Source: Pseudofulvimonas gallinarii (GTDB taxonomy: Bacteria > Pseudomonadota > Gammaproteobacteria > Xanthomonadales > UBA2363). From it: a stretch of 51,519 nt of DNA. The notes below the pieces were generated by a model. The model saw nothing but the letters and a program-made list of their open reading frames with translations. It was not told where the DNA came from and did no database searches. This document shows, piece by piece, positions 1 to 51,519 of this stretch. A program made the translations under genes and the position numbers. Location of the stretch: contig NZ_SMAF01000022.1 in NCBI RefSeq assembly GCF_004343305.1, positions 1-51,519 of the forward strand, given 5' to 3'. How positions within the stretch are numbered: the stretch's first letter is position 1; every line of letters starts with the position of its first letter.

Positions 1-72
1 CCTCTCGTGATCCTGTGTCCGGAGACTATGCTCCTGTCTGGCTCTTCGAAGCCGTGTGGCGACGCGGGGGGA

Positions 73-132
73 GTCCATTCGATCATTCAAGCCGACGCCG
101 CTTCGCGGCGCGGCTTAATTCAGGCGTTAGGC
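73..132 (+). mobile_element. attC: Integron attC recombination site (59-base-element type)
   Basis: The site folds as a typical attC. Arm AAGCCG (89-94) pairs with CGGCTT (111-116) and CGCCGC (96-101) pairs with GCGGCG (105-110) around a TTC loop, leaving A95 extrahelical as integrases require. The right core GTTAGGC lies at 126-132, and the cassette gene starts 9 bases later. The left core is poor: GAGTCCA around 71-77 replaces the expected RYYYAAC. The fold and right core are read directly; the identity rests on known attC architecture. No integrase gene is in the window, so this may be one end of an array or a stray cassette. Confidence 0.8.
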
Positions 133-140
133 CGCACAAC

Positions 141-593
141 ATGATCACCGCAGACCGAATCCAAAAGCTGCATGACAAGTATCTTGAGCTGATCAGGCTT
201 GAGACGCTGGAGTTTGGCGTAAAGCCAACTGAAGTCCGTCATTTGATCGGCCGCTTAGGCGAATTTCATTGCGCGCTACAAGTTGGTGGCAAGCTCGCAC
301 ACTTGGCCAATCAACATGGCTTTGATGTTGTTTGTAGCAATGACCGTCGCATCAGCGTAAAGACCACAGCTCAAGTTTCTGGCTTCGTTTCGATCTCTAA
401 ATCAACATTGGATAGAGTCGACGACCTGATGGTGGTTCAATTTCTAGATGGCAATATTTCCACCGTTTATTTCGGCCCAGTTGGAGCTGCGGTAGCGATT
501 TCCCGTTTCTACGAGCCGTCTGGTTGCTACGAGCTAGACATAAGCAAGGCTCGTAGACTAACGGCGGCGAGAACTGCGCAGACGGACAGGTAG
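141..593 (+). CDS. Integron-cassette hypothetical protein, 150 aa
   Basis: The product is a soluble 150-residue protein of unknown function. ATG 141 was chosen because it lies 9 bases after the attC core, where cassette genes normally begin, and because the upstream in-frame extension merely translates attC. The protein opens with a helical, charged stretch (MITADRIQKLHDKYLEL), contains RLGEFHCALQ near residue 37 and a VDDLMVVQF strand near residue 95, and has no signal peptide or membrane segment. It resembles cassette-borne hypothetical proteins of the DUF6998 kind from memory only. Base composition is visibly more AT-rich than the chromosomal genes further right, which supports transfer. 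No second attC was found after its stop. Confidence 0.75.
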   Translation: MITADRIQKLHDKYLELIRLETLEFGVKPTEVRHLIGRLGEFHCALQVGGKLAHLANQHGFDVVCSNDRRISVKTTAQVSGFVSISKSTLDRVDDLMVVQFLDGNISTVYFGPVGAAVAISRFYEPSGCYELDISKARRLTAARTAQTDR

Positions 594-692
594 TGCACCA
601 TCCAGTCTGTACTTTGGTCTGAGCACGTGAAGCGCGGCAGGCCACCCGCTACCTTTCGTTGATTCTTTGACGAGAAGACGAAGGAGTAACGA

Positions 693-742
693 ATGACCTG
701 CCATCAACAGGATACCGAGAGCCCGTCTGCTGTGGAACTGAT
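693..742 (+). pseudogene. Possible 5' remnant of an unidentified gene
   Basis: A good ribosome site (AAGGAG, 679-684) precedes ATG 693 by 8 bases and opens a frame beginning [16 protein letters not shown]. About 17 codons later the sequence becomes the reverse complement of arsH coding DNA, so the rest of any such gene is gone. I do not recognise the peptide. It could be the start of a transposase or a cassette gene cut by the rearrangement that truncated arsH, or a chance start. Confidence 0.25.
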
Positions 743-1231
743 TTGTCCGGTTTCGTCAAACTCCTGCCACGCCTTGGGGACCGACGACTGGTTGGGGATC
801 GTCACCATTCGCATCCACCGTCCCAGCAATCGCAAGGTGTTGACCACGTTGAATGATTGCGACCCGCCGCACACCTGCACGACCGCGAGCGTCCGTCCCT
901 GGGTGGGACGCACGCCACCCTCTTCAAGGGGAAGCCAGTCGATCTAGTTCTTGAAGACGCCTGTGATCGCGCCGTGCCGTTCCGGCGACACCCAGACCTG
1001 ACCTTCCGACCACTGCGACCAGTGGCGCAACTGCTGCACCTTCGGGTGGTCTTTGCCGACGCTGTCAAGCAGCGGAAGGCCGTGTGGATCAAAGACCCGC
1101 GTCTCGGCACCGAGGTGGCGCAGGATGCGCTCGGCCTCCAGGGCCAACTTGCGGCTGTAGGACTGCGGTCTCAAGGAGCCGTACAACAGCAGGATGCGCG
1201 GAGGTGGCGCGACTGGGTCCGCGCCAAGCAT
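704..1231 (-). pseudogene. arsH: Broken arsH (NADPH-dependent FMN reductase, organoarsenical resistance)
   Basis: Intact ArsH is a flavoprotein that oxidises trivalent organoarsenicals. The N-terminal part from ATG 1231 is good Ars[20 protein letters not shown] (flavodoxin-like phosphate-binding loop) and later [14 protein letters not shown]. The next codon, at 944-946, is TAG where the family usually has Gln, and the same frame resumes as [10 protein letters not shown], then GGSQSFN and GRWMRM. It leaves the family after DETGQ (about 743) and stops at 704, losing the C-terminal helices. One nonsense codon plus a 3' truncation makes a pseudogene unless amber is suppressed. It is divergent from arsR, as in intact ars operons. 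Confidence 0.85.
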
Positions 1232-1294
1232 TTCATGATGGGGACCGGGCAGCAGGTCAGCGGAAATATGGGGGAGCCCCGCGAGCGAGGTGGC

Positions 1295-1329
1295 TTGATC
1301 TTCACATTTAATTTGACTATTCTAGTTTA
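1295..1329 (+). promoter_or_regulatory. Candidate arsR promoter, possibly leaderless
   Basis: TTGATC (1295-1300) and TATTCT (1318-1323) are separated by 17 bases, a good sigma-70 layout. A start site seven bases past the -10 would fall on the A of the arsR ATG at 1330, and no Shine-Dalgarno sequence lies before that ATG. The AT-rich stretch 1301-1329 is also the natural place for the ArsR operator. Confidence 0.5.
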
Positions 1330-1662
1330 ATGGAAACGAATGAGGCAATCGCTGCCCTGACCGCCCTGGGCCACAGCACCCGGCTGGCCATCTTCCGGTT
1401 GCTGGTCGAGGCGGGACCCGGCGGCCGCATGGCTGGGGCCATTGCCCAGTCGTTGGCGGTTCCAGGCGCCACCCTTTCTTTCCACCTGAAGGAACTGGTC
1501 CACGCCGGCTTGATCACAGGCGAAAGCCGGGGCCGCAACATCTGTTACCGCGCCGATTTCAACGCGATGAGCGAACTGGTGTCCTACCTCACCCACAATT
1601 GCTGCGCCGGCGCGATGGACGACAGTTGTCCCCCGGCTTCAGCGACGACTTGTGGGTGCTGA
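1330..1662 (+). CDS. arsR: ArsR-family arsenite-responsive repressor, 110 aa
   Basis: This is a winged-helix SmtB/ArsR repressor expected to bind the ars promoter and release it on As(III). The helix-turn-helix region spans about residues 32-62 (GAIAQSLAVPGATLSFHLKEL), followed by the wing ITGESRGRNICYR. The usual ELCVCDL metal motif is absent. Instead the C-terminus carries Cys91-Cys92 and Cys100, plus Cys108 and Cys110, resembling the three-cysteine arsenic site of Acidithiobacillus ferrooxidans ArsR. The assignment of Cys91/92/100 as ligands is inference. It heads arsR-arsC-ACR3, with 35 bases to arsC. Confidence 0.93.
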   Translation: METNEAIAALTALGHSTRLAIFRLLVEAGPGGRMAGAIAQSLAVPGATLSFHLKELVHAGLITGESRGRNICYRADFNAMSELVSYLTHNCCAGAMDDSCPPASATTCGC

Positions 1663-1697
1663 TTCCCCCATGCACCCAAATTTCCGGAAGTCGTTCC

Positions 1698-2216
1698 ATG
1701 AAACGTCGTATTCTATTTTTGTGCACCGCCAACTCCGCGCGTAGCATATTGGCAGAAGCAACGCTCCGGGCCTGGGGCGGAGATCGTCTCGAGGTGTTCA
1801 GTGCCGGCAGCCGCCCGGCGGGCGTGATCAATCCCCACGCTCTCGCCCAGCTGGAGGCAGAGGGCTTCGACACGGAAGGCCTGCGAAGCAAGTCCTGGGA
1901 CGAGTTCACGACTGTGGATGCACCACGGATGGACGTGGTGGTGACCGTGTGCGATTCCGCCGCAAACGAGACCTGCCCCATCGTCCTGGGCGATTTCGTG
2001 CGTACGCATTGGGGGCTTCCCGATCCCGCCGCGGTGGATGGCGATGCCGGGGCACAACGGGAGGCGTTTCGTCAGGTCCATCACATGGTCAAAGCGCGGC
2101 TGCAGGCCCTCCTCAACGTGCCCGCTGCGGCCTGGGACGACCGGCCAACGCTGAAAGTGCAGCTCGACCGCATTGGTTGCGCCCATTCCGGCGAGAGCAC
2201 GACGGGCGATGTCTGA
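1698..2216 (+). CDS. arsC: Arsenate reductase ArsC, low-molecular-weight phosphatase type, 172 aa
   Basis: The enzyme reduces arsenate to arsenite for export. The N-terminus has the LMW-PTP loop Cys9-x5-Arg15 (CTANSAR). Cys85 and Cys93 (TVCDSAANETCP) match the two resolving cysteines of thioredoxin-coupled ArsC such as plasmid pI258 ArsC, and HWGLPDPAA holds the catalytic-loop Asp109. ATG 1698 was chosen because it is preceded by CCGGAAG and starts exactly at the family N-terminus; the open frame extends upstream but overlaps arsR. Its end overlaps the ACR3 start by 8 bases. The C-terminal tail of about 30 residues is longer than in the pI258 enzyme. Confidence 0.94.
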   Translation: MKRRILFLCTANSARSILAEATLRAWGGDRLEVFSAGSRPAGVINPHALAQLEAEGFDTEGLRSKSWDEFTTVDAPRMDVVVTVCDSAANETCPIVLGDFVRTHWGLPDPAAVDGDAGAQREAFRQVHHMVKARLQALLNVPAAAWDDRPTLKVQLDRIGCAHSGESTTGDV

Positions 2217-3282
2217 GGCTGCGCCGGGCATGGGACTGTTCGAACGCTACCTCACCATCTGGGTGGGCCTGTGCATCGTCGCAGGCACTGTCCTGGGTTA
2301 CGCCATACCGGATGCTTTCGAAGTCCTCGGCCGCACGGAAGTGGCGAAGGTCAATCTCCCGGTCGCGGTTTTGATCTGGATGATGATCATCCCCATGCTG
2401 TTGAAAGTGGATTTCAGCGCCATGGGTCAAGTCGGCCGCCATTGGCGCGGCATGGGCGTCACCCTGTTCGTCAACTGGGCTGTAAAGCCGTTTTCCATGG
2501 CGCTGCTGGGTTATGTGTTCCTGCGGCATGCCTTCGCCGACTTTCTCCCGCCCGATGAGATCGACTCGTACATGGCGGGCCTGATCCTGCTCGCGGCCGC
2601 GCCTTGCACCGCGATGGTTTTCGTATGGAGCAACCTGTGTCGCGGTGATCCGAATTTCACGCTCAGCCAGGTCGCGCTCAACGACGCCATCATGGTGGTG
2701 GGTTTCGCACCGCTGGTCGGCCTGTTGTTGGGACTCTCGTCGATTGCAGTGCCTTGGGACACGCTGGCGTTGTCGGTCGGCCTGTACATCATTGTCCCGG
2801 TTGCCATAGCGGTCGTTGTGCGTCGCCGGCTGCTTGCACGTGGCGGCCAGGGCAGGCTGGAGCGGGTGCTGAAGGCACGCCTGGGACCCGTCTCGATGGC
2901 AGCCCTGCTCGCGACGTTGGTACTGCTTTTCGGTTTCCAGGGAAGGCAGATTGTCAGCCAACCGCTGATTATCCTGATCCTCGCAGTGCCGATTCTCATC
3001 CAGGTCTATTTCAATTCCGGCCTGGCCTACCTGCTCAACCGCAGACTGGGTGTTGCGCATTGTGTGGCCGGACCCTCCGCCCTGATCGGTGCAAGCAACT
3101 TCTTCGAGCTGGCGGTTGCCACGGCGGTCGCTCTGTTCGGTGTGCAATCAGGCGCAGCACTGGCCACGGTCGTGGGCGTGTTGATCGAGGTGCCGGTGAT
3201 GCTGTCCGTAGTGGGAATAGTCAACCGCACTCGTCAATGGTACGAACGAACACCCCAGCGTGCGCAAGAACCATGCGCGTGA
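2209..3282 (+). CDS. arsB (ACR3 type): ACR3-family arsenite efflux permease, 357 aa
   Basis: This is an inner membrane carrier that exports arsenite using the proton gradient. About ten hydrophobic segments are visible, starting with LTIWVGLCIVAGTVLGY. The family signature PCTAMVFVWSNL, with its essential cysteine, lies near residue 135, and GASNFFELAVATA lies in the C-terminal half. ATG 2209 overlaps the arsC stop (ATGTCTGA), which implies translational coupling; a GTG 36 bases upstream would only add a basic tail. With ArsC it forms a complete reduce-and-export arsenic system under ArsR. Confidence 0.95.
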   Translation: MSEAAPGMGLFERYLTIWVGLCIVAGTVLGYAIPDAFEVLGRTEVAKVNLPVAVLIWMMIIPMLLKVDFSAMGQVGRHWRGMGVTLFVNWAVKPFSMALLGYVFLRHAFADFLPPDEIDSYMAGLILLAAAPCTAMVFVWSNLCRGDPNFTLSQVALNDAIMVVGFAPLVGLLLGLSSIAVPWDTLALSVGLYIIVPVAIAVVVRRRLLARGGQGRLERVLKARLGPVSMAALLATLVLLFGFQGRQIVSQPLIILILAVPILIQVYFNSGLAYLLNRRLGVAHCVAGPSALIGASNFFELAVATAVALFGVQSGAALATVVGVLIEVPVMLSVVGIVNRTRQWYERTPQRAQEPCA

Positions 3283-3774
3283 TCGTATCCAGGGGATACG
3301 GTCAGGGATCGTCTGTCACCAGCCAGGGTCGGGACTCGCGCCGACATTCGTCAGCGGCGGTCCCCGGAAAACCAGTGCCGACATGCGGAGAGGCGCAGCG
3401 GCAGCCGGAGATTCCTGTGTTGTGCCCGGCGAATGCCGAGGAAAAAGAAGGTGGTCGCCGGTGCGACCCATGGATGGACCCCAATCAAGCCCCCGGGCGA
3501 AACGGGCGGCGGTGGATCGGGATATGAACGTCCGGTAGCAGCTGCCGGCCCGTGTTCCGACCACGCAGCATCCAGTCATCCTGATGTTCAGGATTTCCTT
3601 TCGGCGCGGGTCGCCCGGGGCAGGGAAAGGTTCGGGCCGGATGCGGGCAGCCAGGCAAGTTCCAGTGCTCATCTGCAGCAGCGCCCGGCCGGTCCGGAAT
3701 CTGCGACCGGAATTGGCCGGGCCGACTCCGGCGCGACTCTCGAGCCGCCGCCAGGCACTCCCCTCGCGGCCGGC
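3283..3774. other. Intergenic stretch between ACR3 and the DUF1704 gene
   Basis: These 492 bases separate the end of the arsenic cluster from a convergent chromosomal gene. I see no convincing coding frame, tRNA or hairpin with a T-run. The open frames crossing it are extensions of antisense frames of the neighbouring gene. The right edge of the acquired segment probably lies here, but no attachment-site direct repeat was recognised. Confidence 0.5.
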
Positions 3775-5025
3775 TCACACGCCGAGGACGATGTCCTCGG
3801 CCTGCAGGGTGTCGAGGCGGATGCGGTTGGCGAACAGCGAGAAGGCGAGCAGGCCGGCGAGGTTGCCGCTGCGTTCGGCCCAGTGCGGCAGGTAGGTCGG
3901 TGGCACCAGCCAGCCGGCCTCGAAGAACGGTTCCAGCGCCAGCACGTCGTGCAGCGCCAGCTTGCCGGCGAAGATCCAGCGCAGCAGGTTCAGGCGGCGA
4001 TGCTTGAGCGCCCAGCGGAAGAAGGTGTGAACCGACAGCAGGCCGTGCAGATAGACGGTGTCCTTGCAGAAGGCGCCGCCGCCGGTGACCGGCACGCCGC
4101 GGAACACGCGCATGCTCGACGCGAAGCTGTCGACCTTGCTCTGCCCGGCGTCGCGGAAGAAGCGGTAGACCTCGACGAAGTCGGCGCCCTGGATGGCGCG
4201 GTCGATGGCCAGGATGCGCAGCGAGATGCGCTTCATGCGCCGGATGTCGATGCAGCCGGTGATCTGTTCGGCGAACGTGGCCAGTCCTTCCTGGGTGGCG
4301 GTGACGCGCGGCGAACTTTGCGCCAGGCTGCGGAAGTGTGGCTGCTCGCGCCCGTTGATCGCCGTCAGCGAATGCACCAGGACCTCGTGTTCGAGCAGCT
4401 GGCGGACATCGGCGGCGGAGAAATGACTGCCGGAGCGCAGGCGCACGCGGGTGGCGCCGGCGGCCGCCTTGGCGACCAGTTCCGGATCGAGCTGCACCTG
4501 GATGCGGTGGTGGTCGAAGACGGCATCGATGGCCGCCTGCATGCGATCGCGCGCGATCTCGGCGGGAATGACGGCGGCGCTGTCGGCGTCGTCGAGTTCG
4601 GCGTCGAGCTCGTCGGCCAGCACGATGAAGTGGCCGGCGGCATCGACGTTGGTCCAGTGGCTGCCGGGCAGCGGTTCGCCGGGCGTGCCGTACAGTCGCG
4701 CCGACAGCGAGCCGACGACCGGACTGCCCAGCGATTCGATGATCTCGGCAGCGAGGTGGTAGGCGCCGGCACTGCGGCGCAGGTAGTCGCCGACAGGATG
4801 GGTCGCGTCGGCGGCCAGTGCGATGGCATCGAGTTCGCGACGCGTGTCCGACAGGTCGATGCGCGGGTATTCGACGACGGGCAGCGTCGGCGTGGCGTCG
4901 TCGGCGCCGGCGAGGAAGGCGTTCTGCACCGAAGCCGGCCAGCTGGCCGCGGAGAGCAGGCGGATCGGCCTGGCGGCGGCAACCAGGCGCGCATCGAGGG
5001 CGGCGTAGTGTTCGAGATCGCTCAC
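3775..5025 (-). CDS. DUF1704 / flavohemoglobin-expression-modulating QEGLA protein; MATCAP-like metallopeptidase, 416 aa
   Basis: The family (PF08014, TIGR02421) includes vertebrate MATCAP, a zinc tyrosine carboxypeptidase acting on tubulin; the bacterial substrate is unknown. The HExxxH motif (HEVLVH) lies at about residues 213-218 and the name-giving QEGLA motif near 243. The QEGLA glutamate is the likely third metal ligand (inference). No signal peptide is visible, so the protein is probably cytoplasmic. The start is GTG at 5025, overlapping the rsgA stop as GTGA, so it is probably translated by ribosomes finishing rsgA. Length is normal for the bacterial family. Claims that the family modulates flavohemoglobin rest on old annotation. 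Confidence 0.88.
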   Translation of the reverse strand: MSDLEHYAALDARLVAAARPIRLLSAASWPASVQNAFLAGADDATPTLPVVEYPRIDLSDTRRELDAIALAADATHPVGDYLRRSAGAYHLAAEIIESLGSPVVGSLSARLYGTPGEPLPGSHWTNVDAAGHFIVLADELDAELDDADSAAVIPAEIARDRMQAAIDAVFDHHRIQVQLDPELVAKAAAGATRVRLRSGSHFSAADVRQLLEHEVLVHSLTAINGREQPHFRSLAQSSPRVTATQEGLATFAEQITGCIDIRRMKRISLRILAIDRAIQGADFVEVYRFFRDAGQSKVDSFASSMRVFRGVPVTGGGAFCKDTVYLHGLLSVHTFFRWALKHRRLNLLRWIFAGKLALHDVLALEPFFEAGWLVPPTYLPHWAERSGNLAGLLAFSLFANRIRLDTLQAEDIVLGV

Positions 5026-6089
5026 CGTCGTCCGTGCTTGTCGATGAGGCGATGGTTGAGCGCCCGCGTGAGCTGGCGCTCTTCGGCGCGGCGCAGCAGG
5101 GCATCGCGCTGCTGCGCCGCGCGCTCGCGTTCGCTTTCGAGCTTGCGGAAGTGGTCGTAGCGGTCGCGGTCGAGCGCGCCGGATTCCAGCGCGGCCTGGA
5201 TCGCGCAGCCCGGTTCGGCCTGGTGCTTGCAGTCGCGGAAGCGGCAGTCGGCGGCGAGTTTCTCCAGCTCCGCGGCGAAGCCGTCGTCCTCGACCACTTC
5301 CTCGCCGGTCAGCTTCAGTTCGCGCATGCCGGGCGAGTCGATCAGGCAGCCGCCGCTGGGCAGCTTCAGCAGGGAACGCGATGTCGTGGTGTGGCGGCCG
5401 CGGCTGTCGTGTTCGCGCACGGCGCTGGTCTTCTGCCGCACCGTGCCCATGAGCGTGTTGGTCAGCGTCGACTTGCCGGCACCGGACGAGCCCAGCAGCA
5501 CGCCGGTGCGGCCGGGGCCGAGCCGCGCCGTGATCGGGGCGATGGCATCGGCATCCTTGCAGTTGATCGCCAGCACCGGAATGTCCGGATGCGCCGATTC
5601 GATCTGCGCGCGCAGTGCGCCGGTGTTTTCGCAGCGGTCGGCCTTGCTGAGCACGATCACCGGCTCGATGCCGGTGCCGGCGATCAGCGCCAGGTAACGC
5701 TGCAGGCGGCGCGGGTTGAAATCGCCGTCCAGGCCCATCACGACGACGGCGAGGTCGAGGTTGGTGGCGAGGATCTGCTGCTGGTAGCGCTCGCCGGCGG
5801 CGCCGCGCTTGAGCAGGTTGCGCCGCGGCAGCAGGCGGACCAGCGCGGCCGGCGTGTGCGCAGGGTCGATGATCGTCCAGTCGCCGACCGCCGGCCGGGT
5901 CGAGACGCCGTGGCTGTCGGCGACCATGCCGCGCGGAGAATGCGCCCGGCGCGATGCCAGTCCGTCATGGACGTCGAAGCCGTTGCGGTGCTGCCCGGTG
6001 ATGCGGACCAGCTGCTGGCCGGCCTCCAGGTCGGGGAACGGCTGCCCCGGTGGCCAGCCGATCGATCCAAGGTCGTGCGGCGTCGGCAT
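5022..6089 (-). CDS. rsgA: Ribosome small-subunit biogenesis GTPase RsgA, 355 aa
   Basis: RsgA is a circularly permuted GTPase that helps mature 30S subunits. The sequence runs OB fold, G domain in permuted order, then zinc finger. Visible are G4-like LSKAD, P-loop GSSGAGKST about residue 200, G3 DSPG, and the zinc motif CRFRDCKHQAEPGC, followed by a basic helical tail. I chose ATG 6089 because the protein then has the family length. An in-frame GTG at 6137 would add 16 residues of low-complexity sequence. The gene is upstream of and coupled to the DUF1704 peptidase, and divergent from alaA. Confidence 0.94.
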   Translation of the reverse strand: MPTPHDLGSIGWPPGQPFPDLEAGQQLVRITGQHRNGFDVHDGLASRRAHSPRGMVADSHGVSTRPAVGDWTIIDPAHTPAALVRLLPRRNLLKRGAAGERYQQQILATNLDLAVVVMGLDGDFNPRRLQRYLALIAGTGIEPVIVLSKADRCENTGALRAQIESAHPDIPVLAINCKDADAIAPITARLGPGRTGVLLGSSGAGKSTLTNTLMGTVRQKTSAVREHDSRGRHTTTSRSLLKLPSGGCLIDSPGMRELKLTGEEVVEDDGFAAELEKLAADCRFRDCKHQAEPGCAIQAALESGALDRDRYDHFRKLESERERAAQQRDALLRRAEERQLTRALNHRLIDKHGRR

Positions 6090-6246
6090 CACCGGCGGTT
6101 CATGACGGTCGATGGGGGCACGGGCGGGCCTGGGCACGGAACATGGGTCAAGTGTAAGGCGATCGCCGGCCGGCGGGCAGCCGGGGTCTGGCTTCTATGC
6201 TGCGCCGGGTCGATGTCGCGGCCGTGTCGCCGCGGGGAAACGCCGC

Positions 6247-6252
6247 TAGACT
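6247..6252 (+). promoter_or_regulatory. Candidate -10 element for the aminotransferase gene
   Basis: TAGACT sits 31 bases before ATG 6283 in the divergent gap between rsgA and alaA. No clear -35 hexamer lies at the right spacing and no strong ribosome site is seen, so the call is tentative. Confidence 0.3.
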
Positions 6253-6282
6253 GCGCCGATCCTGTTCCCAGCCACCGCCGAC

Positions 6283-7518
6283 ATGCCGCGACCCGTCCGC
6301 CCCAGCCGCCGACTCGACCTCGTCACCTACGACATCCGCGGCCCGCTCAGCCGGCGTGCGCGCGAGCTGGAGGCGGAAGGGCGCAACATCCTGCGGCTGA
6401 ACATCGGCAACCCGGCCGCCTTCGGCTTCCGCGTGCCCGATGTGCTGCGCGAGGCGGTCGAGCGCGGCGTCGCCGACAGCGAGGCCTACTGCCACCAGCA
6501 GGGCCTGCCGCAGGCGCGCGCGGCCATCGCCGATCGCGAACGCGCCCGCGGTGCGCAGTCGGTGTCGCCGGAATCGGTGTTCATCGGCAACGGCGTCAGC
6601 GAACTGATCGACCTGGGCCTGCGCGCGCTGCTCGATCCGGGCGACGAGGTGCTGGTACCGGCGCCGGACTATCCGTTGTGGAGCGCGGCCGTGCGCCTCA
6701 ACGATGGCGTGCCGGTGTATTACGACTGCGCGGTGGAAAACGGCTTCCTGCCCGATCCGCAGCGGCTGGAGTCGCGCATCGGTCCGCGCACGCGCGCGCT
6801 GGTGCTGATCAATCCGAACAATCCGACCGGTGCCGTTTATCCGCGCGGGCTTCTGGAACAACTGGTCGGGATCGCGCGCCGCCACGACCTGCTGCTGATG
6901 GCGGACGAGATCTACGACAACATCCTCTACGACGGCGCGGCGTTCACGCCGCTGGCCGAGCTGGCCGGTGCGACGCCCTGCCTCAGCTTCGGTGGGCTGT
7001 CGAAGGTCTTCCGCGCCTGCGGTTACCGGGTCGGCTGGATGAGCGTGTCCGGCAAGCCGGAATCGACGGCGATCCTGCGCGAGCGCCTGGAACTGCTGTC
7101 GGCACTGCGCCTGTGCGCCAACGTCGCCGGCCAGTACGCGATCGAGCCGGCACTGGCCGGTGAATCGAGCATCCTGGAACTGACCGCGCCGGGCGGCCGC
7201 CTGTACGAGACCCGGCGCATGCTGGTCGACCATTGCGCGCGCAGCGGGCACCTGTCGCTGGTGGCGCCGGCCGGTGCGCTGTATGCATTCCCGCGCATCG
7301 AGGTGCCGGGCATCGACGACCACACCTTCGCGCTGGCGCTGCTGGAACAGGAGTCGGTGCTGGTCGTGCCCGGACGCGGATTCAACATCGACCGTCCCGA
7401 CCACCTGCGCCTGACGCTGTTGCCGGATGCCCCGGTGATGGCCGAAGTGGTTGAACGCATCGAGCGGCAGATCGCACGCATGGCCGGCGACGTGCCGGCG
7501 CCGGCGATGGTGGCCTGA
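6283..7518 (+). CDS. alaA: PLP-dependent alanine aminotransferase, AlaA type, 411 aa
   Basis: This is a class I/II aminotransferase, probably making alanine from pyruvate and glutamate. It follows E. coli AlaA closely: YDIRGPL near the start, LNIGNPAAFGF, FIGNGVSELIDL, PAPDYPLWSAAV, LINPNNPTGAVYPRG, DEIYDNILYDG and GLSKVFRACGYRVGW, in which the lysine of GLSK is the Schiff-base residue and a conserved arginine follows. The first residues are basic (MPRPVRPSRR), with no export signal. The SGNH hydrolase gene begins five bases after its stop, so the two are probably one transcript. Specificity for alanine over related substrates is by family resemblance. Confidence 0.93.
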   Translation: MPRPVRPSRRLDLVTYDIRGPLSRRARELEAEGRNILRLNIGNPAAFGFRVPDVLREAVERGVADSEAYCHQQGLPQARAAIADRERARGAQSVSPESVFIGNGVSELIDLGLRALLDPGDEVLVPAPDYPLWSAAVRLNDGVPVYYDCAVENGFLPDPQRLESRIGPRTRALVLINPNNPTGAVYPRGLLEQLVGIARRHDLLLMADEIYDNILYDGAAFTPLAELAGATPCLSFGGLSKVFRACGYRVGWMSVSGKPESTAILRERLELLSALRLCANVAGQYAIEPALAGESSILELTAPGGRLYETRRMLVDHCARSGHLSLVAPAGALYAFPRIEVPGIDDHTFALALLEQESVLVVPGRGFNIDRPDHLRLTLLPDAPVMAEVVERIERQIARMAGDVPAPAMVA

Positions 7519-7523
7519 CGACG

Positions 7524-8111
7524 ATGACCACCTTCCTGGCCCTCGGTGACTCGTACACCATCGGCGAGGGTGTCGATACCGCGCACACCTGGCCGCACCT
7601 GCTCGCGCAGGCCTGTGCCTGGGCTGCGCCGGAGGTGATCGCGCGCACCGGCTGGACCGCGGACGAGCTGCTGGTCGCGCTTGACGAGGCATCGCCGACC
7701 GGGCCGTTCGACATCGTCAGCGTGCTCGTCGGCGTCAACGACCAGTACCGCGACCGCGAAGTGGCCGAACACCTGCCGTACTTCAACCGCCTGCTGACCC
7801 GCGCGGTGGCGCTGGCCGACGGCGATCCGCAGCGCGTGTTCGTGGTGTCGATCCCGGACTGGGGCGCGACGCCGTTCGGCCACAACGATGACCGCGGCCC
7901 GCCCGCCATCGCCGGGTCGATCGACGCCTACAACGCCGCACAGGTCGAACTGTGTGCGCTGCGCGCCATCACGCATGTCGACATCACGCCGTTGACGCGG
8001 CGGCTCGCCGGCGACGACGCCATGCTGGTGGGCGACCGGCTGCACCCGTCCGCTGCGCAGTACGCGCGCTGGGTCGAGCTGATCGCCGCCGCCATCGCCG
8101 CGCTGCGCTGA
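7524..8111 (+). CDS. SGNH/GDSL-family hydrolase, 195 aa
   Basis: The protein is a small esterase-like enzyme. Block I is FLALGDSYTIGEG with nucleophile Ser10, block III is GVNDQYRDR (oxyanion Asn), and block V is Asp171-x-x-His174 (DRLHPS). There is no signal peptide, so it acts in the cytoplasm, unlike TesA-type lipases. It starts five bases after alaA and ends facing hemY. The substrate cannot be told; candidates are short acyl esters or acetylated sugars. Confidence 0.88.
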   Translation: MTTFLALGDSYTIGEGVDTAHTWPHLLAQACAWAAPEVIARTGWTADELLVALDEASPTGPFDIVSVLVGVNDQYRDREVAEHLPYFNRLLTRAVALADGDPQRVFVVSIPDWGATPFGHNDDRGPPAIAGSIDAYNAAQVELCALRAITHVDITPLTRRLAGDDAMLVGDRLHPSAAQYARWVELIAAAIAALR

Positions 8112-8193
8112 GGCGCGGCGCGCACGCGCCGGTCGAGGCGCCAAGGACTGTCTGCATACAAGCGGCGCGCGTCCCTGCCAGCGCCTGCGCTGT

Positions 8194-8219
8194 CCGGATG
8201 CGCGGGTATGCGCATCCGG
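8194..8219. terminator. Perfect inverted repeat between convergent genes
   Basis: CCGGATGCGC (8194-8203) and GCGCATCCGG (8210-8219) form a perfect 10-bp stem with a six-base loop between the ends of the SGNH hydrolase gene and hemY. No T-run follows on either strand, so it is a candidate bidirectional terminator or mRNA 3' stabiliser rather than a textbook terminator. Confidence 0.5.
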
Positions 8220-8232
8220 CAGGTCCGCGGTT

Positions 8233-9504
8233 TCAGTGCGCGGCGACGTCGTCCGGCAACTGCGGGAAACCGTGCTCGCCACGCTTCTCGGAGGCGGCGA
8301 ACAGGCCGAGGTGGCTGGCGCGTGCGCCCCCCGCCGGCAGCGGCAGCGGTGCTTCGCCGCGGCGGCTGCGCAGGACGTTGCCGAGGGCGACGCGTGCCCT
8401 TTCGGACTGGTTCTGCCGTTCGGCGATGTCCGCCATCAGTTCCCAGGCTTCGGCATCGCTGTCCAGCGCCAGCGCATGGCCGACGAATTCCTCGGCCTGG
8501 CTGGTTTCGCCCAGCGCCAGGTGCAGGCGCGCCAGCGTCAGGTTCAGGCCAACGCTGTCCTTGTGGCCGCTGAGCCAGGCTTCCGCCTGCTTGAGCCGGC
8601 GGGCCGGGCTGGACTGGCGGATGCGGCCGTACTGGCGGATCAGGTCCTCGCTCCACTCCAGCTTGAGTTGCGTCTCGATCAGCGCCGAGGCATCGACATC
8701 GGCAAGTTCGACCGCGCGCTGCACGTAGGCGGACACCACGGAGTCGGTGCGCTTCTGGCCCCGCGGCAGCGCTTCCCAGACGCGCGTCAGTTGCGCGCCA
8801 TCGGAGGCTTCGGCCAGCGCCTGCAGGATGGTGGCCAGTTCCAGCTTGGCGTAGGCCAGCCCGTCGAGCAGCTGGCAGCGGTGCAGTTCCGGCAGCAGCG
8901 CCAACGCTTCCTCGGCGCGGCGGCTCTGGCGCAAGGCTTCATGGCGTAGCAGCAATCCGTTCGGCGGCAGCGGCGAGAGCCCCTCCAGCAGCGACAGCGC
9001 GTGCGCCGGCTGTTCGTTGGCGAGCGCTTCGCGCGCGCGTTCCAGCTGCACCAGTCGATGGCCCTCGGCATCGTCGTCGAGCGCGGCGAGGTAGGCGTGT
9101 GCCTGCGCTTCATTGCCGCGCGTGTGCGCGGCCTGCGCCGCCTCCAGCAGGGCCGGGATGCGGAAGTCGCTGTCCTCGGCGGCGCGCACGAACAGCTTCT
9201 CGGCCTTGGCCCACTGTCCTTCGCGCAGGCGCAGTTCCGCCTGGGCAAAGGCGTGCCGCGAGCGCGCGCGACGACGACCGGCGAGCCAGCGCAGCGGCGC
9301 GCGCAACAGCCACCATACGAGCCAGATGGCCGCGAACAGCAGCGCCACCAGGCCGACGGCGGTGATCACCGTGGTCTCGATCACGTAGCCGCGGATGCGC
9401 AGCTGCACCACGCCCGGGTCCGCGGCCAGCCATTGCCATCCCAGTGCGCCGATCACCAGGACCGCGACGATCACGACGATGCGCAGGAACCATTTCATGC
9501 TCAC
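8233..9504 (-). CDS. hemY: HemY protein (TPR membrane protein linked to heme synthesis), 423 aa
   Basis: HemY is an inner membrane protein of the hemCDXY group, thought to assist late tetrapyrrole steps; it is not the Bacillus protoporphyrinogen oxidase of the same name. Two N-terminal membrane segments are visible (about residues 5-22 and 42-67), followed by a basic loop and helical TPR-like repeats to residue 400. The start is GTG 9504, because AGGAG sits 8 bases upstream and GTG overlaps the hemX stop (GTGA). ATG 9498, two codons in, is spaced too far from that site. It is the last gene of hemD-hemX-hemY. Confidence 0.9.
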   Translation of the reverse strand: MSMKWFLRIVVIVAVLVIGALGWQWLAADPGVVQLRIRGYVIETTVITAVGLVALLFAAIWLVWWLLRAPLRWLAGRRRARSRHAFAQAELRLREGQWAKAEKLFVRAAEDSDFRIPALLEAAQAAHTRGNEAQAHAYLAALDDDAEGHRLVQLERAREALANEQPAHALSLLEGLSPLPPNGLLLRHEALRQSRRAEEALALLPELHRCQLLDGLAYAKLELATILQALAEASDGAQLTRVWEALPRGQKRTDSVVSAYVQRAVELADVDASALIETQLKLEWSEDLIRQYGRIRQSSPARRLKQAEAWLSGHKDSVGLNLTLARLHLALGETSQAEEFVGHALALDSDAEAWELMADIAERQNQSERARVALGNVLRSRRGEAPLPLPAGGARASHLGLFAASEKRGEHGFPQLPDDVAAH

Positions 9505-10625
9505 GTCGAGCTCTCCTGTTCGATGCCGGCACGGTCGGCCGGGGGCATTGGATCGGGGGCGGGCAGCAGCACCGCAGGGGCACTGTCGTCCAGGCGCTGG
9601 CGCAGGAGGGCGATGTCCGGCGGCGCCGAAGTCCAGTCGATCGCCAGCAGCGGATCCAGCCGCGCCAGCAGCGCCTGCACATCGGTACCTTCGCAGCAGG
9701 CGGCGAGTGCGGCGCGGGCGGCGGTGAGGTGCACCTTCACGGCGGCACCGTCATGGCCGAGCGCGGACAGTCGCGCGCGCTGCAGCGCCGATGCGACGCC
9801 TTCGCGTCCCGCCGGCATCGCCGCAGCGATCTCGTCTTCCCGGCGGATGCTGATGAGGTTGTCGAAGCGGTCGAACTGGCGATCCCACCAGCCGCGGCCG
9901 TCATCGCGGCGCGGTGTCGGCGCCTTCGTTTCGATGATCGCGCCGGCGAACGCTTCGCTGATGCCTTCGATCTCCGCCTGCACGGCATGCCATGGCGGAC
10001 GCTGCAGGGCTTCCACCTGCCGGCGGGTATCGCCAATGGCGGCGCGCAGGCCGGCGAAGCGCTGTTCGTGGGCCAGTGCCTGTTCCGCCAGGCCCAGTGC
10101 GGTGGCGGCACCGTTGCGGTCGTCGGACAGGCGCAGGCGGCTTTCGGCCAGGATCAGCAACTGCCGTGCGTCCTGTTCGCCTGAGCGCTGGCTGGATGCG
10201 CCATCGCGCGCGAGATCGGCGATCAATGCTTCGGCGCGCGCGCTGCGGTCGGCGAGGGCGAGCAGGTCTTCCTGCAGCCGCTGGCGCAGCCGCTCGCTTT
10301 CGGCGAGCTGGTCGCGCAGCGTGCCTGCCAGTTCGTTGTAGCGCGCGCCGCGGCGTTCGTTTTCGGTGATGCGGGTGTCGAGCGCATCGAGGCGCTGCAA
10401 CAGGTCGGCCTCGGCGTTTTCCTCGCCACGGGAGGCGATGTGCGCCTGCCACAGCGCGACGCCCGAGGCGGCCAGTGCCAGCACGGACAGGATCAGGGCC
10501 GGTCCGCCGCGGCGGGTCGGTGCAGCTCCGGAATCACGGAAGCCCGGGTCACCGCCTGCTTCCAGGGCGGGGATGGCGGGCGTCACGTCGTCGGCCGGGA
10601 GGGTGTCGTCGTCGCGATCGCTCAT
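9501..10625 (-). CDS. hemX: HemX protein (membrane-anchored coiled-coil partner of heme synthesis), 374 aa
   Basis: HemX homologues are encoded with hemD and hemY and are often mislabelled uroporphyrinogen methyltransferase; no methyltransferase motif is visible here. The layout is an acidic, proline-containing cytoplasmic start, one membrane segment at about residues 43-63 (ALILSVLALAASGVALW), a long coiled coil (about 70-150) rich in Glu, Arg and Leu, and a conserved C-terminal region with WWDRQFDRFDNLISIRR near residue 240. Its stop overlaps the hemY start. Its real role is unproven; a scaffold function is inference. Confidence 0.9.
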   Translation of the reverse strand: MSDRDDDTLPADDVTPAIPALEAGGDPGFRDSGAAPTRRGGPALILSVLALAASGVALWQAHIASRGEENAEADLLQRLDALDTRITENERRGARYNELAGTLRDQLAESERLRQRLQEDLLALADRSARAEALIADLARDGASSQRSGEQDARQLLILAESRLRLSDDRNGAATALGLAEQALAHEQRFAGLRAAIGDTRRQVEALQRPPWHAVQAEIEGISEAFAGAIIETKAPTPRRDDGRGWWDRQFDRFDNLISIRREDEIAAAMPAGREGVASALQRARLSALGHDGAAVKVHLTAARAALAACCEGTDVQALLARLDPLLAIDWTSAPPDIALLRQRLDDSAPAVLLPAPDPMPPADRAGIEQESST

Positions 10626-10687
10626 GTGCGTATGCTAACCCGATAATGTGGACGCGGCTCGCGCCATGCGGTCCACTGCCGCCGCGC

Positions 10688-11521
10688 TCACGCTGGCGCA
10701 CGAACGGCCGCGGCCCGGGCGTGGACGGCCTCGAGCAGATCCTCCGGCCGCGCCGATGTGGCGGTGGTGACATCGGTGAAACCGGCTTCGCGTGCCTGCG
10801 TCGCCAGCCGGCCGCTGGCCACCACCATGGCCGAGCGGGACGCCAGTCGTTGCCGACGCCGCGTATCCAGCTGCGCCAGCAGCGCGTCCAGCAGCGCGCC
10901 GCTGCTGGCGACCAGCAGCGGACAGTCGGTGCCGCACAGCCGCGCCAGTTCGCGCCGCGGCAGCGGCTGCGACACGCGTGCATAGACATGCAGCAGCGTG
11001 ACCTTCGCCCCCCGTTCGCGAAGCGAGGGCGCCAGCAGGCCGCGTCCATCGGGCGCGCCGACGATCACCACGTGGCCCTCCAGTGGTTCGCCCAGTGCCG
11101 GCAATGCCAGCAGGCCTTCGCTGTCGTAGCGCTGGTCGGGGACCGTCGGCGCGATGCCGAGGTGCAGCAGTTCCGCGGCCGTACCCGGGCCCGGCGCGAA
11201 GACGCGGCCCGCCGCGCCGGCGCGTGCGAGGGAACCCGCCGGCGCGAACAGCGCCAGGCCGGCGCGATCGTCCTGTCGTGCGGCGATCCTCACCGCGGCA
11301 GGACTGGTGAACAGCCAGTGGCTGGCATCACCCAGGTCTTCGATCCGCCGCCCGACGTCCGGCGCGGGGCAGGCGACCAGGCGCTGCGGTGCCAGGTTGA
11401 AGGCGTCGGCGCCGGCGGCGCGCAAGGCCGCGAGCAACCGGCGCGTGCCGCGATCGCGCGGGCGCACCGTGAAGACCTGCATGCCTGCCAGTGGTTGCCC
11501 GTGGTCGCCTGTCGTATCCAT
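10688..11521 (-). CDS. hemD: Uroporphyrinogen-III synthase HemD, 277 aa
   Basis: HemD closes and inverts ring D of hydroxymethylbilane, the branch-point step towards heme, siroheme and cobalamin. The sequence shows the two-lobed pattern: FTVRPRDRGTRRLLAAL at the start, WLFTSPAAVR near residue 70, GPGTAAELLHLGI near 104 and LVASSGALLDALLAQL near 190. Similarity within this family is always weak, so context matters: hemX lies 62 bases downstream and hemY follows. The usual partner hemC is not adjacent here. The start ATG 11521 precedes a short polar leader; an internal ATG at residue 14 is also possible. Confidence 0.88.
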   Translation of the reverse strand: MDTTGDHGQPLAGMQVFTVRPRDRGTRRLLAALRAAGADAFNLAPQRLVACPAPDVGRRIEDLGDASHWLFTSPAAVRIAARQDDRAGLALFAPAGSLARAGAAGRVFAPGPGTAAELLHLGIAPTVPDQRYDSEGLLALPALGEPLEGHVVIVGAPDGRGLLAPSLRERGAKVTLLHVYARVSQPLPRRELARLCGTDCPLLVASSGALLDALLAQLDTRRRQRLASRSAMVVASGRLATQAREAGFTDVTTATSARPEDLLEAVHARAAAVRAPA

Positions 11522-11609
11522 TGCCGCGCATTATCGCAGCCGTGCGCGCTTGACCACGACGATGCTGCGCCGCACAGTCGCCGCCTTCGACAACTGGACG
11601 GTAGCGCCC

Positions 11610-12074
11610 ATGACCCTGGACGAACTGAAGTCGCACCTGCTGGCCGACATCCCGCTGGCGCGCGCGATGGCGCTGGACCTCGCCGGCTGGGACGGCCGCA
11701 CCTTCGTGGTGACGGCGCCGCTGGAACCCAACCGCAACGACAAGGGCTGCGCATTCGGCGGCAGCCTGGCCAGCCTGATGACGCTGGCCGGCTGGGGCGC
11801 CAGCGTGCTGCGGCTGGGCGAGCGGGCGGAAGGCGCGGAGGTGTACGTGCAGGACAGCCATATCCGTTACCTGGCGCCGGTGTGGCAGGACATCGTCATC
11901 CATGCCTTCAGCGACGACGAGGCGCCGGAAGCCTTCGCGGCCGCCTATCTCGACCGCGGTCGCGCCCGCACGCACGTGCAGGCGGAGTGCCGGCTCGTCG
12001 ACGGCACCGTCGCGGCATCGCTGAGTGCGCGCTTCGTCGCCATCGATCCGAAGCGGCCGCGCCCGGCGTCCTGA
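11610..12074 (+). CDS. YiiD C-terminal-type hotdog thioesterase, 154 aa
   Basis: The protein matches the thioesterase domain family PF09500, with a hotdog fold. Visible are the early NRNDKGCAFGGSLASLMTLAGW motif, in which the long helix with the FGGS stretch lines the active site, and HIRYLAPVWQDIVIHA further on. It probably hydrolyses acyl-CoA or acyl-ACP; the substrate is unknown. ATG 11610 gives the family start. ATG 11562 would add 16 residues; neither has a strong ribosome site. It is divergent from hemD, and a lipoprotein gene follows 61 bases later. Confidence 0.85.
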   Translation: MTLDELKSHLLADIPLARAMALDLAGWDGRTFVVTAPLEPNRNDKGCAFGGSLASLMTLAGWGASVLRLGERAEGAEVYVQDSHIRYLAPVWQDIVIHAFSDDEAPEAFAAAYLDRGRARTHVQAECRLVDGTVAASLSARFVAIDPKRPRPAS

Positions 12075-12135
12075 TCGCGGTCATCGCCACCATCTGCCAG
12101 AATCCGGCCCAGTGTCCAAACGGGGGAGAGCGTCC

Positions 12136-12552
12136 ATGTCCAAGATCGTCCGCATCGCCGTCGTCGCGCTGTCGGCGCTGCTGAGCGCCTGTGGCGGCGT
12201 CGGCAGCGAGAAGAACAAGATGGAGGAGACGCTGTACCTCTACGCCGGCGCGGTGCGCTGGGGCGAAGTCGAACAGATCATCGCCTTCCACGATCCCAAG
12301 GTGCTGGAGGAATCGCCGCCCACGGAGCTGGAACTGGAGCGCTGGCGGCAGCTGCGTGTCACCGGCTACCGCTCTCGCGCGCGCGAACCGCAGCCCGACG
12401 GCAGCATCGTCCAGTTCGCGCAGATCGAGTTCATGAACCGGCACACCCTGACCACGTCGTCGCTGGTCGATCGCGAGGTCTGGCGCTACGACGAGGATGC
12501 CAAGCGCTGGTGGCTGGTTTCCGGGCTGCCGAACCTCGATACGCGCCAGTAG
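12136..12552 (+). CDS. Small predicted lipoprotein, 138 aa
   Basis: The start ATG 12136 is preceded by GGGGGAGAG. The first 18 residues form a lipoprotein signal ending LLSAC, so Cys19 would be lipidated and the protein attached to a membrane. The mature part is small, helical then beta-rich (KMEETLYLYAGAVRWGEVEQI, later REVWRYDEDAKRWWLVSGLP), with aromatic residues near the end. The shape resembles NTF2-like or DUF4440-type domains, but I do not recognise a named family. It may be co-transcribed with the thioesterase upstream. Confidence 0.8.
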   Translation: MSKIVRIAVVALSALLSACGGVGSEKNKMEETLYLYAGAVRWGEVEQIIAFHDPKVLEESPPTELELERWRQLRVTGYRSRAREPQPDGSIVQFAQIEFMNRHTLTTSSLVDREVWRYDEDAKRWWLVSGLPNLDTRQ

Positions 12553-12611
12553 GCGCTGTCGGCGCCGTGCCCTGCGCCGCTTTTCCAGTGGCGCGGCCGG
12601 CGCGCAACCGG

Positions 12612-12617
12612 GATAAT
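12612..12617 (+). promoter_or_regulatory. Candidate -10 element of the rhodanese-secB-gpsA group
   Basis: GATAAT at 12612-12617 ends ten bases before ATG 12628. Transcription beginning at about 12624 would leave almost no leader, and no Shine-Dalgarno sequence precedes the ATG, so the message may be leaderless. The -35 region is weak. Confidence 0.35.
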
Positions 12618-12627
12618 CGCCGGTCTT

Positions 12628-13059
12628 ATGGATCGTTTCCCTGAATTTGTCTCCCAGAACCTGTTTCTGGTGATGGCCTTCGTCGGCCTGACCGTGTTCC
12701 TGATCGGCAGCGTGGTGTCGCGTTTCCTGCGTGGTTACAAGGAAGTGACGCCGGCGCAGCTGACCATGCTCATCAACCGCGAGAATGCCCTTGTCGTCGA
12801 TCTCAGCCCGCTGGCCGATTTCGAAAAGGCGCACATTCCCGGCAGCCGCCACGTCCTGCCCAGCCAGTTCGACCCGGAAAACAAGGAACTGGCCAAGGTC
12901 AAGGATCGCCCGGTGGTCGTGGTGTGCCGGAACGGAATGTCCTCCGGCAGTGCCGCGCAGCGACTGGTGAAAGCCGGTTTCACCCGCGCCTATGCGCTGG
13001 CCGGTGGCGTCGCGCAGTGGCAGGCGGCCGAGCTGCCGCTGGTGCGCGGCAAGGCCTGA
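12628..13059 (+). CDS. yibN: Membrane-anchored single-domain rhodanese, YibN type, 143 aa
   Basis: One N-terminal membrane segment (about residues 12-31, LFLVMAFVGLTVFLIGSVV) is followed by a rhodanese domain (40-140). The active loop is Cys100-R-N-G-M-S, the six-residue loop of sulfurtransferases, and the DFEKAHIPGSRHVLP signature precedes it. E. coli YibN has the same layout and lies upstream of grxC-secB-gpsA; here grxC is missing and secB follows after 145 bases. The sulfur acceptor is unknown. The start is preceded by a -10-like box rather than a ribosome site. Confidence 0.92.
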   Translation: MDRFPEFVSQNLFLVMAFVGLTVFLIGSVVSRFLRGYKEVTPAQLTMLINRENALVVDLSPLADFEKAHIPGSRHVLPSQFDPENKELAKVKDRPVVVVCRNGMSSGSAAQRLVKAGFTRAYALAGGVAQWQAAELPLVRGKA

Positions 13060-13151
13060 ATCGTCGCCGGAGCCCTGCGGTTCCGCGATCGTTGGATCCG
13101 GCGACGTGGCCTTGATTACCGCCCCGGCCACGCCCAGATCGAAGGGTGTGG

Positions 13152-13195
13152 GATAATCCCGCGTCCGCAATCCGGTTTTCACGTTCCTTCAGGAG
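13152..13195 (+). promoter_or_regulatory. Candidate secB -10 element and ribosome site
   Basis: GATAAT at 13152-13157 lies in the 145-base gap before secB, and AGGAG at 13191-13195 sits nine bases before ATG 13205. A -35 box at normal spacing is not convincing. secB-gpsA may thus have its own promoter besides reading from the rhodanese gene. Confidence 0.35.
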
Positions 13196-13204
13196 TTATC
13201 CCCG

Positions 13205-13705
13205 ATGTCCAACGACAACCCGGCCGCCAACGGCCAGGCCGAAGCGCAGCAGGCCGCGCAGCTGTCCATCCAGAAGATCTATCTCAAGGATGCCTCGTTC
13301 GAGGTGCCCGGCTCGCCGCAGGTGTTCCAGGAGCAGGGCCAGCCTCAGTTCAAGCTTGAGCTGAGCCAGCGCGTGCAGCAGATCGGCGACACCGCCTTCG
13401 AGGTCGTGCTGGGCGTCAACCTGACCTGCGAACTGGCCGAGAAGGTCGTGTTCCTGGCCGAGATCAAGCAGGCCGGCATCTTCGTGCTGGAAGGCTTCGA
13501 CGACGCGACCCGCCAGGCCGTGCTCGGCACCTACTGCCCGCAGGCGCTGTTCCCGTATGCCCGCAGCACGATAAGCGAGCTGGTGCTGGCCGGCGGCTTC
13601 CCCCCGTTCGTCCTGCAGCCGATCAACTTCGATCAGCTGTACGCCGAGCAGATGCGTCGCCGCGCCGCCGAAGGGCAGGGCGAAGGCCTGGTCGGCCACG
13701 CCTGA
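13205..13705 (+). CDS. secB: Protein-export chaperone SecB, 166 aa
   Basis: SecB is a cytoplasmic tetramer that holds preproteins unfolded and hands them to SecA. The hallmark stretches are present: [19 protein letters not shown] near residue 21, [28 protein letters not shown] in the middle, and the C-terminal [22 protein letters not shown]. The N-terminal 18 residues are polar and Gln/Ala-rich, as in xanthomonads. gpsA begins 10 bases after the stop. The many exported proteins in this window are natural clients. Confidence 0.98.
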
Positions 13706-13715
13706 CGATCACGAC

Positions 13716-14723
13716 ATGGCCGCGCAGCGACCGATTGCCGTTCTCGGCGCCGGTTCCTGGGGCACCGCCCTGGCGGCCTTGTTGGCAAGAAACGGTGTCG
13801 CGACCCGGTTGTGGGGTCGCGACACTGCACAGATGGCGGCGATGGCCGCCAGCGGACGCAACGCCCGCTACCTGCCGGACCTCGATCTGCCGGCATCGCT
13901 CACCTACAGCGATGACCTCGCCGCGGCGGTTGCCGACGCGCGCATCGTCCTGGTCGTCACTCCCAGCCATGCCTTCGGCGACCTGCTCGCGCGCATCGCG
14001 CCGATGCTCCCCGCCGACGCCGGCGTGGTCTGGGCGAGCAAGGGTTTCGAGCCCGGCACCGGTCGCTTCCTGCATGAAGTCGCAGCGGAGCTGCTCGGCG
14101 ACCGCCATGCGCAGGCGGTGCTGACCGGACCGTCGTTCGCCCGCGAAGTGGTGCAGGGCCTGCCGACCGCCGTCACCATCCATTCCCCGGACGCCGCCTT
14201 TGCCACCGCGGTGGCGCGCGATTTCCATTCACCGACGTTCCGCGCCTACACCGGTACCGACATGCTCGGCGCTGGCCTCGGCGGCGCGATGAAGAACGTG
14301 CTGGCCGTGGCGGTCGGCGTATCCGACGGCATGGGCATGGGGCTGAACGCACGCGCCGGCCTCATCACCCGCGGCCTGGCCGAAGTGCTGCGCCTCAACA
14401 GGGCGCTGGGTGGACAGCCGGAAACCATCATGGGCCTGGCCGGACTCGGCGACCTGGTGCTGACGTGCACCGGTGACCTCTCACGCAACCGCCGCCTGGG
14501 CCTGGCACTCGGACACGGTGTCCCGCTGGACGAGGCGGTGCGCGAGATCGGCCAGGTCGTTGAAAGCCTGCAGACGGCCGAGGAAGTCATGCGCCTGGCG
14601 CGGCGCCACGACGTCGAGCTGCCGATCAGCGCGCTGGTCGAAAAGGCGTTGCGCGGTGAGATCACGCCGACCGAAGGCGTGCGCCTGCTGCTCTCGCGCG
14701 AGCAGAAACCCGAATTCCGCTGA
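13716..14723 (+). CDS. gpsA: Glycerol-3-phosphate dehydrogenase [NAD(P)+] GpsA, 335 aa
   Basis: GpsA reduces dihydroxyacetone phosphate to sn-glycerol-3-phosphate for phospholipid synthesis. The N-terminal dinucleotide loop is GAGSWGTA (from residue 10). The catalytic [21 protein letters not shown] follows in the C-terminal domain, then [13 protein letters not shown] and [11 protein letters not shown]. Length and motifs match the family. secB-gpsA adjacency is conserved in many proteobacteria; here the genes are 10 bases apart. Confidence 0.98.
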
Positions 14724-14828
14724 GCGGCGCCCCGCTGGGCGGCTGAACGGCTGGTGCGCAATGCGCGCGCCTTGCCGCCCGAACCGGCGCCGGCACCGCT
14801 CGGCGAACGATGCCAGCGCGTATTCCGC

Positions 14829-15542
14829 TCAGTAGCTCAGGCGCGCGCCCACGAAGAGTTTGTTGTAGTCGCCGCTGAGTTCACCTTCACCGACGATGCC
14901 CCAGCCGTTGCCGAAGCGGTACTGCGCATACAGCACCGCCGACGTCGTCGAGTCGTCACGCAGCATCGGCGGGAACGCCTGCTCGTTACCGGCCACGGTG
15001 ACCTTGGGATCGTCCAGGGCGACATGGCGGATCGATGCGCCCGCTTCGAAGCGCGGCGTGAAGGCCGCACGGACGCCCAGCTCGCCACTGAAGCCGTCCG
15101 TCGAGTCGATCTTGCCCGAGTCCACCGGTACCAGCGCGACGGTATTGATGCTGAAGTCGGCACTGCCGAGGCGTTCGTAGGCGACGCGGAAGAACAGGTC
15201 CGTGTTCGCCGCGACCGGCAGGTTGTAGCCGATGCCGACATTGAAGTGGTCGACGTCGTCGTCCAGGATCGCCAGTGCAGTGCCGCCCGTTGCGGGAACG
15301 ACGTAGCGGCCTTCAATGGCGGTGCGGTTCCAGCCCAGGAAGACGTGCCAGTTGTCGTTGATTTCACCCGAGCCTCGGATCGCGGCGCCGGTGCCATTGT
15401 CGAGCGCACTGTTGTCCGGCGAGACGTGCTGCAGGCCGATGTCGAAATAGGACCAGCTCACGCCCGGGTTGTTGAAGGGCTGCTGCGCGAGGGCGCTGCC
15501 GGCGGAAAGGGCAAGGGTGAGGCAAAGGGTGGTGCGCATCAT
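14829..15542 (-). CDS. Small outer membrane beta-barrel protein, 237 aa
   Basis: The protein has a clear Sec signal (about 19 residues, ending GSALA before QQPF) and then alternating beta strands with aromatic girdle residues, ending in an aromatic C-terminal residue (GARLSY) as expected for BAM substrates. Strand count suggests an 8- to 10-stranded barrel of OmpW/YfaZ size. No channel or ligand motif is recognised. It is alone, between gpsA (convergent) and trmL (same strand, 90 bases upstream). Confidence 0.8.
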   Translation of the reverse strand: MMRTTLCLTLALSAGSALAQQPFNNPGVSWSYFDIGLQHVSPDNSALDNGTGAAIRGSGEINDNWHVFLGWNRTAIEGRYVVPATGGTALAILDDDVDHFNVGIGYNLPVAANTDLFFRVAYERLGSADFSINTVALVPVDSGKIDSTDGFSGELGVRAAFTPRFEAGASIRHVALDDPKVTVAGNEQAFPPMLRDDSTTSAVLYAQYRFGNGWGIVGEGELSGDYNKLFVGARLSY

Positions 15543-15632
15543 GTTGCGGGTCCTCGACAGTTCAGAACGCGGCCATTGTAGGGAGCGACCCAGCGCTTGC
15601 GCGGATCGGCCGGCAGGATTTTTACGCCAGGT

Positions 15633-16097
15633 TCATTGCCCGCCCGGGAAGCCCAGCTGCCGCCAGGCCTCGTACACCGCGACCGCCACCGAATTGGAAA
15701 GATTGAGGCTGCGGTTGCCAGGCACCAGTGGCAGGCGCAGCCGCTGGTCCGGGGGCAGGCCATCGAGGAGGTCCTCGGGCAGGCCACGGGTTTCCGGTCC
15801 GAACAGGAAGGCATCGCCGGCGGCGAACCGCGGCTGGTCATGGCGCTGCTGCCCGCGCGTGCTGAAGGCGAACAGGCGCGCCGGCGCGACCTCGTGCAGG
15901 AACGCGTCCAGGCTGTCATGGACACGCACCGGGGCGTATTCGTGGTAATCCAGCCCGGCGCGGCGCAGGCGGGCGTCGTCGAGCTCGAAACCCAGCGGCG
16001 CGACCAGGTGCAGGCGCGAGCCGGTGTTGGCGCACAGACGGATCACGTTGCCGGTATTGGGTGGAATCTCCGGCTGGAACAGGACGACGTCGAACAT
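15633..16097 (-). CDS. trmL: tRNA (cytidine/uridine-34-2'-O)-methyltransferase TrmL, 154 aa
   Basis: TrmL is a SPOUT methyltransferase modifying the wobble base of tRNA-Leu. ATG 16097 gives the standard start [20 protein letters not shown]; the frame extends 21 codons upstream with no similarity. The trefoil-knot motifs are visible: [14 protein letters not shown] near residue 100 and the SAM-binding end [24 protein letters not shown]. Size (154) is typical of single-domain TrmL. It is divergent from the secreted protease. Confidence 0.95.
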
Positions 16098-16261
16098 GCG
16101 TGGCGGTGGTCCGTGAAAGGTCGAAGCCGCGCTGACTGAACGTTGCCCGGCGGCGGCCATTGTATCCGGCAGGTTTCATCCGTCTGTTGCGTATGGGAGG
16201 CATGGCAGAACGCATCCGCGCCCTGCGATACCATCGATCCACGACTCCCAGAGGACAGTTC

Positions 16262-18022
16262 ATGAACATCAGGTCGCCGCTTCGCCTCCTTCCCCTGGCC
16301 GCCGTCGTGGCGGCAGGCCCCGTGTTCGCGGAGCAGGCGCCGCGGGCGCAATGGGAAGCGCTTCGCCCGGAACTGCAGGTCAAGGCGTTCGCCGCGGAGC
16401 GCTGGACCCAGGCTGCCGCCACGTCGATCAACGCCGACGCGCGGATCGAACTGCTGCGCCTGCCCGAGGAGCGCATCGAAGCGGTCAAACGCGCCAATGC
16501 CGCGCCCGGCATCAAGCGCCTGCGCATCGGCGTCGAGCGTGACCTGGGCAGCGAAGTCGCCACCGGCAGTGCGTCTGCCCTGGTGTGGCGACCGGTCGCC
16601 GGTGGCTGGCAGGCCAGCGTCGAGGTGGAAGCGCCGGGCGCGGCGGCCCTGCGCGTGGCGGTCGACGTGGCCGGCCTGCCCGATGGCGCCTGGTTGCGAT
16701 CCGAAGGCGACTTCGCCGGCCAGCAGGACGGCGCCGACGTCGAGCGCATGCGCGACCAGCGGGATGCGCAGGGTCGTTTCTGGACATCGACCACGACCGG
16801 CGAGCGCCAGCGCATAGAGTGGTTCGTGCCGGCCAGCACCGACGGCCTGCCGCCATCCGGCGCATCGATCGCGGGCGTGTCGCACCTGATCGTCGATCCG
16901 CACCGGGCCGGCTTCGAACTGAAGGCGCTGGGTGATTCCGGCTCCTGCAATATCGACGTGGTCTGCCGCACGAACTCGCTGGGCAATCTCTTCGTCGCCG
17001 CCAAGAACGCGGTTGCACGCATGGTCTTCCAGGATGGTGGCAGCTACACCTGCACCGGCACGCTGCTCAACGACCTCGACAACAGCACGCAGCGCAAGTG
17101 GTTCTACAGCGCCCACCACTGCATCGACTCGCAGGCGGTGGCGAGCACGCTGGAAACCTACTGGCAGTACGAAACGCCGACCTGCAACGTCGACAACAGT
17201 GGCCAGAACATCCGCGTCACCGGCGGTGCCGACTACCGGCACTCTTCCTCGAGCACCGACGCGCTGCTGCTGGAACTGCGCGGCAACCTGCCTGCCAATG
17301 CGGCGTTCGCCGGCTGGGACGCCGGTCCCCTGAGCGCCAATGACCCGGTGACGGCCATCCACCATCCCAGCGGCGACATCAAGAAAGTGACTTTCGGCCG
17401 TTACCTGCGCACGCAGGAGAACACTTCCGTCGGCGGCCAGCTGGTCACCTCGGCCTGGCGCACGACCTGGACGGAAGGCACCACCGAGGGCGGCAGCAGC
17501 GGTTCCGGTCTGTTCACCCGTGACAACGCCAGCTACTACCTGCGTGGCGGCCTGATCGGCGGCGCCGCTACCTGCGGGAATTCCGGTGGCTCTGAAGGAT
17601 CCGGCAACTACGACTACTACTCGCGCCTGGACCGCGTGTATCCGTCCATCCAGCAGTTCATCGGCAGCACCGGCGGCGGTGGCGGCAACAACGGCGCCAC
17701 GCGCGACTACACCGGCCAGTGGTACAACGCCAACCAGGCCCGCCGCGGCCTCAGCCTGTTCCGCCTGGACGGTGGCGGCCTGTTCTCGCTGTGGTTCCGC
17801 TATGACAGCCAGAACCGGGCGCAGTGGTACCAGCTGGAAGACATCTGGACCGGGCAGGACCGCCTCGGCGGCCGCGTCGCGCGCTTCACGCAGAATTCCG
17901 GCACGCCGACGTTCACCGGCACCTACACGCTGGTCTTCAACTCGGCGACCACCGCGACCTTCACCTACACCAACGTCGATGGCGACAGCGGCACCGTCAC
18001 GCTGACCAAGGGCACGCCCTGA
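16262..18022 (+). CDS. Secreted trypsin-like serine endopeptidase with C-terminal accessory domain, 586 aa
   Basis: The start ATG 16262 follows AGAGGACA and opens a Sec signal (about 23 residues, to VFAEQ). A propeptide-like region precedes a chymotrypsin-fold domain with His285 (YSAHHCI), Asp333 (STDALLLEL) and Ser413 (EGGSSGSG). Cysteines in SCNIDVVCRT and YTCTGT resemble those of lysyl endopeptidases such as Achromobacter protease I. After a glycine linker, residues 481-586 (from DYTGQWYN) form a beta-rich domain seen on xanthomonad exoproteins. Cleavage after lysine is suggested by resemblance only. Confidence 0.9.
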   Translation: MNIRSPLRLLPLAAVVAAGPVFAEQAPRAQWEALRPELQVKAFAAERWTQAAATSINADARIELLRLPEERIEAVKRANAAPGIKRLRIGVERDLGSEVATGSASALVWRPVAGGWQASVEVEAPGAAALRVAVDVAGLPDGAWLRSEGDFAGQQDGADVERMRDQRDAQGRFWTSTTTGERQRIEWFVPASTDGLPPSGASIAGVSHLIVDPHRAGFELKALGDSGSCNIDVVCRTNSLGNLFVAAKNAVARMVFQDGGSYTCTGTLLNDLDNSTQRKWFYSAHHCIDSQAVASTLETYWQYETPTCNVDNSGQNIRVTGGADYRHSSSSTDALLLELRGNLPANAAFAGWDAGPLSANDPVTAIHHPSGDIKKVTFGRYLRTQENTSVGGQLVTSAWRTTWTEGTTEGGSSGSGLFTRDNASYYLRGGLIGGAATCGNSGGSEGSGNYDYYSRLDRVYPSIQQFIGSTGGGGGNNGATRDYTGQWYNANQARRGLSLFRLDGGGLFSLWFRYDSQNRAQWYQLEDIWTGQDRLGGRVARFTQNSGTPTFTGTYTLVFNSATTATFTYTNVDGDSGTVTLTKGTP

Positions 18023-18032
18023 TCGCGCGGCG

Positions 18033-18060
18033 GCCGGACGCCGTCACCACGGTGTCCGGC
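18033..18060. terminator. Hairpin between convergent protease and SDR genes
   Basis: GCCGGAC (18033-18039) pairs with GTCCGGC (18054-18060), and CCGT (18041-18044) with ACGG (18049-18052), joined by a G-T wobble and closed by the loop CACC. The stem of about 12 pairs overlaps the stop codon of the minus-strand SDR gene. There is no T-run; it is a likely bidirectional terminator or 3' stabiliser. Confidence 0.5.
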
Positions 18061-18739
18061 TGCCGTCATGGCCGAGCAGGCTGGCCTGGTCTTCCGGACC
18101 GGCCTGCTCGAACTGCCCGATCATTCCCGCCACCGACTCGCTGGCGTCCAGCGGTGCGCCTTCGCCACCCATGTCGGTGCGTACCCAGCCGGGACGCAGC
18201 GCGAAACACAGCACGCCCCGCGGATTGAGCGCCTGCGCGAGCAGCCGCGTCCACATGTTCAGCGCCGCCTTCGATGCGTTGTAACTGGGTGAGTTGAAGC
18301 CCTCGACGCCGCTGATGGAGCCGAGTCCCGAACTGATGTTGGCGATGCGCGCGCTTTCACCCTTCGCCAGCAGGTCGGTACAGGCCTGCGCCAGCAGCAC
18401 CGGACCGATGGCGTTGGTCTGGTAGCTGCGCGCCATGGCGTCCGCATCGAGTTGGCCGTAGCGTTCGCCGCGAACCAGGATGCCGGCGTTGTTGATGAGC
18501 CGGTCGAGCCGGTCCGTGAGCAGCGCCAGCTCGTTGCGCAAGGCCTGGATGCTGGCCGGACGGCTGACATCCAGCGGCAGCAGTTTCAGCTTCGACGGCT
18601 GCTCCGCGGCGAGGTGGTTCAGTGTGAGCGCCTGGCCGGGCTGGCGGCAGGCGGCGTATACGGTGGCGCCGCGTGCGAGGTACTGGCGCGTGAACTCCAG
18701 GCCCAGGCCGCGATTGGCGCCGGTGACGAGTACCTGCAT
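18044..18739 (-). CDS. Short-chain dehydrogenase/reductase, 231 aa
   Basis: This is a classical SDR with the cofactor loop TGANRGLGLEF near the start, NNAG near residue 87, an active Ser in ANISSGLGS and the catalytic YNASK. After the active site comes LRPGWVRTDMGG, typical of NAD(P)-dependent carbonyl reductases of the C-factor/sniffer type. It is cytoplasmic, with no signal. The substrate is unknown. It stands alone, convergent with the protease gene and divergent from the M16 peptidase gene. Confidence 0.9.
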   Translation of the reverse strand: MQVLVTGANRGLGLEFTRQYLARGATVYAACRQPGQALTLNHLAAEQPSKLKLLPLDVSRPASIQALRNELALLTDRLDRLINNAGILVRGERYGQLDADAMARSYQTNAIGPVLLAQACTDLLAKGESARIANISSGLGSISGVEGFNSPSYNASKAALNMWTRLLAQALNPRGVLCFALRPGWVRTDMGGEGAPLDASESVAGMIGQFEQAGPEDQASLLGHDGSRTPW

Positions 18740-18850
18740 GACGGACTCCCGGCAGTGGCCCCTGCAGTCTAGCTGCAGGCGGCCTGTCCGCCGGCGTAGT
18801 GCGGCGCCGCCGCGACGGGGCGGCTATCCTTTCCGGTCCGCCTCCATGAG

Positions 18851-21673
18851 ATGCAGACCCTCCCAATGCGAACATTGATCCTGTTTGGCGCCATGGTCGC
18901 CAGCCTCGCCCGGGCCGACACGGCCATCGACATTCCCTACCAGACCTTCAGCCTCGACAACGGGCTGCGCGTCGTCGTGCATACCGACCGCAAGGCACCG
19001 GTCGTCGCCATCAACATCTGGTACCACGTCGGTTCCAAGGACGAGCAGCCGGGCCGCACCGGCTTCGCGCACCTGTTCGAGCACCTGATGTTCCAGGGCA
19101 CGGAAAACTACAACGACGAGTTCTTCAAGCCGTTCGAAATGGTCGGCGCTACCGACATGAACGGCACGACCAGCTTCGACCGCACCAACTACTTCGCCAA
19201 CGTGCCGACCACGGCGTTGGACCTCGGCCTGTGGATGGCGTCCGAGCAGATGGGTCATTTCCTCGGCAGCGTCGACCAGGCGCGGCTGGACGAACAGCGC
19301 TCGGTGGTGCAGAACGAGAAGCGCCAGAGCGAGAACCAGCCCTACGGCATGGTGTGGCAGCACCTGTTGTCCTCGCTGTTCCCGGCCGGGCACCGCTATG
19401 CGCACCTGCCCATCGGTTCGATGGCCGACCTGGATGCGGCGACGCTGGATGACGTGCGCTGGTGGTTCCGTTCCTGGTATGGGCCGAACAACGCCGTCCT
19501 GGTGCTGGCCGGGGACATCGACCTGGAAACCGCGCGCACCAAGGTCACGCGCTATTTCGGCGACATTCCCGCCGGCCCGACGATGGCGCAGCCACCGGTC
19601 GACGTGCCGGCGCGCAAGGCCTCGACGCGCGCGACGCTGCCCGACCGCGTCGCCCAGACGCGCCTGTACCGCGCCTGGGTGACACCCCAGTTCGGCAGTC
19701 GCGATGAGACCCATCTCAAGCTGATCGGCGAGATCCTCGGCGGCAGTGCCGCCTCGCGCCTGGACCGCCGCCTCGTCCACCAGGAAAAGCTGGTCGACAT
19801 GGTTTCGGCATTCTCTGGCGCCGACCAGCTGGCGGGGACTTTCATCATCGTCGCCGACATCAAGCGCGGCGTGGATCCGGCGCGCGTGGAAGCGGCAATC
19901 GACGAGGAGATCGAACGCCTGCGCCGGCGCGGGCCGGATCGCGCGGAACTGGATCGCGCACGCACCAGCATTCGCGCCACCTTCGTGCGCGCGATCGAGC
20001 ATGTCGGCGGTTTCTCCGGCAAGGCCGACGTGCTGGCGCAGTGCACCGTGCTGACCGGCGATCCCGGCTGCTTCCGGCAGGCGCTGGCGCGGGTCCAGGG
20101 CGCGAGCAGTCGCGACCTGCGCAATGCGGCGCGCCAGTGGCTGGCTGCTGGCAGCCACACCGTTCTGGTCGAGCCCGGCGAACGTCCGGCGCAGGCCGAG
20201 GACGTCGTCAGTGGCGATCCGGGCGAACTGCCGGAGGTGGCTGCCGCCGATCCGCGCTATCGCACCGTCGCCAGCGACGTCGACCGCAGTGCCGGCCCGC
20301 CGAAGGTAGAGGTATTCCCCGACCTGGCATTCCCGACCCTGCAGCGCAGCCGCCTCGACAACGGGCTGGCCGTGGTGCTCGCGCGCCGCGAAGGCCTGCC
20401 GCTGGTGCAGATGAGCCTGGAAATCGAAGGCGGCTACAGCGCCGATGCCGGACGCAAGCCGGGGACCGCCAGCTTCACCATGAACATGCTGCCGGAAAGC
20501 GCCGGCGGTCGATCCGCCCTGGAACTGGCAGCCGCGGCGGAAAGCCTCGGTGCGCGAATCGGCAGCGGTGCTTCGCTCGACGCCGGCAACATCAGCCTGT
20601 CGGTGCTGCACGAAAACCTGGCGCCGGCGCTGACCCTCTATGCCGACGTGATCCGGCGCCCGGGCTTTTTCGTCACCGACATCGAGCGCGTGCGCGCGCA
20701 GTGGCTCGCCGGCATCGCCCAGGAAAAGACCCAGCCGGGCAGCCTGGCGATGCGCCTGTTGCCACCGTTGCTGTACGGGCGCGACCACCCCTACGGCATC
20801 CCGTTCACCGGCAGCGGCGACGAGGCGTCCATCGTCGCGCTGCAGCAGGATGACCTGATCGCGTTCCACCGCGACTGGGTGCGCCCGGACAACGCCACGC
20901 TGATCGTGGTCGGGGATATCGCAATGGACGAACTGCTGCCGCTGCTGGAGAAGCACCTGGGGGACTGGAAGGCGCCGGAAACGCCGCGGCCGCTGCTGCA
21001 TCGAGGCACGGTGCCGCGACCGTCGGCGGCGCGCGTGTTCCTCGTGGACCAGCCCGGCGCGGTGCAGGCGAACATCCTCGTCGGCCAGGTGGTGCCGTCC
21101 ACGGCCGATCCCTCGTCGCTGGCGTTCGACATCGGCAACGGCGTCATCGGCGGCACCTTCACCTCGCGCCTGAACATGAACCTGCGCGAGGACAAGGCCT
21201 GGTCCTACGGCGTCAGCACCGGCGCCAGCAATGCGCTCGGGCAGCGGCCCTGGATCGGCTATGCGCCGGTGCAGATCGACCGCACCGCCGAGGCCATCAC
21301 CGAGATCCGTCGCGAGATCGCCGAGTTCACCGGCACCCGTCCACCTTCAAGCGGCGAAATCGCACACATCCGCACCAACCGCGTGCACCGGCTGCCGGGA
21401 TCCTTCGAGACCGGCACCGCCGTTCTCGGCGCCATTGCCGCCATCGTTCGCTATGGGCGCCCGGACGACTACGTCACCTCGCTGCGCCGGCAGATCCTCG
21501 ACACCAGCGACGACCAGGTCAGGGCCGCCATGTCGGTGATCGACGCGGAGGCGTTGACCTGGGTGGTCGTCGGCGACCTGGCCACCATCGAGGCGCCGGT
21601 CCGCGCCCTGGAACTGGGCGAGGTCACGGTGCTGGATGCCGACGGCCGGCCGAAAACCGCCACCGCGGAATGA
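18851..21673 (+). CDS. Periplasmic two-domain M16 zinc peptidase, 940 aa
   Basis: The product is a pitrilysin-family peptidase with two tandem M16 units. The N-terminal unit has the inverted zinc motif HLFEH (His74-Glu77-His78) and downstream RSVVQNEKR, which holds the third ligand. The second unit (from about residue 500, LDNGLAVVLARREG) lacks HxxEH and should be the inactive partner half, as in other fused M16 proteins. Residues 6-22 (MRTLILFGAMVASLARA) form a signal peptide. ATG 18851 and ATG 18866 are both possible starts, and neither has a strong ribosome site. The likely role is degradation of oligopeptides in the periplasm. Confidence 0.92.
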   Translation: MQTLPMRTLILFGAMVASLARADTAIDIPYQTFSLDNGLRVVVHTDRKAPVVAINIWYHVGSKDEQPGRTGFAHLFEHLMFQGTENYNDEFFKPFEMVGATDMNGTTSFDRTNYFANVPTTALDLGLWMASEQMGHFLGSVDQARLDEQRSVVQNEKRQSENQPYGMVWQHLLSSLFPAGHRYAHLPIGSMADLDAATLDDVRWWFRSWYGPNNAVLVLAGDIDLETARTKVTRYFGDIPAGPTMAQPPVDVPARKASTRATLPDRVAQTRLYRAWVTPQFGSRDETHLKLIGEILGGSAASRLDRRLVHQEKLVDMVSAFSGADQLAGTFIIVADIKRGVDPARVEAAIDEEIERLRRRGPDRAELDRARTSIRATFVRAIEHVGGFSGKADVLAQCTVLTGDPGCFRQALARVQGASSRDLRNAARQWLAAGSHTVLVEPGERPAQAEDVVSGDPGELPEVAAADPRYRTVASDVDRSAGPPKVEVFPDLAFPTLQRSRLDNGLAVVLARREGLPLVQMSLEIEGGYSADAGRKPGTASFTMNMLPESAGGRSALELAAAAESLGARIGSGASLDAGNISLSVLHENLAPALTLYADVIRRPGFFVTDIERVRAQWLAGIAQEKTQPGSLAMRLLPPLLYGRDHPYGIPFTGSGDEASIVALQQDDLIAFHRDWVRPDNATLIVVGDIAMDELLPLLEKHLGDWKAPETPRPLLHRGTVPRPSAARVFLVDQPGAVQANILVGQVVPSTADPSSLAFDIGNGVIGGTFTSRLNMNLREDKAWSYGVSTGASNALGQRPWIGYAPVQIDRTAEAITEIRREIAEFTGTRPPSSGEIAHIRTNRVHRLPGSFETGTAVLGAIAAIVRYGRPDDYVTSLRRQILDTSDDQVRAAMSVIDAEALTWVVVGDLATIEAPVRALELGEVTVLDADGRPKTATAE

Positions 21674-21777
21674 GGGCCGGGCGGTTCCGGGGACGGCCCC
21701 GGAACCGCCATCGCCGTCACGGTCCGTCCCGCCGCGACTCGAGTACCATCGGGCGCTCCTGTGGGGGGAATCCAACG

Positions 21778-23577
21778 ATGGACGGATCAAGCGTTTCAGG
21801 CGTCGCCACTTCGCGACGGCAGTTTCTTTCCGGCACGCAGGCATCGCAGGCCAAGGCGATGCGCCAGGTGCTGACACCGCCCTTCGCGGTGTATGTCCTC
21901 AACCGCCTCGGCTACGGCCCACGCCGCGGCACGCCTTTCAGCGTCGAGGCCTTCAACGCGCTGGGTGCCAACGACGACGCGCGCCTGACGGCGTTCGTCG
22001 ACCAGCAGCTCAATCCCTCGACCAACCCGGCCGGTGACGTCACCGATCCCGACGTCGCCGCGCGTCTGGCGCACGAGAACTACACCACGCTCGGCAAGAC
22101 CTTCGAGCAGCTGTGGCAGGACCACGAAGTCAACGGCAATCCGAGCGGCGGTCCGTATACGCGCGACCTGCCGATCCGCGAGATCGAACGCGCCGTGTTC
22201 GTGCGCGCGACCTACTCGCGCTGGGGCCTGTTCGAGCAGATGGCGGACTTCTGGCACAACCACTTCAACATCTACGGCTATGACCGCTACGCGGCGCCGA
22301 CGTGGGTGAGCTGGGACCGCGACGTCATCCGTCGCAACGCGCTCGGCAACTTCCGCAGCATGCTGCAGGCGACGTTCGACTCGCCGGCGATGCTGTATTA
22401 CCTCGACAACTACATCAACCGCGCGCCGAGCTTCAACGAGAACTACGCGCGCGAGATCATCGAGCTGCACACGCTGGGCTCGATCAACTACCTCGGCGCG
22501 AACCTGCAGCAGCATGAGGTGCCGGACATTCCCGCCGGCCAGCCCGGCGCGGGGTGGCCGGTCGGCTATGTCGATGCCGATGTCTATGAACTGGCGCGCG
22601 CGTTCACCGGCTGGACCTTCCATCGCGGTGCCAGCGGCGGGCCGAACACCGGCGTCGCCTACATGATCCCGGCCCAGCACGACATCGGGCAGAAAAACGT
22701 GCTCGGCCAGTTCGTCGCTGCGAACACGCCGTACGCCACCGAGCACCAGCTGTTCCTCGACCGCCTTGCCTACCATCCGGGCACGGCGCGCCATATCGCC
22801 CTGAAGCTGGCGCGGCGCTTCGTCAGCGACGCTCCGCCGCAGGAGCTGGTGGACCATGTCGCCAACGTGTTCTGGCAGAACCGCATGGCGCCGGACCAGA
22901 TCCGCCTCACGCTGCGTGCGCTGCTGCTGCACGATGCCGGTCCCGGTTCGTTCCGCGATATCGGCAACTTCGGCAACAAGGTGAAGAAGCCGTTCGAGGC
23001 GGTGGTCGGCGCCTTGCGCGCGGTGAGCGCCGACTTCACCATCCGCCGCGACGACAGCGAGAGCAATTCCTTCATGGACCGCTTCCGTAGAAGCGGCCAC
23101 CGGCCGTTCGACTGGCGGCCACCCGACGGTTTTCCCGACGACCGCAACTACTGGCTGGGCGGCGGTGCCTTCGTGCACGCCTGGCGCACGGTGGACTGGG
23201 TGCTGGACGAGAACACCGGCAGCAACCAGGGTGATCCGCTGGCGCCGGTGCTGGCGATCACGCAGAACGAGTTCAGCAATTCACCGGCGGAACACACGCC
23301 CAACAAACTGGCGAACTTCTGGCTGCGGCGTGCGCTGGGCTGGGCGCCGGATCCGGTCAACGGCTGGGCGGGCACGCCGCTGCACACGGCGATCCGCGAT
23401 TTCATGGCGCGCAACACGGACACGGTGAGCCTGTTCAATCCCGATGTCGGCATCGGCAACGGTCCTTCCGGCAACACTGCCGGCCTGGGAACCGATGGCA
23501 GCCCGAACTACTGGCACAGCCGCCTTCGGGGCATGGTCGGCTGCATCCTGTTCAGTCCGCAGTTCATGGCCCGCTGA
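21778..23577 (+). CDS. DUF1800 domain protein, Tat-exported, 599 aa
   Basis: ATG 21778 follows GGGGGGAA. The N-terminus carries a twin-arginine-like motif (TSRRQFLSG), so export folded through Tat is probable. The DUF1800 body shows LNRLGYGPRRG, ADFWHNHFNIYG, NENYAREIIELHTLG and YELARAFTGWTF, strongly conserved in the family, then KLARRFVSDAPP. The family is of unknown biochemical role; these genes nearly always precede a DUF1501 gene, as here (10 bases between stop and next start), and the two proteins are assumed to act together. The long upstream open frame was rejected because of the ribosome site. Confidence 0.93.
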   Translation: MDGSSVSGVATSRRQFLSGTQASQAKAMRQVLTPPFAVYVLNRLGYGPRRGTPFSVEAFNALGANDDARLTAFVDQQLNPSTNPAGDVTDPDVAARLAHENYTTLGKTFEQLWQDHEVNGNPSGGPYTRDLPIREIERAVFVRATYSRWGLFEQMADFWHNHFNIYGYDRYAAPTWVSWDRDVIRRNALGNFRSMLQATFDSPAMLYYLDNYINRAPSFNENYAREIIELHTLGSINYLGANLQQHEVPDIPAGQPGAGWPVGYVDADVYELARAFTGWTFHRGASGGPNTGVAYMIPAQHDIGQKNVLGQFVAANTPYATEHQLFLDRLAYHPGTARHIALKLARRFVSDAPPQELVDHVANVFWQNRMAPDQIRLTLRALLLHDAGPGSFRDIGNFGNKVKKPFEAVVGALRAVSADFTIRRDDSESNSFMDRFRRSGHRPFDWRPPDGFPDDRNYWLGGGAFVHAWRTVDWVLDENTGSNQGDPLAPVLAITQNEFSNSPAEHTPNKLANFWLRRALGWAPDPVNGWAGTPLHTAIRDFMARNTDTVSLFNPDVGIGNGPSGNTAGLGTDGSPNYWHSRLRGMVGCILFSPQFMAR

Positions 23578-23587
23578 GGAGGACGAC

Positions 23588-24937
23588 ATGTCACAGATCA
23601 CGCGTCGCGCCTTCATCAAGGGTTCCACCCTCTGCCTGACCGCACTGGGTGGCATGCGCCTGGGCCTGCATGCGCGGCGCGCGCATGCCGACTGGCAGAC
23701 CGGCAATTTCTTCGTCTATGTCTACCTGCGGGGTGGCATCGACGGATTGAACATGGTGTGTCCGATCGATGGTCCGGACCGGGCGCACTACGAGATGCAC
23801 CGCCCGAACATCCACCTGCGCACCACGGGTGCGACCGCGGCGCTGCCGCTGGGCAACACGCATTACGGACTGAACTTCGCCGCCACCGGGCTGCACGAGC
23901 TGTATGGCCAGGGCAGGCTTGCGATCGTGCATGGCACCGGGTTCCCGGTGGCGCAGATCACCCGTTCGCATTTCGATGCCCAGGACTACATGGAGCACGG
24001 CACGCCGGGCAGCAACACCATCGGCACCGGTTGGCTGGCGCGACACCTGCAGGCCACCGGGCAGGTGCCCGACAGCGCGATGATTCCCTCCCTGAGCGTC
24101 GCCGCCAACGCGCCGACCAGCCTGCTCGGCCGTCGCGACAACATGGTCCTGGACGATCCCAACAGCTTCCATCCCAACGCCAACAACGGCAATGTCGATG
24201 GCCAGCCGCGCTACAAGCTGTCGACGACCATGACGCTGCGCCAGCTCTACCAGGGCAACGACGACCTGCATCATGCCGGCACCGGCGCCGTGGACACCAT
24301 CGAGCTGGTCGATACGCTGGGCATTTCCAGCTACACGCCGGCACCGGGCGCCAACTACCCGTCCACCGGCGTCGCGGCGACGCTCGGCAACCAGGCCAAG
24401 CTGATCGCCAACATCGCCAAGCGCGGACTGGGACTGCAGGTCGCCACGCTGGACTACGGCGGCTGGGACAGCCACGAGAACCAGGGCGACGGCACCCAGG
24501 GCGACCTCAACCAGAACCAGTACGCGAACCGCCTTGCCGGGCTGTCGGCGACGCTGCACGCGCTGTACACCGACCTCGCCGCGGCCGGGCTGCACAACCG
24601 CATGGTGCTGGTGGTGCACAGCGAATTCGGGCGCCGCGTGCGCGAGAACGCCAACCGCGGCACCGACCACGGCAGTGGCAACCCGATGCTGGTGCTGGGT
24701 GGCCGCGTGCGTGGCGGCCAGCTGTTCGGCACCTTCGGGGGCCTCGGGCCCGGCCAGCTGTACCAGAACGAGGACGTCGCCTCGACGACCGACTTCCGGC
24801 GCGTGCTGTCGGAAGTGGTGGCCGGCCACCTGGGCAATCCCGACCTGGCGTCGGTATTTCCGGGCTATGACTATCCCGGTCCGCTCGGACTGCTGCCGGG
24901 CGATCCGCTCTTCGCCAACGGATTCGACCCGGCCTGA
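23588..24937 (+). CDS. DUF1501 domain protein, Tat-exported, with GDPLFANGF C-terminal tail, 449 aa
   Basis: ATG 23588 follows a strong GAGGAGG. The leader has a twin-arginine motif (TRRAFIKG) and a hydrophobic core ending ARRAHA. The body shows LRGGIDGLNMVCPI, AIVHGTGFPVAQITRSHFDAQDYMEHG, ATLDYGGWDSHENQG and VHSEFGRRVRENANRGTDHG, the signature blocks of DUF1501, a member of the alkaline phosphatase/sulfatase-like superfamily. The phosphatase-type metal residues are only partly evident, so enzyme activity is not assured. The last 12 residues, GDPLFANGFDPA, lie outside the domain and resemble the end of the giant secreted protein at 42522-47735. Confidence 0.93.
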   Translation: MSQITRRAFIKGSTLCLTALGGMRLGLHARRAHADWQTGNFFVYVYLRGGIDGLNMVCPIDGPDRAHYEMHRPNIHLRTTGATAALPLGNTHYGLNFAATGLHELYGQGRLAIVHGTGFPVAQITRSHFDAQDYMEHGTPGSNTIGTGWLARHLQATGQVPDSAMIPSLSVAANAPTSLLGRRDNMVLDDPNSFHPNANNGNVDGQPRYKLSTTMTLRQLYQGNDDLHHAGTGAVDTIELVDTLGISSYTPAPGANYPSTGVAATLGNQAKLIANIAKRGLGLQVATLDYGGWDSHENQGDGTQGDLNQNQYANRLAGLSATLHALYTDLAAAGLHNRMVLVVHSEFGRRVRENANRGTDHGSGNPMLVLGGRVRGGQLFGTFGGLGPGQLYQNEDVASTTDFRRVLSEVVAGHLGNPDLASVFPGYDYPGPLGLLPGDPLFANGFDPA

Positions 24938-25196
24938 CCGCGCGCCACGGCGCCGGTTCATCACCGGCGTCGCGACCGCCCGCGCAAGGTGGATCCGGCG
25001 CCGTGCCGCGACGTCGCCGGAAGCCATGTCCGTGCGCGCTCCGCGCCACATCGCGCATGGGCACGGCGCATCCGCCGCGCGGGCTTGCGTCATCGCCGTG
25101 CTGCCGGTAAACAGGACGCTGGCAGGTGTGCTCCGGCTGCCGGCCGGGTGCGTCGTCGCCGGCGCGGGGCACCGATCGGGTGAGGGCGGTGCAGGG

Positions 25197-28229
<3,033 letters not shown>

Positions 28230-28271
28230 GGCGGGTCGCTTGCGCAGGCGCGCAGGTGGACAGGTGGAATC

Positions 28272-28303
28272 GGAATCGGCACGCCGGATCGCGTGCCGAT
28301 TCC
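28272..28303. terminator. Perfect 13-bp palindrome, bidirectional terminator candidate
   Basis: GGAATCGGCACGC (28272-28284) and GCGTGCCGATTCC (28291-28303) are exact reverse complements around a six-base loop. It lies between the ends of the diguanylate cyclase gene (plus) and the HU gene (minus). No long T-run follows, but strength and position fit transcript 3' ends for both. Confidence 0.65.
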
Positions 28304-28313
28304 GCAGGACGAC

Positions 28314-28697
28314 TCAGGACGCGGCGTCCTTCAGCTTCTTCAGCGGGCGGATCTTCACCTTCACCGAAGCCGGCTTCGCAGCGAACCACTGCTCTTCCTT
28401 GGTGAACGGGTTGATGCCCTTGCGGCGCGGCTTGGCCGGCACATTGACGGCGGTGATCTTCAGCAGGCCCGGCAGCGTGAAAGAGCCGGCGCCCTTCTTG
28501 TTGACCGAAGCGGCAACGGCCGATTCCAGCGACGCCATCACGGCACGCACGTCACGCGGGGCAACGCCGGAATTCTCGGCGATGTGGGCGACCAGGCCGG
28601 ACTTGTTCAGCGCTTCCTTGATCGGCTTCGGCGCGGCCGGCTTGGCGGCGGCCTTCGGTGCAGCTTTCTTTTTTGCAGCTTTCTTCGTGCTTGCCAT
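28314..28697 (-). CDS. HU/IHF-family nucleoid protein with Lys/Ala-rich N-terminal extension, 127 aa
   Basis: The C-terminal 95 residues are an HU-like DNA-bending domain: helical IKEALNKSGLVAHIAENSGV, LPGLLKITAVNVPAKPRRKGINPFTKEEQ (the arm that inserts into the minor groove), and KPASVKVKIRPLKKLKDA. The first 28 residues (KKAAKKKAAPKAAAKPAAPKP) form a basic, disordered tail like those of mycobacterial HupB and eukaryotic H1, which HU of E. coli lacks. ATG 28697 follows GGAATAACT; the frame extends 23 codons upstream without a basis. It probably compacts the chromosome. Extended HU paralogues are common in xanthomonads. Confidence 0.92.
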   Translation of the reverse strand: MASTKKAAKKKAAPKAAAKPAAPKPIKEALNKSGLVAHIAENSGVAPRDVRAVMASLESAVAASVNKKGAGSFTLPGLLKITAVNVPAKPRRKGINPFTKEEQWFAAKPASVKVKIRPLKKLKDAAS

Positions 28698-28940
28698 AGT
28701 TATTCCAATGCTTCTCGTAAGGGGAATTGCCTGGAGGGGTCTCTCGGCAGGTGGAATGTAGGGCAACGCAGGGGCGCAGCCAAGCCTTTTTTACCTGTTT
28801 TTCCGCGGTCGCGCCATGTTCGTCGCCGCGTGTTCCCGGGTGTTCCGCGGCGGTGTCGGCGTCGGGGCGTCGGCGGCACCCTTGCGGATCGGCCGGGCTG
28901 CGGGCAAGGTGGCGGCGAATTGCCCACGGAGCCCGCCTTC

Positions 28941-29078
28941 ATGACCATCCACTTCGAACTGACCGCCCTGATCGCCCTGATCGCCGGCATCCTCATCCTC
29001 ATCAGGCCGCGCCTGCTGAATTACGTCGTGGCCCTGTACCTGATCGTGATCGGTGTCCTCGGCCTGATCGGACGCTGA
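28941..29078 (+). CDS. DUF3096 small membrane peptide, 45 aa
   Basis: The peptide has two hydrophobic stretches (residues 6-20 and 27-43) separated by RPRLLN, a helical hairpin with a charged turn, which matches DUF3096. ATG 28941 lies in a region without competing frames, and the glnE gene starts 46 bases after its stop. The function of the family is unknown; it is usually an isolated inner membrane protein. Confidence 0.8.
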   Translation: MTIHFELTALIALIAGILILIRPRLLNYVVALYLIVIGVLGLIGR

Positions 29079-29124
29079 TGGCCGTCGCCGCGGCGCCCGC
29101 GGCGGCGTCCGGCGGGAGGATTAC

Positions 29125-31905
29125 ATGATCGACGGGGGATGGCTGTCGGCGCGGCTGGACGCGCTGGCGGTCGATGCTACGCATCCGGCATGGCTGCCAC
29201 GCCTGCTGCTGGCCAGCGATTTCGCCTTCGATACCCTGCGCCAGGTGCCCGGCGTGCTGGCGTCCCTGGAGGACCGCGTCCGCGATCCGCGGCCGCCGAT
29301 GGCGCGCTGGCAGCCCGGCGAGGGCGGCATGCAGCGCGAGCTTCGCTGGTTCCGCCGCGCCGAGGGCGTGCGCCTGATCGCCCGCGACCTGCTGGATCTG
29401 GACCGTGTCGCGGAGACGCTGGCCGGCAGCAGCCGCCTTGCCGATGCCTGCATCGCGCTGGCACTGGACGATGCCGTGCAGCGGGTCTCGGCCCGGCATG
29501 GCGCCATCCGCGACGACTGCGGCTACGTGCTGCCGCCGGTGGTGTTCGCGCTCGGCAAGCTCGGTGGCGGCGAACTGAATTTCTCTTCCGACGTCGATCT
29601 GGTCTTCGCCTACAGTGGCGGTGGCCACGACAGCGACAGCGACGGCGATGCGGCGCTGGCGCCGGATGCCTGGCATGCGCGCGTCGTCCGCCACTTCGCG
29701 CAGCGCCTGGGCGAAACCGACGTTGACGGTTTCAGCCATCGCGTCGACCTGCGCCTGCGTCCGTTCGGACAGTCCGGCAAGCCCAGCCTGTCGTTCCCGG
29801 CGATGGAACAGTATTTCCAGCGCGAAGGCCGCGACTGGGAACGCTACGCCTGGCTGAAGGCGCGTGCCGTCGCCGGTGACGTCGCGGCCGGCGAACAGTT
29901 CCTGGCCTCGTTGCGGCCGTTCATCTATCGCCGCTACCTCGACTACAACGCCATCGACGCGCTGCGCGAGATGAAGGCGCAGATCGACCTGGAAGTGCAG
30001 CGCCAGGATCTCGCCGACGACATCAAGCTCGGGCGCGGTGGGATCCGCGAAGTCGAGTTCCTGGTGCAGGTCGTGCAGCTGGTCCGTGGCGGACGCGAGG
30101 CGGGCCTGCGCCAGCGCGGCCTGCTCGACGGCCTGGCGGCGTGCATGCAGGCGGGCTATGTCGGCGAGGCCGCGGGTGTCGCGCTGCGCGATGCCTATCT
30201 GTTCCTGCGCCGGCTGGAAAACCGCCTGCAGATGCTGCGTGACGCCCAGACCCAGGCGCTGCCACTTGATGCCACCGACCAGTGGCGCATCGCGACGACG
30301 CTGGGGTACGAGGACTGGTCCGGGCTGCGTGCCGAACTGGACCGCCATCGAGACCGCGTCGCCGAGGAGTTCTCGCACGTGCTGGCGCCGCGTACGCGGG
30401 CGCGCGCCGCCGATTCGATGCTGACGCTGTGGCGCGCGTTGGCGCAGGGCAGCGCCGACGCCGTGCAGGTCGAGGCGGCCGGCATCGAGGTCGGCCAGGC
30501 GCTGATGGAAAGGCTGCGTGCGCTGGCCGGCAGCCCCGGCGTCCAGGCGCTTTCAGCGCGCGCACGCACGCGACTGGACCGGCTGATGGCGGCGCTGCTC
30601 GATCGCCTGCGCGGCCGCCAGGCGCAGGACGACGAGGCGGCGCTGGCGATCATCGACCTGCTGCAGATCCTGTTGCGCCGGTCCAATTACCTCGCCCTGC
30701 TCGAACAGCAGCCGGCGGCCCTGGACCGGCTGTTCGAACTGGCGCGCGGCAGTCGCTGGCTGGTGCAGCGCCTCGTGGACCAGCCGCTGCTGCTCGATGA
30801 TGTCTTCGATCCGCGTGCACCGGCGCCACCGGATTGCGCCGAGATCGCGCAGCTGCTCGCGACCGTGGCTGGCGCCGACGACCCCGAGGCGGTGCTGACA
30901 GCGCTGGGCGAGGTGCGCACCAGCCTGCGCTTCCGTCTTGGCCTGGCGACCATCGACAACCGCCTGCCGGCACCGGCGATCGCCGAACGCCTGGCGGCGA
31001 TCGCGCAGGAAGTGCTGCATCGCGTCCTTGATCTCGCGCTCGTCGACGTCGTGCGTCGCCACGGCTGGCCGGCGGGCGCCGGTCCTGGGCGCAGCGGCCT
31101 GGCGCTGATCGGCTACGGCAGCCTGGGGGCGCGCGAGCTGGGATTCGCGTCCGACCTCGACCTGGTGTTCGTGTTCGACGGTGCGCTGGGCGAAGCCGAA
31201 ACAGACGGCCCGTCGCCGGTCGAAGGGCAGCGCTTCTATGCGCGTGTCGTGCAGAAACTGCTCGCCTACCTGGCGGTGCCGTTGCCCGGCGGTCGCCTCT
31301 ACGAGGTCGATGCACGCCTGCGGCCGGATGGCGCCAAGGGGCTGCTGGTCACCAGCCTCGATGCCTACGCCGCCTACCAGCGCGAGCGCGCGTGGACCTG
31401 GGAACAGCAGGCGCTGGTGCGCGCACGCTTCATCGCCGGCGACGCCATGCTCGGCGCCGCGTTCACGGCGACGCGCGCGCAGTGGCTGGCGCAGCCGCGT
31501 GAGCCGGAACCGCTGCGGCAGGCCGTCGCCGACATGCGCGGGCGGCTGCGCCGGGAACTGGACCGCTCTCGCGGCGACCGTTTCGATCTCAAGCAGGGCC
31601 GCGGTGGGCTGGTCGACCTGGAGTTCCTGCTGCAGTATCTGGTGCTCGCGCATTCGGCGACGCATGCCGCCTTGCTGGACTCCGGCGCCAGCGGCGACCT
31701 GATCGCCATCCTCGCCGACGCCGGTGTGCTGGCGGGCGAAGAAGGCGCCGCACTGTCCGCCGCGCACGCCAGCCTGCTGGCGGCGGCTTTGCGCCAGACG
31801 CTGGATGCGCGGCCGCGAACGGTCGTGCCCGATGCCGGCATAGAGGCGGCGCGGCGGGCGATCACCCGGGCCTGCGCGCACGCGTTCGGAGAAGGTGCGC
31901 CATGA
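29125..31905 (+). CDS. glnE: Glutamine synthetase adenylyltransferase/adenylyl-removing enzyme GlnE, 926 aa
   Basis: GlnE attaches AMP to glutamine synthetase and removes it, as directed by PII and glutamine. Both nucleotidyltransferase units are present. The N-terminal deadenylylating unit has ALGKLGGGELNFSSDVDLVF at about residues 141-160; the C-terminal adenylylating unit has GYGSLGARELGFASDLDLVFVF from about 663. Each has the paired aspartates (DxD) of the fold, and each is followed by a DRFDLKQGRGGLVDLEFL-type block (KLGRGGIREVEF in the first). Length is close to the 945 of E. coli. It precedes the pilR-type gene, with 112 bases between them. Confidence 0.97.
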   Translation: MIDGGWLSARLDALAVDATHPAWLPRLLLASDFAFDTLRQVPGVLASLEDRVRDPRPPMARWQPGEGGMQRELRWFRRAEGVRLIARDLLDLDRVAETLAGSSRLADACIALALDDAVQRVSARHGAIRDDCGYVLPPVVFALGKLGGGELNFSSDVDLVFAYSGGGHDSDSDGDAALAPDAWHARVVRHFAQRLGETDVDGFSHRVDLRLRPFGQSGKPSLSFPAMEQYFQREGRDWERYAWLKARAVAGDVAAGEQFLASLRPFIYRRYLDYNAIDALREMKAQIDLEVQRQDLADDIKLGRGGIREVEFLVQVVQLVRGGREAGLRQRGLLDGLAACMQAGYVGEAAGVALRDAYLFLRRLENRLQMLRDAQTQALPLDATDQWRIATTLGYEDWSGLRAELDRHRDRVAEEFSHVLAPRTRARAADSMLTLWRALAQGSADAVQVEAAGIEVGQALMERLRALAGSPGVQALSARARTRLDRLMAALLDRLRGRQAQDDEAALAIIDLLQILLRRSNYLALLEQQPAALDRLFELARGSRWLVQRLVDQPLLLDDVFDPRAPAPPDCAEIAQLLATVAGADDPEAVLTALGEVRTSLRFRLGLATIDNRLPAPAIAERLAAIAQEVLHRVLDLALVDVVRRHGWPAGAGPGRSGLALIGYGSLGARELGFASDLDLVFVFDGALGEAETDGPSPVEGQRFYARVVQKLLAYLAVPLPGGRLYEVDARLRPDGAKGLLVTSLDAYAAYQRERAWTWEQQALVRARFIAGDAMLGAAFTATRAQWLAQPREPEPLRQAVADMRGRLRRELDRSRGDRFDLKQGRGGLVDLEFLLQYLVLAHSATHAALLDSGASGDLIAILADAGVLAGEEGAALSAAHASLLAAALRQTLDARPRTVVPDAGIEAARRAITRACAHAFGEGAP

Positions 31906-32017
31906 ACCGGTTTGCAGGCCGTGGTTCCCTCCAGCCGGGCCTGCGGCGTGCCCGGCTCGACGCATTCCCCGCCGGCCGGCTCGCACAACCGCGTCGGCGC
32001 GGTTACCCTACGTGGCC

Positions 32018-33499
32018 ATGACGACACCCGCAGCACTGGTGGTTGAGGACGAAGTCGATCTGCGCGAGCTGATCGAGCTGTCGCTGGCCGGCATGGACCT
32101 GGACGTGGTCGGTGTCGGCACGCTGGCCGAAGCCCAGGAGCAGATCGGCAAACGGTCCTTCGCCCTGTGCCTGACCGACCTCAGGTTGCCCGATGGCATG
32201 AGCCTGCCGCTGGTCGAGCGCATCGGCCGCGAGCATCCGCATACGCCGGTGGCGGTGCTGACCGCCTACGGCAACGTCGAGACGGCGGTGTCGGCCCTGA
32301 AGGCCGGCGCCTTCGATTTCGTCAGCAAGCCGGTCGACATCGCCCAGCTGCGTCGCCTGGTCGAGACGGCGCTGCGCATGGCGGCCAACGGTCCGCGTGC
32401 ACCGGACGCGACCACGCGCATGATCGGCTCCTCGCCGGCGATGCAGCAGGCGCGTGCCACCATCGCCAAGCTGGCGCGCAGCCAGGCGCCGGTGTACATC
32501 AGTGGCGAATCCGGCAGCGGCAAGGAACTGGCGGCGCGGCTGATCCACGACATGTCGCCGCGGGCCAGCGGACCGTTCGTGCCGGTCAACTGCGGCGCCA
32601 TTCCCGCCGAACTCCTGGAAAGCGAATTCTTCGGCCACAAGCGTGGCAGTTTCACCGGCGCCAATGCCGACAAGATCGGCCTTTTCCAGGCTGCGCACGG
32701 TGGCACGCTGATGCTGGACGAAGTGGCGGACCTGCCGTTGCCGATGCAGGTGAAATTGCTGCGCGCGATCCAGGAAAAAGCGATCCGCCCGATCGGCGCG
32801 CAGGCCGAACAGCCGGTCGACGTGCGCCTGATCAGCGCCACGCACAAGAACCTGCACGAACTGGTCGAGCGCGGCGCGTTCCGCCAGGACCTGTACTACC
32901 GCATCAACGTCATCGAACTGCCGATGCCGCCGCTGCGTGAGCGCCGCGAGGACATTCCCAAGCTCGCCGCGCACATCCTCGCCAAGCTTGACCAGCAAGG
33001 TCGCGTGCGCCTCACCGAGGAAGCCGGCAAGGCGCTGCTCGAGTATCCGTTTCCCGGCAACATCCGCGAGCTGGAGAACATCCTCGAGCGCGCGATGGCC
33101 CTGTGCGACGGCAGCGCCATCGGCGTCGACGACCTGCAGCTGCCGGTGATGCGCGCGACGCCGACCTTCGAGGAGCGTGCGCCGGAACGTGTGCCCATGA
33201 TGCCGCCGGCGCATGGTGGCTACGCGCATGACCCCGCGCTCGGCGCCGGCTACGGCAGCGGTGGCGGTGCCTACGCGCCGGGCATGCCGATGCCGGGTGC
33301 GCCGGCAGCCGCGCCGCCGGTCGCCGATCCCGCACCCAGCCGCGATGCGCCGCTCGAGGACTACATCGAACAGCTCGAACGCGACCGCATCCTCAAGGCG
33401 CTGGAAGCCAATCGCTACAACAAGACCAAGACCGCGCAGGCGCTCGGCATCACCTTCCGCGCGCTGCGCTACCGCCTGAAGAAACTCGGCATCGAATAA
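32018..33499 (+). CDS. pilR: Sigma-54-dependent response regulator, PilR/NtrC type, 493 aa
   Basis: The layout is receiver, AAA+ activator, then Fis-type helix-turn-helix. The receiver has the acid pocket ED and phospho-Asp at about residue 53 (LTDLRLP). The AAA+ domain has Walker A GESGSGKE (about 163), the sigma-54 contact loop as GSFTGA instead of GAFTGA (about 210), a variant seen in PilR, and LMLDEVADLP. The DNA-binding domain ends TAQALGITFRALRYRLKKLGIE. A linker of about 65 Gly/Pro/Ala/Met-rich residues precedes it. PilR turns on pilin transcription, but no pilS or pil gene is next to it here; glnE is upstream and repeats downstream. ATG 32018 gives the family start. Confidence 0.9.
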   Translation: MTTPAALVVEDEVDLRELIELSLAGMDLDVVGVGTLAEAQEQIGKRSFALCLTDLRLPDGMSLPLVERIGREHPHTPVAVLTAYGNVETAVSALKAGAFDFVSKPVDIAQLRRLVETALRMAANGPRAPDATTRMIGSSPAMQQARATIAKLARSQAPVYISGESGSGKELAARLIHDMSPRASGPFVPVNCGAIPAELLESEFFGHKRGSFTGANADKIGLFQAAHGGTLMLDEVADLPLPMQVKLLRAIQEKAIRPIGAQAEQPVDVRLISATHKNLHELVERGAFRQDLYYRINVIELPMPPLRERREDIPKLAAHILAKLDQQGRVRLTEEAGKALLEYPFPGNIRELENILERAMALCDGSAIGVDDLQLPVMRATPTFEERAPERVPMMPPAHGGYAHDPALGAGYGSGGGAYAPGMPMPGAPAAAPPVADPAPSRDAPLEDYIEQLERDRILKALEANRYNKTKTAQALGITFRALRYRLKKLGIE

Positions 33500-33591
33500 C
33501 GGCTGACCCGGGTCGCGACGGCTGTCGGCCTTTCCCTGGTTCGCCAGCAGCCCGGGTCTGGGCTTGATCTGGCGTTGGAGTGGAAGGGCAC

Positions 33592-33892
33592 TGGACACCC
33601 GCCTGCGCGGGTGTGACGGAGAGGGGGCGGTTGATTTTACGCAGGCGTCGGGTCGAGTCTCACCGCAACGCCGGCAGTGGACTTCCAGGCCCGGGCACGG
33701 CGCACCGCTCATTCTTCTGATGTAGCGCTGGTTCACCGTAACGGTATCGGGATCAACGAAGCGGTATCGCGACCAGCCGCTGTACCTCGAAGCGGGACAC
33801 CGTCATGCCCGCGCAGGCGGGCAGGCGAGGAGTGCAAAGGTGCCGGACACCCGTTCGCGCGGTTCTCGCCTCAGTGTGGTGCGGAACAACAC
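33592..33892. repeat. Tandem repeat unit 1 (type A, 301 bp)
   Basis: This is the first of four near-identical units; it starts at TGGACACCCGCCTGCGCGGG and runs to the next such start. Palindrome 1 (ACACCCGC-CTGC-GCGGGTGT) opens it and palindrome 2 (ATGCCCGC-GCAG-GCGGGCA) lies near 33804 on the opposite orientation. The six bases TCCAGC present in type B are missing after palindrome 2. Few substitutions separate it from unit 3. Confidence 0.9.
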
Positions 33893-34199
33893 TGGACACC
33901 CGCCTGCGCGGGTGTGACGGAGAGGGGGCGGTGGATTTTCCGCAGGTGTCGTGTCGAGTCTCACCGCATCGCCGGCAGAGGACTTCCAGGCCCGGGCACG
34001 GCGCACCGCTCATTCTTCTGATGTAGCGCTGGTTCACCGTAACGGTACCGGGATCAACGAAGCGGTATCGCGACCGGCCGCTGTACCTCGAAGCGGGACA
34101 CCGTCATGCCCGCGCAGGCGGGCATCCAGCGGCGAGGAGTGGAAAGGTGCCGGGCCCCCGTCTGCGCGGATCTCGCCTCCGTGTGGCGCGGAACAACAC
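33893..34199. repeat. Tandem repeat unit 2 (type B, 307 bp)
   Basis: It has the same plan as unit 1 but contains the six-base TCCAGC segment after palindrome 2 (about 34105-34130) and GGGCCCCCGTCTGCGCGG where type A has GGACACCCGTTCGCGCGG. Unit-specific changes include CAGGTGTCGTG and ACCGCATCG near its start. Confidence 0.9.
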
Positions 34200-34500
34200 T
34201 GGACACCCGCCTGCGCGGGTGTGACGGAGAGGGGGCGGTGGATTTTCCGCAGGCGTCGGGTCGAGTCTCACCGCAACGCCGGCAGAGGACTTCCAGGCCC
34301 GGGCACGGCGCACCGCTCATTCTTCTGATGTAGCGCTGGTTCACCGTAACGGTACCGGGATCAACGAAGCGGTATCGCGACCGGCCGCTGTACCTCGATG
34401 CGGGACACCGTCATGCCCGCGCAGGCGGGCAGGCGAGGAGTGGAAAGGTGCCGGACACCCGTTCGCGCGGATCTCGCCTCCGTGTGGCGCGGAACAACAC
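34200..34500. repeat. Tandem repeat unit 3 (type A, 301 bp)
   Basis: It shares the type A deletion and the CGGACACCCGTTCGCGCGG segment with unit 1, and differs from it at only a few bases, including GATGCGGG for GAAGCGGG near 34396. Alternation with types B on both sides implies duplication of an A-B dimer. Confidence 0.9.
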
Positions 34501-34812
34501 TGGACACCCGCCTGCGCGGGTGTGACGGAGAGGGGGCGGTGGATTTTCCGCAGGCGTCGGGTCGAGTCTCACCGCAACGCCGGCAGTGGACTTCCAGGCC
34601 CGGGCACGGCGCACCGCTCATTCTTCTGATGTAGCGCTGGTTCACCGTAACGGTATCGGGATCAACGAAGCGGTATCGCGACCGGCCGCTGTACCTCGAA
34701 GCGGAACACCGTCATGGCCGCGCAGGCGGGCATCCAGCGGCGAGGAGTGGAAAGGTGCCGGACCCCCGTCTGCGCGGATCTCGCCTCCGTGTGGCGCGGA
34801 GTGGAACGGTAC
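34501..34812. repeat. Tandem repeat unit 4 (type B, 312 bp)
   Basis: This is a type B unit with TCCAGC present. Palindrome 2 here reads ATGGCCGC-GCAG-GCGGGCAT, one arm base changed, so the stem has a mismatch. The end differs from the others: GGAACAACAC is replaced by GGAGTGGAACGGTAC, marking the transition to the degenerate tail. Confidence 0.9.
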
Positions 34813-34944
34813 TGGACACCCGTCCGCGCGGATGACCTCGACGTGGCTGTGGCGTGGACAACACAGGACATCCACGCCTGCGCGGGTGTGTCGGTGAGGT
34901 GGCGAGGAACAACACTGGATGCCGCCTGCGCGGTGCGCCGCGAG
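34813..34944. repeat. Degenerate tail of the array with palindrome relics
   Basis: Three decayed relatives of palindrome 1 follow one another: GGACACCCGTCCGCGCGGAT at 34815, GACATCCACGCCTGCGCGGG about 34867 and GGATGCCGCCTGCGCGGTGC about 34917. The rest of the unit is absent. The tail runs directly to the prmC stop codon. Confidence 0.7.
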
Positions 34945-35799
34945 TCAGGGACGGGTGCGCGCGTAGCTGACGCGCTCGTGGCCGCCGAGGTCGCGGGTGC
35001 TGGCGGCGTCGACCAGTCCGGCCGCCCGCATCAGGCCGCGAACCGCCGCGCCCTGGCTGAAGCCGTGTTCCAGCAGCAGCCAGCCGCCGGGGACCAGATG
35101 CGCGGCGGCACCGGCGACGAGCACGCGGATCGCGTCGAGGCCGTCGCGGCCGGAGACCAGCGCGGACGCAGGTTCGAAGCGCAGGTCGCCTTCGCCGAGA
35201 TGGGGGTCGTTGCTGGCGATGTAGGGCGGATTGCTGGCGATGGCATCGAAGCGTGTCTCGCCGGCCAGTGCCTGGTACCAGTCGCCAGGACGGAACACCA
35301 CCTGCGACAGTCCCAGGCGCTCGGCATTGCCGCGCGCGACCGCGAGCGCGGCGCTGCTGGCGTCGCTGGCCAAGACGTAAGCCTGCGGGCGTTCCCGGGC
35401 AACGGACAGCGCGACGGCACCCGAGCCGGTGCCGAGATCGGCAAGGCGCGCGCCTGATCGCTGCGGCAGGCGCCGCAACACTTCCTCGACCAGCGTTTCG
35501 GTGTCGGCGCGCGGAATCAGCACGTCCGGCGTCACCTTCAGCGGCAGCGACCAGAACTCGCGCTCGCCGGTGAGGTAGGCAATGGGTTCGCCCTGCGCGC
35601 GACGCTGCAGCCAGTCCATGAAGCGCGGCAGCCAGCCCGATTCCGCCAGCGCATCGTCATGCGCACGCAACCAGGCGCGACTGCGACCGCTGGCGGCGGA
35701 CAGCAGCACCTCGACATCCGCCGCGCCGTCAGCGCCTGGCAGCCGCTGGCGTCCCAGCCGTCGAAGCTCGGCTATCGTGACGGGCGTGGTGCCGGTCAT
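34945..35799 (-). CDS. prmC: Release-factor glutamine methyltransferase PrmC, 284 aa
   Basis: PrmC (HemK) methylates the GGQ glutamine of release factors RF1 and RF2. The N-terminal helical domain is followed by a Rossmann methyltransferase: YLTGEREFWSLPLKVTPDVLIPRADTE (family linker), SAM motif DLGTGSGAVALSVA, and catalytic NPPY near residue 190 (SNPPYIAS). It begins 21 bases after the sulfurylase/kinase stop, suggesting one transcript, unlike the common prfA-prmC order. Its 3' end borders the repeat array. Confidence 0.96.
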   Translation of the reverse strand: MTGTTPVTIAELRRLGRQRLPGADGAADVEVLLSAASGRSRAWLRAHDDALAESGWLPRFMDWLQRRAQGEPIAYLTGEREFWSLPLKVTPDVLIPRADTETLVEEVLRRLPQRSGARLADLGTGSGAVALSVARERPQAYVLASDASSAALAVARGNAERLGLSQVVFRPGDWYQALAGETRFDAIASNPPYIASNDPHLGEGDLRFEPASALVSGRDGLDAIRVLVAGAAAHLVPGGWLLLEHGFSQGAAVRGLMRAAGLVDAASTRDLGGHERVSYARTRP

Positions 35800-35820
35800 G
35801 GCGCAGGCGCGGCGGGCGGC

Positions 35821-37533
35821 TCAGCGCAGCCAGCCGCGCGCGTCGAGCCAGTCGACGATGGCCAGCGCCTGCGTGCGCGGGTCGCCGCCGCCGGCGTCGA
35901 TGCGCAGCTCGGGATTTTCCGGCGCCTCATAGGGATCCGAGATGCCGGTGAACTGCTTGATCTCGCCGCGGCGGGCCGCCGCATACAAACCCTTGCGGTC
36001 GCGTGATTCGCAGACTTCCAGGCTGGTGGCGACATGCACTTCGCAGAAACCGCCGTGCGCTTCACTCATGCGCCGCGCCTGCGCGCGTGGTCCGGCGAAG
36101 GGTGCGATCGGCGCGCAGACGGCGATGCCGCCGTGGCGGACGATTTCACCCGCCACCCAGCCGATGCGCGTGATGTTGGCGTCACGGTCCTCGCGCGAGA
36201 AGCCCAGGCCCTTGGACAGGTGCTTGCGCACCTCGTCACCGTCAAGCAGCGTCACCGGTCGGCTGGAACGCTCCAGCATGAGGCTGATCAGCGCCTGCGC
36301 CAGCGTCGACTTGCCGGCGCCGGACAGACCGGTGAAGAACACGGTGAATCCCGGTGGACGGCCGGCAGGGTGGCGCTCGCGCAGCACCTTTACGATGTCC
36401 GGGAAGGTGAACCATTCCGGGATCGCTTCCCCGGTATGCAGGCGACGGCGCAGCTCGGTGCCGGAGATGTCGCGGATCACGTCGGCGGCGGTTGCTTCGT
36501 CGGCGCCGATATAGGTGTCGCGATTTTCGGCGTAGACCATGGCCTGGAATGGCACCATCTCGATGCCCAGTTCATCGGCATGGCGCGCCAGCAGTTCCTG
36601 CGCGTCGTAGGGACCATAGAACGGCTTGCCGTGGCTGTCATTGCCAGGCCCGGCGTGGTCGCGACCGACGATGAAGTGCGTGCAGCCGTGGTTCTTGCGG
36701 ATGATGGCATGCCACACCGCTTCGCGCGGGCCGCCCATGCGCATGGCCAGCGGCAGCAGGCTCAGCATCGCCAGGCCGTCGGGATAATGCGGCAGCAGCG
36801 CCTGGTAGCAGCGCACGCGTGTGTAGTGGTCGACATCGCCGGGTTTGGTCATGCCCACCACGGGATGGATCAACAGCTTCGCGCCGGTGCGTCCGGCGGC
36901 GCGCAGCGTCAGTTCGCGATGCGCGCGATGCAGCGGATTGCGGGTCTGGAACGCGACCACGCGCGACCAGCCTTCGGCCTTGAACTTCCCGCGCAGCGAG
37001 CGCGGTGTGTCGCGCAGGCCGACGAAATCGTAATGGCCGGGCAGCTGGATGCCCTCCAGCGTGCCGCCGACATAGAACGGATGGCTGCGGTCGAGCAGCT
37101 GCGCCACCGCCGGGTGGGCGCGGTCGGTGGTGCCGAAGACGGCCTGCGCTTCCGCCTCGCGTTCCGGCTGCCAGATGTCGCCGACGGTGAGGATCGCCAG
37201 CGGCGTATTGTCGGTATCGCGCAGTGCGATGCGTGCGCCCGGCTGCAGGCGGCCGGCGAAGTCTTCGCTGACGTCCAGCGTGATCGGCATCGGCCACAGC
37301 GTGCCGTCGGCCAGGCGCATGGCGCGCAGCACCGACTCGTAGTCGGCCCGGCCGAGGAAGCCGGCAAGCGGCGAAAAGCCGCCGTTGAGCAGCAGTTCCA
37401 GGTCGCAGCGCTGGCGTTCGGTCAGGTCCCAGGCCGGCAGCGACGCGGCTTCGAGGCGGAGCTGGTCGGCGCGTTCGGGCGACGCCAGCAGTTCACACAG
37501 GCGGCCGCCGTGCGGCGCCGGAAGGTCGGTCAT
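35821..37533 (-). CDS. sat-cysC: Fused ATP sulfurylase / APS kinase, 570 aa
   Basis: The protein makes APS from sulfate and ATP and then phosphorylates it to PAPS. Residues 1-390 are a monomeric Sat-type sulfurylase: FQTRNPLHRAH (about 194-204, the HxxH active site), GMTKPGDVDHYTRVRCYQ, and FIVGRDHAGPG. Residues 395-570 are APS kinase: P-loop GLSGAGKST (about 400-408), LDGDEVRKHLSKGLGFSREDRDANI, then KGLYAAARRGEIKQFTGI. This differs from the cysDN heterodimer. No cysH, cysI or sulfotransferase is near, so use for assimilation or for sulfonation is open. Confidence 0.96.
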   Translation of the reverse strand: MTDLPAPHGGRLCELLASPERADQLRLEAASLPAWDLTERQRCDLELLLNGGFSPLAGFLGRADYESVLRAMRLADGTLWPMPITLDVSEDFAGRLQPGARIALRDTDNTPLAILTVGDIWQPEREAEAQAVFGTTDRAHPAVAQLLDRSHPFYVGGTLEGIQLPGHYDFVGLRDTPRSLRGKFKAEGWSRVVAFQTRNPLHRAHRELTLRAAGRTGAKLLIHPVVGMTKPGDVDHYTRVRCYQALLPHYPDGLAMLSLLPLAMRMGGPREAVWHAIIRKNHGCTHFIVGRDHAGPGNDSHGKPFYGPYDAQELLARHADELGIEMVPFQAMVYAENRDTYIGADEATAADVIRDISGTELRRRLHTGEAIPEWFTFPDIVKVLRERHPAGRPPGFTVFFTGLSGAGKSTLAQALISLMLERSSRPVTLLDGDEVRKHLSKGLGFSREDRDANITRIGWVAGEIVRHGGIAVCAPIAPFAGPRAQARRMSEAHGGFCEVHVATSLEVCESRDRKGLYAAARRGEIKQFTGISDPYEAPENPELRIDAGGGDPRTQALAIVDWLDARGWLR

Positions 37534-37673
37534 GGGAATGTCCGGTCAGGCGAAAATGTGTGCGGCTAGTTTAGCTGCAGGCGTCCTGCGGCCACGGCCG
37601 GGCGGCGCGGCCGCGTTTCGATGGCAGACAGGCACCACCGTGCGGCGCCCGTGCCTGTGTTCGTGTGGGGCGG

Positions 37674-38981
37674 TCAGCGGCGCGCCAGCAGCTCGCGGTG
37701 CTCGCGGGCGATGGCGCGCCAGCCGATGTCGCGGCGCAGCTGTTTGCCGGGGAAGTGGATGCGGTCGGCGATGGCCAGCGCGTGGTCGCGGGCGGCGAGC
37801 ACGGTGTCGCCGAGGGCGCAGACAGTGAGCACGCGGCCTCCGGCGGTGACGGCATTGCCCAGGCCGTCCGGGCGCGTGCCGGCGTGGAAGACCTTGCCCT
37901 GGCGCAGGTTGTCGGTGACATCGAGGCCGCCGATGACATCGCCGGTGTCGACGGTGCCGGGATAGCCGCCGGCCGCCAGCACGACGCCGACGGCCTTGCG
38001 CGGATCCCAGTCCGCCTGCACGCCGGCGAGGCGATGGTCGAGCGCGGCGTTGAGCAGTTCGACCAGATCGCTGCGCAGTCGCATCATGATCGGTTGCGTT
38101 TCCGGATCGCCGAAGCGCACGTTGAATTCCAGCACCTTCGGCGTGCCGTCGCGCATCACCATGACGCCGGCATAGAGGAAGCCGGTGAAACGGCGGCCTT
38201 CGGCGGCGAGCCCGGCCAGCGTCGGCCGGATGACCTCGTTCTCGATGCGTTCGGCGATCTCCGGCGTGACCACCGGCGCCGGCGAGTAGGCGCCCATGCC
38301 GCCGGTGTTCGGCCCGGTATCGGCCTCGCACAGCCGCTTGTGGTCCTGCGAGCTGGCCATGGCGACGAACGCCTCACCGTCGGCGACGACGATGTAGCTG
38401 GCTTCCTCGCCATCGAGGAATTCCTCGACGACAACGCGCGCGCCGGCCTCGCCGAGCACGCCTTCGAAACAGTCGTGCAGCGCGTCTTCGGCCTGCAGCA
38501 GCGTGGTGGCGACGGTGACGCCCTTGCCGGCCGCCAGTCCGTCCGCCTTCACGACGATGGGCACGCCGCGCTCGCGCACATAGGCCAGCGCCGGTTCCAG
38601 CGCATCGAAGATCGCGTAGTCGGCAGTGGGAATCCTGTGGCGGGCCAGGAAGTCCTTGCTGAAGGCCTTCGAGGCTTCCAGCTCGGCTGCGGCGGCGTCG
38701 GGACCGAAACAGCGCAGTCCGGCGGCGCGGAAACGATCGACGATGCCGGCGGCCAGCGGTGCTTCCGGCCCGACCACCGTCAGGTCGACGCCTTCTTCCC
38801 GCGCCAGCGCCAGCAGGCCGTCGAGATCGGTCGCCGCCACGGCGGCATTGCGCAGTCCGGGTTCGCGCGCGGTGCCGGCATTGCCGGGCGCGACGATGAC
38901 GTCGTCCACCTGGGGCGACTGCGCCAGTTTCCAGGCCAGCGCATGTTCGCGGCCACCGCCGCCTACGACCAACACCTTCAT
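37674..38981 (-). CDS. purD: Phosphoribosylamine-glycine ligase PurD, 435 aa
   Basis: PurD joins glycine to phosphoribosylamine in purine synthesis. ATP-grasp features are plain: [19 protein letters not shown] at the start, [21 protein letters not shown], the signature [38 protein letters not shown], and [11 protein letters not shown]. Length is normal. The usual partner purH is not adjacent. It is the first gene of the minus-strand purD, sat-cysC, prmC run, with 140 bases to sat-cysC. Confidence 0.98.
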
Positions 38982-39637
38982 CGGCTTCGTCCTCGCGCCC
39001 GATGGCGCATGCGGAAAACAGGGGCCTGCAGCGTGCGGCGCGACGCGCCGGTATTTTCGGCGCAGCGCCGGCCGGCGGCCACAACTTCGCCATTGTACGC
39101 CGCGAGGTCGCCGCTGCCGCCCTTCGACGATGCGGGCGCGTGGCCAGCGGCTCGCCCTGCGAACGCGGGCCCCGTTCCGGCGCGGGCGCGAGCCGCAGCC
39201 GGCGGACGTCGGCTGCGGGTCATGGATTCGCCGAGCTCACCTGTGACCGCCAGGGGCGGGGTCGACAGCCGACCGCTGGCGTATCCGCCTTCGAGATGGT
39301 GGACATCCTCGTCTGAGCTCCCACCGGGCCATTGCAGGCGCGACCGTGCCGCCCGGTCCGGTCGCCATCGCCGGCGCAGACGGGTGCGACCAGTGCAGGA
39401 CATCGGGGCGGGCCGAGCGGGCCGGAACGCAAGCCGATGCAACGCCGATGTCCGTCCGTCGTGGCGCGATGGCCTCGGAAACGTGACCGGTCGCAACGCA
39501 TCGCATCGAACGCAACAGCCAGGTCAGGGCGGGAACGTACGCCTGCGGCGTAGAGGCGTCGGGCTCGAAGTGACCCGCATGGTATAGTCCAGCGCCCAAC
39601 GCCGACCGCCGTCGGCTACAAGCAAACGACTGATTCC
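38982..39637. other. Divergent intergenic region purD/maeB, 656 bp
   Basis: No frame here has family resemblance, an export signal or a good ribosome site; the open frames are continuations of antisense frames from neighbours. It must hold the purD promoter on the minus strand and the maeB promoter on the plus strand. No riboswitch fold was recognised, and no PurR-type operator was found by eye. Confidence 0.5.
39583..39588 (+). promoter_or_regulatory. Candidate -10 element for maeB
   Basis: TATAGT lies 49 bases before ATG 39638 at the end of the purD-maeB gap. The -35 at 17-base spacing (CGGGCT) is poor, so the promoter may need an activator. Confidence 0.4.
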
Positions 39638-41935
39638 ATGGACAAAGCCGAGCAGCTCAAGCAGGCCGCACTGGACTATCACCGGGCCGATCCGCCGGGC
39701 AAGATCCGGGTCGCGCCGACCAAGGCACTGGTCAGCCAGCGCGATCTTTCGCTGGCCTATTCGCCGGGAGTCGCCGCCGCCTGCGAGGCGATCGTCGAGG
39801 ACAGCAACGCCGCCTCGCAGATGACCGCCCGCGGCAACCTGGTCGCGGTGATCACCAACGGCACGGCGGTGCTTGGCCTCGGCGACATCGGTCCCCTGGC
39901 CGCCAAGCCGGTCATGGAAGGCAAGGGCGTGCTGTTCCAGAAGTTCGCCGGCATCGATGTCTTCGACATCGAGCTCGCCGAGCGCGATCCCGACAGGCTG
40001 GTCGATATCGTCGCCGCGCTGGAGCCGACCTTCGGCGGCATCAATCTCGAGGACATCAAGGCGCCGGAGTGCTTCATCGTCGAGCGCAAGCTGCGCGAAC
40101 GCATGAAGATCCCGGTGTTCCACGACGACCAGCATGGCACCGCGATCATCGTCGGTGCCGCGGTCATGAACGCGCTGGAGGTGGTCGGCAAGGACATCGG
40201 CGCCGTGAAGCTGGCGACCGCCGGCGCCGGCGCGGCCGGCATCGCCTGCCTCGACATGCTGGTCGCGCTGGGCCTGAAGCCGGAAAACATCCTCGCCTTC
40301 GACCGCGGTGGCGTGCTGCACCATGAGCGGACCGACCTCGACCCCGACAAGCAGCGCTACGCACGCACCACCGATGCCCGCACGCTGGCCGAGATCGTCG
40401 CCGGCGCCGACGTGTTCCTGGGCCTTTCCGCCGGCGGCATCCTGACGCCGGACATGGTCGCGACCATGGCCGACAAACCGGTGATCCTCGCGCTGGCCAA
40501 TCCGACGCCGGAGATCCTGCCGGAGCTGGCCCGGCAGGTCCGTCCCGACTGCATCATCGCCACCGGCCGCAGCGACTACCCGAACCAGGTCAACAACGCG
40601 CTCTGCTTCCCGTACATTTTCCGTGGCGCGCTGGATGTCGGCGCGACGACCATCAACGAGGCGATGAAGCTGGCCTGCGTGAAGGCCATCGCCGCACTGG
40701 CGCGACTGGAATCCTCGGACATCGCCGCCAGCGCCTACGGCGGCGAACCCTGCAGCTTCGGACCCGATTACCTGATCCCGCAGCCATTCGATCCGCGCCT
40801 TCTGGTCGAACTGGCGCCGGCGGTGGCGCAGGCCGCCATGGATTCGGGCATTGCCAGCCGTCCGATCGACGACATGGACGCCTACCGCGACAAGCTGTGG
40901 CAGTTCGTGTTCCGCACCGGGCTGATGATGAAGCCGGTGTTCACCGCCGCGAAGCGCGACCGCAAGCGCGTGATGTATGCCGAGGGCGAGGAAGAGGTCA
41001 CCCTGCGCGCACTGCGCACCATTGTCGACGAGGGCCTGGCCTGGCCGATCCTGGTCGGTCGTCCGGCGGTCATCGAACGGCGCATCGAACGTCTCGGCCT
41101 GCGCCTGCGCGCAGGTCGCGACTTCGAGATGGTCAACATCGACGATGATCCGCGCTTCAACGAGTACTGGCAGCTCTACCATTCGATCATGCAGCGCAAG
41201 GGCGTGACGCCGGCGGTGGCCAAGGCCATCGTGCGCACCCGCGCCAGTGCGGTCGCCGCGCTCGCCCTGCGCAAGGGCGATGCCGATGCCATGATCTGCG
41301 GCCTGGTCGGCCGCTACCAGAAGCGCGTGCGCTACGTCACCGACATCCTTGGCCTGGACGAGGGCGTGCATGCGCCGGCGGCGGTCACCGCGGTGATCAA
41401 CTCCAAGGGCACGTTCTTCTTCCTCGACACGCATGTGCAGGTCGACCCCGATGCGCAGCTGATCGCCGAAAGCACGCTGCTGGCGGCCGAGCGCATCCGC
41501 TGGTTCGGCATCGAGCCGAAGGTGGCGCTGCTGTCGCATTCCAACTTCGGCAGCCACGCCGACGCCAGCGCCTCGAAGATGCGCCAGGCGGCGGCGCTGT
41601 TGCGCGATCGGGCGCCGGACCTCCAGGTCGAAGGCGAGATGCACGGCGATGCGGCGGTGGACGAGGCGATCCGCGAGCGACTGTTCCCCAACTCGGTGTT
41701 GAAGGGTTCGGCCAACCTGTTCGTGATGCCGAACCTGGATGCCGCGAACATCGCGCTCAACCTGGTGCGCAGCCTCACGGACGGCGTGGTTATCGGGCCG
41801 ATGCTGCTCGGCGTGCGCGGGGCCGCCCATGTACTGACGCCGTCGGCCACCGTGCGCCGCATCGTCAACATGACCGCGCTGGCCGCGGTCGATGCGCAGC
41901 AGCGCGTCAGCCAGCAACGCGCGCTGGATCTTTGA
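39638..41935 (+). CDS. maeB: NADP-dependent malic enzyme MaeB with phosphotransacetylase-like domain, 765 aa
   Basis: MaeB decarboxylates malate to pyruvate and makes NADPH. Residues 1-430 are the malic enzyme: [49 protein letters not shown], the NADP fold [13 protein letters not shown], and [20 protein letters not shown]. Residues 440-765 are a phosphotransacetylase-like regulatory domain ([16 protein letters not shown], then [15 protein letters not shown]), which in E. coli MaeB lets acetyl-CoA inhibit the enzyme. Length matches E. coli (759). No neighbour is functionally linked. Confidence 0.97.
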
Positions 41936-42521
41936 GTGGTGGGCGACAGGCTGCACGGGGCGGCGCCCTGAGCGGCCGCCCGCCAGCGGGCTGGGGCCAG
42001 GCCGGCCGATTCCCGGCCCCCGGTTCCTGTAAACCTGCGGGCGTCTGACGTATAGTCGCCACGGCATAGTCGCCAGCCTGCCGAGGGGAGTTGGGGGAGA
42101 GGCGGTCAGGTGGAACGGTCTGCGCCTCGCGCGCAACGGACCCGCATGACGCCAGACATGGGAGTGTCTGGCGGCGGTTCGCATCCAGGTCGTCCACTCG
42201 CAAGACCGACGTGCAACGTTGATACCGGGCCAGCCTTCAGCGGCAGTGCCCCGGGCTCCTGGCAGCCATTGCATGGATGCTGGCGTTCACGGCCTTGTGC
42301 CTGAAAGGCACAGGCCACTTCCCGCGAATGGGAATGCGCAAGTCATCAGTTCCGCCACCGCGGACGGCCGCTCAGGCCGTTGTCGCCCCGCTGCACGGAT
42401 CCGCGCCGTGCCAAACCCCTGGACAGACGCCGCTTCCGGCCCCCGGATGCTGTGTGCTCCTGCTGCGCCGAGCGGCAACGTCGATCATCAATGTGACCGG
42501 GTTACAAGGAGGTTTCCTGCC
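41936..42521. other. Intergenic region upstream of the giant secreted protein, 586 bp
   Basis: The region holds a GC-rich hairpin soon after maeB (GGGCGGC 41958-41964 with GCCGCCC 41975-41981) and two copies of ATAGTCGCCA (42052-42061 and 42066-42075), 14 bases apart. The first overlaps TATAGT at 42051-42056, a possible -10. If that is the start, the leader of the giant gene is about 460 bases long, which leaves room for post-transcriptional control. Plus-strand frames open here but lack ribosome sites. Confidence 0.45.
42506..42513 (+). promoter_or_regulatory. Ribosome binding site deciding the start of the giant protein
   Basis: AAGGAGGT, a full match to the anti-Shine-Dalgarno, lies eight bases before ATG 42522. 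The frame is open 101 codons further upstream, but only this start has a ribosome site and is followed by a signal peptide. Confidence 0.85.
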
Positions 42522-45500
42522 ATGAAAGTGATGTCCGAAGTCCGGGCCGGCCACGGCCTGTCATTCCTCTGGCCATGGTTCCTGATCGTGCTGGGGCTGT
42601 GCCTGGCTTTGTCCGGTGGGCGCAGCGCGAACGCGCAGTCGGTGGTCGACGAATTCCGCGTCGACAGCAATGGGCCGGTGAACGTGGTTCTCGCGCAGCC
42701 GGATGGCCAGTTGCTGGTCGGCGGCCAGTTCACGACATGGAACGGGCAGGTCCTGGGCAGCCTGGGGCGCCTGATTCCGGATGGCAGCCGCGACGCCACA
42801 TTCGCCCCTGGCATTGTCGGGGAGGTGTACAGCGTCGCCCTGCAGCCGGATGGCAAGGTGCTGGCGGCGGGCGCCTTTACCCAGGTTGCGGGTGTGGCGC
42901 AGGCGGGACTGGTCCGGCTCGATGCCGATGGCAGCCTGGATGCCACCTTCATGCCGGTCGTCAACGGACCCGTCCATGTGGTGGTGATCCAGACTGATGG
43001 CGGTGTGCTGGTCGGTGGCGATTTCTCGCAGGTGAACGGCGTGGCGCGAGCGAACCTGGCGCGTCTCCATCCGGACGGCACGCTGGATCCCGCGTTCATG
43101 CCCGATGCCAACGGACGCGTGCTGGCGATGCTGGTACTTGCCGATGGTCGCATCGTTGTCGGCGGCGAGTTCACCCAGATCGGCGGTGAACCGCGAAGCC
43201 GCGTGGCGCGCCTGCATCCCAATGGCAGTGCCGACGCCACCTTTGCCGCCGATGCCGACCAGCCTGTGTTGGCCATGGCACTGCAAATCGATGGCGGGCT
43301 TGTCCTTGCGGGCGAATTCACCGAGCTGGGCGGTGTGCCCCGTGCCCGGCTGGCACGGCTGCACAGCGATGGCAGTGTCGATGCCGCTTTCTCGACGGGT
43401 GCTGATCAGGCAGTCCGAACGGTGAGTGAGCTGGCCGATGGCAAGCTGGTCGTGGGCGGCGATTTCACCCAGGTGGCGGGGCAGGTGCGCAATCGCATGG
43501 CGCGTCTGAACCACGATGGCAGCCTCGACGCCAGTTTCAGTCCGTCGTTCAACGCTGCGGTGCGGGCAACGACAGTTCAAGCCGATGGCAAGGTCGTCGT
43601 GGGCGGCCTGTTCACGCAGTCAGGCGGGCAGTCCAGACCGCACCTGTTGCGCCTGGCGGCTTCAGGCGGCGTTGAGCAGACATTCCAGGTCGGCACGGAC
43701 AGACGGGTCAGCAGCCTCGCCGTCCTGCCCGGTGGCCGAGTGCTGATGGGTGGCGAGTTCTCTGTGGTGGCCGGCCAAGCGCAAACGGGCATTGCGCGAC
43801 TGAATCCGGAGGGCGGGCTCGACACAACGTTCAGTACTTCGGTCAGCGGCAGGGTCAATGCGCTGGCGGTGCAGCCCAACGGTAAGGTTCTGATCGGCGG
43901 CTCCTTCATGTCAGTGGGCGGTATCCCGCGCCTCAACCTCGCGCGATTGAATGCGGATGGCAGTGTGGATCCGAGTTTTGTCGCCGACGCCTACGGCGGC
44001 GAGGTGTTTGACGTGGCCTTGCAGCCAAACGGCAAAGTAATCGTGGTCGGCCTGTTCACCACCATCAACGGCCAACATCAGCGCGGTATAGCGCGACTGA
44101 ATCCGGATGGGAGTCTGGAACCGGGTTTCTGGAACTGGAACATCGAGGGCAGCATCCACGCCGTGGCTGTGCTAGAGGATGGCGCGATTCTGATCGGTGG
44201 CAGCTTTTACAAAATCCATTACACGTTTATTAATGGTCTTGCGCGAATCAAGCCTGATGGTAGTTTTGACTTCGAATACGATCCGAAACTGAACAGCGGA
44301 GCCTATGCTTTCGCCAGGCAACCGGATGGCAAAGTTCTGGTCGGCGGCCTGTTCTCCAGCGCCTTTGGCCAGTCCCGACAGGCATTGTTGCGTTTGAACG
44401 CGAACGGCAGTCTGGACACCTCGTTCACCAGTCCATTGAGCAGCGGACAGGTCGAGGCCATCGCCCTTCAAATGGACGGGAAGGTGCTGGTCGGCGGCTC
44501 TTTCGCTGGAGTGGGTGGGCAGGCCCGAACCAATCTCGTCCGACTCCACCCGGATGGCAGCCTGGACAGTTCGTTTGCGGCCGATACAAACGGAATGGTG
44601 CGGGACATCGCCCTGCAGACCGATGGAAAGGTGGTGCTGGGTGGTGAATTCACCACGGTGCAGGGCGTGCCGCGTTCGCGGATCGCTCGCCTGAGCATCC
44701 CGGATGCAGCCGTTCAGCGTATTGATGAGACGTTCGACCGCTGGCAGCTGCGCTGGATGCGGGCCGGCGCCGGCCCTGAGCTGGAAAAGGTGTGGTTTGA
44801 GCGCTCCGACAATGGTGCCCAGTACAGCTTCCTGGCGGACGCCGTTCGCATCGACGGCGGCTGGTCGGCACCGTTGCCGGCACGGTTGCCCAAGGAGCAG
44901 AGCCTATGGCTGCGCGCGCGCGGCAGCGTCGCCGGTTCAATGCATCAGTCCGTGCGGATGTACCACCACCCACTGCTGCACAAGGTGACCGTCCGCTCCC
45001 AAGGCGGAGGCACTGCGGGACCCGCGCAGCAGACCGTCAACGACGGCGCGCCGGTGACGTTCACCGCGATTCCGGATGCCTGGCACAACGTATCGGTCAC
45101 CGGTGATACCTGTTCGCCGGTGGCCAATGGCGACGGCAGCTGGAGCGTGTCCGCCGTCACCGATGACTGCGTGATCAGCGTCCAATTCAGTCCGTTTCAG
45201 TACACCGTGAGCGTCAGCACGGAGGGCAACGGCACCGCATTGCCGGTGTCGCAACAGGTCGATCACGGCAACCAGGCCGTGTTCTCGCTGCCGCCGGCGA
45301 CGGGCCACTACGTCGCATCGGCGACCGGTGACACCTGCACCGTGAGTGCGATCGGCAACAATCAATGGCAGACCTCGGACATCACCGAAGACTGCGCCAT
45401 CGCCGTGACGTTCCTGCGGCGGCAGTACACCGTCACTGCCCAGTTCACCGGCAATGGTTCCGTGTCGCCGCTGGTCCAGACCATTGCCCATGGTGACCCT

Positions 45501-47735
45501 GCCGTCTTCACCCTGCTGCCGGACCCCAACCATCGGGTGTTATCGGCTGTCGGCGACACCTGCGCGTTGGTCGACAACGGAGACGGCACATGGGTCACTG
45601 GCGGCATCGCCGCCGACTGCGCGATCTCCATCAGCTTCGATATCAACCGGTACACACTGAGTGCGACGGTTACGGGTCCGGGAACGGTTTCGCCGACCGT
45701 GCAAACGGTTCCTCACGGCGGGTCGGCGTCGCTGTCCACGATGACCACTCCCGGACACCAGCTCGTCGCCTTCTCTGGCGACACCTGCACCCCGGTATCA
45801 ACCGGCACCTCCACCTGGGCCGTGTCGAACGTGATCGACGACTGTGGCCTCGTGGCCGTATTCGACGTCGCGCGTTACACGGTCACCGGTCTGGCCATCG
45901 GTCAGGGTGTGGTCGATCCCGGCTCGCAGACGGTGCTTCATGGCGGTGAGGCAACCCTGACGGTTGCGGCAGCACAGGGCCATCACCTGGTCTCGGTCAT
46001 CGGCGACACCTGCACACCGGTCGATCAGGGCGGCGGCAGCTGGAAGGCTGCGACTATCACCGCCGCCTGCACCATCACCGCGACCTTCGCCGCCGACCCG
46101 ATCACCGTGACCGCCGTCTCAACCGGCCCCGGCAGCGTTTCGCCAGGCACGCAAGTGGTGGACTTTGGCAGCACGGCGCTGATCACCGTGCTGCCGGACA
46201 GCGGCTATCAGGCAGCCGCGGTGAAGGGCGATACCTGCAGCCTGTCCGACCAGGGCGACGGGCTATGGAGGACCTCGGTACTGACCGGAGACTGTGCAAT
46301 CACCGTCACCTTCGCCCTCAGCACCTATCCGGTCACGGTGGACATCATTGGCGAGGGCGCGGTGACGCCCACATCGCAGGCGGTGCCGCATGGCGGAACC
46401 GCCACGCTCGCGGTGACGCCGGCCGCCGGGCACTATCTGGCAACGCTGAGCGGTGACACCTGCAGCGTTCAGGCCAGCGGCAGTGGCAGCTGGGGCACCG
46501 GCGCGCTGACCGCGGCCTGCCATCTCACGGCGACCTTCCATGCCGCGCGGACCGATGGCTGCTTCGTGCGCGCCACCGCCACCGGCGCCGCGGACGGCAC
46601 GTCCTGGCATGACGCCTATGTGTCGCTGCAGCCCGCCCTGGCGGATCCTGGCTGCCACCGCATCCACATTGCCGCCGGCCACTTCCGTCCAGTGGACCCG
46701 GTGGACGCGGACGCTGTCACACCGGGCGAGCGGGCCGCGACGTTCCTTGTCGACCGCAGTACCCAGCTGCTCGGCGGCTATCCGCCCGCCGGCGGCACGG
46801 CTGCCGAGCGTGACCCGGGCCGCTTCCCGACCGTTCTTTCCGGCGACCTGGACAGCAACGACCTCGGCGAGTCAGGCATCACGGGGCATTTCACCGACAT
46901 TCGTGGCGACAACAGTTTCCATGTCGTCACCATCGATGCGCCCGGCGGCGTGGTGGCGCTGGATGGTCTGGTGATCAGCGGTGGTCTGGCCGATGAACGC
47001 AGTGGCGGGCGCGACTTCGGGGCCGGCATCCATCAGCACGCGGGAAGCAGCGCGCTGTCGCGTGCGCGGCTGCTTGGGCATCAGGCCTATCGCGGCGGCG
47101 CCGTCTTTGTGGCAGCGGGTGACCTCACGCTGATCGAGTCCGAGGTGGCCGGCAATTACGCGGCCGAATACGGTGGCGCCGCGTTCGCGGGTGCCGGCGA
47201 CGGTCAGCCCGCGGCGCTGGCGCTGGAACAGGTCACGGTCTCTGCCAACGCCGCCGGCGTGCAGGGCGGCGGCGTGTTCACCGGCGCCGGCAGTCTGCTG
47301 AGCCTGGACTACGTCACCGTGACCGGCAACGAGGCACCTGCAGGTGCCGGGCTCCATCATGCCGGCGAGCAGGCGATGCTGACCGCCAGCGTGTTGGCCC
47401 TCAACACGGGCGGCGACTGCGAGTGGGTGTCGGGCGACCTGCTGGTGGAATTCAGCCTGGTCGGTGACGGCGGTTGTGACGTGCTGCCCGGGGCGAATGG
47501 CAACCTGGTCGGCGAACCGGACCTGCAGAGCCTGGGCGGCTACGGCGGTCCGACCCGCACGCATCTGCCGCGTGCGGACAGCCCGCTGATCGACGCCGTG
47601 CCCTGTAGTCCGGCGACCGGTTTCACCGACCAGCGCGGCGTGATTCGACCCCAGGGCGATGCCTGCGACATGGGCGCCGTGGAGCGGGAGGCCGTGCCTG
47701 GCGACCGCATCTTCGCCCATGGATTCCAATCGTGA
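42522..47735 (+). CDS. Giant secreted protein: delta-60 propeller repeats, 75-aa C-W-C repeats, beta-helix, GDRIFAHGF tail, 1737 aa
   Basis: The signal peptide ends near residue 40 (SANAQ). Residues 42-738 hold 14 delta-60 repeats of about 48 residues (pattern ALQPDGKVLVGGxF...RLxxDGSLDxxF). A typical delta-60 closing segment follows to about 819. Residues 820-1343 are seven InlB-B-like repeats, six of exactly 75 residues, each with Cys-x9-Trp-x8-Cys after GDT. Residues 1344-1726 resemble a parallel beta-helix ending in a choice-of-anchor-Q stretch (DQRGVIRPQGDACDMGAVE). The last residues GDRIFAHGFQS match the DUF1501 tail. It is probably a cell-surface or released protein; the function is unknown. 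The ribosome site is perfect (AAGGAGGT). Confidence 0.93.
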   Translation: MKVMSEVRAGHGLSFLWPWFLIVLGLCLALSGGRSANAQSVVDEFRVDSNGPVNVVLAQPDGQLLVGGQFTTWNGQVLGSLGRLIPDGSRDATFAPGIVGEVYSVALQPDGKVLAAGAFTQVAGVAQAGLVRLDADGSLDATFMPVVNGPVHVVVIQTDGGVLVGGDFSQVNGVARANLARLHPDGTLDPAFMPDANGRVLAMLVLADGRIVVGGEFTQIGGEPRSRVARLHPNGSADATFAADADQPVLAMALQIDGGLVLAGEFTELGGVPRARLARLHSDGSVDAAFSTGADQAVRTVSELADGKLVVGGDFTQVAGQVRNRMARLNHDGSLDASFSPSFNAAVRATTVQADGKVVVGGLFTQSGGQSRPHLLRLAASGGVEQTFQVGTDRRVSSLAVLPGGRVLMGGEFSVVAGQAQTGIARLNPEGGLDTTFSTSVSGRVNALAVQPNGKVLIGGSFMSVGGIPRLNLARLNADGSVDPSFVADAYGGEVFDVALQPNGKVIVVGLFTTINGQHQRGIARLNPDGSLEPGFWNWNIEGSIHAVAVLEDGAILIGGSFYKIHYTFINGLARIKPDGSFDFEYDPKLNSGAYAFARQPDGKVLVGGLFSSAFGQSRQALLRLNANGSLDTSFTSPLSSGQVEAIALQMDGKVLVGGSFAGVGGQARTNLVRLHPDGSLDSSFAADTNGMVRDIALQTDGKVVLGGEFTTVQGVPRSRIARLSIPDAAVQRIDETFDRWQLRWMRAGAGPELEKVWFERSDNGAQYSFLADAVRIDGGWSAPLPARLPKEQSLWLRARGSVAGSMHQSVRMYHHPLLHKVTVRSQGGGTAGPAQQTVNDGAPVTFTAIPDAWHNVSVTGDTCSPVANGDGSWSVSAVTDDCVISVQFSPFQYTVSVSTEGNGTALPVSQQVDHGNQAVFSLPPATGHYVASATGDTCTVSAIGNNQWQTSDITEDCAIAVTFLRRQYTVTAQFTGNGSVSPLVQTIAHGDPAVFTLLPDPNHRVLSAVGDTCALVDNGDGTWVTGGIAADCAISISFDINRYTLSATVTGPGTVSPTVQTVPHGGSASLSTMTTPGHQLVAFSGDTCTPVSTGTSTWAVSNVIDDCGLVAVFDVARYTVTGLAIGQGVVDPGSQTVLHGGEATLTVAAAQGHHLVSVIGDTCTPVDQGGGSWKAATITAACTITATFAADPITVTAVSTGPGSVSPGTQVVDFGSTALITVLPDSGYQAAAVKGDTCSLSDQGDGLWRTSVLTGDCAITVTFALSTYPVTVDIIGEGAVTPTSQAVPHGGTATLAVTPAAGHYLATLSGDTCSVQASGSGSWGTGALTAACHLTATFHAARTDGCFVRATATGAADGTSWHDAYVSLQPALADPGCHRIHIAAGHFRPVDPVDADAVTPGERAATFLVDRSTQLLGGYPPAGGTAAERDPGRFPTVLSGDLDSNDLGESGITGHFTDIRGDNSFHVVTIDAPGGVVALDGLVISGGLADERSGGRDFGAGIHQHAGSSALSRARLLGHQAYRGGAVFVAAGDLTLIESEVAGNYAAEYGGAAFAGAGDGQPAALALEQVTVSANAAGVQGGGVFTGAGSLLSLDYVTVTGNEAPAGAGLHHAGEQAMLTASVLALNTGGDCEWVSGDLLVEFSLVGDGGCDVLPGANGNLVGEPDLQSLGGYGGPTRTHLPRADSPLIDAVPCSPATGFTDQRGVIRPQGDACDMGAVEREAVPGDRIFAHGFQS
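44979..46550 (+). repeat. Seven-copy 225-bp coding repeat within the giant gene
   Basis: The first copy is 222 bp and the next six are exactly 225 bp each, beginning at 45201, 45426, 45651, 45876, 46101 and 46326. Protein similarity is clear but DNA similarity is only moderate, so these are old repeats kept in register by selection. Confidence 0.9.
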
Positions 47736-47878
47736 CACCGCGTGCCCTCCGGACGAGGCCGGGCCGCATGCCGACGTGCATGCGGCATGGCCATTGCCGG
47801 CAGGGGCGCTGACCGTTAGCCTCACCCGACGCATGCCTTCTCCCCCACATTCTGTTGTTGCCTGCCCGAGAGCCGCTC

Positions 47879-48070
47879 ATGTCCGCCACGTTTCGTTTCA
47901 TCGCTGTCCTGACCACCGTGCTGCTTGCCGGCCTGGCTCTGCTGGTGGTTTTCGACCTGCTGCCGCTGGAGCGGCTGGGCGCCTACGCCGCGCGCATCGT
48001 CATCGCCGGCGTGATCCTGGTGTTGGCCGCCGGCCTGCTGTCGATGCTGTCGCGATCGCGCGGTCCGTGA
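47879..48070 (+). CDS. Small two-helix membrane protein, 63 aa
   Basis: The frame from ATG 47879 encodes two hydrophobic helices (residues 6-25 and 36-55) joined by a short polar turn (LPLERLG), with a basic tail (SRSRGP). Topology and GC-biased codon use look genuine, but no family is recognised and the ribosome site is weak (CGAGAG). An alternative start at 47855 would add eight residues. It lies 143 bases after the giant gene. Confidence 0.5.
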   Translation: MSATFRFIAVLTTVLLAGLALLVVFDLLPLERLGAYAARIVIAGVILVLAAGLLSMLSRSRGP

Positions 48071-48257
48071 TCGTCGCCACACACTGATTGCCGGCTGATT
48101 CACGCCGGCCGCGTGCGCTGCATCGCGGCCGCTTTGACCGTGGCCGGGAGTCTGGCCCACGACCGCGGCTGAGAACGTTGTCGAATACGTGCCGGAGTGC
48201 GCAGCCGGCGGCGATCGGAGGCTTTTCCGGCCCGATTTGTGGCAAGAAACTGAACAG

Positions 48258-48286
48258 GTGACTCGTGCGCCCCATTCAGCTAGAAT
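48258..48286 (+). promoter_or_regulatory. Candidate sigma-70 promoter for a small RNA
   Basis: GTGACT (48258-48263) and TAGAAT (48281-48286) are separated by 17 bases. The -35 matches TTGACA at four positions and the -10 matches TATAAT at four, including the key first and last positions. The predicted start is near 48293. Confidence 0.5.
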
Positions 48287-48292
48287 TAACGC

Positions 48293-48403
48293 TTTCCCCC
48301 CGCCGGCGCCCGGCGCCGCGGGCGGTCGAACCTGCATTCCTAGTAGTCAAAGCAAGCCCCGATTCGAGCCGCGGTGTTTCCAAGCACGCCGCGGCTTCTT
48401 TTA
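48293..48403 (+). ncRNA. Candidate small RNA or attenuated leader, about 110 nt
   Basis: The unit runs from the predicted start of the 48258-48286 promoter to the T-run of the 48368-48403 terminator. The first part (48298-48324) is GC-rich and self-complementary. The middle (about 48325-48367) is single-stranded-looking and less GC-rich. It carries no convincing reading frame and matches no RNA family I recognise (not 4.5S, 6S, tmRNA or RNase P). It could instead be a terminated leader of the DUF885 gene downstream. Confidence 0.35.
48368..48403 (+). terminator. Strong intrinsic terminator
   Basis: GCCGCGG (48368-48374) pairs with CCGCGGC (48389-48395); the stem extends by a T-G wobble, G-C and T-A to ten pairs with an eight-base loop. 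It is followed at once by TTCTTTTATT. This is the clearest intrinsic terminator in the window and is not placed directly after a gene. Confidence 0.8.
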
Positions 48404-48509
48404 TTCCGGGCTTCGTCCTGCCGCCTGTGGCGGTGTAGTGGCCGGTTGCGCACTGGCCGCAGCACCGGGCCTGGCCTAGGCTGCCGGCTTCTCCAATGGA
48501 GTGGCCAAG

Positions 48510-50330
<1,821 letters not shown>

Positions 50331-50339
50331 CGACTGACG

Positions 50340-50366
50340 GCCGCCGCGCAGGAATGCCGCGGCGGC
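50340..50366. terminator. Bidirectional terminator between DUF885 and TraB/GumN genes
   Basis: GCCGCCGCG (50340-50348) pairs with CGCGGCGGC (50358-50366) around a nine-base loop, and TTCATT follows on the plus strand. The hairpin begins 10 bases after the DUF885 stop and lies next to the stop codon of the minus-strand gene. Confidence 0.65.
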
Positions 50367-50367
50367 T

Positions 50368-51411
50368 TCATTCCGGTTCCACGATGTCGTAGCCGGCCTC
50401 GCGCAGGGCCTGCAGCATTCCGTTTTCGCCCAGCAGCGTCGTCATCGACAAGTAGGCGAAGGTATCGGCATGGGTGGCGAGTGCCGCTTCAGCCGCCGCC
50501 AGCCACGCGGCACGCATCTTCTTCTCGATGTCCGCCATGCCGGTCTCGGCCAGCGCCTGCGCATTGCCCAGCGCTTCGGCACAGGCGCCCAGGTGGTTCG
50601 GTGCCGGCAGCGACTGCAGCGCCTCGATATCACCGATGGCCCAGGCATTGGCACGCTGGCGCATGGCGCCCAGGTCCGTCTCCAGCCGTGACAGCGTCAG
50701 CTCGAAACAGGCGAGGTCATCAAGTGTCTCGCCGGAGAACTCGCGAAGGATCTGTCGGGGTGCGTCAAGTTCCAGCGTGATGCGCGGCCGGATTTCTTCC
50801 AGCGCCAGTCGCCGGGCCGCCCTGAGTAGGGTTTCGCTGGCGACCGGCTTCCGGTCCAGGCCGATGGCATCCAGTGCCCTGGCATACAGCTCCTGCGCCG
50901 CGAACAGTGGCCGGAAGCGTTCCACCTTGCGGTTGCGCGGCATGTAGCGCGCTTTCAGCGGCAGCCAGCGTGCATGCAGGTCCGGCGGCAGGACGTCCTG
51001 CAGGCGTGCATTGTCCGGATTGCGCCGCACGCGCAGCGCCGCCGGCAAGAGCATCATGCCGCGTACCATGCCGATGTCCGTATCGACCAAAGGCGGCCGC
51101 AGCAGGGCCTGGCACTGTTCCAGTATCGCCAGGACCGGCTCGGCATGCCATTGCATCCGGCGCGGCAAGGGCGACTGGGTGCCGAGGATCCACAGCGAAC
51201 GACCGTCGCGATGCACGCGCCACATGCCCGGCCCGAACTGCACGCCTTCGGCCAGGACCTCGACCGTGTCGAGGACCGTCATGTCGACATCCGCCGTCGT
51301 CGCTGGCCGCGGCGGCGATCCGGTGATTTCCGCCATCGCCGCAGGCGCGCCCATCAGCGCGAAGCCGGCGAGCAGGCCTGCCGCACGCAGGGTCCAGGCT
51401 CTTTTCCGCAT
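50368..51411 (-). CDS. TraB/GumN-family protein, exported, 347 aa
   Basis: A Sec signal (about 27 residues, ending APAAMA) leads to a TraB/GumN domain (PF01963). The family hallmark appears as SLWILGTQSPLPRRMQWH, related to the GT-H-P pattern of GumN; the usual histidine of GTxH is Gln here. The rest is helical, with late RANAWAIGDIEALQSLP and ADIEKKMRAAWLAAAEAALA. Members are distant relatives of Tiki peptidases, whose motif needs that histidine, so the loss may mean no activity. ATG 51411 follows GGGAAG at five bases; GTG 51417 is a poor alternative. Confidence 0.85.
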   Translation of the reverse strand: MRKRAWTLRAAGLLAGFALMGAPAAMAEITGSPPRPATTADVDMTVLDTVEVLAEGVQFGPGMWRVHRDGRSLWILGTQSPLPRRMQWHAEPVLAILEQCQALLRPPLVDTDIGMVRGMMLLPAALRVRRNPDNARLQDVLPPDLHARWLPLKARYMPRNRKVERFRPLFAAQELYARALDAIGLDRKPVASETLLRAARRLALEEIRPRITLELDAPRQILREFSGETLDDLACFELTLSRLETDLGAMRQRANAWAIGDIEALQSLPAPNHLGACAEALGNAQALAETGMADIEKKMRAAWLAAAEAALATHADTFAYLSMTTLLGENGMLQALREAGYDIVEPE

Positions 51412-51431
51412 CGTCACTTCCCATTTACTGA

Positions 51432-51519
51432 TCAGTCAGAAATATAGGCGACACTTGGATGCCCGAAGAACGAGCGCACCAGGTCGGGCCGGAGCTTGAT
51501 GTCGGACAGTTGCGCATGG
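51432..51519 (-). CDS. 3' end of an unidentified gene (partial)
   Basis: The minus strand encodes a C-terminus reading AQLSDIKLRPDLVRSFF then GHPSVAYISD, stopping at TGA 51432-51434. Codons end mostly in G or C, as in real genes here, and the other two frames stop sooner or look unnatural. The stop lies 20 bases before the TraB/GumN start, so the two may be co-transcribed. Twenty-eight residues are too few to name a family. Confidence 0.55.
   Translation of the reverse strand, partial: HAQLSDIKLRPDLVRSFFGHPSVAYISD

Follow-up and report, generated by a model that had tools for sequence, protein, structure and literature searches.

Two tailed exported proteins in the window

The window, i.e., the whole stretch of 51,519 nucleotides analysed here, encodes two unrelated exported proteins that end in a similar tail (Table 1). 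One is a DUF1501 protein (PF07394, 89.5 bits, cut-off 27) with a Tat-type export signal, RRAFIKG, and the other a delta-60 repeat protein with a Sec-type signal, both signals being recognized by eye; they agree with the first-pass annotation, which had called both proteins exported. It had also counted seven identical positions out of nine between GDPLFANGF and GDRIFAHGF. The shared core stands, but the actual count is six, with P/R, L/I and N/H differing.

Choice-of-anchor domains owe their name to their position ahead of variable anchors, and the second tail starts four residues past such a domain (NF041518). Neither GDPLFANGFDPA nor GDRIFAHGFQS contains a hydrophobic helix or a basic end, and the CTERM models were not matched by these tails. 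Similarly, the models for the Por secretion (T9SS) C-terminal domain in NCBIfam and Pfam gave no match, with the window proteins at E<=1 or with the tails tried at E<=10. No similar tail was found on the other frames of at least 120 amino acids in the window.

Table 1. Positions of the genes and putative tags in the window, and of the catcher gene encoded elsewhere in the same genome.
Feature	Position	Strand	Remarks
Putative strand tag 1, GDPLFANGFDPA	24899..24934	+	C-terminus of the DUF1501 protein; stop codon 24935-24937
DUF1501 protein	23588..24937	+	likely start at the Tat signal MSQITRRAFIKG, chosen by eye; reading frame opens at 23444
Putative strand tag 2, GDRIFAHGFQS	47700..47732	+	C-terminus of the delta-60 repeat protein; stop codon 47733-47735
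Exported protein with delta-60 repeat, InlB-B-like repeat and choice-of-anchor Q domain	42522..47735	+	likely start MKVMSEVRAGHGLSF, chosen by eye; reading frame opens at 42219
Choice-of-anchor Q domain	47517..47687	+	NF041518, 64.2 bits, cut-off 25; residues 1767-1823
DUF1800 protein (context)	21670..23577	+	PF08811, 311.7 bits; adjoins the DUF1501 gene; no tag
Candidate catcher of the same genome	G000:C2:180452-181168	-	outside the window

Distribution of the tail

At the DNA level, the pattern GD.[IL]F..GF is matched 16 times in the 3.45 Mb genome to which the window belongs, and the reversed pattern not once; the tail is therefore not a product of chance. Fourteen of these matches begin 10-18 codons ahead of a stop codon, and an export signal is visible on 13 of the 14 proteins concerned (11 found by a simple script, with the DUF1501 protein (Tat) and L165 added by eye); in the fourteenth, L168, a signal peptide lies in another frame. 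The two remaining matches lie right behind a signal peptide (L172) and inside a long exported protein (L170). L172 (G000:C19, motif at locus position 4618) is sulfatase-like by eye and has GDPIFANGFEQ at its mature N-terminus.

Two of the 14 C-terminal tags are on neighbouring paralogues (L161). Apart from these, the tagged proteins are of many kinds, including DUF1501, delta-60 repeat, beta-helix, subtilase (with DUF11) and Ig-like proteins, and several tagged proteins have no Pfam match. At L168 (G000:C9) the first of two neighbouring paralogues ends in TLFADGFESIH, without GD, so that the strict pattern undercounts tags. The 60-nt flanks up- and downstream of the tag copies are on average about 30% identical, too little for DNA that has been copied as a repeat, and the copies also differ at third codon positions.

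The impression that similar tails occur in related genomes proved correct, and the tag is lineage-wide. Within the order, 43 of 61 genomes (the genome of the window included) contain a match to the pattern, false matches among them, and 15 of 30 loci read, one per genome, are C-terminal tags. This count includes L044, with an open frame of only 34 codons, and leaves out L024, which lies 19 from the stop in a 38-codon frame and has no acidic residue after GF. Among the matches listed, C-terminal tags are mostly from Lysobacterales (Dokdonella, Rudaea, Tahibacter, Chiayiivirga, Marinicella, Wenzhouxiangella and Pseudomarimonas) and Acidobacteriota. Counting a record as C-terminal when the stop is at most 35 codons away and more than 60 codons precede the tag, we found 57 of 60 Lysobacterales records and 10 of 16 Acidobacteriota records among the matches listed to be so placed, both groups having been assigned by hand from record titles. 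Set apart from these 76 were 22 'other' records, of which one (L148) is C-terminal among those listed, 13 unspecified proteobacterial records and three from delta or unclassified sources.

The tail is longer in Acidobacteriota, where it reads GD.IF.DGFESGDTSAWS.TVP followed by the stop and typically comprises 22 residues. The tag is also found at the mature N-terminus in L100, L113 and L144, and inside linkers or RHS-like proteins in L117, L123 and L201. Those in RHS-like proteins (by eye; L117, L123, L201) come from both Lysobacterales and Acidobacteriota and are apparently insertions. Tandem tags, two or three in a row, occur in L081 (Marinicella pacifica), at G049:C9:64371-64427 and in L095.

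Several pattern matches were rejected as tags: in relatives, GD.[IL]FLFGFSRG and GDRFFIRGF, which we take to be DUF2235-like and TonB-receptor-like, respectively, and several further matches that are out of frame or internal. GDAIFRDGFEP occurs in three alphaproteobacterial records (L090, L110, L116) that are alike; this looks like an enzyme family with a coincidental string. In 226 genomes of the class outside the order, only four single matches were found, none of them C-terminal. Chance was rejected as the source of the tag because the reversed control was empty and this class sample contained nothing but these four.

The best DUF1501 homologues of 30 genomes, judged by reading, fall into 18 with a tail-like end and 12 without. 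Several of the 18 tails are divergent (SPDLIFKSGFD, DPEIIFRSGME, GDDMTSDGFE), and the untailed homologues stop where the tail would begin. By sequence comparison, the tail on DUF1501 homologues is an add-on. All 18 tailed homologues are in genomes with the catcher described below, as are 10 of the 12 untailed ones. The homologue of G062 (Acidobacteriota) is 44% identical to the window DUF1501 protein over 460 residues and has a tail of the Acidobacteriota form.

The tail resembles the first strand of a jelly-roll domain

The string GD.IF.DGFESG..SAW corresponds, in an AF2 model, to strand 1 of a jelly roll of the ConA-like type. Complete domains of some 209 residues that begin with this string occur in Chloroflexi, in Acidobacteriota, including genomes that also have tags, and in phage-like contigs. 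As most full-domain loci were found with patterns containing the string, its position at the domain start is not an independent result, but the presence of the domain behind it is. The model, which represents the full domain of a Chloroflexi record and not the catcher itself, was built from 14 sequences and has a mean pLDDT of 89.9 and a pTM of 0.90, with residues 3-5, part of the tag, as strand 1. With six sequences the tag region was modelled with low confidence (blocks of pLDDT 49 and 59), which was resolved with 14.

VIA Z was 20.8 to the glucuronan lyase 2zzj (198 residues aligned, 2.5 A, model residues 2..209) and 18.0 to Cip1 (3zyp, model residues 4..209), and the best 50 structure matches range from Z 15.6 to 20.8. 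Most of the listed ConA-like folds align from residue 1-4, and a few PL7 lyases from residue 9. The full domain is accordingly modelled as a ConA-like jelly roll that includes strand 1. Jelly-roll domains opening with the strand-1 string IF.DGFESGD are also present on viral contigs (L355-L362), and the scan of viral contigs gave no match to the catcher of the window's genome.

A secreted catcher and two points of division

Genomes with tags additionally contain a gene for a small secreted jelly-roll protein without strand 1, here termed the catcher. Stand-alone secreted domains in these genomes match the full-domain profile from position 12 at the earliest; the first such matches start at 15-26, apart from one row at 48 that was rescored at 16. 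In these comparisons, the catcher appears to lack the strand that the tag would supply.

The point of division differs between the two main groups. In Lysobacterales the tag ends with DGFE, and the catcher starts after its signal peptide with C..[SAN]AW (C..[IL]SAW or similar); a C..W start is found in 29 of the 30 catcher loci of the order, 23 of which were aligned. For G043 the script match fell in the signal peptide, and the alignment shows CVVTNW. In Acidobacteriota the tag continues through SAWS, and the catcher starts beyond it with a sequence resembling SLDVxAAAL. Among the matches listed, the C-terminal tag contains Trp in 1 of 57 Lysobacterales and in 10 of 10 Acidobacteriota records; conversely, 13 of 14 catchers of the Acidobacteriota type have no Trp at the start, the exception being G063, with a Trp at the signal-peptide border. 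Either the tag or the catcher thus carries the conserved Trp. Together with the catcher starts, this shift indicates that the domain is split in two alternative places, and in either case tag and catcher together make up approximately the whole. At the sequence level, we regard both the existence of the two parts and the division of the domain between them as established.

Co-distribution of tag and catcher

The gene that is distributed together with the tag is that of the secreted jelly-roll protein without the strand resembling the tag. Its profile matches 39 of the 61 genomes of the order, mostly with one copy each. It is absent from all eight genomes of family f2, from six of seven of f7 and from five of seven of f12; the two catcher-bearing f12 genomes are the two tag-rich ones (14 and 16 matches), and the sole catcher-bearing f7 genome (G055) encodes a DUF1501 protein with a tail. 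The tag pattern has 186 matches in the 39 catcher genomes versus 15 in the 22 others, and at least three matches in 22 of 39 versus 0 of 22, counts that are not independent because the genomes are related. All 15 C-terminal tags among the 30 loci read are in catcher genomes, and none of the nine loci from catcher-less genomes is a C-terminal tag. In seven catcher genomes (G006, G036, G040, G044, G050, G056, G057) GD..F..GF is absent; the DUF1501 proteins of G056 and G050 have a divergent tail despite this.

Catcher profile matches were obtained in all 16 named tagged genomes, and a stand-alone catcher was read in eight of eight Lysobacterales and six of eight others, the latter comprising seven titled Acidobacteriota or a class thereof and one titled Deltaproteobacteria. 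G067 showed just a row of suitable length, and in the tail-rich G062 no stand-alone catcher was seen. Dokdonella fugitiva has 29 pattern matches and one match to the catcher profile. The genome of Wenzhouxiangella sp. 15190 (G071) gave the catcher match at the same place and with the same score as G028, a genome of the window's order, which is accordingly that of Wenzhouxiangella. Outside the order, the catcher profile was found in one of 226 genomes of the class, a marginal match (G151), with at most 12 candidates scored per genome; the class sample consisted of 229 genomes, three of them of the order itself.

We examined 80 genomes from the class to which G061 belongs (Thermoanaerobaculia by title). 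Of these, 13 have at least seven matches, full domains included, and are regarded as tail-rich, and 10 of the 13 show a stand-alone catcher, at most 38 candidates being scored per genome. Four of these 10 were already in the earlier set; among the nine new tail-rich genomes, six have a catcher. No catcher was found in tail-rich G344, with all candidates scored, nor in G368 and G369 among the best 38 of 110 and 38 of 229 candidates, respectively. The rest of the 80 comprise two with a catcher and no listed tails (G309, G357), 62 without matches and three with one or two matches and no catcher. The genome sequences establish that tag and catcher are co-distributed.

Gene order around the catcher

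In 19 of the 30 catcher loci, the domain is followed by a dockerin-like repeat pair of 56-77 residues (by eye), and 10 end with the domain, that of the window's genome included. The best reading frame of G044 was misread; it is counted among 20 loci with an end of at least 45 amino acids and not among the 19. Three catchers were compared with the dockerin model PF00404: G004 scored over the cut-off (27.5 bits), G021 below it (15.3) and G036 had no match. Cohesin was the one partner family looked for across the genomes, and its model PF00963 (E<=0.001) matched 11 of the 61, 10 of them over the cut-off. Ten of these 11 have a catcher with a dockerin-like end, and the other, G034, has no catcher; most genomes with dockerin-type catchers have no PF00963 match. 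In seven genomes the cohesin lies 286-874 nt downstream of the catcher (G005, G020, G027, G047, G050 and G055 over the curated cut-off, G009 below it).

We read 25 of the 29 dockerin-type genomes, leaving out G043, G044, G051 and G057, and in 23 of these stretches a downstream gene encodes a secreted protein whose C-terminus shows, by eye, the IPTL-type succession of proline motif, hydrophobic helix and basic end; the stretches of the two others (G012, G017) are truncated. Between the catcher and the IPTL-type gene there is usually a gene for a small secreted protein of some 150 residues. Four downstream proteins were compared with the IPTL-CTERM model: G033 was over the cut-off (29.4 and 24.7 bits), G036 below it, and G004 and G021 gave no match, despite which a hydrophobic helix and a basic end are visible in both. 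The next gene in G021 ends in LLIDGFE, a divergent tail. A catcher with a dockerin-like module is also seen outside Lysobacterales, at L390 (G309).

In the genome of the window the catcher ends with the domain, no dockerin follows, and PF00963 is unmatched (G000); nor was a PF00963 cohesin found in its genus. Near dockerin-less catchers, a small secreted protein (cluster c2, five genomes) and an Ig-like protein (cluster c4, six genomes) recur. These two clusters and L163:6915-7415 (minus strand) may take the place of the cohesin and anchor genes there.

Glycosyltransferase, DUF2304 and sulfotransferase genes are found near the catcher in several genomes, including the dockerin-type G033, and such neighbours suggest surface-polysaccharide loci. 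The surroundings of the catchers at L343, L344, L346, L347 and L350 contain GT2, GT4, sulfotransferase (one by Pfam, the others by eye) and phosphoglycerol-transferase-like genes (by eye). Beside the catcher of the window's genome, no polysaccharide gene was recognised.

A strand-complementation model and its alternatives

We consider it likely that the tail acts by strand complementation, in which it would form strand 1 of the jelly roll on many cargoes, the catcher would contribute the rest of the domain, and the two would link the cargo to a shared adaptor. Unrelated exported proteins would carry the first beta-strand (plus turn) of the ConA-like jelly roll, the remainder being produced a single time, in the form of the small secreted catcher; following export through Sec or Tat, the tag of a cargo would be taken up by the catcher and the fold completed. 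In many relatives, the catcher, the small secreted protein and the cohesin-like anchored protein appear to form an operon, and the dockerin-like module on the catcher, together with a cohesin-like protein with an IPTL-type membrane anchor, would hold the cargo at the envelope. In the lineage of the window, the dockerin-less catcher probably acts alone, perhaps binding surface polysaccharide. Findings that speak against the model are the tail-rich genomes in which no stand-alone catcher was seen (G062, G344 and, among the 38 candidates scored in each, G368 and G369), the catcher genomes with no listed tails or no pattern match, the 10 tailless DUF1501 homologues in catcher genomes and, for the window's own genus and genome, the missing PF00963 match and the lack of a recognised polysaccharide gene next to the catcher. 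Binding of tag and catcher, the envelope location and the function are what we infer from the arrangement. We also lean, a little more cautiously, towards a broader reading, in which two phyla share a natural, genome-wide strand-tag/catcher system: a strand of 10-22 residues (C-terminal, mature N-terminal or internal) would plug dozens of exported proteins into one incomplete jelly-roll adaptor, in many lineages docked via cohesin-dockerin on a membrane-anchored protein.

The proposal that the tail is a sorting, anchoring or secretion tag holds in so far as it occurs lineage-wide on exported proteins, and anchoring fits best. A transpeptidase-cut C-terminal sorting signal it does not resemble, because it has no transmembrane or basic stretch and also occurs N-terminally and internally. 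Tag and catcher could also bind with the catcher serving as an export or folding escort, e.g., towards type II secretion, instead of an anchor. This would suit the catchers of the window's lineage, without dockerin or anchor, and a cargo of typically extracellular types (subtilase, beta-helix and, by eye, sulfatase-like); against it, 23 genomes have a dockerin-like catcher upstream of an IPTL-type anchored protein, which is an anchoring layout, and we consider the escort unlikely, though the most serious of the alternatives. Less probable still is that another machine reads the tail as a signal for sorting or secretion and that the jelly-roll protein is an unrelated lectin sharing only ancestry with the tag. 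The strong C-terminal bias (14 of 16 in the window's genome, 57 of 60 in the Lysobacterales records listed) would be expected of such a signal, and some tail-rich genomes show no catcher. However, the part missing from the catcher matches the tag, the split shifts in step in two phyla, the presence of tag and catcher goes together, and the tag is also found at mature N-termini and inside proteins.

That the tail has no tag function, but structurally caps the last domain of the protein it belongs to or is left over from a jelly roll since lost, might be supposed from its resemblance to a cut-off domain start and from the full domains in the same Acidobacteriota genomes. Yet the tail is found behind folds that are unrelated (DUF1501, beta-helix, subtilase plus DUF11, Ig-like), tailless DUF1501 homologues end right where it would start, and its sequence is kept with flanks near chance identity; we therefore think this very improbable. 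The many copies per genome, in places that tolerate insertions, could finally recall the insertion of mobile or repeated DNA at the ends of genes, an explanation to which the dissimilar 60-nt flanks (~30% identical) and the varying third codon positions leave practically no room.

Relation to known systems

Full-text literature searches, judged from the search results alone, returned no published account of such a tag/catcher system. In chaperone-usher pili, an N-terminal pilin extension completes an Ig-like fold in the polymer (donor-strand complementation). There, as in strand complementation of the jelly roll, a partner supplies a missing beta-strand in trans, but here one strand on many unrelated cargoes would complete one ConA-like jelly roll. 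SpyTag/SpyCatcher was engineered from the split CnaB2 domain and likewise combines a short strand tag, usable at the N-terminus, the C-terminus or in loops, with a catcher domain; in contrast, the present pairs would be natural, genome-wide and of another fold, and nothing in the sequences points to an isopeptide bond. Cohesin-dockerin scaffolds (cellulosomes) share the principle of a modular adaptor, and cohesin (over the cut-off in 10 of 61 genomes) and dockerin-like modules (by Pfam over the cut-off in one of three compared) occur in these gene runs, although here the dockerin-like module is on the catcher and the cargo has a strand of 10-22 residues.

Like PEP-CTERM, IPTL-CTERM, LPXTG and T9SS signals, the tag is a C-terminal mark on many exported proteins, and one window tail follows a choice-of-anchor domain. 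Unlike PEP-CTERM, IPTL-CTERM, GlyGly-CTERM and LPXTG signals, the window tails are without a transmembrane helix and basic end; in contrast to CTERM and T9SS signals, the tag is also N-terminal and internal, and neither the window proteins nor the tails tried gave a match to a CTERM or T9SS model. In its fold, the complete domain agrees with glucuronan and alginate lyases, Cip1 and GH16 jelly rolls, here divided into two genes.

If the strand-complementation model is correct, an exported protein would be addressed by a single strand of a fold, the rest of that fold being encoded by another gene; such an address would differ both from sorting signals that are cleaved and from domains of secretion systems. 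The two lineages, whose split points differ, would be a natural experiment on dividing a domain between genes, and the tag/catcher pairs would be available, as natural ones, for protein engineering. For exported proteins of unknown function, such as DUF1501, delta-60 repeat, choice-of-anchor, beta-helix and RHS-like proteins, the model would provide a testable destination.
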